A stretch of 64,000 nucleotides of DNA from positions 3,534,001 to 3,598,000 of the forward strand of contig JAMSLZ010000002.1 in assembly GCA_026027325.1 (NCBI GenBank). Direction: 5' to 3'. Source of the DNA: Actinomucor elegans (taxonomy: Eukaryota; Mucoromycota; Mucoromycetes; Mucorales; Mucoraceae). A program made the position numbers and the translations under genes. The notes beneath the pieces are model-generated. The model made no database searches and was not told where the DNA came from. It saw nothing but the letters and a program-made list of their open reading frames with translations. Positions 1 to 64,000 of this stretch are shown piece by piece (position 1 is the first letter of the stretch; every line of letters starts with the position of its first letter).

Positions 1-172
1 AAATGGCCCAATTTAGAAAAAAGAAGCCCAAGAGTATACCTTTAGACTCAAATTTCTGAATTTTGTGAAATGATGAATTGGTTAACTATCATATTTGATT
101 ACCATAAACTTTACGAAATTTAAGTGTTTTCTGAAATGGAGCATCATTGGGATGCATATACGATAGTAAAAC

Positions 173-204
<32 letters not shown>

Positions 205-739
205 GAGCCAATGACAAGTGCTGTCGTAAACTCTGTGCTTTGTATCTGAAATTATTATATGCAATCGTATCTCTATTTTGCTTGGGCATCCTTTTTTAAA
301 ACTTGAGGTTCTATTTCTCAATGTTCTAAAGATATGTCTTCTTAGTAATAAAACGTACATGTGCATATATATACATAATGTCCGATATGCTATCGTGCAA
401 TTGTTTGATGAAATAACTACGTAAGAAGCTGTTGTTTGTATCCATTATACCACCAACAAGAGCTCGGATACCCACTCATCTTATAGTTCAGTGAGTCCTG
501 CTTATAAAGTATGAACCATGGCAATTTTTAAACGGCTTATAGATTCTAAATATTTACACAGCCAAGCCAAGCTCGATGATGGGATTTGAATCAACTATCA
601 ACTGGATGAGAATATTTGATTGTGCTACCTGAATCTCTGTTTATAATAGCTTTGGAAAAGTCTAATGCGGGACGACACAACTCTAAACCAAGTGATTAAC
701 GCAAGAAAAAGGAAAGTACAATCAGTATAGAGGCTAGGC

Positions 740-779
<40 letters not shown>
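740..779. repeat. Poly(A) tract, about 38 nt
   Basis: An uninterrupted A run, one of about a dozen pure A/T homopolymers of 16 nt or longer in the window. No retrotransposon body is visible upstream, so it cannot be assigned to a retroelement tail. Confidence 0.85.
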
Positions 780-781
<2 letters not shown>

Positions 782-1231
782 ACATGGAATATGGCGATAC
801 TATTACTAATTATGAACAGCCTAACAAGCAAACTGTGCTTCATTTGAGTAAATAATCTAATATATAAATTTGTTCAGATTCGCTATCAGAGCGAAATTTG
901 AAAGAATTCTAAGCGAACCCTGATGCACATAATGGTGCATTACTGTTAAACGCCCACCAACATATAAACCTCTGGATGATGGTGATAGCAGTAGTAATAG
1001 AGGGGCTCTAGTAAGCGTTATTGCAACTATTTATCAGAAAACAGGTTATTCGTACACATTTTCCCTGTGCATTGCTCATGTAGAATGCCTTACAGTCGGG
1101 CTGCTACCCCTCTCTACGGTATCTAACTCGTGCACGGACTCTATCATCCGAGCGTATACAAGAATGGGGGAGGTGAGTTTGTTACTCCTAGCATGACTAG
1201 TCAGTAATTATCAGTACAAGAATACCTGTAG

Positions 1232-1246
1232 AGGGGGGGGGGGGGG
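1232..1246. repeat. Poly(G) run, about 14 nt
   Basis: A G14 run preceded by GA and followed by AAGAGGG, forming a short purine-only stretch. It is the only long G homopolymer in an otherwise AT-rich window and could adopt quadruplex or triplex structures. No function is implied. Confidence 0.8.
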
Positions 1247-1438
1247 AAGAGGGCGATCAAATGCTATAACTTGAATAAGGAACGCATCTGTAAGTCTATT
1301 TCTTTAATTATCATCGTGTTTGCAACACAGGTTTATAGAATGCACTGGGAACTTGATCTATCATTTAACTGAGCCGAACTTGGATAAACTAGTGCAATAT
1401 CAGAACAGTTCATCTGTTGTGCACAAGATGGGGGCTCA

Positions 1439-1471
<33 letters not shown>

Positions 1472-2466
1472 GCTCCTATCATCAGTAGAATACTTACTAA
1501 TGTTTTAACTAGTAATCTCCAAACAATCACAAACAGATACAAGTTCTAACATCTGCAGACTGCATGACAGTCTCCATCTATTTGGAGGTATATACTCTAC
1601 AAATGGTAGTGGTTATGCACGCTTGGATATTCATGTTTATATCGAGAAGATACTAAGCGCCATCAACGTGCTTATTTACAATAAAAATCTGGGTTTCCGT
1701 TGAGCGGATCGCTTTGATTAAGAAGCAATTCGTTTGACTTGTTAACAAAGACATGCTTTGTATATAGTAGTAGAATGAGCTGACTTCCAACTAGGCATTA
1801 TGAAACATGATGGACATCAATATGTGTCTAATCATACGGACAAGGCTCGATTAATTTAAGATAAGGACTTGTTCTTTACACAAGAAGGCGTAAAACTTGG
1901 ATATACGCCTGATTCATTCAAAAAACTTCCTCCTATTAGTATGTGTAAAGTCAAACGATACAAAGTCCACTATTTGTAGCACAGATGCAATATAGACAGC
2001 TGCACATCGGGACGTGCATGACAAGTTTGCACCTTCTCAGGTTAAGTTGAAAAAAGCGGACCGTCCAAGTTGCAGTAACCTAGGAGCCTTGCTATATCCG
2101 TATGCTTATAACAACTTGATTCTTTAGAAAGTTCCCTGTTATTCGTTTTTTTTTTTTTTTTCGGAATGCTTTGATATAAAAAAAAAATGATTTTCAGGGT
2201 GATCCTTCCAACCAATAGAATCCATGCTCCAAAAAATCCCTTTTATTTTAGATTATCAAACCAAGGTAGGAAGCAATAATTCGAACCTTTTGAAAGTTAC
2301 CGAGTCTACCTTGCATTATTTTAGGCAATTCCGCCATGTTTGTCTTGATAAAGTGATCAATACATAAACTCAATCTCTCAGAATAGACATAGTAATAAAA
2401 TGTATGAATGTAATTTATTGGCGAAAGAGAAAGAGAATACAGTGAAATATACAAAATGATAGGCGT

Positions 2467-3837
2467 CTAAATGATTTGGATTCTGAAATGTTTTTGCAGT
2501 CTGTTTTGGTTCATGCCCACCTTGGTGGTGTATTCGTGCTTTGTACGAAGATCCTTGAAAGCTTCTGTGGGGCGCATACCATGACGGCCATCTGTAAGTA
2601 ACAATCTATTATTGTTATTATGGTTGCGCATAGATTCAAACGCTGGTGATTCAGAGTATTGGCCAATCAGCTTGTTGATGAGAATGGAATCTCTCGTCTA
2701 ATGAACATGTTAGTATAACCCATCTAATAAACCATGTATACACTTGTACCTCTTCAGGCTTCAACTTTTGATCGTAATAACGCTTCATATGACGATGACC
2801 AACTACAGAACCATTGGGTAATACAAGAGACATTTCATCATCGGCCAAGGTCAAATTAGCTGTGAGGTTCTCCAATTCTGCGTCGATATCGACATCTTCC
2901 TCGCCTTCGACCTGAGGATAAGAGGAAGAGAAATCGTAGAAATCAACTAATTCTGCTGCATCGTCATCTTCTTCATATGCAATCTTGCAATGACCTTTAT
3001 CATTCTATATACCTGTTAGCTCTTCTAATTTGCAGTAACTGAGCTAAACCTACCATATGCTTCCTGACGGCATCCACTGAACGCATACCTCTTCCTTTAC
3101 CATTACAAAAGATACAGACGTTACCAACAGTGATCTTTTCTCCCAAATAACGAATCAAGCCTCTCAGATCAACCAAAAACTCGATATCGGGAATGAACAG
3201 ACTGTGGGTGGTAGTCATGTGTGTCATATTCTCTTCAAAAGTTTCGGATTTGTGAGTACAGAAGAGACAGTCTGTTTCTTCCAAACGTGGAGCCGTCTTG
3301 ATCTTTTCATCAATGATAGCCATCATTTCCTCTTCTGTTGTTTCTTCAGTGATTCTCAAATCAACGGCCTTTTCAACTGGTTTTTGCTGTTGGATCGTAC
3401 TGGATTCACTGGCTTGTTGTGCTGACTTGGCAGCTTGTTTGGCAGCAACTTCTTTGTGCTTTTTGGATTGCATATGGTTATCATATTGATTGCTGGATCC
3501 AAAAGATTTTTTACAGGTTTGACAGTAGTTGTTGGTTGTTTCAATTACTTTCTTTACTTCCACTTCCTTTGCCACGCGAGCTATCAAATATATAAACATG
3601 AATATCAAAAGTTCAAGTTTGAGATCTTGTTGAAATCTCGACTAACTTACCTTCGGTTTTCGAGTTGAATTGATCTAAAGTGACAGGAGGAAGGGTCACA
3701 ACTTTTCTCTTCAAATTGTATCTATGCCAGTCAGATTTATAGTGGTTACGTTGACCTTCGGCCGATTGGAAAGCGACTTGACAAGCAAGACAGGTATAAA
3801 GACCCGATGAAGGGGTAAGAGGCTCTTGATCAGACAT
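2467..3837 (-). CDS. REI1: Pre-60S ribosome maturation factor, REI1/ZNF622 family
   Basis: Four exons, complement(2467..2697, 2750..3004, 3054..3580, 3651..3837), give 399 aa. The family acts in the cytoplasm in late 60S maturation, helping release and recycle the Arx1/Alb1 export factors. The sequence shows an N-terminal C2H2 finger (YTCLACQVAF...H), a second finger (YCQTCKKSFGSSNQYDNH), and a pair of C2H2-like fingers around CLFCTHKSE and CIFCNGKGRGM. An acidic linker and the conserved C-terminal LQKHFRIQ tail follow. Length fits the family (about 390-480 aa). The start is the Met of MSDQEPL; upstream in-frame codons lie in the presumed 5' UTR. Intron junctions are canonical and phases agree. 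The gene stands alone, with its promoter facing the LINE fragment to the right. The identification is secure; exact exon ends were read by eye. Confidence 0.93.
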
Positions 3838-4329
3838 TGTGTTTAATAGAGTTGGAAGAGTTGACTGAAAAGTTTGAACTAGAGGAAACTGTATGGCCTC
3901 CGCCACTCGACTCTTAACAGTCACAATAAGGCTGATGGGCCAAGTCATTGGCTATTCATTTGATCTGCTTGGATAAAATACTAGTGTGTTGATTTTATTG
4001 GTAGACGGAATTGAAATTCACCGTCGCCGTCGTCGTTGTCGTTGATAGTTGTATATTATTAGTAGGTATATTCTCGCTACGCCTCTACACAAAATCCTGG
4101 TCAATATCAATAAGTTTCACTGGGCACGAAAACATCCTAGTTTTATGGCGCTCCACTTCTTTATATTTGATCCTTTACAACAAAAGTTATGATTAAGGGT
4201 GGACGGAGAATATGCTAGCTTTCGTCGATTAAGTATGCAACTACTCGATAGTATCCTACAGAAACGGACAGTACAACTGAAAGATTTTGTATAGCAACAT
4301 ATTCTACATGCCTCGGTTGAGTTATCTTG
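3838..4329. other. REI1 promoter side, no other gene
   Basis: This stretch lies between the REI1 start and the LINE fragment. A short GTCGCCGTCGTC-type repeat lies near 4022-4045. I see no convincing gene. Confidence 0.5.
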
Positions 4330-5008
4330 GGATTGGGTTTTACAACCTCTGACCACCTATTTGTCAACTAAGGTAGTGTGGACTGAATTCAAGCCAAAGC
4401 ATCTCAGGAACCATTATCAACAAGATATTGCGATCGATATCCATTTTTCCAAGTGCGATCCAAGCTTTCTGGTCTTGCTCAATGTATCCTCAAGCAAGAA
4501 CTATTTACTTTAGATCCACAACAAGCTGCATCCCAACTCGCAATTTTGGCACTGTTTCCTCCAATGTATGCCCTGTATGTGACAACAGTATAGACAGCCT
4601 CAGACATTTTCTAGTTGATTGTGCTTCTAAATGGAAACTCTGGTCCGAAGTTCTGACTCACTACTTTCCCTACTCTCCATTTCACCGGAAATGTTATATA
4701 GCTCACTACGTTTCCTCCATGTACCCAATGGCGTTCGTAAGATACCATTGCATTTTACTATCATCTCTACAACCCTGTGGAAACTTTGGAATTTCTATTG
4801 GGGAATGGCACGCATAGATGCCCACCCAATTAAGCTCACAACTCTACACCATCTTTTTCCCCAAATTATTTCCCTAACAGATAGGTTGATCCCTAACCTA
4901 ATATCATATATCTTGTCTTCCTCTACTCCGTTCATTAAGTTTCACCACTCAGCGATGTGTAACTTTTAAAATATTTATCAATAAATATTAATTTACAAAA
5001 AAAAAAAA
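4330..5008 (+). pseudogene. 5'-truncated non-LTR (LINE) retrotransposon fragment
   Basis: This is the C-terminal end of a LINE ORF2 spread over several frames, so it carries frameshifts. Around 4331-4430 one frame reads VVWTEFKPKHLRNHYQQ. The frame at 4428 reads CPVCDNSIDSLRHFLVDC followed by KWKLWSEVL, the CCHC-type zinc-binding region typical of reverse transcriptase C-termini. After about 4730 coding moves to another frame with ISTTLWKLWNFYW. The coding remnant ends near 4969 and a poly(A) tail of 12 nt follows at 4997-5008, as expected for a LINE 3' end. The reverse transcriptase catalytic core is missing. No clear target-site duplication could be identified. It is dead and is not expected to encode a functional protein. 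Confidence 0.65.
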
Positions 5009-5657
5009 GTAGGTAAATTATTCAACTGTATCCGTTTCAACAAGAACATATGTGAGCATTATGTTTTTTTCAGAGAATTTATGGAAGCAAACATGTTCTT
5101 TCAGAAAGTATATACTGTATAGCCATAGATGCCGATTAGAAGATTCCAAAAGACTCCGACGTTATAGGTATATTTCTACTACCGTTCAAACGATGTACAA
5201 AATGCATGCGCTACAAAGATTATTAATCGTTACTATTTGACTTGTACAATGATAATTTAATTTTTATGGTAAGTTTTGAAGCAAAATTTTTTAGTTTAGA
5301 AATTGGCAATAGCTGGTTACTCAACACGGATGATCTCTACGGATCTTAGTCGATTTTACTTTAAGGTTCTTCATTTCCTGTTTATAATATTCGCTGTAGG
5401 AATAGCTAATTCGATGTCTGACGCTTCCTTGGGATAGAAGAGAAGGTATAGATGGAGCCATTCTATGCCTGTCAGATTATCATTTTCAAAAGAAGGAAGG
5501 ACTTGTGAGGATAATCAAGGCACGTCCAAGTCACACACTATTGATTAAGCCCTCCTTAGATCAACTAATATGTAGAACACTGTTTTCATCCATGTGTTTA
5601 CTATGAATAGCCCTATCGTTCATGTCGAGCAATGATACACAACATAATATTATCTTT

Positions 5658-5690
<33 letters not shown>

Positions 5691-6494
5691 TGCTGATTTT
5701 TACGCGTACTTAATAGAAACAATTTGATGTATAAGATTTGTTGAAAGAACCAAGTGCATAGCTTTTTTTTTAACTAGTCTAGCAAAACATCGTTCAGTTA
5801 CATTTCAATAGGCTCTGGTGCAACACAAGCTGTAGCTGATTAAATATAATACAGTACCACAGCGGCAATAAACCTGCTTCACCAGTACTTGTGAACAGTA
5901 TCATTACTATGTGTAACTTGTCTTGATTCTATACGCTGAAATCTAAATTCTATACGCTGAAAACTAAAGTTGGCTAGTAAATTTGCGTTAACTAGTAAAT
6001 AGTATATCTATAACACTGTTCAGGTTAATAATATAAAAAAAAAGTCTTGTTTGCCAGCATATCTCAAACAATAACAAAAAGGCACCGGGACTTCCTCGGG
6101 TAGGGTCCGATACGGAACTTGAAGCACAAATGCCTTGTTTGCCGCCAAATATTCGGAACAGTAAACTAATTATATATAAAAAAAAAATCTAATTACAGTG
6201 ATATCCATCTATACCGAATAGTAATTTAGTACATAAACGCTCATATTAAATAAATGGATGATGGGATGTTTGTACAAATGTTTCGGAATCAGTTCCTCCG
6301 TATACCTCATCAATTCAAAAACAAATACAGTATCTTCGAAGGATTCCGAACCAATGGGAATTGATCAAGCATGGTTTGAATTTGTTCAACGATTTGATTT
6401 TTTTTTTTTTTTTTTTTTTTTAGGTAAAGACTATATGAACAAGCTTTTTTTTCTTTGGTTTTTGTGAAAGTCCAAGGTCGATTGATTTGCTATA
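5009..6494. other. Intergenic, AT-rich, no gene seen
   Basis: It contains a TA microsatellite at about 5659-5690 and a T run at about 6399-6421. A 17-nt phrase about 'tctatacgctgaaa' occurs twice in tandem near 5929-5960. No coding region could be supported. Confidence 0.5.
5659..5690. repeat. TA microsatellite
   Basis: An alternating TA run of about 22 nt, interrupted once by TATG, then further TATATA. AT-rich simple repeat. Confidence 0.85.
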
Positions 6495-6726
6495 CAGTGA
6501 TTTATGTTTGAAATTCAGGATTTGGAAATAGAATTCAGGATTTTTATTCAGCCAATCAAGAATTCCTTTAGTACATTCATAACTTCTTGTTACCGTTCAA
6601 TTTTTTTGTGAAATATTTCTAATGCTTGTACAGCAAAAGATACCAAATATATTGTTGTAATGCTTATATACTATTCATGTTTAAACACTTGGGAAAAAAA
6701 AATAGTGAAAGTGACGGATCCATCCT
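6495..6726 (+). repeat. Left terminal inverted repeat of element 1
   Basis: It matches the reverse complement of 11060-11334 almost base for base, for example in GAATTCAGGATTTTTATTCA, AAGATACCAAATATATTG and the GTGACGGAT(C/T)CA(T/C)CCTC inner edge. Differences are mainly substitutions plus an extra A/T-tract segment in the right copy. Confidence 0.88.
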
Positions 6727-6727
6727 C

Positions 6728-7690
6728 TACAGATTTTCACTGTAACTGTTTTTGCTGCACCTTCAATACGGCCAGCTATAATTTTCTTCTTTGTTAGGGG
6801 TGTCTTGAGGATTCCTTGCTTGACTTCTGCCCATTATTCTTTAATAGGGTTCAATATTGGTGATTAAGGGAGTAAGAATAAGGCAGTATGCCCATGATTA
6901 CGGATTACTTGGACTTCAGGTGGTTTATGAATTGCGGCATTGTCCATCACAATATACATATTATGTAAACCGAGTTTATTTCGTATAACCGATATTTTTT
7001 CGACGAACAGTAAAAAATGGCCTCGAGTTAGTCCCATGAAGTAGGCCTCTCTTGATACCAGCCATCTTCTGATTTTTTTTTTCGACTATTTGATTTTGGA
7101 ACTTGTTGAGAAATTGCAGTCAATCCGTACACGGATAGGCAACCCAAAAAACTCAAATTGATACCTTTGGTCTGAACTTTCACTTTTGCAAGGATTCCCT
7201 TCTTGAACCAGGCTACAGGAGGCACCATGTTCTTTAATTCATTCTCATCCACAAAAATGCATTTTCTTTTAAAATCAATCTTCTTTTCCTCAATATATCC
7301 AACACACTGTTTTCATTGCTTCTTTTTGTTTTTTAAAAAAAAGGGTTCCAATTAAAAGATTTTCACACTTCTCTTTTGTTTTTGAAACAATATTAGTTTG
7401 TCGATTAAACTTTTATATCTTAATATAAGCTTTATGTTTACAATTCTAGCTTGATGCTTTTTAGTTTTTGCTGGCAATTTTTGTGATATATATATTCCAA
7501 ACGATTTATTACTTTTTTCTTTCTTAAATGAATCAAGTTTTCCTTTTTAAATATATTATTTAGTTATTTATCATTCATAAAAATAAATAGAATCAACTGT
7601 TTTTGGCTTTTTATTTCATAAGCATTGTCTACAAAATATTCTTCACAGTCTTACTTCCAAATTTCAATATCCTGGGAGAGCGAATTCCGA
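6728..7690 (-). pseudogene. Broken mariner-type DDE transposase of element 1
   Basis: The minus strand reads, N- to C-terminal, a decayed helix-turn-helix part (about 7690-7330, EYFVDNAYEIKSQKQ then several stops). Then comes the first catalytic Asp in CIFVDENELKNMV (about 7220-7265) and the block KVKVQTKGINLSFLG. The second Asp follows in MYIVMDNAAIHKPPEVQV (about 6905-6960). A frameshift near 6870 leads to SPILNPIKE, a stop, then WAEVKQGILKTPL. Canonical members read NPIE followed by an aromatic or Trp, so the third catalytic acid appears replaced by Lys and followed by a stop. The reading frame ends inside the left inverted repeat (GWIRHFHYFFF). It is dead through several frameshifts and stops and loss of the catalytic Glu. 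The family call rests on motif order and spacing. Confidence 0.78.
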
Positions 7691-7962
7691 TGATGGATAA
7701 TTAACTTGAAAATTTAGCATGTAATAACATACCAATTATAAATTATCTACATTAGAAACCCGATAAAAATACTCTAAAGCACTATGACTGGAAATCCTGC
7801 CATATCCTTTTCTTCGCTGCATTTACTGCCAAATTACGTGTACAAATAGTAAAAACATGAGAACAATTAGGAGTACCACAGAAAATCACTGGCAAAAAAA
7901 AAAAACGCGTTAGAAAAAACAGACTCTGAATATCTCTTCCTTTCAAACTTTTAACTTTCATA

Positions 7963-9392
7963 ATGTCAGACAGGGAGAATCAAATTGAACAAGATACTCA
8001 AGCTTCAATAGCAAGGAGAAAAGCCCTTACCAAACAGTTCATAGCTTATGAATTTGAACATGAAACCGGAAAACAAGTAGCAAAAATAAAGAAGAAGTTG
8101 AACACATCTGCTAGCAGCCCATTAAATAATGTCGTTATCGATTGCGATGAAATGTTCGTTCAGGGCGCAAACACTTCTGTAGGATCTATTATCAAAACTG
8201 AAGCTGTCAATCTTCGCGAGAATTACCATACACTCAATGCAAACAATAAGGCAATAGTTTCTTTAGGACTTAATTCTACCTTGGATATTAGCTTCACATA
8301 TCCCAATTCTCAATCTACTCTTTTCACTAGTCAGCAATGGGACGAGCTGAAAAGAAAATACAAGCCAATAGATTATGATACAAACCTTTACGCTTACATG
8401 AGACCAATGCTTCAACCGATATTCAAAGCATATAATAAAAGAAGTACAAATAAGACCAACTGGCTCAAAATGTACAGGGAAGTAAAGTCATTAGAAAGGA
8501 TCTATGACCATGAACTCAATCCAAAAAACAGCGACATCTCCTTCTGTGTATATTTCATGCTACAAGTTTTACTCCTACTGAAGCACCAATCTGGCTTGTT
8601 TGATTCACACATTGATAGTTCCGAATGGGACTTTATAGTCAAGTTCTGGGGACCTATCACCGAGAGATTGTTCTACGAGTCTCAGCTACGACTCAAGTGG
8701 CAGGGTTTTTTTTATGCTAACGAAGCAGCGAACTTAAGTTTTTTTTTCTTAGGGGTGACACCCATTTGACTTTACATGATACCATTTCTGACGCTTCTTT
8801 CAAGATTGATTTGCGAATCATTGATGATAAATTAAAACAAAGATACAATACAGAAAATGACATAGCAGTTATGGAGGCAGCCGAGGAAGATGCTGGTAAC
8901 GCCAAATTTATTTTCGATAGATGCAAACTATCTATTGAAAACAAGATGATAATTGACAAGTATTTGATGAACGGTGTGGCTATAAGCTCTGTTGATTCGT
9001 TACAAATCTCTGGTCTTCAAGTGTTTTTCGTAAACACATGTCTTGAAGAACCTGGCCTTTATGTCACCAAAGAACTTCACCTTTATGTCACCAAAGAACT
9101 TCACCATCATAGTATTACTGAATCTCTTAAAAACCTCGTAACATACATGGATCTGGCAGTACGACTCTTGTGTTTTCGTGACAACTGTATTACCAAGAGC
9201 AACACGTATGATGAGCATTTGATCAATGAACAAGACAAGAAAAGGTCGAATAAGCGGTCAGTAGATGAACTACAAAACGAGGAATTGACTGCTAAGCAAG
9301 AATCGATTAGAGGAACTTGGAATCCTCCTCGCAGTAGCAAAACCCCTCCCCCCGCGGCACCAAAGAATCTTTGTAAAACAAAAAATTCATAA
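7963..9392 (+). CDS. Cargo gene 1, uncharacterised KID...EIA family protein
   Basis: Two exons, 7963..8699 and 8753..9392, give 458 aa. The intron only fits as GC-AG (GCAGGG...TTCTTAG, branch-like GCTAAC). That join gives LRLKW|GDTHLTLHDT in one frame, while a GT donor two or three bases away breaks the frame or drops the Trp. The N-terminal half is charged (SIARRKALTKQFIAYEF). The C-terminal half has WGPITERLF, SFKIDLRIID, NTENDIAVMEAAEED and FDRCKLSIENK, then a basic low-complexity tail. The order G(D/E)-KID-(D/E)IA-E-DR.K matches the gene at 16448-18414, including the intron site. A D...E-x pattern could be a degenerate PD-(D/E)XK core, but the lysine is not in the usual place; this is inference. 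A 24-bp tandem duplication repeats LYVTKELH. The gene starts 270 nt upstream of, and divergent from, the dead transposase. It is essentially open, so it has been maintained longer than the transposase. Confidence 0.7.
9057..9104 (+). repeat. In-frame 24-bp tandem duplication
   Basis: Two identical 24-nt units (9057-9080 and 9081-9104) inside cargo gene 1 repeat LYVTKELH. The perfect identity suggests a recent slip or duplication. Confidence 0.92.
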
Positions 9393-9928
9393 TTACTTTA
9401 TTTTCTTTTAATTATCATCAGATAGCTATTCTAAGTTTAATTTTCTTTTCATCAACATACTTCATGCAAAAGAAATGAAGATGCAATAGACATCCCTATT
9501 TTTCAGATCATCTGTGCAAAGAAGTATTATTCCAGTACCAAGTTATGTAACAGTATTCTGTTACTAAAATTCATTAGAGAAGCAGGATGATATGCTATAA
9601 ATATTTTTAGATGTGCCTTTGTTTTTGTGAAAGAGAGATATGTTCAACGATGAATAAAAAAACAATAACTTTTATTAAAGTACATAAATGGGATGATTTA
9701 AAACTATAATTGAGAGTATGTAGATTTTGATTTCATTACCAAAAAATAGTGTACGTCAATCATTACAACTTGATAGCAACATTACTTAAATAAAAATAAA
9801 AAAGAGAAGAGCCACAGAAAAAGCCAAAGTTTAAAAAAACATTGTGAGTCCAACAAAGTCCTCAACTGCCAGAGGAGTTGACTAGCCATAAATTGCTTAA
9901 AGTGAACAGAGAGTTAGGAACACAGTCC

Positions 9929-10239
9929 CTTTTGCTTAAAGTATCAAACCTACCAAGTAATTTCTGTTATAAACAAGCAATAATGAAGCCAAATGCTATC
10001 ATCGACAAGTGATAATACCATGTACACCACACTTGACACATGAAGAGCAGAGATTCATATCCTTTCATACCGGCCAGTATAATCAGATAACGATAACAAT
10101 GGCTCATTTTAAACCATGAGTGCTAAGGATTCCTCAATACTGTCATTACTACCTACTTAGTCGACTCCATGAGTACTCATAAGCAGATGCAGTTTCTCTG
10201 TCCAACTGGAAGCATAGCCAGGCTTAAGCATGACAGAGG
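9929..10239 (+). repeat. 311-bp direct repeat, copy 1
   Basis: It begins at TTTTGCTTAAAGTATCAAAC and ends at CATGACAGAGG. It is nearly identical to 10309-10619, with only a handful of substitutions, and the offset is 380 nt. It lies inside element 1, downstream of the cargo gene. No open frame or known RNA structure was recognised. Confidence 0.9.
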
Positions 10240-10308
10240 GATCAGAGGCACAATAGCTCCAAAGAAAATCCAAGAGTTTACAATATACAATAGTTATTAA
10301 TATAATTC

Positions 10309-10619
10309 ATTTTGCTAAAAGTATCAAACCTACCAAGTAATTTCTGTTATAAACAAGCAATAATGAAGCCAAATGCTATCATCGACAAGTGATAATACCA
10401 TGTACACCACACTTGACACATGAAGAGCAGAGATTCATATCCTTTCATACCGGCCAGTATAATCAGATAACGATAACAATGGCTCATTTTAAACCATGAG
10501 TGCTAAGGATTCCTCAGTACTGTCATTACTACCTACTTAGTCGACTCCATGAGTACTCATAAGCAGATGCAGTTTCTCTGTCCAACTGGAAGCATAGCCA
10601 GGCTAAAGCATGACAGAGG
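10309..10619 (+). repeat. 311-bp direct repeat, copy 2
   Basis: Second copy of 9929-10239, separated from it by about 69 nt of unrelated sequence. Mismatches include TTAAA/TAAAA near the start and CTCAATACT/CTCAGTACT in the middle. Confidence 0.9.
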
Positions 10620-11059
10620 AAACCATGGATGTAAGAAATATGGAGGATCGAGCAAGTTCAGAACAAACAATTTCTAAGTTAATGTCCATTTGAAAGTAAT
10701 TAAACAAGGAGGGTAATACTACACATGCTGTAGTTTAGGAACACATTATGCTACCATGAGAAAAAAAAAGTCACGCTCGGAATATTGTGAAGCTGTGTCC
10801 TCTTCTGTTGAATCCTAAAAAAGTCTCCTTCTCTGATTAGTTTTCCTTTTGACACATTCTTACTAGAAACAACTTCAGAAACTCTTCATTAATAAGCTCT
10901 TTAATACTGGAACCTCCTAGTAGCCTTTGTATCTTCAGTAAAAGATACAAATAATTGCTTTCTAATTTCGTCTTCTTATTTATCAACTCAGCCAATAACA
11001 GGACTTTATTCTATCTCTCATCTTACTCTTATTTTTTGGAAAATAAAATGACTTTGCTG
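10620..11059 (-). other. Inner right part of element 1, possible coding debris
   Basis: No intact gene. On the minus strand around 10850-10990 a stop-free stretch reads LLAELINKKTKLESNYLYLLLK then KIQRLLGGSSIKELINEEF. This could be decayed coding sequence, but I do not recognise it. Confidence 0.3.
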
Positions 11060-11334
11060 AGGGTGAATCCGTCACTCACAATTTTTTTTTCCCAAGTGTT
11101 TAAGCATGAATAGTATATAAGCACTACAACAATATATTTGGTATCTTTTGCTGTACAAGCATTGGAAATATTTCAAACCCTTTTTTTTTTTTTTTTTTTG
11201 ATTGATATAGCAAAGAAAAAAAAATACTTGAATGGTAACAAGAAGTTATGAATGTACTAAAGGAATTCTTGATTGGCTGAATAAAAATCCTGAATTCTAT
11301 TTCCAAAATCCTGAATTTCAAACACAAATCATTG
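11060..11334 (-). repeat. Right terminal inverted repeat of element 1
   Basis: Reverse complement of 6495-6726. It is longer because it carries an inserted poly(T) tract at 11181-11199 and a short A-rich segment. The outer edge reads ...ACAAATCATTG followed by TG. Confidence 0.88.
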
Positions 11335-13092
11335 TGCTTTACCTTTTACTATTATTAAAGTGAAACAAGTAACTGCAGCCTCCTTTGTGGAGCGTCTTTT
11401 ATAATGAATTGAAAACAATCCCCGATCAAAATAAATACTTTTCGCTTATGTTTGATAGCCTTAGAAGCAAGCATTGACCATTACTATTAATACTGTGAAT
11501 TCCAGTGACTCTTAGCCGTATTTCTTTGCTGTTCATAGATTAAAGACGCAGCCTTTATCCTAATTTGAAAGCTGTATAATGCTTCTTTGGGGTTTACTCA
11601 ACTCATTACTTAATGCTTGTCGCTTTCTTTTCTTTCTATCCGTAAAACTGAGGCTTGAATTGATACATGCGTCTATCTATCTTGTACAGGTCATAGTTTG
11701 GGTTGTTGTGGTGCAATAGTTTCAAGATTAGAATGATGACAATTCCTGATCATGAGTATGAATGGCTTTTGTTATAGCATCATGTCATTTTATATCTAGT
11801 TGTTCGGATTGACATACGATGTTCATGTCGTTTGACGCAAAGCCCCAAGTAGACTATTCCTTTCATACAAGTGGTAACCGAGAGTTCACTTCCTGGTTTT
11901 ATCGAGTCAAATTAATTTTTTTTTCTCGATTAATCTGGAATCTATTTGGTGTTTAGAATCAAGTGTTACATGTTTTTTGCGATTCCACATGGAAATCGTA
12001 CATTTAAAAATGGCACAAAACAGCATGTACTTCATATAAACTGTTGTAATGAGCTACGTTTTTCTCGAACAATTGAATAGACATCATCGAGTATCATCCG
12101 TAAGGTTGTCTTTTTGTTGTAATAAGCTGAAGAGGATCATTGGTTTAAGAACACAATGTTATATTTGTGTAAGACAGTAAAAGGGACTCGATCCCTTTAA
12201 TATGGCTCCCGCAGTTCAAAATGTCTTTTTCTCTACTGAATATATATGGCTGTTCTTATCTCAGTGTGGAATAGGTATTTGTTTAAATACAGTTTGTTGT
12301 CCAATCATTGTGTAACATGGAGTGTTCGTTGTATTAGCATGTATACATCATCGTTCTACTTTGTCAATTAGTCTAAATAGTGATGGTACATCTCATCTCT
12401 TATTCAGCCTGATAGACTTGCATATCTAGTATCATGTTCTCAAGATGAACTAAAGTATCGATAGGTGCATAGCCTGGTTAGCCAAGGTGAAACTTGTATA
12501 GTATCACTTGCTAAAACAAGGCCTTTTTATATTGACAAATATATACAAACAAGACTCCAACATATAATGTAATTAAATCGTGACATAACTGTGAAACGTT
12601 AAACGGGTGGAATACCTTTGTCCGAAGTCCTACAAATGACTTGGTTACTGGTGCTATCTTTTTTGACGCGCACGGTCATTTCTGTGTTCTTGTAGCATTT
12701 TAATATTTGATTGGTCTGTCCTCGTTATTTTAGATAACGGTACAATGCTTTCGGTGGATGCAATGGCAATTATAGATTCATCGGCTTGTCTATTCAAAAG
12801 AACGAATCATGTAAAATGAATCAAAGCGTAAAAGGGTATAGGTATTATAGTTACACTAACGCCTTTTGTTATTATTCGGAATAGCTCAGGCCGCGATGTA
12901 TTGCACGAGAAACAACTATGTGTTCCCACATGATATAGGAGACTCAATATTCTTGATTGCGTTCACGAGGCACAAGCAGACATGCTTAACACGAAAACAA
13001 ACAAACAGTAAGATACGCGAAAAAGACGATCTTTTTTTTTTTTTTTTTTTCTTCTTTTTTTTCTTCTTTTTGATGGATGTGTCACTTTTTGG
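11335..13092. other. Intergenic, upstream of the Sel1-repeat gene
   Basis: I see no supportable gene in about 1.75 kb between element 1 and the Sel1 gene. The right edge has a pyrimidine-rich T/C tract at 13031-13070. Confidence 0.5.
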
Positions 13093-13099
13093 TATAAAA
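13093..13099 (+). promoter_or_regulatory. TATA box of the Sel1-repeat gene
   Basis: TATAAAA lies 37 nt upstream of the ATG at 13136, just after a T/C-rich tract. The position fits a core promoter with a very short 5' UTR. Confidence 0.5.
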
Positions 13100-13135
13100 A
13101 TACACTACTGTTCAATTACTTGTTCTTTACTTTAA

Positions 13136-15283
13136 ATGACTTCTTTATCTCACATACGACGCGTTTTTACAAAACTAAATCAAAAATATTTTCATCATCA
13201 GCAGAGGAGCATATCAAGGACATCATTTTCATCTTCATCATCTTCATCATCCACGTTAAATTTATTCAAGTTTCGACGAAATCGTACAACCTCTTGCAAT
13301 AGTAGCTCCTCTTCTCTGACAGATTGCTCTGCCGATGAGCTATTTGAAATAGCTGAACAGTGTTTATACGGCAACAATAATAAACCAAAAGACGAGAGTT
13401 TCGCCATACTTTGCCTGCAAGATGCAGCTCATAAAAACCATTCTGGAGCCCAAGCAGTGCTTGGTTTCTGTTACGAGTTTGGCATTGGAGTCCCGCTCGA
13501 CTTTCAACTGGCGGAACGCTATTATATTCTCTCTGTCAAAACAGCCCTCAGCACTTTAACAAATAAAACCAATTTTTCCCTCAATCAACTTGAACTGAGT
13601 GACGCAACCTTATTGGGCATGGCCCGTTTGTCATTTTTGAGAAAATATGGTCGTCCTGGAGTGCAAATTAATCGCGTCGAAGCCGAATATTGGGAGTCTA
13701 AGCTGCGTACAAGAGGCCCTAAAGCCATTGCCTGGTTGCAACGTCGTGCTCAGGAGGACCAGTGTGCTGCTAGTCAGTATTGTTTAGGCGTATGCTATCA
13801 TGATGGTATTGCAGTAGAAAAAGATGAGCAACAAGCTTTTTATTGGTACAAAACAAGTGCGGAACAGGGCAACTGTCGAGGTCAAGGGATCTTGGGATAC
13901 TGCTATGGCGAAGGATTTGGAACAACAAAATGCGAAAAAACCGCTTTAGCTTGGTATCGTCGCGCTGCTGTCAATGGAGAAACGGTAGCCATGTATAACA
14001 TTGGTTATTGTTATGAAGACGGCATCGGTGTTGCTCAGGATCATAAAGAAGCTGTAAGATGGTATACAAAGGCTGCTGAACTAGGCAACGCATTCGCCCA
14101 AAATTCACTCGGTTACTGCTACGAAGATGGCATTGGCATTGAACAAGACAAGTCGATGGCTGCTGCTTGGTATCGGAAATCAGCCGAGCAAGGCTACCCT
14201 TGGGCTCAATGCAATCTTGGTTACTGTTATCAGAATGGTATTGGTGCTGAAAAGGATACCATTGAAGGCGCTTATTGGTATGGACAAGCCGCACGTCAAG
14301 GTCATGCACGGGCACAGCATAATTTGGGCTTTTGTTATCAAAATGGCATTGGCGTCAGTAAGAACCTGGAGATGGCAGTAGCTTGGTACACTAAATCCGC
14401 CCAACAGGGCAATATGTTTGCTTTCCATTCGCTAGGCTACTGTTACCAGAATGGGTTAGGCGTTGAAGCAAATCCACGAGAGTCTGTGTACTGGTATCTC
14501 CGTAGTGCAGAGCATAATCACGCTCCTGCACAACTTTCTTTAGGCTTCTGTTTCCGTAATGGAATGGGTGTCGAAAAAAACGAGAAAGAAGCTGCCAAAT
14601 GGTTCAGACTATCTGCATTGCAAGGAAATCCTTTGGCACAAAACTCGTTGGGCTTTTGTTATGAAGAAGGCTTAGGATTAGAAAAGGACCCTAGACATGC
14701 AGTTTACTGGTACTTGAAAGCAGCCAGACAAGGCAACCCTTGGGCTCAATGCAATCTTGGTTTTTGTTATGCAAGCGGTATTGGTGTAGCCGAAGATGCA
14801 ACCAAAGCTGTATACTGGTACCAAAAGGCAAGTCAACAAAACCACGCTCGAGCCCTTGATAAATTGGGTATGCACCTTCAAACTGGCATTGGGTGTCGTC
14901 GTAACCTAGAAATGGCAGTGGAATACTTTAAGTTATCCGCTCAACAAGGTCAGGTGGCCGCACAATATCACTTGGCCTTGTGCTACGAGAAAGGCTTAGG
15001 TACTCCTATCAATCTCCAAGAAGCTATGACATGGTTTGAACGGGCTGCAACTGTAAGTTTAATAATCAAATTTGTTAGTTGAATATACTCATTTTAATTC
15101 AAATAGGCCGGCTGTAGAAATTCGTATGAACGCCTTCGTCAGTTACTGTTGCGTTATTGTCTGGAGAATGCTTCCGCTGCTGATATTATTCAAAGAGTCG
15201 ATAGTGGATCTGCGAATAGCTGGTCAACTAGTGAACATCTTCCATTAGGTTGGGTTTCCGGATTCGCTGCACCAGCTGCATAA
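13136..15283 (+). CDS. Sel1-repeat protein with about 13 repeats
   Basis: Two exons, 13136..15052 and 15107..15283, give 697 aa. The first ~60 residues (MTSLSHIRRVFTKL, then Ser-rich and Arg-rich) lack acidic residues and look like a mitochondrial presequence; that targeting is inference. From about residue 95 to 640 there are about 13 Sel1-type TPR-like repeats of 36 aa with the pattern A-x-LG-(Y/F)CY-x-(D/N)GIGV-x-KD-x-x-A-x-x-W-(Y/F)-x-x-A-A-x-QG. Sel1 repeats form alpha-helical solenoids that scaffold protein complexes, for example in ER-associated degradation (Hrd3/SEL1L) and chitin-synthase regulation, but this protein has no membrane segment or CaaX box linking it to either. The last intron interrupts the final repeat, and the C-terminus has no repeats. 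Two repeats share an identical DNA stretch (CCTTGGGCTCAATGCAATCT at about 14200 and 14740), a sign of recent duplication or conversion. Confidence 0.88.
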
Positions 15284-16028
15284 AGTTTATTTCATTGTTC
15301 CTTTTCTTTATTCATTTGCATTCTACTCTACATCCTCAAAGCATTTTTGCATTTTCTTGTACTATAACTCACACATACTAGATTATTCTTTTTTTCTTTA
15401 TACTAATACTGTTCACTGGAAGCTATAATAAAAAGTATTTAATATCTATTCTAAACTATTTATCGATATCATTAGCCCTTGATCCAATGTTTAAGTTCAA
15501 GTCAATAAAAATATTATCAAAAAGTTGCATGTGCAACAAATGTAATTTATGCAAAATTTTCTAGTGAAATACAAAGTTTGGACATATAGGTCCAAAACTC
15601 TTTAGAATGAAACCAAGGCAAATCTAATTATCTAAATCTGCAATTTTTAAAGAGGTTTAATGTAGATGTATTATCTTTTGAGTATAAAATACTAATCAAA
15701 TGCGGCATTAGGCCAAGATCGGTCGAGAAATCCACCTTAATCTAGATTACAGAAATGCATATATTTGACGATTCATTATTGGTAAACAAGTGAATTAACT
15801 GGATTATGTATACTAAAAAAAAAAAAAAAAAAAAAAAAAAAACTGTAACTGACTCTGAACATGGAATAGTCATATACAATACTGAACTGAGATCGATCGA
15901 TACATTATCAAACATCATGTATAATTTAATATATATCTCTAAAATTCAATATGTTCATAATAGTATAACCAATTAATCATTTTTTTTATATACTGGGGAC
16001 CACGTTAAACACGTAACAATTATCAATA
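15284..16028. other. Intergenic, one dispersed repeat copy
   Basis: It holds the 3' flank of the Sel1 gene, one copy of the dispersed repeat (15660-15735) and a poly(A) tract of about 26 nt at 15816-15841. No gene seen. Confidence 0.55.
15660..15735 (+). repeat. Dispersed repeat family D, copy 1
   Basis: One of the best copies. The core runs ATCAAATGCGGCATT then AGGCCAAGATCGGTCGAG, preceded by TGTAGATGTATTATC and GAGTATAAAATACTA. See the finding on family D. Confidence 0.7.
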
Positions 16029-16165
16029 TTTGACGTTTATAAAGAAAAAGGCCATATTATAGTTTAAAAACATGTTTACATGAGCAACTTACTATAAAAG
16101 CTAATGATTTGAAGTTTAGAATGACTAAAGAAGCCATAAAGATCACTAGCAAAAGTTCCTGTTTC
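16029..16165 (-). repeat. Left inverted end of element 2
   Basis: The reverse complement matches 23700-23826. Shared stretches include TATAATATGG(C/T)C, CTCATGTAAACAT/GCCCATGTAAACAT, and the coding tail GTTAGTGAT...AGTCATTCTAA. In this copy the frame on the minus strand reads ASDLYGFFSHSK-like sequence, i.e. the C-terminus of the same transposase family as at 23.7 kb. Confidence 0.72.
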
Positions 16166-16447
16166 TATCGATTACTATAATTTTTGTACGATGGAGTAGT
16201 TTTTATAAACTACTTTGATCGCTTTAGTTGGTTTAGGTATGTCAATAATAACCATTTCCTCAGGTGACTGCAACTTGTCATAACCCTTTTTGTTCGTTGC
16301 TGTTTCAAAAAAAAACAGTTTTCGGATCATATGTCTTGATCCCTTAAAAATAGGCGTTTTTCATTATTTTTCAAAAAAAAAGTTCGTCTAAATTCATCTA
16401 TAGTATTTGAATCTTTTTTTCTTCTTTATTCCTTTTCCCTCATAAAA

Positions 16448-18414
16448 ATGGACATTCTAAAAGAGTTTGCTAAAAAACACGAAAAAGTAAACATTCACGA
16501 CTTTTTCCGACGCGAATATGAAGACATCCACCTGCACAACACCCAGATTAACCTTCAAGACGAAAGCTGGGAGGGCCTTAGGAATTACTGGACGATGATT
16601 GTTGACGAATTTGTAATCACGTATCCTATAAAGAAAGTAAGTAAAGCCAAATAAAGCTATTCTGCACCCTTATACAGTATACTTATCAGCGATAATGTAT
16701 TTAACTATGAACAAAAGGTTATCAAGAATTTGTTTAAAATTGATTGGGAAGAACTATACAACATTTGCATAATAGTATGATTTTGAACTGAAAACAAAAA
16801 GCACCTCTCTAATATTTACTCATTATAGAACAAAAATAAGAAAAGACTCAGAAATTCCATTGTACAAGAGCATACAAGCTTGATTGATAATATTGCGAAT
16901 GAGGTACATATAAAGTTCAAAAACAAAGAAGTTGTAGGCATGCATCCTTCTTCCTTGTTGATAGTCTCAAGATCAAATTAAATCCCAAGTTTAACTGACT
17001 CTTTTTTCCTTATCAAAGAACCCTTTTTTAGTCGATTCTAAGCCTAGCCTTTGTAACATTGTCTATATAAGTAAAATAAAATCTGTAAAAGAAAACATGA
17101 AATATGAGCCAGTATTATCAAAACAAGAGTAGGTATCAAGTCAATTTAGGTAAATCAGCAGGACTAATATTCTTCTATAGTCTCTTATATTACAATATTC
17201 TAGATTTCGTTTCTAAAATTAAAGAAAATGGAACAAGACGTGCCCTTGGAGACAAGTACGATTTCTTTGAGAAAAACTACAAGATGGACTTTCATAAGAA
17301 CAAATTGATAGGAAATCTTATCAAGGATCTTTTCGAAGAAAAACATGTAGTAAGATTATGAGATAGTTTGTTACTTTCTGTTAACATAGCCTTTTTTTAT
17401 AGACCGACAACTTTAACCTCAAAAAAATTCTGAAGGCAAAAAAGAAAGAAATTAGAGACACTTCTGATGTTGATGAGATAAAGAAGACTTTGACAAAAAG
17501 AGTTATAAAGGCACTTAAAGTATAGTGAGTATTGATTTCTTTTCATTTATATTCCTGTTTAATAACACATAGCCTGAAAAAAGCCAACACCTCTTCGAAG
17601 AAGACATATACCGAAACATGAGTGAGGATGAATACACATATTTGTTTGTCAGACCATTGATTAAAATCGTTTTGAAGGATATCCAGTTTATAAGTATCAA
17701 GTGGTAAGTCAAATATTTTGAAATTTAGTATACACAGATTGATTTAATTCTTTCTAGTGGTGAACCCAACCTTCGCTGCGTTTCTAAAAGGCAAAACAAA
17801 AAATTATTTGATGAGGAAAGGAGAAGCATTGGACCCAAGATCGATATGATCTTCAGTCATAAAATATATGAGCAAGAAATAGCAATACTTGAGGTCAGCG
17901 GCCCCAACAACAGGATAAATAATAGTCACTTTCTGGAAGATAGAAACAAGACAGCAAAAAATTTGAAACATATTCTAAAGACAGTTATTGACTCCATCCC
18001 TCCCTGTTCAGCAGCAGTCATTAAAAGACTAAAGGTGTATGGTTTTCATTTATATGGTAAGTCTTCATATTACAGGCACAGCTCACTTGTAACTTATATT
18101 ACATTGTTTGATGTCTAGAAAATACTTTTTATGTATACAGCCTTTCAACACCAAACGCCAACAACTATATCTTTTCTTTGGAATATAAATTGCGAATTCC
18201 AATGAAAGCTAGTACCTTGGAGCAAAATAGCCCCAATTTTTTTTCGAAGCTTTGGACAATCAAAGACTTGTTTCTTAAAATGAATGATAATTTAAAGGAA
18301 GTGTACGAGAAAAGTTTGGAGTACAGCACAATCTCTTCTGATTCTGATTCCAATTCCAACTCATCATCCAGTCCTTCTCCTAAAAAAAAGCAAAGAACAA
18401 AAAAATCCCAATAA
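16448..18414 (+). CDS. Cargo gene 2, uncharacterised KID...EIA family protein
   Basis: I assemble nine exons: 16448..16636, 16718..16774, 16829..16903, 17019..17128, 17181..17349, 17403..17519, 17573..17703, 17758..18056, 18119..18414, 480 aa. All introns are GT-AG and all phases agree. The exon 5 donor could be 17346 instead of 17349. The N-terminal half is charged and shows no known domain. The C-terminal half has SIKC|GEPNLRC, GPKIDMIFSH, EQEIAILEVSGPNN, FLEDRNKTAKNLKH, TFYVYSLSTP and a Ser-rich, lysine-rich tail (SPSPKKKQRTKKSQ) that may be a nuclear localisation signal. The G(D/E)-KID-(D/E)IA-E-DR.K order and the phase-2 intron before the Gly match cargo gene 1. From memory, similar orphan families with an E-(T/V)-S-G motif are expanded in Mucorales. 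A restriction-endonuclease-like fold is possible but unproven. The frame is fully open, in contrast to the dead transposase in the same element. Confidence 0.75.
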
Positions 18415-21304
18415 CTGATTTTAATACATTTATCTTTAAAATTCACTATACCAAGTTTTAAGTGACGTTGAAAAGACTACATTCTTGTTTTCTCTTCTCT
18501 GTAGCTACATTTACTTACAGAACGGGCTTGGATATAACCATGGAAACTTGCCCCATATTCATGCAAACTGAAGTAATGCCTTTTATATTTTAGCCAAGAG
18601 CTGCAAATCATTAATATTCTAAGTTTTGATCTTTTATGTAACAAACAATAAATGTATTTGTAAACGAAAAGGCGCCTTTATGCCGTTTTATTTCAATGCT
18701 ACTAACTTGTTCGTGAATCCTCTTTCTTTTTGTTCTATTAAAAGCTTTAATGACACTATGGAAGTGCGTACTTTATTGCATTGTTCAATGTAGTTCATAT
18801 TCTTAATTTTGAAATACTAATATAAGAGGGGAAAAGGGTTCTGTTTTTGTCTTATTGATGGTATTCGGTATGCGGTTGATTCAGTTTATAAGGAATAGAG
18901 GAGAGAAATTTTCGTTCGAAAAACATTTAGGGAAGGTATACAAATTGTAAATAGTCTTGCGCAGAGCTTATAACTTTCTTGAATCTTCGAAGCGGATCAA
19001 GTGGCAATTCTTTTCAGCTACAGGTTAATCAACATGGGATTGGGATGGCTCTTCCCTCTAAAGATAATAACCATATTTCGGGCTCCGGTCCACCACGCTC
19101 AGCCAGACCTTAACTATGGTCTCGTATAGTTGCTACAACGAAATCATCACTATTCCATGAAGATCAAGTTACAATCAACCAAAAAACTGGTTATACCGCA
19201 CACAAGTCACTCACATATAGAAAATAATGCTCCACTGGTAGTGTTCTCTTTGATGTCACAATCCCTCCAGAATCTCAAAAAAATTTTTTAGTATTATCGC
19301 CAAGGCTTTCCCTAATTGTTGGGGGTGTAGCATTCCATATGGAACATAATAAGCGAAAAAGTTATTGAATTATACTTTCTAAGCGAAAAAGTCCACGCAA
19401 AAGCCCTAAAGAAAGGTTTGGTTTTCGAAAATAGTAAGACTATAATCTTACTTACTTCTTGAGAGTTATATGGAACATAAAGTGATTTCTACTACAAAGG
19501 GACTATAACAATTCGATCACGCTGAACAAGCGATTTGTTTATTAATGTAAAAGAAAAGACTCAGATCTCTATAGTGCACAACTTGAGATCTATTAAATAT
19601 TGTGTTATTATTGAATGCCATATTAGACGAACTGAGATCTTGTATCTTCGGGTTTCTGGTATTTTTCGCCAAATAAACGAAGTAGACTAAAAATTTCTAT
19701 ATCTATCTTGTCGCACATCCATTCTCTATTGAAGACAGTGAATGATCTTCCCAACTCAAGATATGCTGCTGCATTAAACTTACTATCTGCTATAGAATTG
19801 GAATTACCGATCAATGATGTGTAATTTTTCATTTCAGATCCATGTCCAATCAAACCCAAAACCTACACAGATCCTAGCCAAGAATAATTGATACATATGA
19901 TGAAAACGCCCAATGCATGAGATTTCCAACTTCAAATGATCCCTTAAGAAAGTTCCCGACACTTGGTAAATGTTTGCATACTAATTTGGAACGAGAAGTC
20001 CAAATGTTCCCGTTCAGTTTACAATGTGTTCCCGTCAACAAGATACATCTCCGGCCTGTGGGAGATATCACGCCTACTCCAGTCAGCTCAACTTACCAGC
20101 ATACCCTGAAAATAAATACCATTACCATCCAAGTGTATAGAAAAACAGTACTCTCAGCAACACCTACCAAATACTTCATCGTATCTAGGATAACAGCAAG
20201 CTCATAGCGTCTATTCTGGAAAGCAAAGTTCAATTTTTAAGCTAAGAACGCCTAGTATGATAAAGATCAATACCAGCCCGATGATGCACCGTCTCATTAG
20301 AGATAAGGTTGAATCACCCTACTTTCAAATCTTCTCAAGACAATCAACTCACACTACAGATCATATGTTTGTTACCCGTCAATGGATATGGCAGTTCTAG
20401 AAACGCACTCTTCAATATACCTATACTCTGGATCAAGCCCTTCTTATCCTAATCCCTAGACAGATTCTGATAGGATTATTCATTACATCTTTCTCTACGC
20501 AATACAGAACAACCCACTCTCAGATATATATGAAGTTCAGTGATCCCATAGCATACCACCTATCAAGACGTGTGACTATTACTAAATCAGTAAAAAGATT
20601 GGATTGAGCAAGGTAATCAGTCATACTAGGATAGTTAATAGTTTACAGAACAACATTTCTGAATATTCTATCTTAAACAGATGCTTTTGCGGTGAAATCC
20701 ACATATGGCACTCTGCATATATATTAAAAAACGGGTTCATTTAATCATCCATCACCTGAGGAACCTTGGATCACCACTTAATAATCAATTAAAGCAGAAT
20801 CGACACATTAAAAGGTCTCTGATTACTACTGAGATTATTTCCTTTGAAGTATAAATACAAGAGATACAAGCTAACCAGAATAACTGAACTCGCTTTAAAT
20901 CAATAAAACCCCATAAAACGATTCTAACTGATTTGCTCGCTTTGTATTCAACTTTTACCGCCTTTTTCACAAGGATTTTCGAAAATGTTTTAGTATTGTG
21001 CGGCATGTCAAATGTGAAAAGCAGTCTGTAGGATGAAGAAAGGGTTTTCTAATACATTTCAATAATATCAATGATATCTGCGAAGTCCAAGAATTACTGT
21101 ACAACTTATCTAAAGTGAGAGAAACAGAGCATATATATATATATAAAGACAAATGTCACATATTAATAAAATGCCTGTGTTGCAAAAAGTCAGGCTGGAA
21201 GGCTGGATTAAAGGACTTTTACCATAGTTATAGTTTTACAGATTCATCCATCATCATGGATAATCCCGATCCTAATCATATTTTTATCTGAAAGAAATTT
21301 GTTA
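18415..21304. other. Element 2 interior, decayed sequence without a clear gene
   Basis: Several short open frames exist here (for example 19623-19859 minus, MGLIGHGSEMKNYT..., and 19917-20207 plus, MRFPTSNDPLRKF...), but none has a recognisable domain. Stretches such as RCFCGEIHIWHSAYI near 20680 suggest old, broken coding sequence. I cannot assign it to a family. Confidence 0.4.
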
Positions 21305-22267
21305 GTATGGATATATTCACAGAGGACATACAACACCCTTAGAGAGCCAAACCGAACCAACAAGCTCAAGAAGAGTGATTCCGTCGTTTTGAATATGTAT
21401 GGATATATTCACAGAGGACATACAACACCCTTAGAGAGCCAAACCGAACCAACTAACTCAAGAAGAGTGATTCCGTCGTTTTGAATATGTATGGATATAT
21501 TCACAGAGGACATACAACACCCTTAAAGAGCCAAACCGAACCAACTAACTCAAGAAGAGTGATTCCGTCGTTTTGAATATGTATGGATATATTCACAGAG
21601 GACATACAACACCCTTAAAGAGTCAAACCGAACCAACAAGCTCAAGAAGAGTGATTCCGTCGTTTTGAATATGTATGGATATATTCACAGAGGACATACA
21701 ACACCCTTAGAGAGCCAAACCGAACCAACAAGCTCAAGAAGAGTGATTCCGTCGTTTTGAATATGTATGGATATATTCACAGAGGACATACAACACCCTT
21801 AAAGAGCCAAACCGAACCAACTAACTCAAGAAGAGTGATTCCGTCGTTTTGAATATGTATGGATATATTCACAGAGGACATACAACACCCTTAAAGAGCC
21901 AAACCGAACCAACAAGCTCAAGAAGAGTGATTCCGTCGTTTTGAATATGTATGGATATATTCACAGAGGACATACAACACCCTTAAAGAGTCAAACCGAA
22001 CCAACAAGCTCAAGAAGAGTGATTCCGTCGTTTTGAATATGTATGGATATATTCACAGAGGACATACAACACCCTTAAAGAGCCAAACCGAACCAACTAA
22101 CTCAAGAAGAGTGATTCCGTCGTTTTGAATATGTATGGATATATTCACAGAGGACATACAACACCCTTAGAGAGCCAAACCGAACCAACAAGCTCAAGAA
22201 GAGTGATTCCGTCGTTTTGAATATGTATGGATATATTCACAGAGGACATACAACACTCTTAAAGAGT
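21305..22267 (+). repeat. 92-bp minisatellite, 10 full copies plus one partial
   Basis: Units start at 21305, 21397, 21489, 21581, 21673, 21765, 21857, 21949, 22041, 22133 and 22225 (last one partial). Each starts GTATGGATATATTCACAGAG and ends GTCGTTTTGAATAT. Copies are about 97-100% identical and vary at only a few sites (CTTAGAG/CTTAAAG, GCC/GTC, CAAGCTC/TAACTC). The 92-nt period is not a multiple of three, so it is not a coding repeat. It has no spacer variation, so it is not a CRISPR array. Confidence 0.96.
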
Positions 22268-22582
22268 ATCAAGTAGGGTAAAATTATATTGATTCTACAA
22301 AAAACATTAGTAAGCAAAATATATAACACCATTTGAGAAATGAGCGGTCAAAAGACCAAGATATATATATATATATATATATAAACCTCATAATGACTTG
22401 TTTTTTTATCATTTTCCATTCTTTCATTCAACTTGGATAACAATGCTGTAAGGATACTTGTAGTTTATTGCAGTGAAATGAATGACGAACCTAATAATAG
22501 AACATGGGTGTAGCATTAATCAATTGAACAGCCTAGCTTTTCATCTCGTCAATTTCTAGGTAAGTCTTTCTGCTGTAAGAAC

Positions 22583-22621
<39 letters not shown>

Positions 22622-22989
22622 CTTCACATTATATGCCTTAATCATAGTTATGACGTCGACAAGGAAATTTTAATTTAATAGAATTTTTGTTTGACAAAAA
22701 AACTGACTTTAAAAGATCACTTCATAAAGTGGAAGTTCCGATGGAAACTTAGCTTTTTACTCAACCATTTGAGCTGCTTATGATGCTCATAAAACATGAG
22801 TAAAAACCAGACTTTGTGTGGATCGTTGTTCTAAATATTTAGCATTGTTTTTTTGGAGGTTAGACTATCTGATCTTGTGCCAGCATAAAATTTATGGATT
22901 CTCATTAAATATCTTGACTACATTATTATTTGGTATAACACTACTAATAAAGCTACTTGAAAGATTAATTTATTTTCCACGAAATTTAT
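22268..22989. other. Between the minisatellite and the dead transposase
   Basis: It contains a TA microsatellite (22361-22383) and a poly(A) tract of about 36 nt at 22584-22619. No gene seen; part may be the decayed 5' half of the adjacent transposase. Confidence 0.45.
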
Positions 22990-23783
22990 ACTGCTTTTCT
23001 ATAGATAGTGCTTCGAAAATTATTAAAAACGCTTACCTTGTACATATCAATGTTCAGAAAATCAGTGATATCAGGGTCACTAGATGATGATCTGCAATTA
23101 GTAGTAGACGATATGATGGAAGAATTAATTACTTAATTTGAGGATTTTAAGATATCTAAGTTACAATTCAACCAACACTTAAAAAACAATAGGTGCGCGA
23201 CAATAAAAAAGCCTACGTTTAAAGCTGAAGTGAGGAATTCTGTGGACAACATGCAAGACAGATATGAATAGTTTATGAAATGGAAGGATTCCAATCTTGA
23301 GCCAGATTCCACATTAATATAAAAATTCAACTAGGCTAGATCCTCAAGTGGAACTTGTGCTATAATAAAAACACCCAAAACTGAATCAGTAACATGTTAT
23401 TATCAGTAATATACACTTGTCCAGTATTCTTCTCATTGCTTTGAAGAAATCACCTCTGAAAAAAATTTAAACCAGCTCTCTAATTCAAAAAGGTTTCTAT
23501 ATTAATGTTTCAATTTACAGATTGCAACCTTTGAGACGAGAAATAAACAATAGAGATTACAGAGTGATATTTTTACTGCCTTACTCTCCTGAGGTAAACC
23601 CCATTCAGTAATTCTGGATGGTAGTTCAAGGGAAGCGCAAGCGTTATCGAATGGTGGCAGAAAAAGATTTATCGGGTGGACTTGCTGATGCTTGTAGCCA
23701 AGTTCTTGTTAGTGATTTTTATGACTTCTCTAGTCATTCTAACTGTCAAATCATTAACTTCTATAGTGAATCGCCCATGTAAA
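22990..23783 (+). pseudogene. Broken mariner-type DDE transposase of element 2
   Basis: The plus-strand frames show a decayed N-terminal part (ENAYLVHINVQKISDI-like, near 23020-23080), then DDLQLVVDDMMEELI and FEDFKISKLQFNQHLKNN. CATIKKPTFKAEVRNS and NMQDRYE.FMKWKDSNLEP follow, shifting frame. The C-terminus at 23560-23783 reads RDYRVIFLLPYSPEVNPIQ, a stop, FWMVVQGKRKRYRM, then CSQVLVSDFYDFSSHSN and a normal end. Canonical members read NPIE here, so the third catalytic acid is Gln followed by a stop. The region around the first two catalytic Asp residues is unrecognisable. The gene is dead. The reading end coincides with the right inverted repeat. Confidence 0.68.
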
Positions 23784-23826
23784 CATACATTTTAAATTAT
23801 AATATGGTCCTTTTATAAACGTCAAA
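23700..23826 (+). repeat. Right inverted end of element 2
   Basis: It matches the reverse complement of 16029-16165 and ends ATAAACGTCAAA followed by TA (23827-23828). Confidence 0.72.
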
Positions 23827-23884
23827 TACTCGGAAAATAGCGACAAATCAATCATCCAAAAATAGATGATATTTTTTTAAAAAA

Positions 23885-24458
23885 AATCGAATCCTTTTTG
23901 TCTATACCCGAGACTTTCTTTTGTGTTTACTGTGTTCTTGATTTCTTGATCTCAAGATCAGTAAACTTGCTGGTAAGTATCTTAACGGCATCTTGAGTAT
24001 AGATATCTGAGACATTATCGTAAAACTTAATAAAACATCGCCTATGTTCTTCCTACACCTGTGATTTCGGCTTGTTTTGTGTATTGGGTTTCTTTTCGAA
24101 ACTGAAAGCCTGAATCCTTTACTTAGTTTTTCCGTCAAGCATGAGCAGCATTTCCTTTGGCGCTTGCTTTAAGAGTTGCAATCTTAACTGACAGTAGGCA
24201 ATGAAATTTGTACTGAAAAAAAATGGTTCTTTTGTGCTAGAGCTCCTATGCCATATACTTGATTGAACGTTCTGCACTTAGTTTTACAGTGGTTTCGTTG
24301 GTGGGAGTCTTAACACTTTCTTCTAGGTGAGAATCAAGATTAAATAATTGCTTTAAAACATAAGAATCAGGGTTTTCAATAGCGTCCATTGCTTCGGCTC
24401 CACTCTCGTCGCGAATATTTTCTTTGCCGTCTTTCTTTAAGAATACCAATGATTCCAT
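23885..24458 (-). pseudogene. N-terminal half of another mariner-type transposase
   Basis: The minus strand opens with MESLVFLKKDGKENIRDESG and an intact frame of 70 codons (24458-24249), then frameshifts and stops. Further on come EEHRRCFIKFYDNVSDIYTQ, DAVKILTSKF and DLEIKKS (about 24070-23950), which resemble the second helix-turn-helix part of Mucorales mariner-type transposases. No catalytic DDE part follows; the fragment stops about 60 nt from the right edge of element 2. It is a truncated, dead copy of a different element. The family call rests on resemblance recalled from related transposases. Confidence 0.45.
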
Positions 24459-25758
24459 TTTTTTTTAGAAGTTGAAATTATTCCTTTCAAATCCGCGAAT
24501 TGAACTTCGAACAATCATTAAGGGGTTTCATTTTATATATATTTATATATAAAACTGTAGTAGTTAAAATAAAAACCAATCATACTTCAAATATACTTTT
24601 TATAAATGAACCCTCACCATCTTTCACTTTTATCAGAAGCTTGAATCACTTCTTAAATCAATTGACAAACCATAATGTAAGACACATATATTAAACCGTA
24701 TTTTAAACCATTTAGAATGCTAATAATAAAGTATACTTTCTTTTGAAAGTATAAATACAAGAAATACATGTTAGTTGGATATTAATCAAATTTTAAATTT
24801 TTATCACACATTTTTTTATATTAATAAAGCACCTAAGAAGACCTATCGTCGGTAGGATCCAATTGATGAAGGAAGCAAAAACAATCTAAACCCCCATTAT
24901 CGCCTTCTGGAGTTTCTGCTTCAAAATGGAGACAAAGGACTCACCACCTTGGGTCAGAAGATCGAGACTGGGACTGATAATCATAGGAAACTTGTTGGAA
25001 CAAATTTGATATTCGCGCAAAAGTCTATTCGATTATGAAGAACCACGCTGCTGCTCATAAATTGAAAAATTATACAACTTTTTCTTGTATAATATTTTTA
25101 AAAATATTTATAGCTGTTTCAATCTATGACAGCCAATAGAGCATGCTAAAAAAAAATAGATACAAAAATAATAAATGAAACCCTTAATATCTATAAAGAA
25201 ATATTTATAAAAGTTATATATCACTAAGTGGCGGGGCTTAATGAGTGGAGTAGAGGAAATAATGATGCAAGTAGGAGGAGATATATATGATATTAATCTG
25301 GAATGGGAGTAAGGAAAAAAGAATTTACGAGCGATTTTTAAGGTCAGGGACCAACCTATCTGTCAAGGAAATGATTTAAGGAAGGTGGTGTAGAGTGGAG
25401 AGTGTAGCTGTGCAGGTATCTAGATACGCTGTTCCCCAATGAAAATTTCTAAGCACTCATAGGGTGTTAGAGACGATTGTAAAACACAGTGATGTTTTAC
25501 GAGCGCCATTAGGTATATGAAGGAAACGTAGCGAGCTATATAATATAAGCTCTAATTATTGTATTTTCATTTACCAGTTAATTAGAGCTGTAAATTCACA
25601 TTCCGTTTTAAAAAGATAAGGTATAATGAATTTTAAATATGATAGAGATTTTAGTGGTAGTTTCGAACCCTGAAAATCAGCCTAAAGAACTTATTTTGCA
25701 TAGAAAAAAACGCGGAGTCAAACAAACGAGTATAACCTTTTTCCTTTAAATTAGACAC
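24459..25758. other. Intergenic, AT-rich, no gene seen
   Basis: Upstream region of the 25759 gene. No coding or repeat structure was recognised apart from A/T runs. Confidence 0.5.
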
Positions 25759-26205
25759 ATGGCATTGTTCGTTCCTGTCATTATTGGCTTGCCTATTGGC
25801 TATTTCACTTGGGCCACTGTCTTTAATTCTGTAGATAACTGCATTTACAAGATCACTAATAAAAACAATGATGACAAAGGTAAAATTACTCTTTTGCTAT
25901 TTCTAATCGAAATTGTTAAATTGATTGAATTATTAGATGCTACACTGCAATTAACAAAACCTGCCAACTCTTCAATAGGAGCTATTGGTGGTACGATGGT
26001 ATCTATGGGTGTGCTGGGTAAATTGGCATTTACATCTCAAGTTCGACATAGACTCTTTTTTGCCAAAGCGCCACCTAACAGTAACATACGCATAGAAACA
26101 TTGAAAATGGGTATTGAACTATTGGTTCGTTCAGGTGTTGTATTTTATGGTGGGGCTACAGGCGGAGCGATCGCAGGGCGATTAGTAGCAACTGGCAGAA
26201 AATAA
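25759..26205 (+). CDS. Small glycine-rich hydrophobic orphan protein
   Basis: Two exons are likely, 25759..25879 and 25937..26205, 129 aa. The 57-nt intron (GTAAAATT...TCTAAT...TATTAG) is in frame and stop-free, so an unspliced 148-aa form is also possible. Hydrophobic segments: residues 1-20 (MALFVPVIIGLPIGYFTWAT), a Gly-rich stretch (SIGAIGGTMVSMGVLGKLAF), and a C-terminal one (GVVFYGGATGGAIAGRLVA). Gly-x-x-x-Gly spacing suggests packed membrane helices. I do not recognise a family. It lies 365 bp upstream of the eS7 gene on the same strand. Confidence 0.65.
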   Translation: MALFVPVIIGLPIGYFTWATVFNSVDNCIYKITNKNNDDKGKITLLLFLIEIVKLIELLDATLQLTKPANSSIGAIGGTMVSMGVLGKLAFTSQVRHRLFFAKAPPNSNIRIETLKMGIELLVRSGVVFYGGATGGAIAGRLVATGRK

Positions 26206-26570
26206 GTCAAAGTCCGACTGCGCCAACCTTTTTTCTACAGACACTTCTTGTCCATAGGCATCTTCCTTTACATAATTGCATAAACTGTAAAGTATCGTGT
26301 ACAATATCATAGATCCCCTAAATGCAATAAAATCAATTGAATAAATAACCAACAATCTAAACTACTGCTTTTTAAGGATGGATGTTGAATGGATGGATAT
26401 GTACAGTTTCTGGATACAAGTTGGCATACAATTTTGACCTTTATGCATTTGGGGGATCCTTATACATGAAGGAATCCAAGTGACTAATTTATTGTTTTAT
26501 TTGTATGTGCCTCTCCTATCCTTGACTTTCTTTTCTTTTCTTTTCAAATAACTATATAATATAGTCAGAA
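26206..26570 (+). promoter_or_regulatory. eS7 promoter region
   Basis: The final ~60 nt hold a pyrimidine run (CTTTCTTTTCTTTTCTTTTC at 26527-26546), typical of ribosomal protein promoters in these fungi. It is followed by ATATAATATAG directly before the CAGAAATG start context. Confidence 0.4.
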
Positions 26571-27220
26571 ATGGCTTCCAAGATTGTCAAACCTGCTGGT
26601 GCTCAACCTGATCAACTTGAGCTCTCTATTGCTCAAGCTCTTTTAGATTTGGAGTCTTCTGTTGCCGAATTAAAGAAGGAATTGCGCCCTCTTCAAATCA
26701 CTGCTGCCAAAGAGGTACATATATAGATATATATGTATATGTATATGCTTAAATCGAATACTCTTTTAATCGGCTTTTGTTCTAGATTGAACTTGGTGCT
26801 GGTAAGAAGGCCATTGTTATCTTTGTTCCCATTCCTGTTCAAAAGTCTTTCCAAAAGGTTCAAACCAGATTAACACGTGAACTTGAAAAGAAGTTCTCTG
26901 ACCGCCATATTGTCTTTGTTGGACAACGTCGTATTTTGGCTGTTCCTGGTCGTCGCAGCAATGCTAAGCAACCTCGTCCTCGTTCTCGTACATTGACTGC
27001 TGTTCATGATGCTATTTTGGATGATATGGTCTACCCTACTGAAATTGTAGGCAAAAGACTTCGTCAAAAGGTGGATGGTACCAAGACCTTGAAGGTCTTC
27101 CTCGATACCAAGGATGCTACATCTCTTGAGTATAAGGTAGATACTTTTTCTACTGTTTACAAGAAGCTTACTGGCAAGGATGTTGTCTTTGAATTCCCTA
27201 CTGCTGTTGATGTTATCTAA
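26571..27220 (+). CDS. RPS7: 40S ribosomal protein eS7
   Basis: Two exons, 26571..26714 and 26786..27220, give 192 aa, matching the family (about 190-194 aa). The protein is a component of the small ribosomal subunit. Conserved blocks: [92 protein letters not shown], and the [12 protein letters not shown] end. The 71-nt intron is phase 0. Codon use is biased towards C/T-ending codons, as expected of a highly expressed gene. Identification is secure. Confidence 0.97.
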
Positions 27221-27370
27221 GTTACAATAAATGTTCATAGTTGCTTAACGTACAATAGTAGACTTGCATTTCTATTTTTTTAAGCATAATTAGGAATTTA
27301 GACTTGAGCGCATACTACCTTTACCAAATTTTCGGATTCATTTCATTTTCAACATAACAATATTTATCAA

Positions 27371-27443
27371 CCAGTTCCAGTTTAATGTCGCATTTGAAGT
27401 CTACATAATACATACTCAGAATAAATCATTACATCTATTAGAG
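27371..27443 (-). repeat. Dispersed repeat family D, copy 2
   Basis: Good copy: CCAGTTTAATGTCGCATTTG, then CTCAGAATAAATCATTACAT and CTATTAGAG. Confidence 0.68.
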
Positions 27444-27511
27444 TTAATTATAGGGTTAAATTGCTATGAATGCAATTTATTTCATATGATCTAGGCTATT
27501 TGATCTATAAA

Positions 27512-27580
27512 TCGCTTGATTAATCTCGGCTTAATGTCGTATACAATGTATAGTCCATATTCGGCAATGTTATCAGGTTA
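27512..27580 (-). repeat. Dispersed repeat family D, copy 3
   Basis: Weaker copy: TTAATCTCGGCTTAATGTCG, then TATACAATG. Confidence 0.5.
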
Positions 27581-27903
27581 ATAAACCCTTTATTTAAAGA
27601 ACTCATTTAGTAATTGAACTAGACATCGTTGTGCTGATTAATGTCCAGAACTTTCGTCTAAACTTCTGAAACCCAGCCAGAGTCTTCTTTTGCTGTACCC
27701 GCAATAAAGCTGTTTATTAGTGTAATGTAAACTACCTAAAAACCCTGTGGGTGAAGAGGAAAAGGCTCGACAGCTTGTTGTATGGACGCTATAATAAGCC
27801 GTCAGCAAGGTACAAGATCGCTGTTCAACATTGTCGAGGACCTTCTCCAAGAGCAGCTCAAAGCTTAACAATGTATCAAGGCAGCTACATGCCAAATACC
27901 TTA

Positions 27904-28341
27904 TCATTTCTTCTTTGAGGCTTTCTTTTCAATGTTCTTCATTGCCCTGGTCATCTGTTCAACTAGATTTGACCAAGGTAAAGTAATAACTGGTGGCTCC
28001 GAGAAAAACAGAAAATCGTAACCTGAAAAGATAAAAAAGAAATTATTAGAAACGTACAAGCACTTTCCTTTTTTTTTTTTTGGTTTATTAAAAAAAAAAC
28101 CTTTTAGTTTCAATCCAGGATAAACGGTTTGAAGTGCTGCTTTGATACGACGATCAGCTCGGTTGCGAATGACTGCAGATTTACCCATCTTTTTCTTTCC
28201 CGTGATAATTGCCACGCGATTAAGGTCTTTTGTTTCATTGGCAATGGCTTTCATTGCAAAAGCTTCCGTTGTTTGATACAAGTTGGATTTTCTAGAGAAA
28301 ATGGAAGAAAGTCTTTCTGTGTGAATGCCAGGAATTTTCAT
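27904..28341 (-). CDS. Bacterial-type RNase P protein component-like (RnpA fold)
   Basis: Two exons, complement(27904..28022, 28101..28341), give 119 aa, close to the usual RnpA length. The 78-nt intron is in frame with a T-rich donor (GTTTTTTT). The order of conserved features follows RnpA: an N-terminal RLSSIFSRKSNLYQT block, NRVAIITGKKKMGKSAV, the signature RNRADRRIKAAL (bacterial RNR motif, RNA binding), then GYDFLFFSEPP, and a final SNLVEQMTRAM helix and lysine-rich tail. In bacteria RnpA binds the RNase P RNA and helps process tRNA 5' ends. In a fungus the likeliest site is the mitochondrion, but no strong presequence is visible after the Met at 28341; upstream in-frame Mets to 28500 add a hydrophobic stretch I regard as UTR. 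It could alternatively be a mitochondrial ribosome-associated protein that kept this fold. Confidence 0.72.
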   Translation of the reverse strand: MKIPGIHTERLSSIFSRKSNLYQTTEAFAMKAIANETKDLNRVAIITGKKKMGKSAVIRNRADRRIKAALQTVYPGLKLKGFFFNKPKKKKGKCLYVSNNFFFIFSGYDFLFFSEPPVITLPWSNLVEQMTRAMKNIEKKASKKK

Positions 28342-29660
28342 TTGATGTAAGGTATAAAATGGGATTGAGAAAAAAAAAAGTAGAAAAGTTTTTGCAGTAT
28401 AATGCCTTGGATATTCTGGGTCCAAATAATGCGCTTTTGCTGTAAAATCAGAAAATTCCGAATCCCAGTAATAACGTAATACAATAAGCAAAGCGACCAA
28501 GTCAACTACAAGAAAAAAAAAGCCGTTTCACTCTTGTAAAGCTCTTGAACCAATATTTCAAAAATCAAAGAACCTGCAAAGAGATTGCTAATACAGTTCT
28601 CAAGCAAATATCTTTAGATATTCCTTCTATAGGACCTTCATTGCAAAGTGTTTTAGTAAATTTAACTTTCCATCAGAAGCTGAAACCCATTTTGAATATA
28701 GATCATTAATCAGATGCAATATTGAACCAAGATTGTTTGAAGTCTCTTGAATGGATTAATATGCCTTGTCAAATATGCTCGATGGAAAATTGAAACGCTA
28801 CCAAAAAATCAAAACTATAACTTATAAGCCAATAAATACCGGTTTTGTCTTTGTAATCATAATGTACGCCATAGAAAGGAAGATATTCTTTTGAATGGTA
28901 TATATTTTGTAATAATTTGAGGATAGAAATATCGCTTCAGATAGTAAAGTTATTCTGTTTTCGAAGCCCTGTAGGGCCTGGCTAGATTTATGTACAATGA
29001 CAAAAGTTTATCCACTAAAGCAAGTATGGTTGATTATATGTAATCCCTAAAATTTAAAGCTACATTGCGAAGGTCTATTGATCTAGGTACAATTACGTGA
29101 TTTCAAGGGCTTTTGTTGGTGCACCCATAAAAGAAGCAGGACGTTAAATCACCGAGGACAAATGAAATGATTGATCTGCTTCTGCATGACACCACTGGGT
29201 CGATAAAAAGGGGGCTGGGTATAATCGTAATATACCATAATGATGATTCAAAAGACAAAGATTTACATTCGGAAAAATTGATGGCAGTCCCAGTACATGT
29301 TATCATAGGAGCGTTCATTTGTAAAGATAGACAGACAGTTTAAGCAAAAGAAGGTCCAGAAAGCTTAGTTTGGTGAACCTGCAAAACATTCTAGATTCAA
29401 AAAGGTTACACACAGGTTTAGAAAAATGAAATAGAATAGCTAAATGAGTTTGTAGTCATGAAACAATCAAACCAAAACTATTGGCTATGCCCTTCATCCA
29501 AGACTTTCTACGTAATTTATCATAACACACTTTTTGTCAACTGACGATCACAGATTGACCAAAAAAAGAGCACCATTCACACGCATATTTTGATATATAA
29601 ACTACGTGTTTTCTGCATATTTCATATCTATTATCTTTATATCTTTACTTGCTATTATTT
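28342..29660. other. Intergenic, one dispersed repeat copy
   Basis: Divergent promoter region between the rnpA-like gene and the P-type ATPase. It contains family D copy 4. No gene seen; one stop-free stretch near 29110-29330 has no recognisable content. Confidence 0.5.
28671..28743 (+). repeat. Dispersed repeat family D, copy 4
   Basis: Core ATCAGATGCAATATTGAACC, then AAGATTGTTTGAAG, with a TTTTGAATATAGATCATTA upstream half. Confidence 0.65.
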
Positions 29661-32600
29661 ATGGCCTTGAAACCTCCTATAGAAGAATCTATACAACATG
29701 CTGTGATTGATGTATTTTCTATCAATGACGGTAAAGTATCAATCGAGCAACAGATTGAAGTTTACGGTAAGATATAAATGTGTATACTATGCCCAGATAC
29801 TAATTGTAATTAATTTACAGTCAATGACCTCTTTAATGTACAAGATAACAAAGCCATTTCCCTTGAAGAAGTCCTAGAAGGTCTTCGTTATGTCATGGAC
29901 TATCGCATCAAAGGTGGTAGCCAGCCCCATCTTGATAGAGGGCTGATGGTGCGATTATCTGAAGGCTTATTCTTGAATATGGGACATACTGAAGGCCATC
30001 TCCTCAAGAAAAAGACAACTGAAGCTGCTGATATGGCATTCTTCTTGTTTGGTGACTTTTTGGAAGAGGTGGAAGAGTTTCGTTCCATCATAAGCGAAGT
30101 AGATGTCTCAGACTTGCGCCGCCAACTTAAAATACACTACCGTTGTCAGCCTACTTCTTCCACTAGCAAGCAAAAACGCGGTGCATTGGCTATGGTGTTT
30201 CTATTAACGCGATTGTTCCCAACTCAATTCGGCGACTGGCGAGATCTCATCAAAGAAAGCGAACAAGGCGATATGGAACGCCTAATGAACTCTGCTCTTG
30301 CCAAGGAAGTCAGTGACAATGAAAAGTCCAAAATGCCCACTTCTCCTCAACTTGTGAATAACGTAGCTCTTCCCCCTCCTCAAGCACTCTATTTCGATAG
30401 ATCTGTTGAAAAATTACTGGGCATGTTTCCACTAACAGATCGAGAGAACGGTCTTCCTGAACATTTGGTACCAGCTTTACGTGAACAATACGGTACAAAC
30501 CAGCTTCCTAAGCCTCCTCGTCCCAATCCATTCAAGATGCTTTGGGAACAATTGACTGATTTTATGGTGCTAATCTTGATCGCGGCCGCCATTATCGAGG
30601 CTGCAGAGAAAGAATTCAACAGTATGATCGTACTCTTGATTGTAGTGGTGCTCAATACCATTATTGGGTTCAGTCAAGAATGGAAAGCTAGTAAGACGCT
30701 CAATGCACTTATGAACTTGTCTGTTCCTCAAGCCAGAGTGATTCGCGAAGGCCAGCAGCAATTTATTGGATCTGAAGATCTTGTTCCTGGTGATCTCGTT
30801 GTGTTGGAAGAGGGTGATGCCGTTCCTGCTGACATACGATTGATTGAAGTGTCTCAATTAGGCGTTGTGGAAGGAGTCCTTACTGGTGAAAGTGTTCCAG
30901 TGCAAAAAAACACACATGCTATCAAAGCCAAGGTTTGTTTAACGCAGTAAGCTCTTGATAAATCAATTAGCTTATCCTTTATATTAGACTCGAAAGATCC
31001 CGCTCGGTGATTGTAAGGGCAATGTATTCATGTCCACTACTATTGCTCGGGGCAGAGCCAAAGGCATTGTAGTCAGGACAGGCTCTAAAACTGAAGTAAG
31101 ATCTTTTACTTGCTCTGTTTGTATAGTAGTTTCACACTTTTTTTTTTTTTTTTTTTTTTTAGATTGGTAAGATTAGTGCAGCTATTCAAAGTGGATCCAA
31201 GCATAAAGTCAAAACGCCTATCCAAAGAAAGCTATCCAAATTGGGTATTTATTTAGTTGCGCTGGCTCTCTTCCTTTGTGCGTTGGTAGTTGTCATTGGT
31301 GTTATTTGGAAGAAAGATGCTCGTCAAATGGTGAATATTGGCCTTAGGTAAAAACATCAACAAATAAGCATGACATATGCTCATTGTCTGGCATCTATTA
31401 TAGTTTGGCTGTATCCGTTATTCCAGAAGGTTTAGTCGCTGTAACCACCGTAACAATGGCTATAGGCGTTAGACGCATGGCAGCAAGGTAAATGAACCAG
31501 ATAAAGCTGCACGTGTAAAGTTTGAATGCTTATTTGTTTATTAGCAAGTGCATCGTGAGAACCCTTCCAGCTGTAGAATCCCTAGGTAGTGTTACAGTCA
31601 TTTGTTCTGATAAGGTAACATTTGAATTGAAAACGTATGCATTGTATAGTAACACAATCTAGACTGGTACTTTGACTGAAGGTAAAATGGGCACTGCAGA
31701 ATTATGGACTACAGACAATTCCCTATACAAGTTTACAGAATCAACTTCAATGGATCCAGACCATGGTCAGATCATTCGTGAACATGAAGAGTTACGTAGG
31801 CGCATGATACATCTCAGACGTACTGCACCCACATCTTCCTTATCGTTTGAAAGACTGGCCAATCTGAAACAGCAATTTAACCAAGAAGAACTACGACCTA
31901 CACAACACGCAATTGATTATGCAGCAATGAGATCAAAACCTGTTGATACTACTCAACCTGAGTCGTATTCACAACAGCTTTACTATGCTATGATGATCTC
32001 AAGTCTCTGTAACAATTCATCTATTCGTCGTGATGAAGAAACAGGTGAATTAAAGTCGATTGGTGATCCCACCGAAGTTGCCTTAACTGTGGCTGCACAA
32101 AAAGCTGGACTTGGCCGATCTTTTTGGACTGAAAATTTAGGCTTCCAGAAAGTCTTTGAACGCGCATTTGACAGCGAAAGAAAGTTAATGAGCTCTGTCT
32201 TTAAACAAGAAGTAGTCAAATCAAATTCTATCCTTGATCACGACAAGCTAGTAATGGTCTGTAAAGGTGCCCCTGAAGAACTACTGCGCAAATGTAGCCA
32301 TTTCTTGAGCACATCCGCTTTATCGTCTTGCTCATCGTCTCCAGCCAATGATAAGTCGTTATCGTCTCAAGCGCCTCTGGAAATGACTGAAGATTTTGCT
32401 TCTGAAGTCTATGATGAAAATGTACGTATGGCATCTCAAGGTTTACGTGTACTTGGCTTGGCTTATAAAGTGATCCCTGGCGATAGCATCTCTTCAGATC
32501 ATCAGACCAATACTGACAGTGAAAATGATGACAATACTGAATCCACAAAGAACCCTCAATTGGCGGAATCGGAACTCATATTTGTAGGTCTCGTCGGTTT

Positions 32601-33939
32601 GATTGATCCTCCTAAAAGTGGCGTAAAAGAAGCAGTTGAAACTTGTCAGCAAGCAGGCATTCATGTCATGATGATTACTGGTGACCATGTTGAAACTGCT
32701 ACTGCTATTGCAAGTCAGCTTGGTATTTTTCGTAGCAATGATCCTGCGATGGTAAATAGGTTTTGTTTGTGTTCCATTGTACTATATATTAAACATATTT
32801 TTGTAGAGTCGCGCAATCTTGGGACGTGAACTTGATTTGCTTTCAGATGACGCTATTATTGAATTGGACCCGTTCCCCAGTGTTTTTGCTCGTGTTAGCC
32901 CAGATAACAAGCTTTCTATTGTTAGGGCATTGCAGCAGAGAGGAGAGCTAGTCGCTATGACTGGTGATGGTGTAAATGGTAAGCTAGATAATGTATAAAG
33001 CTGTAATGCAATTTTAAATAACCACCTCATAGATGCCCCTGCTATCAAAAGAGCTGATGTCGGTGTCGCTATGGGTCAGGCTGGTACAGAAATTACCAAA
33101 CAAGCTGCAGATATTGTCCTTGTGGATGATAACTTTACTAGTATTGTCGATGCTGTTCGAGAAGGAAGACATGTCTTTGATAATATCTTGAAATTCATCG
33201 TCTATCTTTTGAGCTGTAATGGTGCTGAAATCTTTTTGATGCTGATCTGTACAATCGCTAATATTGAGGTACCATTGTCTGTTATGATGATATTATGGGC
33301 CAATATTATTGGTAAGGACATCTTGCTTATATAGACTATATTGTGTTTTGGGTCCAAAATAACACTTGTTTAATAGCTGATATTCCTCCCGCTATGGCCT
33401 TGGGAGTTGAACCCAATGAAAAGGACTTGATGCAACGGAATCCTCGTAATCCCAAAATGGGCGTTATTACCAAGACAACATGGTTTATTATCTTTACAAA
33501 CTCCATGTTGATTGCTTTGTTAGCTTTAGCTTCGTATATGATTAGTTTATACGTACTCAAGTTCCCTTTGCAAACTGCCAGATCCATGGTAAGTTAGATT
33601 ATTGTAGCAAAAGTGTACATGTGCTAACTTATTCATTTTAATTTAAAGACCTTTACAACTCTTACAACGCTCCAGTTAGTTCATTCGTTTAATGCGAGAA
33701 GTGTCCATCAATCCGTTTTCAAGACAGGCATCACTAGTAATCGTTGGATGATTGGAGCTTTCTTTGTAGCATTTTCATTAATGATCCTCGGTATATACGC
33801 TCCTGGTATTTCTACATGGTTAGAGCTCACTTTTGTTGGTTGGCAATCTTGGGTTATGACAATTGTCGGTGTTGTGCTTCTCATCACCTTTGTTGAAATA
33901 GAAAAGCTAATCATTCGGAGGATGATGGGCAAAATTTAG
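29661..33939 (+). CDS. P2-type cation-transporting ATPase (Ca2+-ATPase-like)
   Basis: Eleven exons: 29661..29766, 29821..30932, 30988..31095, 31163..31347, 31404..31487, 31545..31614, 31663..32751, 32807..32978, 33033..33311, 33377..33588, 33649..33939, 1235 aa; all phases agree. P-type motifs in order: LTGESVPV (actuator), VIPEGLVAVTT (M4), CSDKTGTLT (phosphorylation site), CKGAPEELL (nucleotide domain), MITGDHVETA, TGDGVNDAPA, then M5-M6 SCNGAEIFL and WANIIADIPPAMALG. The residues that bind Ca2+ in SERCA are largely kept: Glu in PEGL, Asn and Glu in M5, Asn and Asp in M6, with Ala replacing the M6 Thr. This favours a Ca2+ pump over a Na+/K+ ENA type, but ion choice is inference. The N-terminal extension of about 290 residues is unusually long, and a loop of about 110 residues after DKTGT is also expanded. 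One intron has a poly(T) tract of 22 nt (31139-31160) directly before its AG. Confidence 0.9.
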
Positions 33940-34280
33940 ACTGTAAAAATAGCATACTATACGTTGTCCATTACTTTATTCACATGTAACTAGTTATTCA
34001 ATAAACATACGCGTTTTAACGATTGATATAATACTATAGTATGATCGAAGTTGATTTAGTATCAACCAATTATATAATATATTCGCTTTATTGCAGTTAA
34101 ATAGAAGATAGGATAGATGCAGCGACTGATTCTGGGCAAGCACTACTAAGAAAATACATTTGGCCATCAGTTGTGAGATCTAGAGACGATTAGATTAAAA
34201 AAAAACTCTATGGGATCCTTATAATTTGCTTCGAATCATTAATATTGAAATGTATTTATTAGTATATGCATTAAATAAAG

Positions 34281-34352
34281 GTTTTATTAAGCATAGCGGT
34301 TCATTCTGGATACAAAATACTAATCTAATGCAGTATTTGATCGAAATTGGCA
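34281..34352 (+). repeat. Dispersed repeat family D, copy 5
   Basis: TTCATTCTGGATACAAAATA, CTAATCTAATGCAGTATTTG, then ATCGAAATTGG. Confidence 0.62.
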
Positions 34353-34458
34353 GAAGGATTTATGGGTTCTATAGATCTAGCCTACTAGAAATATGTGATT
34401 CAAGGTGAACCATAAAAAAATAACTCTTAATACTGTGTTTAAATAACAATTCTAATAG

Positions 34459-34740
34459 ATGCGGAGTCGCTCGAGGAACGGTATGAAGAAAATAACAAAT
34501 TTTAGAGGAAAAAAAAGCCACTTTGGTCCAATTTTTCAAGCTTTACTTTTTTCTTTAATGGAATACGTAGACTGTATTTCAAAGGAACATTTAAATTGTT
34601 TTATAGAAAAAGGATTTATTCTATTAAAAAAGCTTTCCAGGAAAAATTTTATAAGATTAGATTGGCGAAAGCTTCAGGTGCTCCTTCAAAAATATAATAT
34701 AATACCTAAATCATTTGAAGCTCAATTAAAAGCTGATTAA
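34459..34740 (+). CDS. Small hypothetical ORF, 93 aa
   Basis: An uninterrupted frame with start and stop, basic and AT-rich (MRSRSRNGMKKITNFRGK... IRLDWRKLQVLLQKY). It begins directly downstream of repeat family D. No family recognised and no clear promoter. It may be non-coding or an old gene fragment. Confidence 0.22.
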   Translation: MRSRSRNGMKKITNFRGKKSHFGPIFQALLFSLMEYVDCISKEHLNCFIEKGFILLKKLSRKNFIRLDWRKLQVLLQKYNIIPKSFEAQLKAD

Positions 34741-35019
34741 ACTTTGTTAATACAAGTGCTGATTAGTGAAACTTTTTTTTTTTTATTCTTAGAAGTATCA
34801 GATCAGGATAATTGTATGTTTTCTTACTTTTTTTTCTGCAGTAGCTTTAGCAGCAAGCAGCATTAACATTATTGATCTCCGATGGCCTATCAAAAAAATA
34901 GCGCTTAATAACCAAAGGGCAACCTGACAATTTCGAAAAATAATTCAATCTTGTTTTATTATACAATTTTCTCTCTTCTTTCGCTTCTATTTCATGAGAT
35001 ACGCGTACATATAATCATT

Positions 35020-37263
35020 ATGACTGATAATCCACATACCAACACATTCCTCAAGAACTTATCACAAAAGAAATACGCTTGGATGGAAGAGGCTATAGCA
35101 TCAAATGCACCTGCAGCCTCTGCTTCGCCAGAAAAATCAACAAATCCTGACTCGCGTGGCCATAAAACTGCCACCAGCAGCGTTTCGCCCAGTAACAATA
35201 GCAACAGCAATCGAAAAAACAAAAAAAGATCTTCTCCTGAGCCCGAGATTACACTTTCTCCCAAAAAACACATGCAAACTAATAAAACAAAACAAAAATC
35301 AGCTTCTCCAGCCATGTCAACTCCTCCAACTGAAGTTGATGTATTAGACATTGAGAAACCGAAAGAACCTAGAATAAGAGCTCATGAGCCTAGATTGCCT
35401 CAGCCTCATTTCAAATACACGACATTTCCCGTCAAGGGTTACAATATTCTTCCAACACGTAACATCACAAGCAATTATGCCAGAAACGACACGTCTTATT
35501 TCCCCGGCCATAAAGCAGGCGCTGAAGAGATTGCTCCCGATGTAAGTATTGTAATTAGTTTGACGATTGTTCTTGTATTTAAAGTTATCATTTAGCCTGA
35601 GGAAGAATGGAGAGACACAATCATTATTCATCCTGGCTCACGTAATTTGAGACTAGGTTTGGCTTCTGAAGCTTTCCCTATATCTGTTCCTCATGTTATT
35701 TCGAGACGCTTTTCAACTATCACACCATCAACAGACGAAATCATGGAAGAAGAGTCAGAGGAAATAGAAGAGAAATACGATGTTGCTTTGAGAGAAATCA
35801 GAGGCGAACTGAAATGGCGCATGAAGAATGCAAAACGTAGAGCAGTACCTAACGCGGAAGGTCAAGTGATAGGATTCAATACGAGCGGCTTCAAGGAAAC
35901 AATATTAGATCATAATGACCCTTATAAAGTTGAATGGACTGATGTTTCTAAAGAGACGGAATACTTTGTAGGCGAAAAGGTAAGGGGCCACAGCATGGTG
36001 ATACTTTTATACTCATAAAGAATAGGCATTGAATGTACCTATATCAAAAGATTCTCAGTACCGTACATTATATCCTTGGAAAGATGGTACGATCAATAAC
36101 CAGGACTATACATCATTGAACGCTGCTTTAGCTGATTTGGAAGCTATTTGGACCGAAAGCATTGTAAATGAATTAGAAATAGAAAAGGCCGATTTTAAGA
36201 ACTATAACGCTGTCTTGGTCGTACCTGATCTCTTTGACCATGGCTATCTTTGCAACTTGGTGACAATGATGTTGCGTTATATGGAGTTTAGAGGGGTCAT
36301 TATCACACAAGAGTCAACCTGCGCTACCTATGGTGCAGGTGTATCTAGTGCAGTTGTAGTGGACATCGGAGCACAGACAACCAAGATTGCTTGTATTGAA
36401 GATGGTGTATGTCAAACAGATTCTAGAATGTCTATTGGACTTGGTGGTGATGATATTACAAAGACGTTTGCTTCGTTCTTGTTGGCCAACAAGTTTCCTT
36501 ATCACGAGATTGATTTGAATACTACCTTTGACTGGCGTTTAGCTGAAATACTAAAAGAAAAATGGTGTACCATGAACGAGGCAGATATCAGTGTTCAAGT
36601 CTATGATTTCTTTGCTCGTACACCGTTCAAGCCAACATTAAAATATCAGTGTAAAGTATATGACGAAGTGTTTTTGGCGCCCCTCTGTCTTGTTTATCCT
36701 GATATTTTGAAGAAAAAGAGCAAAAAGTACGCGTGGTTAAACAAGAACGTAACGGATGATATGATAGAAGATTTAAATACTGTAAGCACAACTATGAGAA
36801 TAACTACCATGAATCTAACCTATTCATTTAGAAAAAACCAAACCTCGAATTTGATTCATACCCTATTGATTTGGCTATTGCCAAATGCATTGCTACTGCA
36901 GCAAATGGATCTGAAGAGAAGTTAAAGAGATATTTCCAGAGCATTATTCTTGTTGGAGGAGGTGGCAAGGTTGCAAACTTCAGCAAAGTATTGGAAGACC
37001 GGTAATTATACGCATATTGGTTGATAGACTGCTTGTATTAACCAGTGTACTGTAGCGTTTTATCGACCATCATTGCTCAGCAAGCACAAATTGACCGAGT
37101 GGAAGTTTTGCCTGCTCCAAGAGAGCTGGATCCCGAAGTTTTAGTATGGAAAGGTGCCTCTGTTATGGGCAAATTAGATTCAGCAAAGGATATGTGGATT
37201 GGTCTCGAAGAATGGGAAAACATTGGATCAAGGTGCTTGAGAGAAAGAGCTTTACTCATGTAA
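35020..37263 (+). CDS. ARP8: Actin-related protein 8 (INO80 complex)
   Basis: Five exons, 35020..35541, 35596..35979, 36026..36781, 36832..37001, 37056..37263, give 679 aa. Arp8 is a nuclear subunit of the INO80 chromatin remodeller; with Arp4 and actin it binds nucleosomal or extranucleosomal DNA. The sequence shows a Ser/Lys-rich N-terminal tail (NRKNKKRSSPEPEI), then the actin fold starting at DTIIIHPGSRNLRLGLAS, the YPWKDGTIN block, VVPDLFDHGYL, TCATYGAG, VVDIGAQTTKIACIEDG, MSIGLGGDDIT, and the late SIILVGGGGKVANFSKVLEDR and KGASVMGKLDSAKDMWI. The start is the second in-frame Met (35020); an upstream Met at 34951 would add a hydrophobic stretch unlike Arp8. A DUF1749 gene follows on the same strand after 154 bp. 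Confidence 0.93.
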
Positions 37264-37417
37264 TAAACTTGTTATAATCGATAAACTGCTGCAAACGCAT
37301 GTAGTACTCTGTGCCTTTATCATCATTATGCGCACGATCAGGTTAAAAGTCAGTTACCGAGTCTCTTATAAGACTTGTTAGGGCTAGTTTTTTTTTTCTT
37401 TCTTTCTTTTTTCATCA

Positions 37418-38366
37418 ATGAAATTCTCGGGTGAACTATTTACGTATGACCAAGACTTGAACTTGGTTGCATTTGAGTCTGGTCCAAAGGGCTCTAAACA
37501 AGTTGTGGTCTTTATTGGTGGACTTGGTGATGGATTAAATGCTCTACCTTGTCTTGAACCTCTGGCAGAGACTTTAGACTCTATGGGATGGTCTCTCGTA
37601 CAAGTACAGCTAGGATCTAGTTTTAATGGATATGGCACTACCAACCTTCAAACAGATACCAAACAATTAGATACACTTGTTGATTTTTTAAAAACACAGC
37701 GCGAAAAAACGCGTATTGTTTTCTTGGGACATTCTACAGGTATTAAATGTTATTTAATATAGCTCATAGTACTAACTGATTATCTAGGCAGTCAAGATTG
37801 TTATTGGCATAACAAGCACGGTAGAAATAATAAAGTTGTTAACGGTTATATTCTGCAAGCACCTTGCTCTGATCGAGAGTATCTTCAAGCCAATCTGGAA
37901 GGCTTTCAAGAGTCGTATGACTTTGCTGTCAAGTTTAGAAGCGAAGGTAAAGGACAAGAGTTGTTACCAAGAGACACTTTCTGGGCACCTATTACTGCAG
38001 ATCGATTCTATTCTTTAGCTGCTAAAGGGTAAACGTGATAAAGCATTATAAAGATCTAATTTGTAACACGCATTTTTTGTTTTTAGAGGAGACGACGATG
38101 TATTCTCGACGGATTTGAGCGAAGCAGAGATCAAGGAGCTGTATATAGGTGTTGAACGACCACTATGTTGGGTTTATTCTGAAAAAGACGAATTTTACGC
38201 GTCTAATCAAAGCCAACTGGAAGTAATGAAACGATTTCAAAGTATCTGTCCTGCTATCAAAGAGTGTCATATTGTTCCTGAAGGAGATCACAATATCACT
38301 AAACCGATCTCTCAAAAAGCTTTTTGTAACATTGTAAAAGGTTTCATCGAAAACTTGGCTGAATAA
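37418..38366 (+). CDS. DUF1749 alpha/beta hydrolase
   Basis: Three exons, 37418..37739, 37788..38028, 38087..38366, give 280 aa. DUF1749 proteins are alpha/beta hydrolases related to the fusarinine C esterase SidJ of Aspergillus. The sequence shows VVVFIGGLGDGLNALP (oxyanion strand), the nucleophile elbow GHSTGSQD (split by intron 1), ERPLCWVYSEKDEF (acid) and EGDHNIT (His), so the Ser-Asp-His triad is present. Siderophore hydrolysis is possible, but many DUF1749 members have no known substrate and no siderophore genes are nearby. Likely cytosolic; no signal peptide. Confidence 0.85.
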
Positions 38367-38671
38367 TAAACAAACACATCTCTTTTTTATATCATGTATA
38401 CGTTGTGGAAGTGGACTGAACCCTTTCGTACAGAACTGAATGTTGTAATCTGAAGCGACAGGTCCAACTTAAGAATGGACTTAAACGGCTGAAGATAGTG
38501 GGAACCAGAAAGTCACTACACGATACTCTCCTTTGAAGGTTCTAGGTTTTTGAAACGTAAACCAGTTAGTTCGGTTGTTAACGAGTAGTTTATCCGAAGT
38601 TTTGTTTTGTGATGATTAATAAAAGATTGAACACTAGTCGGAATTAAACCTTCTGAAAAAAAGCCTTTACC

Positions 38672-38740
38672 AAACGCAGTAACTCTTTCAGAGCATGGAT
38701 GATCGATTAGATGCAATATTAAACTAGAGCTTATCGAGAA
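38672..38740 (+). repeat. Dispersed repeat family D, copy 6
   Basis: AACGCAGTAACTCTTTCAGA, GCATGGATGATCGATTAGAT, GCAATATTAAAC, then GCTTATCGAG. Confidence 0.66.
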
Positions 38741-39003
38741 ATATATGGATCTAACTAACAGGAAACACATAATATATGTAGATTATTAAAGTGCCAGTAA
38801 AACGAAGGCTTCATTAGACTTAACATTAAGCCAGAATCACTAGAAAATGTAAAAAAAAATCAGAAAAGTCAGTAAAGCTATCTCCTTGGACCAAGTTTTC
38901 AATATTCAGATTTTGTAGAGTAACAAGACGATGTTTTAAAAGAATAATGCATTGATAGCATAAGTATAATATATGTATGAGTTTACAAGCATATATATTT
39001 TAA

Positions 39004-39060
39004 ATTATAGTTAAAGTCGCATTTCTAACAGATCTATAAAACGCGGTTTACCACATATAG
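39004..39060 (-). repeat. Dispersed repeat family D, copy 7 (partial)
   Basis: Only the core side is clear: ATAGTTAAAGTCGCATTTC, then AACAGATCTATAAAACG. Confidence 0.4.
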
Positions 39061-39379
39061 ATCTATCAATTTAAAAAAAAGGTAATTTACAGAGTATTCG
39101 CATCATTCAATGGTCAATATAATTATTTACAGACCTTGCTAAAGTAATACTGTATAATTATACCATGTGATTGCAAGATTGTAAATGAATCCTTTTTTTT
39201 TACGATTTGGAATGAGCTCTGAATTTTGGAGGTTGTTTTTCTAGTAAATTTTATAATCCGCATGAACCAATCAAAATACACGAGGACCACTGTGGAGGAG
39301 ATTAAATCCTAATTGCATACAAAGACTAATTTGCGCTGCGAGACAACCATTCTTTTATTCGAATTATACTCTACTTACA

Positions 39380-39865
39380 ATGGTCTGCAAGAAATGCGAA
39401 AAGAAATTAGCAACACTAGCTGCACCTGACAAATGGAAAGAAGGATCAAAGAACGTAGTTGGTAATATATTACTCATGACTTGTATACAAGAAATTGGGT
39501 TATTTAATCTTTTGTATAATTAGCTGGATCCTCAGGTAGAAAACTGAACCAAAACAAATTGTTATCAAGATCAGCCAAAATTAGGTATTTCTGAAGCGTA
39601 TTTCATTACTAAATAACTAAAAATTAACTTGTTTTTTTTGGCTATAGATTCAATCCAATAGAAGCAAGCAAATGCAGATTATGTAAAAATAAAGTGCATC
39701 AAGACAAAGCTCATTACTGCCAAGGTAAATTAGAGAAAATTATTCAGTACATGGAATGATCTAATCTATAACATTTGAATAGATTGTGCATATAAGAAAG
39801 GCATTTGTGCAATGTGTGGCAAACAAGTATTAGATACAACTGTTTATAAACAATCTTCCAAATAA
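39380..39865 (+). CDS. CRIPT: CRIPT homologue, cysteine-rich zinc-binding protein
   Basis: Four exons, 39380..39461, 39524..39584, 39648..39724, 39783..39865, give 100 aa, the usual family size. The sequence shows four paired CxxC-type motifs: VCKKCEKK near the N-terminus, then CRLCKNKVHQDKAHYCQDC, and CAMCGKQVLDTTVYKQSS at the end. CRIPT was found as a PDZ-binding partner of PSD-95 in animals. Its presence in fungi implies an older role, and links to minor-spliceosome or other RNP proteins have been reported. The usual C-terminal TxV-type PDZ ligand is absent here (ends KQSSK). It lies tail-to-tail with the polyglutamine gene (64-bp gap). Confidence 0.9.
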
Positions 39866-39929
39866 ACGCGTTGCTTCTCTAATAAACTATAGATAGGAGG
39901 GGTATATATGTAATAGTAGATCTTGGGGT

Positions 39930-40038
39930 TTAAAGACCATTTCTTAACCAGTCAATTGCTTCTTTTTCAGTGACAATAGCAGGGTAACCAAAAGCGCTTG
40001 CTCCAAAAAATGAATGTGCTGCTTGCTGTTGCTGTTGC

Positions 40039-40108
<70 letters not shown>

Positions 40109-40603
40109 GCTGCTGCTGCTTCTGCTGCTGCTGACTTTGCTGTAATTGAAGCTGCAACTGTAGTTGCTGTTGCTGTTGCTGTTGCTGCTGTAGTAATTGT
40201 TGCTGCATGTTGAATTGGATCGTAGACTGTTGTGTATGAGGCATTGTTACTACCAACACTAAATTAGATTACTATTACCAGACTTGTTATCTAAAGCCTA
40301 CCTGGCAGTGTGTTCAATGCAGTTACTTTTTGTAACTCTTCAACAAGCGCTTGTTTTTCTGCTTCTAGTCGTGCTTGGTTCTCTTTGTCTAATTTCTCTT
40401 TCTCAATCGCTTTGGCTTCTTGTTCCAATTCCCTTTGTGTCTAGAATTTGAAAATGTCAATTGAGAAGAGGAATAAAACTAGTGAAGTTGCAAAACTTTA
40501 CCACTAACTCGTTCTTTAATTTATATCTTGCTAGTCGATCCTTGAGATCGCTTAATTTTTGCTTACGATCAAATGCTGGATCCACTTTGATGTTTTGTTC
40601 CAT
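39930..40603 (-). CDS. Polyglutamine coiled-coil protein
   Basis: Three exons, complement(39930..40258, 40302..40440, 40502..40603), give 189 aa. Residues 1-80 form a charged coiled coil (KLSDLKDRLARYKLKNEL, then LEQEAKAIEKEKLDKENQ). A Gln-rich region follows, with an uninterrupted run of about 38 Gln encoded mostly by CAA with a few CAG, then AAHSFFGASAFGYPAIVTEK and WLRNGL. I do not recognise the family; coiled coil plus polyQ is common in transcription or RNP co-factors. The CAA/CAG run (seen as GTT/TTG/TGC on the plus strand, 40018-40125) should be length-variable between strains. Confidence 0.7.
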
Positions 40604-40852
40604 GATTACATTAAAAGAAATAAATAGCCCTATTGTGTACAATTTTTTTTTTATATATATAAATTTAAACTCTAGTTTTTTTTTTCTCGAGCCCGTCAAT
40701 CCCAGTAGAATAATAGTAAAATCTCTCCGAGCAAGTTCAAATCACAATGGTTTCTAACTTTCCGAGAAACAAAGAGACAAAGAGGTTAATATCTTGATAT
40801 ATTCAAGTGGAAAAAAAAACCTCTTTTTCAACCAGCTTTTATACCTCAAGAT

Positions 40853-42780
40853 ATGTTAAAAACGTACATTTATTATCTATTACTATTCTATTTTATTGCC
40901 ACAGTTTATTCCATAGATTTAGAAGGTATACCTATGGGAGCCTCTTGTAACGAGTTTTATTAATTGACATACTAGCTGAACAAGATGAATGCGACGTGGA
41001 CGATCCAGAATGCTTTAAAGCATCTACTACGAGTATTTCTCAATCCTACATCGCGCCTAGCGTCTCTCATTATAGCGTACCCTACGGGACTTATCCAGCC
41101 GTATTAACCGATACACTATCAGACTTTCATGAGGCAAAAGTAGCACATCCAAGACATGGTCTTCAGAAACCAGAGAGACAGCCATCGTTATCGCCCACAG
41201 AAGACAATATTGGTTCTGTACAAGACAAGTACACAGAAGGTCAAGACTTGGATTCAGGATCAAATGGACTATCAGACTCTTTAGAAGAAACAGATTCTGT
41301 GGGCCTTAGTAAAGTTGAAGCGGGTGTCCTGAGCGCCTGTGGTATCTTGGTAGTAGCTGGCGTTGCAGTTGGTATCTTTGTCTGGAAGAATACGGTTCGA
41401 AGACGTGATCTACGTGATCTACGTGATCAAGGGGACATGGCGGATCTGGAAAGTCATCTTGATACAGACGACCCTCATGGCAAGGATGGTAACTCTACCA
41501 TTGTCAATGGTAGTTTATCATTGGAAGATATAAATCAGCAGCAAAAGAATCGGCGTCATACTGATCAACAAGTAAAAGATATGCCAGAACTAGTTCAGAA
41601 AGAAGAGCATCCAATGATTGAAATGCAAGATCTATCAAAATATTCTGTTATTAAGGATATGGTTATTCCAGAAATTGAACAAACTAATGGTGGTCTGTTT
41701 GCTATAGACGATCAGCAGCAAGCACATGCCAGTATCACAATCGAGCCCGAACACATGTCTTCTCGATCCAATATCTCCGATCATAAAGAACTGATTACTG
41801 CTTCTTTTTTAGATATCTTGCAACTATCAAACCAGCTGGAGGACCTTGAGAGAAAGCTACATCCAGTAGACACTGCAAACTTACAACGAAACAGTGCTAC
41901 CGATGACCTATCTTCTATCTATAAAACGCCAGATTCAATAGAGCAGGACAAAGACAGTATTCCGGCAGCTCAGCTTGATAACTCTACATACGACCCAGCT
42001 TTTAACAGTACACCTGGTATTGAAGATAATGTCACCGCTCGTCCATCAGCACTTGATCCTTTATTCGATCCTACCGCATTAACATACCCACTTAAAAAAC
42101 TTTTACACACACCGCGTACTATTGCATCTCCAGCACAAATTTCGGTTGATTTAGGTGAAGAAGACGATGGAGATGACGAAAATATTGATATCCAGTCTCA
42201 GAAAGAAATCCAAGACATGCCTGGTTCTGAAAAAGTAGAATCCAAGATGTCTACATTAAAACTGGGCCAACAGCTAAACAAATTATTCCGATATCCTGAT
42301 CCGGTGCAAGACAATGACAAAACGCTCATGGTGGACATTAGCGTCCTATCATCTTCAGGATCGCCAAAAAACAAAGTGAAGTCGAAAAAGAGCCGCATGT
42401 TAGACAGGCTCCCACTCAAACTACGTCGTATTTCTTCAGCACAGTCTATCAAGGAAGACTATACGGAAAAGTATGAGACTGAACATGGGAAGCCTTTTTT
42501 GAGTCCACTTGATTTACCAGACGATAAGTATATTCCTTTACGTGATGCAGTGGGCCCTTCCCTGTTGTCTCGAGCGCAAGTTCTGGCTGATCCAGTCAAA
42601 AGATTAGGTCAAGATGAAATTGCCTTGTGGGAACAAAATCGTAAGAGAAAGGAGCTCAAGAACCTTTCATATGAGATGTGGGATGAGCAGGTGATGAAAG
42701 AAGAAGTTGCAGAATATGACAAAAAGTATACACGTTCTCATGAAGAGCCATCATCTAAAGAAAGTGGTGTATGTACTTAA
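40853..42780 (+). CDS. Single-pass type I membrane protein, acidic
   Basis: Two exons, 40853..40925 and 40976..42780, give 625 aa. A signal peptide is likely: MLKTYIYYLLLFYFIATVYS, with cleavage near residue 20. A short extracellular part follows (about residues 21-130, Ser/Thr-rich, one pair of Cys in CDVDDPEC). One transmembrane helix, SACGILVVAGVAVGIFVW, sits at about residues 135-155, with a basic stop-transfer (KNTVRRRDLRDL). The long cytosolic tail (about 460 aa) is acidic and Ser-rich, with a basic stretch (KNKVKSKKSRMLDRL) near residue 480. The layout resembles cell-surface sensors such as Wsc/Mid2 types, but no cysteine-rich sensor domain is present. A GATCTACGT triplet repeat lies near 41405-41430. 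Function unknown. Confidence 0.75.
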
Positions 42781-44200
42781 TTTTTTTTTTTTTTTTACAA
42801 GAGAACAGCAGCATATACTTGCGTAGATGTAGTTTGTAGATAATGTAATGCATAGTATGCTCTATCGATTTAATAAAGCATTTATTGAGAACATGCTTAT
42901 ATACAAGTAGCGTGCTTATCAGCTAGAGACTTATGAATGGAATAAACTCATATTATACTTCCATCCGCTAATAGTAGAGCATATTAACAAAGCAACTGTA
43001 CCATCAAGCTTTCTGATGTTGAGCAAGGCTTCTAGCATTTAAATCCTATAAAATAGCCATTTGATCAGCATACTTCAAAGTTAATTTCAAACCTAAATGA
43101 TCAGTTAAAAGATAAACTGCACTATTGATAGCTTCTTCTTTTCATTGGGTGTATTATAGTTTTATTCATTAGTACATTTTCGACCATGTTCTAGAAATAC
43201 TATATTTAATTTAATACCATCCTTCAAAAGTAATAGAAATAATTGTATTCAGTGAATACCAGTAAAAAAAAGAGATGAGTTTGAATGGTATGTCACTATC
43301 AGCCAATGAAAGCCGTGCTCAATTTCGGCCAATTTCCGAGAAAAACGAAAGGGGGTGACACCTTAAAATGACTATGCAAGCTCCGTATAAACTTTGACAT
43401 TTTTTGATAGCATAAACAACAAACCTTCAAGGTTATTTATAGCTGAAGTAGGTTGAATAAATATATTACATTATAGTTGTATTTGTTATGAATTTTTGTT
43501 CATGAGAAAAGCTTGAATTGCAATTAAAAACAAAAAAAAAAAAACGCAGCAAATCACTATAAATCGATAATATCTTCAGTTCTTTAAAGACAATGTATCA
43601 TGATACTTACACCAATTGATGCACAACTAAATACAGTACAAACGCTATTGGATCATTTTATCCCAGTTGAAATATTGTTACTACATCAAGGTCGCATACG
43701 AGTAATAAAATAAAATGAAATTAATTATAAAATCAAAAAAATTACTCTTCATATTTCCGCCGACCAATCAAAATACTATCTTATTAAAGTACAGTGGCTG
43801 TGCAAGTTATATTCACCACGAGCGATCTCGGCCGATCTCGGTAGGATGCTGCATCGAGTAGTCCATGTTGTGAATAAATTGCTATATGCAATACAGCTTC
43901 AGTAGAACAGTGATTGCATGTATTAATGCAAGAAGCCCTGATCAATGTATTGAACAAGATGGACCTTTGACGCGTTACTGAAAGTCTAAAAAAAGACTGT
44001 AACACATGTAAATAACTGTCCCAATACAAGAGGTATAAAATGCGGCGTTTTTATTGAATGACCCCTTCTCTTTTTCTTTTTCGTATGGTTCTTTTCGCTT
44101 AGTCCCCTCTTTTTAATATATCTCCTCTTGAATTCAATATATGAAAATTGTTTTTTGATTATATCCAACATACCCTTTGTTCTATCTAATATTATACACG
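42781..44200. other. Intergenic, one dispersed repeat copy
   Basis: It starts with a T run (42782-42796) after the stop codon. Family D copy 8 lies at 43822-43895. The last part is the promoter of the 44201 gene, including TATAAAA at 44034-44040. No other gene seen. Confidence 0.5.
43822..43895 (-). repeat. Dispersed repeat family D, copy 8
   Basis: GCGATCTCGGCCGATCTCGG, TAGGATGCTGCATCGAG, TAGTCCATGTTGTGAATAA, then ATTGC. Confidence 0.62.
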
Positions 44201-45665
44201 ATGTGGATTATATCTCGAGTTGTAAGCATCAAAAACAGTATAGATAAGTAACTCATCATCAATCTAGTTTGGTGAGTCACGATGGACAAGAGCAATTTTT
44301 TGCGCTATTATTCTACAGGCGATACTAGCTATAGCATTTGAAGCCATTATCTTTGCGTTCCACGCTAATGAAATCAACATGATCGACAGTCTGAATCTGT
44401 CAGCTAAAGAAACAGCGGGGATAGCTACAGCATTTGCAAATGCAAGATCACTTTTAGTGTATTTTATCTTATTTATATTAGCCCAGATTTTCACAGTGAT
44501 ACTCGTGGTTGATGCTGTAAGTAGTAGTATAAGTTGTCTATTTTTATTAATTAGTTTCTATAATAGATTTATCAACGTAATACAATTCAACTTATTGCGC
44601 TGGTCGCTTTTGAATTTGGCATGAGTGCTTATTCAATTATTCAGTTTCATCAGTCTTCCACTCTGATTGATGAAGATGATTCAGGCACAGTAGCACTGAG
44701 TTATCTAAGCAATGCATATCATCTGTCAAAATGGGCAGAAATCACTCAAATATGTGTCATGATTGTCAGCACAATTGTCTTTGTCTTTTTAGCCTACAAG
44801 CTATATCTTGAATTTGGTTGGCATATTTACAAGAAGATTGGTGCTGATTTAGCAATGCGGGGTACGTTTATCAAGTGTATGCATTAAATACCAGCTAATT
44901 TTTTCAATAGATCGCTACAAGATGTATCAGATTTTTATGATGCTGCTCAAGTTTGATTTCTTTTTCTTTCTTGGGTTTTCAGTACAATATTTAGCATTAT
45001 TAATCGTAGCTTGGTGGCCAGAATCAATTGCAAATGGAAAAGAGGCTGATATTGTAAAAGAATTGGTAGAACATATCATACTCAGTTGTGTTATATCCAT
45101 TACCATGTTGATGTCAGCCTATTGGGGTGTAAGTAGACCTTTTCTTTTTTTGTAAGTTGTGCATTAAAGTATATTCTATAGTTGCGACGCGAGAAAAAGA
45201 TACATATGTACATCTTTATGATATTATGTGTTGCTAGTATGGCATATTACATCTATTCACTTGTTCAAATTGCCAATAATCCTGCGAGATTTTTGGGCGC
45301 AAAAGCCTTTCTAACTTTCTTTTGTAAGTTTTTTTTAAAAAAAAATTCAATTTTACACGTCTAACCAATTGTTTTATAGTATGTGTTGATATGGTACTTA
45401 TTCTGGTAAGTGCATATATAGTATTAGTTAATGGGTATCTTTTTTTAATTCACCATCATAGGCTTCTGTACCAATTGCCGTTATCTGCACACGAAACTTT
45501 AATCTGGGATTGATGAACCATAGTAACGTCTCATTTTATTTTTATATACATGATATTAACCTTTTTATTTTAGTTTCACATGCTACAGCCTCTGCGTCAT
45601 CAGCCCATTCAATGGCCCCACTAGGTATCGAAAAGTCTAATGCTAGACGATGGTCGATTGAATAA
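44201..45665 (+). CDS. Multi-pass fungal membrane protein, function unknown
   Basis: I assemble eight exons: 44201..44221, 44319..44516, 44567..44861, 44911..45128, 45182..45323, 45380..45405, 45462..45522, 45574..45665, 350 aa. All phases fit. The last intron (51 nt) is in frame and stop-free, so retention is possible. Six or seven hydrophobic segments: [103 protein letters not shown], and [20 protein letters not shown]. The block [20 protein letters not shown] resembles, from memory, a conserved fungal 7-TM family without known function. The first exon is only seven codons. A GPCR-like role cannot be tested from the sequence. Confidence 0.78.
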
Positions 45666-45840
45666 CAAAATTAAATAGTACATAAATAAACTTAATATAA
45701 TAATATCCACCAATGTGAAGCCCGTTAGGCGTTGACGTACGATAACGAAACATTATGCATACATCATCGTGGGAAAGTAGGAGTGTATTTCAGGCACATT
45801 TCCTATCACTGTTGACTATTGTGACCATTAGCTCATCAGG

Positions 45841-45847
45841 TATAAAT
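45841..45847 (+). promoter_or_regulatory. TATA box of the sulfite oxidase gene
   Basis: TATAAAT lies 44 nt upstream of the ATG at 45891, followed by a T/C-rich stretch, the same layout as the Sel1 gene promoter. Confidence 0.5.
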
Positions 45848-45890
45848 CTGGTCCTTTTTTCATTTCTTCCTTTTTTCTTTTCCCTTAATA

Positions 45891-47588
45891 ATGTCTTCAA
45901 CACTTGATTATACACAAGATCCTAACCACGATAGCCTTCAACTCATTGTGCGTAAAGAGGCTCCCTTTAACGCAGAACCCGCTCCAACAGACTTGGTAAA
46001 GAACTATATTACACCCGAAAAGTATTTTTTCTGCCGTAACCATGGACCATTACCCAATATTGAAGAAGCAAAACATACCATTATTGTCGAAGGTATAGGC
46101 TGTAAAAACACAGTGCTTACCATGAAAGACATCAAAGAAAATTATGAAAAGACTTCAGTTATGATGGTGATGCAATGTGCTGTAAGTATCCTGTTTTATA
46201 TTTCATATTAGGTTACTGAATTTTGTTTTTGTAGGGAAATAGAAGAGATGGTCTTCATAAAGTAAAGCATACCAAAGGTGTAAGTAGCTCTTATTCACAA
46301 AGTATTCATCTCATAATAATACATTACCATAGGTGATTTGGGGCCCTTGTGCTTTAGGAAATGCAGTTTATAGCGGATGTAGACTCCGTGATGTACTGGC
46401 TACCGTTGGCGTAACCACCAAAATAAAGAATTTATCAAAATTGCACGTAGCGTTTGAATCAGTGGAACAGGTAAATATAATTAATTGATGATTTATCGGC
46501 TTTTTCTTAAACATTATATATAGTGTGAAGAAGATAAATGCTATGGTTCTTCTATTCCTTTATCTAAAGCCTTGTAAGTTTTTTCTTCTTCTATATACTG
46601 AAGCTTATGGTTAACTTACATTTAGAGATGAATTTGGTGATGTCTTGTTGGCTTATGAGGTACAAAGTCAATGATAGCTTCTGTATTACATGCCTTTAAT
46701 CTGTGTAATGTTTAGATGAACTATAACGCACTGACTCGTGACCATGGCTTCCCAATCAGAGTCGTTGTTCCAGGTAAGAAACACATGAAGCTTTCGCACG
46801 AACAGAATACCCATTATAAAATGAAAAAGGTTACATTGGTGGCCGTTCGGTTAAATATTTGAAATCAATTACAATTCAAGATCACGAATCCACTTCATAT
46901 TATCAACGTCGAGATTACAAGATATTGCCCGAGAATGTTAGTGTTTAATTATCATAATGCAAACACGTTAACATATTATATAGATTTCCGATGAAGATCA
47001 AGCTGATGCTTATTGGTGCAAAGTACCTTCTATTGGAGAATATAATGTACAATCGTACGTTTGTGACCCTGCAGATGGTATTCATACAGGAGCTCATATT
47101 AACCAAAAAGTCCAGGGTTATGCATTATCAGGTAAGAACACAACTTGTATACTTGGAAACTCAACTGAAGCCCATTTTTTTTAATACAATAGGTGGCGGA
47201 AGAAGCATTCAACGCGTCGGTATGATCTCATTTATACTAAAAAAAAGTATGGTGCACTAACAAGCGTACAATAGATGTATCTGGTGATGATGGAAAGACT
47301 TGGGTAACCGCACAGCTTCACCAACCTGCTGCTGAAGGAGATAATTGTCGTGTATGGGGCTGGTGTCTTTGGTCAGCTGTGGTTTCAACCAAAAGAAATG
47401 TTCGCATTGTTAGTAGAGCAGGTACTTGTAAGATATAAAATAACAATATAGTGTTATTCACATTGTTTTATATAGTGGATTCTTCGGGAAATGTGCAACA
47501 AGAGTATCCTGTTTGGAACTACAGAGGTGTCATGAACAATTCTTGGAGAACCGTAGACTCAAATGTTATGGAAATGGCCAATATATAA
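45891..47588 (+). CDS. Sulfite oxidase (molybdopterin enzyme, no haem domain)
   Basis: Eleven exons: 45891..46181, 46235..46279, 46333..46470, 46524..46573, 46626..46659, 46716..46773, 46830..46936, 46984..47131, 47193..47219, 47275..47421, 47476..47588, 385 aa. Sulfite oxidases convert sulfite to sulfate at a molybdenum cofactor. Motifs: FFCRNHGPLPNI (cofactor pocket), MQCAGNRR with the Cys that ligates Mo, WGPCALGNAVYSGCRLRDVL, TRDHGFPIRVVVPG, GGRSVKYLKSI, and the dimerisation domain with DVSGDDGKTW and WGWCLWS. Animal enzymes carry an N-terminal cytochrome b5-type haem domain; here the Mo domain starts within about 35 residues, so it is missing, as in plant peroxisomal sulfite oxidase. The C-terminus (MEMANI) does not end in a clear SKL-type signal. 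Exon 9 is only 27 nt. Confidence 0.9.
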
Positions 47589-48252
47589 CGATAATTTCCT
47601 TATTCATGTCATTCATTTCAAAGCTTTAAACCTAATAAACCAACATTTATATATACCAACTATGCAAATTGTTTCAAGCATAGTAATGAATCATTTGTAT
47701 AAAAAGAAAAAAAAATAATTCTATCTTAATAATTGGTCCATGATAATTCAGAAGGTGGCCCATGAAACTCCTAGTGACCAAACTCAGAGCCGGCTGTACG
47801 ATAAACCACAATTCCGGTTAAGCATTCTTCTTGTTACTGAACACGGTGGCACAAGTTTGTAAAACTTGCTCTGGCATTTTGAAAGCTTCTATTAATGTAA
47901 CATTACACCAATTGTAGGTAATTTTTAGTGAAAGATTTAGGCTCCTTTATAAATGTAAAAGTTAGATATGCAGCTTCTTTATTGGTAGCCTTCTTCCAGT
48001 GTTGATTTTAGCAGATAGTGTAATGATTAAGTAACTTTATGCCGTTTAAAGATGGCAGCCTTTATGTGAAATTGAATGTAGAAAACTCGCCCAGTTAAAC
48101 AAAGAGCACTAATAAGTGCAATGGCTCATTCTGAGCATAGAGCACTAGCCAAAGATTTGAGTTTCCCGCTTAGAAATTGAAGATATAATATCATATTAGA
48201 TACATTTAGTTATTAAAAAGTATAATATATAGGCAATATTGCAACTATATAA

Positions 48253-48332
48253 CGGTCATAATATGTGCATTAATTCAGTATGGATATGAGCTAGCCATTG
48301 GATGCGATATTAAGTTGTAATTGGTTGAGAGG
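48253..48332 (+). repeat. Dispersed repeat family D, copy 9
   Basis: TTAATTCAGTATGGATATGA, then TTGGATGCGATATTAAG and AATTGGTTGAGAGG. Confidence 0.55.
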
Positions 48333-48431
48333 TATACTGATCATTATATCTAGATACGTCTATAAAGCCACGTGTGTTTGTACAGACAATCGCTAAATCA
48401 TGGCATACTCATTATCAACCATTCAAATAAC

Positions 48432-48515
48432 AATTCTAGTAGAAGTAGTGATTCACTTTGAGCTTTGACAGACAATCAAATGTGATATTAAAATGGAATT
48501 GATCAAGAAATGTGA
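48432..48515 (+). repeat. Dispersed repeat family D, copy 10
   Basis: AACAATTCTAGTAGAAGTAG, then CAATCAAATGTGATATTAAA and GGAATTGATCAAG. Confidence 0.6.
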
Positions 48516-49132
48516 AGTACTGAAAATGTGATGATATTTGAAAGAATCGTAAAGGTAGTACTTAAACCTAAGATACCGTTATCGATGCAGGATTGATGAC
48601 TCTCACAGGTTTAACTCAGTAGAGTACATACTAAGCAGTTTTTATATATTTTATGTGATATAAAATATGCAAACTGTGATTGCATTTCGACAAGATTCAA
48701 AATATGTATCACTGAATTCCATATTAAGGGTTCTCTGTACCATTTAATGCTCCACCTTATTACACATATACTCTGTTGAAATGTATTTTGCATCTTTATA
48801 CATTTTTAGCATGAACCTCCAGTGAACGAACTACAACGACTATTTGAAGAATCTCAAAAACATAGCTAAGGCTTTACTCATCACTACTGAGCAGAATTAT
48901 TTAAATGGTACCAAGCTCTTCTATTTCAGTAGTAAGATTAATACCCCACTTTAACAAGCTTTATATCCTTGGCATATTTAAGACACCCTAGATACAATCT
49001 AAAAGCAATATGAACATTAATCTTCTGCTTAAAAATGGTACGTCCACAATATAATAATTAAAAACAAAATCAAAACACCTTCGTGTAAATATTAACACCT
49101 TATTTAAAATCTCATATTGAATAGAAATTGTA

Positions 49133-49495
49133 TTGTCTATTATGAAACTAGTAAATGAGCAAAAAATAATATCTTGGGTTGACCTTGTTGAGGATATGAA
49201 AGACTTCATCATTAATCATTACAATGGAAAGAGCTTAAAACGCTATCGAAGAGACTGGAAAAGAATATTAAAGCTTAGTATACAGTCTATAGGCTATACG
49301 TTTGTAGAATTCGATAATTACGCGTGGACACTAATAGATGAAGCTATAAAAGATAAAAAAAATAATCAGAAAATAAGCACTAAAACAACATACTCCCGCT
49401 ATAAGCTATCTGAAGAAAAAACATGTGTGTTTAACCAATTTTTGTTGCTTTGCATCCATCTTACTATAATCGTTTTACCGCTAATTCAGCTGTAA
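49133..49495 (+). CDS. Small hypothetical ORF, 120 aa
   Basis: Open frame with start and stop. Basic and AT-rich, with a SLKRYRRDWKRILKL patch and a hydrophobic C-terminal stretch (FLLLCIHLTIIVLPLIQL). No family recognised, no splice evidence and no good promoter. It could be chance in AT-rich DNA or a decayed gene. Confidence 0.25.
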   Translation: MSIMKLVNEQKIISWVDLVEDMKDFIINHYNGKSLKRYRRDWKRILKLSIQSIGYTFVEFDNYAWTLIDEAIKDKKNNQKISTKTTYSRYKLSEEKTCVFNQFLLLCIHLTIIVLPLIQL

Positions 49496-50664
49496 TTGAA
49501 CTCATTATATGCATAGTACTAGTCCTTAGCAGGTTTTCCAATTTATTAGTAACATACGAATAAAGAATTCCACAGTCATCACAATAGTGTATAACATGCG
49601 CTTATTATTGAGTACATTGTAAGAAACTCGAGCCTCTCTTAGTTTTAAAACAAGAAGCCTTTACCTACAGGAATAACAACGAAAAGGTGGAGACTCTATT
49701 CCCAAAAAATAAATATTCCAGACCCCACATGCTGATGCTTTATATCGCTAGATTACTATCCAGGACTTCAAAGAACATCCTACAACCAGTTCTAAGATAA
49801 TAAAAGTATAAGTTTCATTAGAGAAAAAAAGATGGATGCCAACTACAAAGTTATTATCCGCCCGATTGATAGATAGGACCTCACGGTGCGCATAAATCCT
49901 TTTCCTTCATTGACTTTTCTGAAATAATAGAAAAATGTCGAAATGAAAAAAGTGATTTAACAAGGATTACATGAATTTTACTTGAGCATCAACTGAAGTA
50001 AAGACTATAACATAGTTCACTCAGAACGACGGAATTCTTCTTAAATAGAAGGTTGATATAAATGCTACTTTATTTCACAATAGCTGATCCATTTTAATAT
50101 ATAAAATACAGGTGGATAAGTTGATTTATAGATGCAGCCATAACTTGAGTATTTTATATATAATTAAACCTAAATAAAATATGTTTGCATTCTTTATAGC
50201 GAGGTTAGTCTAAAATAAGAATACACTTGCCTCAAAGCACTGACCTCATGCTTGATAAAATATAAGCGAATTTTCGAGAATTTGGATTTAAGAGTATAAC
50301 ATGATTTTTCAGAATATTAATATAATATATACTCTGAGCTAGAAGAACTTAATTGGGGTAATACATAATGATATACAGTTATTGAGCCATAGTACAACAA
50401 TGAGGAATGAAAAATGATGGGTTATTGACGTACATGCATTTATTTATAAATTAAGAAAAAAAAAAGAAAAAAAAAGCATTAGCCTTCATCAAATAGCGTA
50501 ATGCTTTTTGTCTGACTGGGGTTGAATACGTAAAGTGTACATATTGACGAATGTAATTGACAACAGTACAGTTATCTAAAGTTAGAAAATACAGTTGTAA
50601 GAAAGGGTAATAATGATGGATAATATATATAAAAAAAATCTAAGAAGAGTGATTGATGCTGTTT

Positions 50665-53600
50665 TTATCGTCTAGGCTTTCTACGAAGATAAACCAGCGA
50701 AAGGAAAACGATGATATTAAAGACAAAGAAGGCTATGAGGATACCAAGATTACGCCACTTGTGAGCAGCGTCCCATTCAAATCTCGAAGAATAAAATTCG
50801 GGACCTGAATTATAAGCACAGTAACCACACATTTCAGGTTGAGTAGCATTGGGATTGGCAAGATAACCTGGTGAACCGAAGCTAAAGAAGTTGGCCATGT
50901 ATTCGCCACAAGTTTGATTTGGTGGAGGACTGAACTTGAGCAAATCATTTTCGTTACAAACAATAGTAAGATGTTCCAATTCGTTGACAGCGAGACCTTC
51001 AATATAGTAATGGAATGGATCAAGCCAGTACATCCAGGAGCTCCAGAACTTGGGCATCTGAGAGGGCGCTTGCATCATACCAGCAAACAAGATAAGCATA
51101 GAAATAACCAAAGGGTTAATAACAGAAGCCATCAATGGAGACTCAGATACAGCGGCAATAACAAAACCAAGAGTGACAGCCCAGCAAACCAACATGCTGA
51201 ACATGATATAGAAATAACCTGATGACTCTGAAGCAGTGCTCATACCAGCAGTCCAGTAGAAACCAAACATGAAGCATGCAGAGAAAAAGAAGATATAAGG
51301 CATTTCAACAAGAACCGCAGAAACACCCCAGGGCAACCAACTATAATAACGAGAGGCGTATTCACGTCTAAAGAACATTCTTTCTGTGATGAACTTGGGT
51401 TGAGCCAAAATAATCAGAGTCATTGCCATGATAAAGGTACCAAAGAGAGCAAAGAGTTTGTTGGTTAAATCAGACACAGAGTTTCCAAGCTTCCAGAAAG
51501 TGAAACCGGTAATCAAGGCAGTAAACATAACGTTGAGGAAACGGCCAATGTTATAATCAGGAGAACGCCAGTAAGCCAAAGCCATACGTTTGTAAACCAA
51601 CTTGAATTGAGTACCCAAGCTTGTGGCATACGTGCTAGCTTGACGGGAAGGGTTAGGGTCAGAAATGCTGTGAATTTCTTCTAGTTCAGCATGCAAAGCC
51701 TTGGCTTCAGCAGATTGCTCCCAAATATTGGCCCAATCAGCCTTTGCTTTACCAGCAGTACCAGCACCGACACATTCAAGGATATATTCAGCAGGATTGG
51801 CATCGGGAGAGCACTTGGGGCCACCGTTACTTTCAAAGTAGCTGATCATAGTTTTAGAATCTTTGCCAATTTCGCCATGATATGCAGTACGACCACCTCT
51901 GACTAACAAGAGAAGATGATCGAAATGCTCAAAGAGAATAGCGGAAGGTTGATGAATTGTACACAAGACAGGCCATCCAGAATCAGCGAGTTTACGAATG
52001 AAACGAATGATATTATACGAACTTTGAGCATCCAAGCCAGAAGTAGGTTCATCAAGGAAAAGAAGCTTAGGTTTGCCGACCAGTTCCATACCAATTGTCA
52101 GACGCTTGCGTTCTTCAACAGAGATACCATAGCCAGTTTCAACTTGACCAATTTGAGCATCACCAATATCCTCCATTTCCAAAAGTTCAAGAATGGTTTC
52201 AACATACGCATCCTTTTCTTCCTTGGGAACCTCATTGGGTTGACGAAGATAGGCAGAGAAACGAAGAGCCTCACGAACAGTAACGGCAGGCTGATGGACA
52301 TCCATTTGTTCACAGTAACCAGTAATACGTTCAAAATCGCACATGAGAGCCTCATTATTCAAGTAGACACGACCTTCGACCTTACCAATGGTCTTACGAC
52401 GGGCCAAGACATCCAAAAGTGTAGTCTTACCAGCACCAGAGGAACCCATCAAGGCAGTCAAATGACCAGGACGGACAACACCAGAGACATGGTTTAAAAG
52501 TTGAAGCTCACCGCCCTTGATAGGAACCGTATAATCAATATTTTGCCAGGAGAATGTAGTACCATCAGAGACATTGTCCATTTTGCTACTGATGTTAGCT
52601 TGCTTGCGGAGTCTGGCTTCCTCTTCTTCAGCAGTACGAGGCTTGGGAGCTTTTCCAGGCAAATAGAGCTTGGTAAGAGTACCAGACTTACTTAAACCAA
52701 CAAGTTCCATTGCTGTAGCAGTCAAAAAAGTAAACAACAAGAAAAAGCCAATTACGACGATGAAATCGGGAGCCCACATATGCTCAGGCTTGTAACTAAG
52801 GTAATCATTCAAGTAATCATCACCGCGGACAAAACTTTCACCAGGTTTACCACCAGTCATTGTGCACACACGGTAATTCCAATCATCATAACCAGGACCG
52901 AAAGGAACAGAGTTACCGACACCATCACAGCCATATTCTTCACCACCTAGCTCATTGATGAGCAGAGCCTTGTAACAATACGTCATAGGATTGATCCAGT
53001 AAATCCATGAGAGCCAAGGGTGCATCTTGTTGTAAGGAATGGTATAACCAGTGTAGTTGGTCACAGCAATAAGGATGACACCAGACATTTGTGTGGCAAG
53101 GAAGAAATTGGAAGTGGAAGCACCAAAGAGTCTGAAAAAGCCGTTCATGCACAAGTTCATGAAGAACAAGATGATAAAGAAACTAAAGAAAGCACCAGCG
53201 GTCAGTTTCAAGCCCATCATAAAGTAGGCACAGATCTCAAAGAGGAAAACTTGAACTAAAGCATATGGAATATCCATCACAACTTGAGCAATGTAAAAGG
53301 CCGAAGGACGATAAAGAGCATACTGTTTGTGCTTTTCAAGAATAGGACGACCCATCAAGAAGTTGACCAATTCAGACTGAGAGATAAAAGAATTAAACAA
53401 GACAGCAAAGAAAAGCGCACCTCCTCTACTGAAAGCACCGGCACCGTCAGTAGCCATCTTGAAGAAACATGAAGCAGTAATGAGAGATTGAATGAGAATA
53501 GTACCATAACGTGAGATTAAAGCGCCCATATCTGTGATATTGAGATAATATTGACGAATAGTAAGAGCTTTAACTTGTTGATAAAAGGAAGCAGTGTAAG

Positions 53601-55153
53601 GTGTGTTCTTGTTAGCGTGCTTTTGATGTTCTTCGTCAACAGCCTTTTTAAATGAATCTGCAGGTTTTTCATTTTCAATAGCAGCTTCATATTCTGCAAA
53701 CTCGGCCATGGCCTGTTTGTAAACTCGAGATTCGAGGTATCTCTTTTCAAAATCAATAGCAAACTTGGGAGCGGAATGTTCAAATCCTGGCTTTATTTCA
53801 CGTTCGTTGGGATTACAGATACCAGTCAAGAAATCAGGAATAGATTTACGGCTAGGACAATGGAAACCAAGTGATTCAAAATATTCCTTGGCTCCTTCAA
53901 TAGGACCAAAGTAAAGACATCGGCCTTCATCCAACAAGAGTACTTTATCAAAAAGAGCAAAGATGCTATTTGAAGCTTGATAGAGAGTTGCGATGGTGGT
54001 CTTCTTGAAAACGTCAGTCATAATACGGAGAGAGCGAACATAATCCAGGGCAGAAGCGGCATCGAGACCACGAGTAGAACAGTCCCAACAGTTGATTGAA
54101 CTAGAAGTGGTCATTTGTTCAGCAATAGACATACGCTTACGTTCACCACCAGAGAGGCCACGAACCCAAGCATTTCCTACCATGGTGTTCATTTGCTTGG
54201 TAAGGCCGAGCATATTACCGAGCATGTATAAGACCTTGTTAACGAAATCAGCTTTAGATTCTTCAGGAAGTCGTTTACCAGGTGTCTTCATACGAAGAGC
54301 AAACTGAAGTGTTTGCTTAGTAGTTAAAGTAGGGTAATGTTGATCTTCTTCTTCATTGTAACAGACTTGACCACGATAACGTTTGGCGAAGGTTTTGGCA
54401 TCGATACCACCATAGCTGATAGTACCGTCAACATCTGTATATGATCCGCGCATATTGGCCATCACTTTAAGGAAACTAGTACAGCCAGCGCCGGGACGAC
54501 CAAGAACAAGCAGCATTTCGCCTTCTTTACAATGGCCAGTGATATCATTCAAGATGACTTTCTTGTTCTTGCTGACACCAATGCCCATGAACTTCCAGAA
54601 TTGAAGGAATGTAAATACTGTTGGAATAGTGTGTGTATCAGCAGCTTCACCCTATGATTAAAATTCAGTTAATAACTGCAATGATGCATTTGATTATTTG
54701 CATTTTTTTTTTTTACCTTAACTGTCAAATTCTTCCAAATAAGACCGAGATTTTTTAATTCGTGGCCAGCAGAGCTATGATCTCGGCGAAGGCCGTTGAG
54801 GAATTCGTCAAGGTTAAATTCATCAGCTTCAGCAGTACCTTCTTCTAATTTACTGGCATGAGCTGAGACACGACTGATACGGGATAGTTCACGTTTCAGT
54901 TCGCCGTATTCGCCTTTGGCGGCTGCAAGATAAGGTAAAAAATTAGTAAAATTTTGAGACTTTGCTGTATAGCATTGATCGTACCTGCAATATTGACGGC
55001 ATTTGCATCAGGTTCACCGTATGAATCATCGTTTGCATTCGTGTAATCGTAAAGACCATTTTGAAATATAGTTTGTGTGGATCCATCGCTTGAGTGTCGA
55101 TCAGACTCACGACTTTTGTCTCCACGAGCTGGGAGAAAGCTGTTGGAAGTCAT
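50665..55153 (-). CDS. PDR-type (ABCG) full-size ABC transporter
   Basis: Three exons, complement(50665..54651, 54717..54922, 54985..55153), give 1453 aa, the normal size for fungal pleiotropic drug resistance pumps. Layout is the PDR order (nucleotide domain then six membrane segments, twice). First nucleotide domain: GRPGAGCTSFLK (Cys for the Walker A Lys, as usual in this family), signature VRGLSGGERKRMSIAE, degenerate Walker B NCWDCSTRGLDAA. Second domain: GSSGAGKTTLLD, signature region VEERKRLTIGMEL, Walker B LLFLDEPTSGLDAQ. Conserved periplasmic and membrane blocks include NEFEG-like LLINELGGEEYGC and YWLDPFHYYIEGL. Such pumps sit in the plasma membrane and export hydrophobic compounds, often azoles; the substrate is not readable here. 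Introns fall only in the N-terminal region. The promoter side (55154-55500) has TATATAAAAGTG on the minus strand at about 55262-55273. Confidence 0.95.
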
Positions 55154-56742
55154 TTATTTAATAGAATATCTGAACTGTATAAGCGAAGTGCCGTGGAAAT
55201 TCAATAAAAGATATTAAAGAGAAATAAAGATTGACTTAAGGGACAAAACCTTGATGGATTTACACTTTTATATACGATCATATCTTGCATTTTTGAGTGC
55301 CGTAGTTTTTCCGTGAAAAATTTCACTAATACGGCACCCAAAGCCCGGCCCTATGAGGAAGCCTGGAAGCAAGAAGGCGGAGAATACGATATAGCTCCGT
55401 AATCAGACTGTAAGATCAATTTGTAAGATCGAGTTTACGTGTGCCGCCACTATAACCTTTAAATATAGCTATACAGAATCCTTGATAGTCACTTAGGTAA
55501 CACGAATTCCATATCATATACGGATAAAAACGTAATTTATTGTGGGGTCTCGTTCTTTATCTTGTCTCCAGATAGTTTCGATAAGGATGAGCTAAGTAGG
55601 GAATGACAAATAGCATTGTCAATAATGAACGCAGCGGCTCAATCAATGCATTTCCCGTCCGTTGACCGTGAAATAGAATGATCTATCTTTCAGCGAATCT
55701 AAATAAAGCTTAAGCTATTCAGACTTTATCTGTTGTGTAAAATGATATTGCCGGTACTACCGACGTAATTGGTCTTTGGATTCAAATAAACATTTTACTC
55801 CCCAATGAAAAAGCTTCTGAAATCACGGTAATTTGATTCTAAGCCCGTTGTTTACCAGGTTCTCGGCTATCCTCTTCCACGCCCTATGATTGGCTCAATC
55901 AATATCATGTTCTCTCGGAATTGAATTAGAGTAACACCGATTGATTTGAGTCATCTCCTTATCCCATTGTTTAGAAATGATTGAATGGCCTGTTTTGCTC
56001 ATTTAGTCCTAGAAAGTAACAATATCAAAATGATAACTATTGAAAGGTTATACAATATTATTCGGAAGTCGGCTCCTTTAATGAAAAGCTTAATTCTAAT
56101 ACTGAAACGGCAGAATGACGCTTGTTTTGTTACTTGTTTAGGGACATTCGGCATCATCGTTAGACGCATTTGCAAGGCTCTTTTTTTTTCGTATTGGATT
56201 CTTATCACGTTATCATAAACCGCCTAAATTCAGGGTTATTCGAAACACTGTTGAGTCAAATGTCGTGTTTAACTTAATGTTCTCTAGTTTGTTTTGCGTT
56301 TTTGAAGGCGAAATGGATCTGCGAGCTGTTTCGATTGTATCACGCAAAAGTCAACGTATATCGAAGAATCAGAGGTTACCTACATTTTTCCGTATTTTGA
56401 TAGCATATCAAAGCAGCGCCGCACATAATAATTGGTGCTCTGCATGTAACTATTAGATATAATATGCACTTAATGAATCTAAGGTGTGACAATAACATGC
56501 GGTAACGAGCATGTAGCACTGTGGCAAAAGGGTATTTTTGCCAAGATAATTAGGAGAAAGGATTCTTCCTATAGACGCGTCGTACTAACGTTTGATAGGT
56601 GGCGTAACGGACAATATGGACTCAAAGCTTACTGTATTTTTCCATGGTTCATACTTGTTTATTTACAATATAAATTTTCTATAAAGGAGTAGAAATGAGA
56701 TAGACAAAGTTCCAGAATCTATGATTACACAGAACTTGATAA

Positions 56743-56773
<31 letters not shown>

Positions 56774-56849
56774 CATTCATTTTACTAATGATGGGTAAGC
56801 AATTGCGATTGAGATCTTGAATACATCGGCACAAAACCGAGGTTTCGCC

Positions 56850-56925
56850 CGATGCCGTAACTCATTCTGCACAGGGACCATATTAATCATAATATGCGAC
56901 ATTTAACCGGGATCGGTAGGGAAAT
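56850..56925 (+). repeat. Dispersed repeat family D, copy 11
   Basis: One of the best copies: GATGCCGTAACTCATTCTGC, then ATAATATGCGACATTTAACC and GGGATCGGTAGGG. Confidence 0.7.
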
Positions 56926-57039
56926 AAATGGAATTGATTCTACTATCATAGAAATTACATGTAATTTACATTTATCTTTCGACAAGCAAAATAAATAAGC
57001 TCTCCTATATATATATATATATATCTAGATAAATATCCT

Positions 57040-57103
57040 AATAATAAGTTTAGTAGTGCATTCTTATCGGATGCTATATTGGACCAAGATTGATTGAGAA
57101 TTC
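57040..57103 (+). repeat. Dispersed repeat family D, copy 12
   Basis: ATCGGATGCTATATTGGACC, then AAGATTGATTGAG. Confidence 0.62.
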
Positions 57104-57883
57104 AATAAATTTATTCGAAATGTATAAGCTAATTCTAATCAATAAAATATAATATAATACTACTGACATTTAAATCGAAATATTATTTCAGTGGATCCAA
57201 AAGATCATCTTGAACATGCACTGGTCATCAAATGTGACAGAAATTCAATATGAGTCGTTTCCTTCATAGTTGTGATCGACCCCAACCAATGAATGCACCC
57301 CATTCTACCTAGAGGCCTTTACGACTAGTCCAACCAAACGGCCTCCTTATATCCGCAGGTATTTGTAAGTAGTAAACCACAACCACTTATTAAACGTAGA
57401 AGTACTGGATTTTTCAAGCATTTAGCCGTTGCTCAGAGTCTCATTATTTAAAATATAAAAATACAGTAAGCGGAGGTCCAAATGAACGTCTGCGACAATC
57501 ATTTTTGGTGTTACGATACCTCCTCCATATCGGCAACAGGTATAGATATGATAAGAAAGCTGGCAGTATAAATACAACACATCGTGGCCATTGTAATGAA
57601 TGGGTTTTATAACAGTTTATAGTAATAATCCCGTCTTGGATAGCTAGAAGAGAATGACATGTTTCATAGTTAAATCACAATATTTAGCTTCACTTTCTCA
57701 TAGCAACTATATCATTTGAAAGACAACTTAGTTTTTTAAAAGTTGTGCTTAGCGCTAATTCTACAAATTTATATTGGAACTGCTAAAGGTCATGCTTTTA
57801 ATTTAAGATTGATTTTCGAGCTATCATAATAGACAACTATAATTTAGAATCCGAGTAAATCAATATAGCTCACAAATTAAATC

Positions 57884-57960
57884 GAGAGATCTCGGCCAGT
57901 ATCGGTCCACTGTCACATCTAAATAGTAAATCATACTCAGAATAAGTTGCAGCGCCTGAA
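57884..57960 (-). repeat. Dispersed repeat family D, copy 13
   Basis: GAGATCTCGGCCAGTATCGG, TCCACTGTCACATC, then ACTCAGAATAAGTTGCAGCG. Confidence 0.68.
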
Positions 57961-59029
57961 TCAGCCTCAATTTAAATGCAATATAACAAAGTGCTAAAGA
58001 GATATGCTAGCTAATAACTTTTATTAGCCAAATTACTGTTTTTTCTGCTGGTTTAATACTTCTATACAAGGGTGTATACGCATATGTTGATACACAAATT
58101 GATTCACTTTTAATATTAGTGAGAAGCTTGCATTGTATGTATTCGATTACAGCCATAGCTGTGATGATGTCAAAATGGGCGAATATCAAAAAAATCAAGG
58201 ATAGATCCTTAGGGTCAGACTTTTCAATACAGCGCCTTTTTGCGGAGTGTGAAGACGAAAGGCATAATCAACTAATACCGTAGGTAGAATGCCTACAAGA
58301 CTATGCAAATATTTTATGTGATATAATATGCTCGAGCTATAGTCGTCTTTCCAACGAAAAGAAGAAGTCAAGTTTCTTATAATTCGCTTTACTGGTAACC
58401 AGGAGTGCAAAAAAAAAAGGTGGACATACGTTTTTATTTTGTATCTTTTATTAATGCATTATTGGTATTTTGAATATGCTATTGCATTCGCATTATCCAT
58501 ACGGCTTCTGGAAACTTTTTGTGGCTCAAGACGAAAAACTGAGGCAAGACTGTTTAAGCTGCAAAACCATTTATGCTAGACGTTGCTTTTAGTACTATAC
58601 AATCAAATTGTTAGGTTACTTATTTCCAAGATTTGTGGATAAGGGATCCATCATTTCAGAGAAAAATGTAAAGTGAGTTCTGAGATAAAGGTTCTGGCTT
58701 CTGAGATTCATACCAACCGAAACAGGATTAATAGGTTGGTTAGCTAAAAACAACCACGAGAATTAAACGAAAGTTTTCGCTTCATATAGCCCTTCTCTCG
58801 TCGTGTAATTACCACTCAAAGATTGGCCTATATTGATCGATTGTGTCAACAGACTAATGAACTTATTAACGATAATTTCTCGGAGAAAAAGGATGTACAT
58901 GAAATGGTATGATCATTTCTGGGCTTTTAGATATTGATTTAGTTTAGGAGGGCCATTAAATACGAACTATCCCCCACTATCTTATGAAGCATTACTGGAT
59001 ACTAGTCGGTTCAAAAGACTCTAAAATGA

Positions 59030-59110
59030 AAGCAGCTATGTATTTCCAACAGTTTTTTGTTCGCATGGATCGCTAATCAGATGCGACATTTGATCAAGGT
59101 CTGTTGAGTG
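59030..59110 (+). repeat. Dispersed repeat family D, copy 14
   Basis: TTCGCATGGATCGCTAATCA, GATGCGACATTTGATCAAGG, then TCTGTTGAG. Confidence 0.68.
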
Positions 59111-59211
59111 AACCACTGGCCATTGGCACTAGACCACATAAAATACATGTCTTTTAAAACCAATTGATAAAATAAAGTAGTACACTTATTAAACTTTAGT
59201 CAAATAATAGG

Positions 59212-59283
59212 GGCATTAAATACAATAATTCATTTGGGATACCTATATCCATTAGATACAATATTGGTTGATGACCAATCGAG
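59212..59283 (+). repeat. Dispersed repeat family D, copy 15
   Basis: Weaker copy: ATTAGATACAATATTGGTTG, then ACCAATCGAGG. Confidence 0.5.
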
Positions 59284-60385
59284 GAATAATAGTTAAAAAT
59301 GATCCAATTTCAGAAAAATCATAAAAATACATATACTTGGACCGAAATGTTTAACATTATGTTTTTTTTTGTGCAGAGCAAAGGTAATCTCTTCGAGGCA
59401 TCATTTGTTGTTCAACTGATTGAAAGCATTCGAAATCATACATATATATTTACTTTTTATTCTAGTTTATTTTTTTTTAAAAAAAACATATGAACCAGAA
59501 TAGGATTTTCGATATTTAAGCATTATATTTGAGAAACAGACGATAGAAATCTAAATATTGGAAACTGCATTCATTTGGCGATGTTACGATTGGCTGACAA
59601 TAATTGAATATATTTTTTCTGTCAAAGATGATACTCCTCGGTTTTGTTTCTCAAACTATCACACTTAAGGAGGAAGATGGGAATACGCATGAAGAAAGAT
59701 TTTAGAATTATATAATCTACTTGAGTTGCTTTAAGTTGATCTATGAATAAGAAAAATACTGGGACAGTTGAAACGTGATTTAGCGATATTTGCACAGAAT
59801 AAAATGATGTGCTCGCTAATTAAAGTAAAACGTTGTTTTCTTCAAACCCTTATAGCTGTTATAATCATACACTCGTGTGCTCCTTTGGTAAATATATATA
59901 TATGTGTGTGTGTATTTGCTATTCTTATCATCCTTACTAAACCATTACTGCCTATTAGCTATACCTTCAAATGCAGCCCTAACAATCTACAAAAAAGGAA
60001 ATGTTTGAGAAGTTCGGCCTAAGGGTAATCATCTAGAATGAGGGGTCAGTTCCAGTCAATTGAGTTTAAACAGCGTTGTCTACTATATTGGCAAAGTACG
60101 ACATGTTTAGGACAAAAACTAAACTTTTTAGGCCAAGATAATTAGCTTGAGATGTGAAAAAAGTGTTCATTAATCCAGTTTTTCTCGGCGAAGTCAGAGA
60201 AAATGTATTGAAGTTTTAAACTTTATTACGAATAATAACGGAGCGACTGTAGCACAATCATTTCATATCTATGGAGGATTTTATCATAAAATGTGAGTTC
60301 AAATTGAACTAATTCTGAGGCATATTGCTTGTAGAAAAAGCGAATTACTGAGCTCTTTTTTTATGATGGAAAAGTCCAATTGATG

Positions 60386-60426
<41 letters not shown>

Positions 60427-60599
60427 GTTTTCAATTTAATGACTTGGCCTAGATTTTTTTTGTCTTAGATGCACTTCGTCAATATAGTAGATAGCGCTGT
60501 TCAAATTCAATTTGGTTGGAATCACCCAGTAAACAGATTTTTCAGTCCAAATATACCACTCTTTCTGAAATCGGGCCGTTTTTTTAACCACACTTCTGT

Positions 60600-60680
60600 T
60601 CCTCAACTGAATCTGGTTTAATATCACATTTGAAAGCCAATATACGTTTAGATTGGACAATTGTACCTACTAAGGCCGTG
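60600..60680 (-). repeat. Dispersed repeat family D, copy 16
   Basis: CTCAACTGAATCTGGTTTAA, TATCACATTTGAAAGCC, and a weaker far half. Confidence 0.6.
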
Positions 60681-60796
60681 AATTAACTAAAATTCACTCG
60701 GTATATTATATTTCAGAAATTGGCTATAATAATGGGTGTATAATATATTCATGGACATGTATTTTATTATACAGCCCGCAGGCTCGAATGATCGGT

Positions 60797-60876
60797 AGAT
60801 CTCTTGATCGATCACGGTTAAATGTCACATTTAATGATGAGTTCATGTGTTTAACAAGTTACTGCGTCTATTAGAG
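60797..60876 (-). repeat. Dispersed repeat family D, copy 17
   Basis: GATCGATCACGGTTAAATGT, CACATTTAATGATG, then AGTTACTGCGTCTATTAGAG. Confidence 0.7.
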
Positions 60877-60949
60877 TATATGCTTGATTGTTATACAATG
60901 AGTATATTATCTTTGTCAGTAATACTGATTAGTGTTCAAACGCTTCATT

Positions 60950-61034
60950 ATCCCTCGATTTCTCTATTGAATTTGGCTAAAAGTAGCATTTGATTAGCAA
61001 TCCATGATTAGAATGAGCTACTGCATCTGGTGGA
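60950..61034 (-). repeat. Dispersed repeat family D, copy 18
   Basis: GAATTTGGCTAAAAGTAGCA, TTTGATTAGC, then AATGAGCTACTGCATCTGGT. Confidence 0.6.
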
Positions 61035-61640
61035 ATCCTCATTTAGCGCCTTCATGAGCAAAACAGTTATTTCTTTTCGACATTTAATAATAATAGTGAT
61101 TATAATAATAAAACTTGAGTATTTTTGTTTCCTTCTCAGAAAACTAGACATTGTTGTGCCAGAAACAGGGATTTTAAGAGTGTTAATACATCTAGTTAGT
61201 TACCGAATCTAATAACACTAAAAGAAATATTTGAAACAAACCATTTCTTGGGAAAACTGAGAAACCTGCAGCTATATAGGGTGTTATTATCTATTTAATA
61301 GTCTAAACAGCTATTTTCCTCATCAATCATGTTTGGAAACGCTAGAAGCAGGTTCCTCGTGGTTATCCCTTATCTAGATGTTTACATATAGTATAGATCA
61401 AGAGGAAGTCTCATTAAAATAATCTTGTTATAGCCGGTATTCATTGATGGATATGTCGCAGTCGCAAGAAATCAGCCAGGTCTATATCTTGCATAAATTG
61501 TAACTGTGCTTGGCATCCAATCAGAACTCTGAAGTGCCTTAATCAAGGCGTTAGCTATATACACCCCTTAATAGTCGTATTTTTGTTTCTTGCATATGAG
61601 AACTATTTTTACGCTCTTTTTTGCTTTTTAATCACTTTCT

Positions 61641-62546
61641 ATGCCACCGATTATTGGAAAAAAACATTCATCAGACGATCAAGACAGCGATGGTATGGGA
61701 CCAAGTAGTAAACCAACAGCACCACCAAAACAGAAGAAGAGAAAGAAGAATATGATCAAACAACTTGACCAAGAAGATATTGGTAAGTTTGTGGGAAACG
61801 TGTTTAGAAATGGAAACTGTAGCGAGGAAGAGTATATAATTAAGGAAACAAATGAGTGTAGATACAATAAAAAAGGCAGTTACCTCACCAGTACCACCAC
61901 TAATAGTAGCAGCTGCTGAAGATGAAAAGAAGAAGAAGAAAAAGCCTAAACCAAAGGCTACACTAAAGAGAAAAGGTATACTTTTTTTTTTGTTGCATCA
62001 CCAAACTGCTTATTCAATGCTGTGTATAGCTCCTTTGGATCTAGATAGACAATGTGGAGTATTAATAGCGCCCAATAACAATCCTTGCACGCGATCGTTG
62101 ACTTGCAAAATCCATGCTATGGGGGCCAAACGAGCAGTAGAAGGTCGAACGCATCCTTTCAACGAATTGCTGGCAGCCTATCAGAAAAAAGGTATTGGTA
62201 GACCACAAGGTAAGGTACTCGCACCTCTTTTGTGTATCCTATTCTAACATAATACATAGTACCTGCTGTTGTTACTGATACAAAGCCCAAATCAAGCCAT
62301 CTTGTTGCGGAATTACCTAATCAGCCCAAACAAGAAATTATTGATTCAGATGAAGAAACAGAGCATGTTCGCATGGCTATTGAACAAAGTCGACCTTGGC
62401 CACTAGGGAAAAAGCAAGTATACTATGCACGACGTAAACGCGAATATCATAAATTACGTGATATCCTGTTGGAAGCTATTACGCCCAAAGATTCATTGTC
62501 TGCAACTGATTTCACTCAAACATCGATGGATCAAATCATTTATTAA
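61641..62546 (+). CDS. SGF73: SAGA subunit with SCA7 domain (Sgf73/ataxin-7 type)
   Basis: Four exons, 61641..61782, 61862..61975, 62030..62209, 62260..62546, give 240 aa. The SCA7 domain is clear: [50 protein letters not shown]. In yeast Sgf73 and human ataxin-7 this domain anchors the histone H2B deubiquitinase module to SAGA. An N-terminal basic, Ser-rich stretch precedes it ([11 protein letters not shown]), and a short acidic tail with a basic patch ([11 protein letters not shown]) follows. It is much shorter than yeast Sgf73 (about 650 aa): no N-terminal zinc-finger region is visible and no polyglutamine is present. Intron 2 (54 nt) is in frame and stop-free. The acceptor of intron 1 (TGTAG at 61861) is chosen because it keeps the frame. 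Confidence 0.85.
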
Positions 62547-63836
62547 AATAAAGAAAAAAAAAAGATTGAGTTTCAATAAGATAGATAGGAAGGAGCATCA
62601 GTGTGTGATACCAATAGTGTGCTTGGCTATTCTATAACTTGATTATATAAAAAAAAAACCAGTATGTTTTGTGTATGAGAACCTTTTGAATATGATGATG
62701 ATGGATATATTAGATGTTATCTAAGCCATCAAAGATAAGGAAGAGAGGGCTGGTGGTTAGAGTGGCGCTAGAATAAAGCTTATTTGAATAGAAAACAAAT
62801 ATCTACAAGCAATCTAAAAAGACGGATCTTCATTTATAGGAAAGATGCTTAGTAAATAAGTATACCCAGACTGAAACAGGTACAATAGTCATTATTCGTT
62901 CAACAGAGATAAGATTACATTGAGTCTATAACAGTGATGACCTTTAATTCATTGGTTAGCGGGGCTGGAATCAGTAACCAAATAAAATGGAAAAATGACT
63001 TGTAATTCAATACTCAATCGCATTCAATCTACTCAATTCAGGGAAATAATAGTATCCAATAGTTAATGTATGATAAACCTATGCTTAGTGCTGTTTACTG
63101 AGATAAATAGGAACTATAACGTATTATAGTTTGACATGCGGAGAATGAATGGAAGATCCAACTTGATTCGGTTGCGATATCACTCAGTGTCTCTTATTTC
63201 ATCAACCAATTGCGATAGATATTTGAACTATAGGAACGCTATAGATCAATATGCGCTCTTTTTAATGATTTTAATTACATCAATGTATGTTGTTGTTAAA
63301 AGAAAGTATAGCTTAATCTATATGCATATCGGCAATTGAAATGATTTACATGATATCCTTCATCAGTAACATTGCACAATCGCATCTAATTCATGAATGA
63401 ACCGAGATAAAGCTTTGATTTCCAGGCGAAACATGGAAAAGAGCGCGCCCTTTCTAACCAACTCAGTTTAAAGCGTCCAACATCATGCATTCGCTGCTGC
63501 CTCATGATTTTCCTTACCCCCGGACACCGTTAGCAATCATGAACAGAACCAATGCATCAGGCGTATGTAAGAGATATAAGGTATTTCCACGTGGCTTATT
63601 TTTATAATCGGTATAACCAAATGGGCTTAAATGTCTTGTCGAATCATAAACGTGGGTATATCGAGTTACACTTTAGTAGTTTCTTTAATGGCAATCATGT
63701 GACACATGTTATAGGGGAGGGAATAGAGTGTCGAGAAATAAATGGGATAAAGCATGAAAAGAAGTTTTTCTTTCTGGTGACACTTGAGATCAAAATCGAG
63801 ATTTAACCGCACCCCGGATAAGGGCAGCCGAATTGA
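62547..63836. other. Intergenic before the right-edge gene
   Basis: No supportable gene. The open frames 63136-63339 and 63552-63806 have no recognisable content; the latter ends just upstream of the TATA box of the next gene. Confidence 0.5.
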
Positions 63837-63844
63837 TATAAAAA
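63837..63844 (+). promoter_or_regulatory. TATA box of the right-edge gene
   Basis: TATAAAAA lies about 60 nt upstream of the ATG at 63905, followed by a T/C-rich tract (TTCTTTTCTTCTTCTTCTTC), typical of strong promoters in this window. Confidence 0.45.
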
Positions 63845-63904
63845 AGGCTCGAATTCTTTTATTTTTGTTCTTTTCTTCTTCTTCTTCTTTACCTAATTTT
63901 CATC

Positions 63905-64000
63905 ATGTCTTTTACGTAAATACCTTGACCATTTATAACAACACTGTATACTAACTCATTTTCTATAGTCATCAAAGGTAAACCTGGTTGAAACCCAGAA
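63905..64000 (+). CDS. Start of a gene cut by the window edge
   Basis: ATG TCT TTT AC is followed by a good donor (GTAAATACC) and an acceptor at TTTTCTATAG (about 63969). After this the frame reads only a few codons before another possible donor (AAAG|GTAAACC). Promoter and first intron look real, but the protein cannot be identified. Confidence 0.35.

What the first reader, a model, noticed from the sequence alone, without database searches (positions are those of the whole stretch)
7963..18414. Two mariner-like elements carry members of the same orphan gene family
The cargo genes at 7963-9392 (element 1) and 16448-18414 (element 2) sit in elements with unrelated terminal repeats. Both encode proteins of 458 and 480 aa with the same motif order in the C-terminal half: K(W/C)-G(D/E), then KIDL/KIDM, then (D/E)IA(V/I)(M/L)E, then F..DR.K. 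Both have a phase-2 intron directly before the Gly of G(D/E). Shared motif order and intron position make common origin likely. A fast-evolving gene family associated twice with enlarged mariner-like elements could be a cargo with a role in the element's life or a family repeatedly captured. The D...E pattern hints at a restriction-endonuclease-like fold, but the usual lysine is not seen; that part is inference.
Basis: partly seen in the sequence, partly recalled or inferred. Interest (0 to 1): 0.87.

Follow-up and report, generated by a model that had tools for sequence, protein, structure and literature searches.

The report
Nuclease-like cargo in fungal mariner transposons
A fast-changing family of proteins with the predicted fold of DNA-cutting restriction enzymes sits inside four different mariner-type jumping genes of one fungus, which suggests that these small transposons can carry, and may use, an accessory nuclease.

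Summary
Both cargo proteins belong to one Mucorales family: profile-profile E 4.6e-8 once divergent relatives are added, though narrow profiles gave only 0.018. They share a phase-2 intron before the Gly of G(D/E), also seen in three, perhaps four, further family genes. Elements 1 and 2 have unrelated inverted repeats and decayed Tc1/mariner transposases.

The genome holds at least 27 family loci. Of ten read in 10-kb context without regard to transposons, one lies inside strong repeats with a transposase (element 3). One more, picked because a transposase lay nearby, is a fourth element with 98%-identical arms. Elements 3 and 4 have related transposases, yet carry opposite branches of the family. 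Most loci read are not enclosed.

A confident model (pLDDT 84.6) shows a restriction-endonuclease-like core with D and E in place, the usual lysine replaced in 38 of 38, and a near-invariant D-x2-K-x5-K in the next helix. Mariner elements with restriction-type endonucleases are known from algal viruses (PMC3627910, passages), so this is a new variant of a known kind. Function is inferred.

The parts
6495..11334 (.). element 1, enlarged Tc1/mariner-type element, 4840 bp
   Evidence: inverted arms 279 columns, 80% identity, E 2e-59; one pair found in the genome; TA left, TG right (by eye)
6495..6727 (+). element 1 left terminal inverted repeat
11059..11334 (-). element 1 right terminal inverted repeat
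6700..7312 (-). decayed Tc1/mariner transposase of element 1 (stop-free piece 7028-7312; a piece with MDNAAIHK below 7028)
   Evidence: six-frame translation; weak DDE_3 match of a typed piece, E 0.002, below the Pfam cut-off; no match for piece 7028-7312
7963..8699 (+). cargo 1 exon 1
   Evidence: 27 relatives besides the window's own protein
8700..8752 (+). cargo 1 intron, phase 2, GC-AG donor inferred from relatives
8753..9392 (+). cargo 1 exon 2 with most of the restriction-endonuclease-like core
16029..23826 (.). element 2, enlarged Tc1/mariner-type element, 7798 bp, TA on both sides
   Evidence: inverted arms 127 columns, 82%, E 5e-25; one pair found in the genome; TA flanks (by eye)
16029..16152 (+). 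element 2 left terminal inverted repeat
23706..23826 (-). element 2 right terminal inverted repeat
16448..18414 (+). cargo 2 gene; surest exons 16448-16636, 16829-16903, 17403-17519, 17573-17703, 17758-18056, 18119-18414, others between
   Evidence: tblastn with P0029
17704..17757 (+). cargo 2 phase-2 intron before Gly of GE, same place as the cargo 1 intron
23450..23614 (+). C-terminal remnant of the element 2 transposase (by eye it runs on to about 23720)
   Evidence: matches the element 4 transposase piece, E 1.6e-4 in the genome search and 1e-6 locally

Best explanation
The two genes are members of one Mucorales family with a restriction-endonuclease-like fold, carried as accessory cargo inside enlarged Tc1/mariner-type elements. 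Shown here: the family, its predicted fold, the conserved acidic residues and helix lysines, and enclosure of four family members by transposon-type ends together with transposase remnants. Inferred: the protein cuts or nicks DNA with a metal site made of D261, E283, E217 and (D/E)244 (P0003 numbering), with the missing lysine supplied by K300 or K306 of the following helix; it helps the element to be kept or spread, for example by cutting target or empty sites or rival elements. Cargo modules of this superfamily are exchanged between related mariner elements.
Confidence: 0.5

Rival explanations
1. A host gene family that happens to be caught now and then between mariner ends. The gene has a host function and gives the element nothing.
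For: 9 of the 13 contexts read are not strongly enclosed; the C1:1616k copy is strongly conserved between this genome, Backusella and Mucor, with branches of 0.03 to 0.15. The surroundings of the copies in other species were not seen.
Against: Four elements carry members of one superfamily, and two elements with related transposases carry different branches of it. No control on what other cargo mariner elements carry here was possible.
Confidence: 0.3
2. A catalytically dead, nuclease-fold DNA-binding protein that helps the transposase recognise or pair the long ends, or a domesticated regulator.
For: Canonical lysine absent in 38 of 38; the highest structural rows are mitoribosomal proteins, not nucleases.
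Against: The most conserved positions of the whole family are charged ones at the expected site: D261 invariant, E283, D297, K300 and K306 at 90% or more, the pattern of an active site rather than of a scaffold.
Confidence: 0.13
3. No real association: transposons inserted around or next to family genes in repeat-rich DNA, and inverted repeats enclose them by chance.
For: Another mariner remnant abuts the right end of element 2 and a LINE-like repeat encloses both elements, so the region is repeat-rich; DDE_3 and RVT_1 proximity tests not significant; outside the window only 1 of 10 loci read without regard to transposons is strongly enclosed.
Against: Each of the four repeats encloses both the family gene and a transposase remnant; TA beside both ends in elements 2 and 4 (by eye); resamples never reach the scores.
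Confidence: 0.07

Closest known systems
[quoted passage not shown] passages seen)
   Same: Tc1/mariner transposase plus an extra endonuclease gene, in two cases of restriction-endonuclease type; related transposase ends with unlike 3' portions; described as single-copy; TA target sites
   Different: There: virus-borne, with a methyltransferase or Fanzor1 as third gene. Here: fungal chromosome, one recurring divergent nuclease-like family, intron-bearing genes, no Pfam match over a cut-off in the cargo scanned, no lysine
Fanzor1 in eukaryotic transposons, including Rhizopus, Phycomyces and Mucor MuDr-type elements (same paper, passages seen)
   Same: A nuclease-like family carried by transposons of different kinds in related fungi
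   Different: TnpB-type protein there; restriction-endonuclease-like fold here. One family protein, P0016, follows a MULE transposase domain in a single predicted protein
DrdV N-terminal part and other PD-(D/E)xK restriction enzymes
   Same: Core of alpha-beta-beta-beta-alpha-beta with D and E in the expected strands
   Different: No lysine after the E; 15% identity to DrdV; no methylase part
TnsA of Tn7 (recalled, no call)
   Same: A restriction-endonuclease-like partner of a transposase
   Different: Bacterial, partnership shown by experiment; here only a parallel

Membership tests
PD-(D/E)xK (restriction-endonuclease-like) superfamily | alpha-beta-beta-beta-alpha-beta core | tested here: met
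   [not shown]
PD-(D/E)xK (restriction-endonuclease-like) superfamily | Asp on strand 2 and Glu on strand 3 | tested here: met
   D261 39 of 39, E283 37 of 38
PD-(D/E)xK (restriction-endonuclease-like) superfamily | Lys two residues after that Glu | tested here: not met
   A, S or C in 38 of 38; so it is called nuclease-like, not a canonical PD-(D/E)xK enzyme
PD-(D/E)xK (restriction-endonuclease-like) superfamily | metal-dependent nuclease activity | not testable with these tools
   needs pure protein
Tc1/mariner elements | terminal inverted repeats | tested here: met
   four elements
Tc1/mariner elements | Tc1/mariner-type transposase, whole or decayed | tested here: met
   remnants in all four; the element 4 piece hits 91 places incl. 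elements 2 and 3; Pfam matches of single pieces are weak or absent, so the family name rests on motifs recognised by eye and on DDE_3 hits
Tc1/mariner elements | TA target-site duplication | tested here: inconclusive
   both sides in elements 2 and 4; left only in element 1; right end of element 3 unclear (by eye)
Tc1/mariner elements | mobility (empty sites, several near-identical copies) | tested here: inconclusive
   ends of elements 1 and 2 found as one pair each; element 4 ends have only 69-74% relatives elsewhere; these counts are lower bounds; empty sites not tested
Fanzor/TnpB | TnpB-type C-terminal motif and zinc finger | tested here: not met
   no such Pfam family among those listed for the 39 members of A8
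Crinkler (CRN) effectors | N-terminal CRN domain with NTPase and nuclease-like part | not tested
   considered from memory only; no such Pfam family among those listed

The most novel reading that the evidence does not exclude
Mucorales mariner elements form a two-module system: a transposase-and-ends module and an exchangeable nuclease module of one superfamily, whose active site has moved its lysine from strand 3 to the next helix, working with the transposase as TnsA works with TnsB.
Probability: 0.18. Interest if true: 0.87.

Novelty: new variant of a known kind. Interest (0 to 1): 0.65.

Why it matters
Mariner elements are held to be minimal, one-gene transposons (recalled). A recurring nuclease-like cargo in elements of about 4.5 to 8 kb would show a second way, besides Fanzor, in which eukaryotic DNA transposons pick up and keep nucleases, and it offers a family with an unusual active site for biochemical test. 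It also gives annotators a lead for a set of 'hypothetical proteins' in Rhizopus, Mucor and relatives.

Tried and rejected
The first structure job (A1, first sequence P0001) gave a poor model, pLDDT 58.8; that database protein lacks a stretch after KLSIEK, and the model was not used. Scans of viral and genome contigs with divergent alignments could not be run; a scan of viral contigs with A1 had 128 pattern matches but no relative. Foldseek against viral models found nothing below E 0.08. A PDB sequence search gave one row at E 0.47. Weak enclosing repeats at L064 (44.0 bits) and L058 (38.3 bits), each above its own 60 resamples, and a mariner HTH match beside the gene in L063 (E 5e-5) were seen but not counted as elements. 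A possible fifth element at C12:2701343-2706732, a family gene 4 kb from an element-4-type transposase and end, could not be read. Proximity test: lists copied by hand; 23 of 27 family loci used, those on contigs of known length, the four on C5 (two), C3 and C9 dropped, 58 of 91 rows kept after merging neighbours, only rows on the ten contigs used; all source lists are capped. Element 1's own transposase is in none of the lists, so it counts as a miss. The positive result (5 of 23 near element-4-type transposases, background 3.0%, P 5e-4) uses a list made with element 4's own transposase; without that locus it is 4 of 22, P 0.004 at 10 kb, and 2 of 22, P 0.06 at 6 kb. Random control regions were drawn but could not be fetched, so the background for enclosing repeats is resampled sequence and the rest of the window.
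Full report
What was checked. The window is a stretch of a 36.5 Mb genome in 27 contigs. Database relatives of the cargo that bear an organism name are from Mucorales genera (order recalled); no call named the species of the window.

Cargo 1. The gene at 7963-9392 reads as 458 aa in two exons. A search of 5.8 billion proteins gave 28 hits at E <= 0.001, one of them the window's own exon 1 (P0002). Of the other 27, 19 bear names (Rhizopus, Mucor, Helicostylum, Blakeslea, Cokeromyces) and 8 do not; the best has 61% identity over the whole length. Relatives read LRLKWGD at the exon joint, which puts the intron at 8700-8752 with a GC-AG donor. Fragments P0024 and P0028 end at or soon after the same KW, as unspliced predictions would.

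Cargo 2. The gene at 16448-18414 has at least seven exons, and the 474-aa Rhizopus stolonifer relative P0029 (68% identity) shows further short ones; nearly its whole length is matched in pieces. Three relatives came up.

Common origin. With narrow profiles (20 and 3 sequences) the comparison was not significant, E 0.018, though the alignment put the C-terminal motifs in register. Searches of the window's own genome with single members brought in divergent relatives, and one gene, at C27:730k, is hit from both families (P0001 E 8.7e-10, P0029 E 1.1e-6). With profiles of 17 and 7 sequences hhalign gives E 4.6e-8 and probability 94.9%. The domain alone scores 64.6, against a best of 18.6 in 60 column shuffles and 16.1 reversed. 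The phase-2 intron before Gly is present at the same place in C27:1490k, C22:2026k and C21:3185k, and with a less clear donor in C1:501k, so in both families. The genes in L056-L060 and L066 read through this place. The domain tree of 26 sequences parts the two families at 99/99.

The elements. Element 1 (6495-11334) and element 2 (16029-23826) have arms of 279 columns at 80% and 127 columns at 82%, unrelated to each other, each found as one pair in the genome (such searches are lower bounds). Element 2 has TA on both sides; element 1 has TA on the left and TG on the right (by eye). Transposase remnants lie at the left end of element 1 on the minus strand and at the right end of element 2 on the plus strand. 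In the whole window 8 inverted pairs of 40 columns or more reach E 0.01; elements 1 and 2 are the first and third, and the second is a repeat beside a LINE-like frame (named by eye) that encloses both.

Beyond the window. Six genome searches gave 27 merged family loci at E <= 1e-3, the window's two included; the tool calls its counts lower bounds. Contexts of 10 kb were read for ten loci outside the window, chosen for gene quality, with the DDE_3 list already in view but not used for the choice. One of the ten, L056 (C27:726000-735999), lies inside a strong repeat: a 613-aa frame enclosed by 44-column arms at 95%, followed, on the other strand, by two overlapping frames of a Tc1/mariner transposase. 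It scores 59.7 bits; the best resample in any of the 13 contexts was 38.3. Of the other nine, L063 has a mariner HTH match (E 5e-5) about 200 bp from the gene but no repeat; L064 and L058 have weak repeats (44.0 and 38.3 bits, 0 of 60 own resamples as high); L057 and L065 are marginal (2 and 1 of 60 as high); L059, L060, L061 and L062 have nothing beyond chance (6 to 60 of 60). One more context, L066 (C21:1686000-1694500), was chosen because a DDE_3 hit lay about 3 kb from a family hit. It holds arms of 659 columns at 98.3%, a family-2-type gene and a transposase on the same strand, and TA next to both ends. The arms take in the start of the transposase frame. Its transposase frame seems to lack the stretch with the second catalytic Asp (by eye; motif recalled).

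Related elements, different cargo. The transposase pieces of L056 and L066 are 53-65% identical over their best-aligned parts, and the L066 end matches the L056 right end at 69% over query 73-659. Their first bases look alike by eye (CCACCAGTGCCAAATGGCAG and CCGCCAGTACCAAACAGCGG), but blastn of the left ends alone gave no match. L056 carries a family-1 gene and L066 a family-2 gene, in opposite orientation to the transposase. The four carriers need 4 changes on the tree, at least 3 forced, which is also what random labels give (mean 3.9); the L066 cargo is a long branch, so its place is unsure. Of the 5 other DNA relatives of the L066 end, 2 have a family gene within 6 kb: L056 itself, already known, and C12:2701343, which has the same order and strand as L066 but could not be read (P 8e-4 under uniform scatter of 28 loci). 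The other three gave no family hit in the searches made.

Tests that speak against a general rule. Family loci are not nearer to listed DDE_3 hits (2 of 23 within 10 kb, background 6.7%) nor to listed reverse transcriptases (2 of 23, 4.5%). They are nearer to element-4-type transposases (5 of 23, background 3.0%, P 5e-4), but that list was made with one of the elements; without it 4 of 22, P 0.004, at 10 kb and 2 of 22, P 0.06, at 6 kb. The background is uniform scatter, which does not allow for clustering of repeats.

How it may work. Most likely an accessory nuclease of the element; cleavage, target and benefit are inferred. Open cargo frames beside broken transposases in elements 1 and 3 fit selection on the cargo, by host use or by mobilisation in trans, but no rate test was done. 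A conserved copy without an enclosing repeat (C1:1616k, with orthologues in Backusella and Mucor saturninus) shows that at least one branch looks like a stable chromosomal gene.

What is known. Bao and Jurka 2013 (PMC3627910; passages seen) describe mariner elements of algal viruses that carry a transposase, an endonuclease (GIY-YIG, REBASE putative restriction enzyme, EcoRII type) and a methyltransferase or Fanzor1, with shared transposase ends and different 3' portions, and Fanzor1 in MuDr-type elements of Rhizopus, Phycomyces and Mucor. The Rhizopus oryzae genome paper (PMC2699053; passages seen) reports 3.6% mariner DNA; the passages seen mention no cargo. Searches for this family or for such cargo in Mucorales transposons showed no title or abstract start that describes it: searches gave listings, whose other papers were not read; (the last with four locus tags) gave none. 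P0016 of Rhizopus delemar joins a MULE transposase domain and a family protein in one predicted protein, which may be a gene-model fusion or a further transposon association.

Verdict. Observation confirmed; interpretation supported in origin, fold and in two further elements, open in enrichment and role. Novelty: a new variant of a known kind, accessory nuclease cargo of mariner elements.

Noticed in passing
window 21213-22432: tandem array with a 92-bp period, inner copies 97-99% alike, inside element 2
   Followed up: no
window 9912-10591: two direct copies of at least 300 nt, 97% alike, 380 bp apart, inside element 1 behind the cargo gene
   Followed up: no
window 4691-4991 and 25184-25546: inverted pair (245 columns at 73%, plus 75 at 80%) beside a LINE-like frame (by eye) that encloses both elements and the gene between them
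   Followed up: partly
window 23939-24100: match to a mariner transposase N-terminus on the minus strand, E 2e-7, just outside the right end of element 2, so element 2 may have landed in or beside an older mariner
   Followed up: partly
window 13136-15283: open gene with Sel1-like repeats (named by eye) between the two elements
   Followed up: no
L060 3973-5733: family-2 gene without an enclosing repeat, with close orthologues in Backusella (P0032) and Mucor saturninus (P0033): a conserved chromosomal copy
   Followed up: partly
G000 C12:2701343-2706732: family gene 4 kb from an element-4-type transposase and end, same order and strand as element 4; a possible fifth element, not read
   Followed up: partly
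P0016 (Rhizopus delemar): predicted protein with a MULE transposase domain directly in front of a family-1 protein
   Followed up: partly
[not shown]
   Followed up: no
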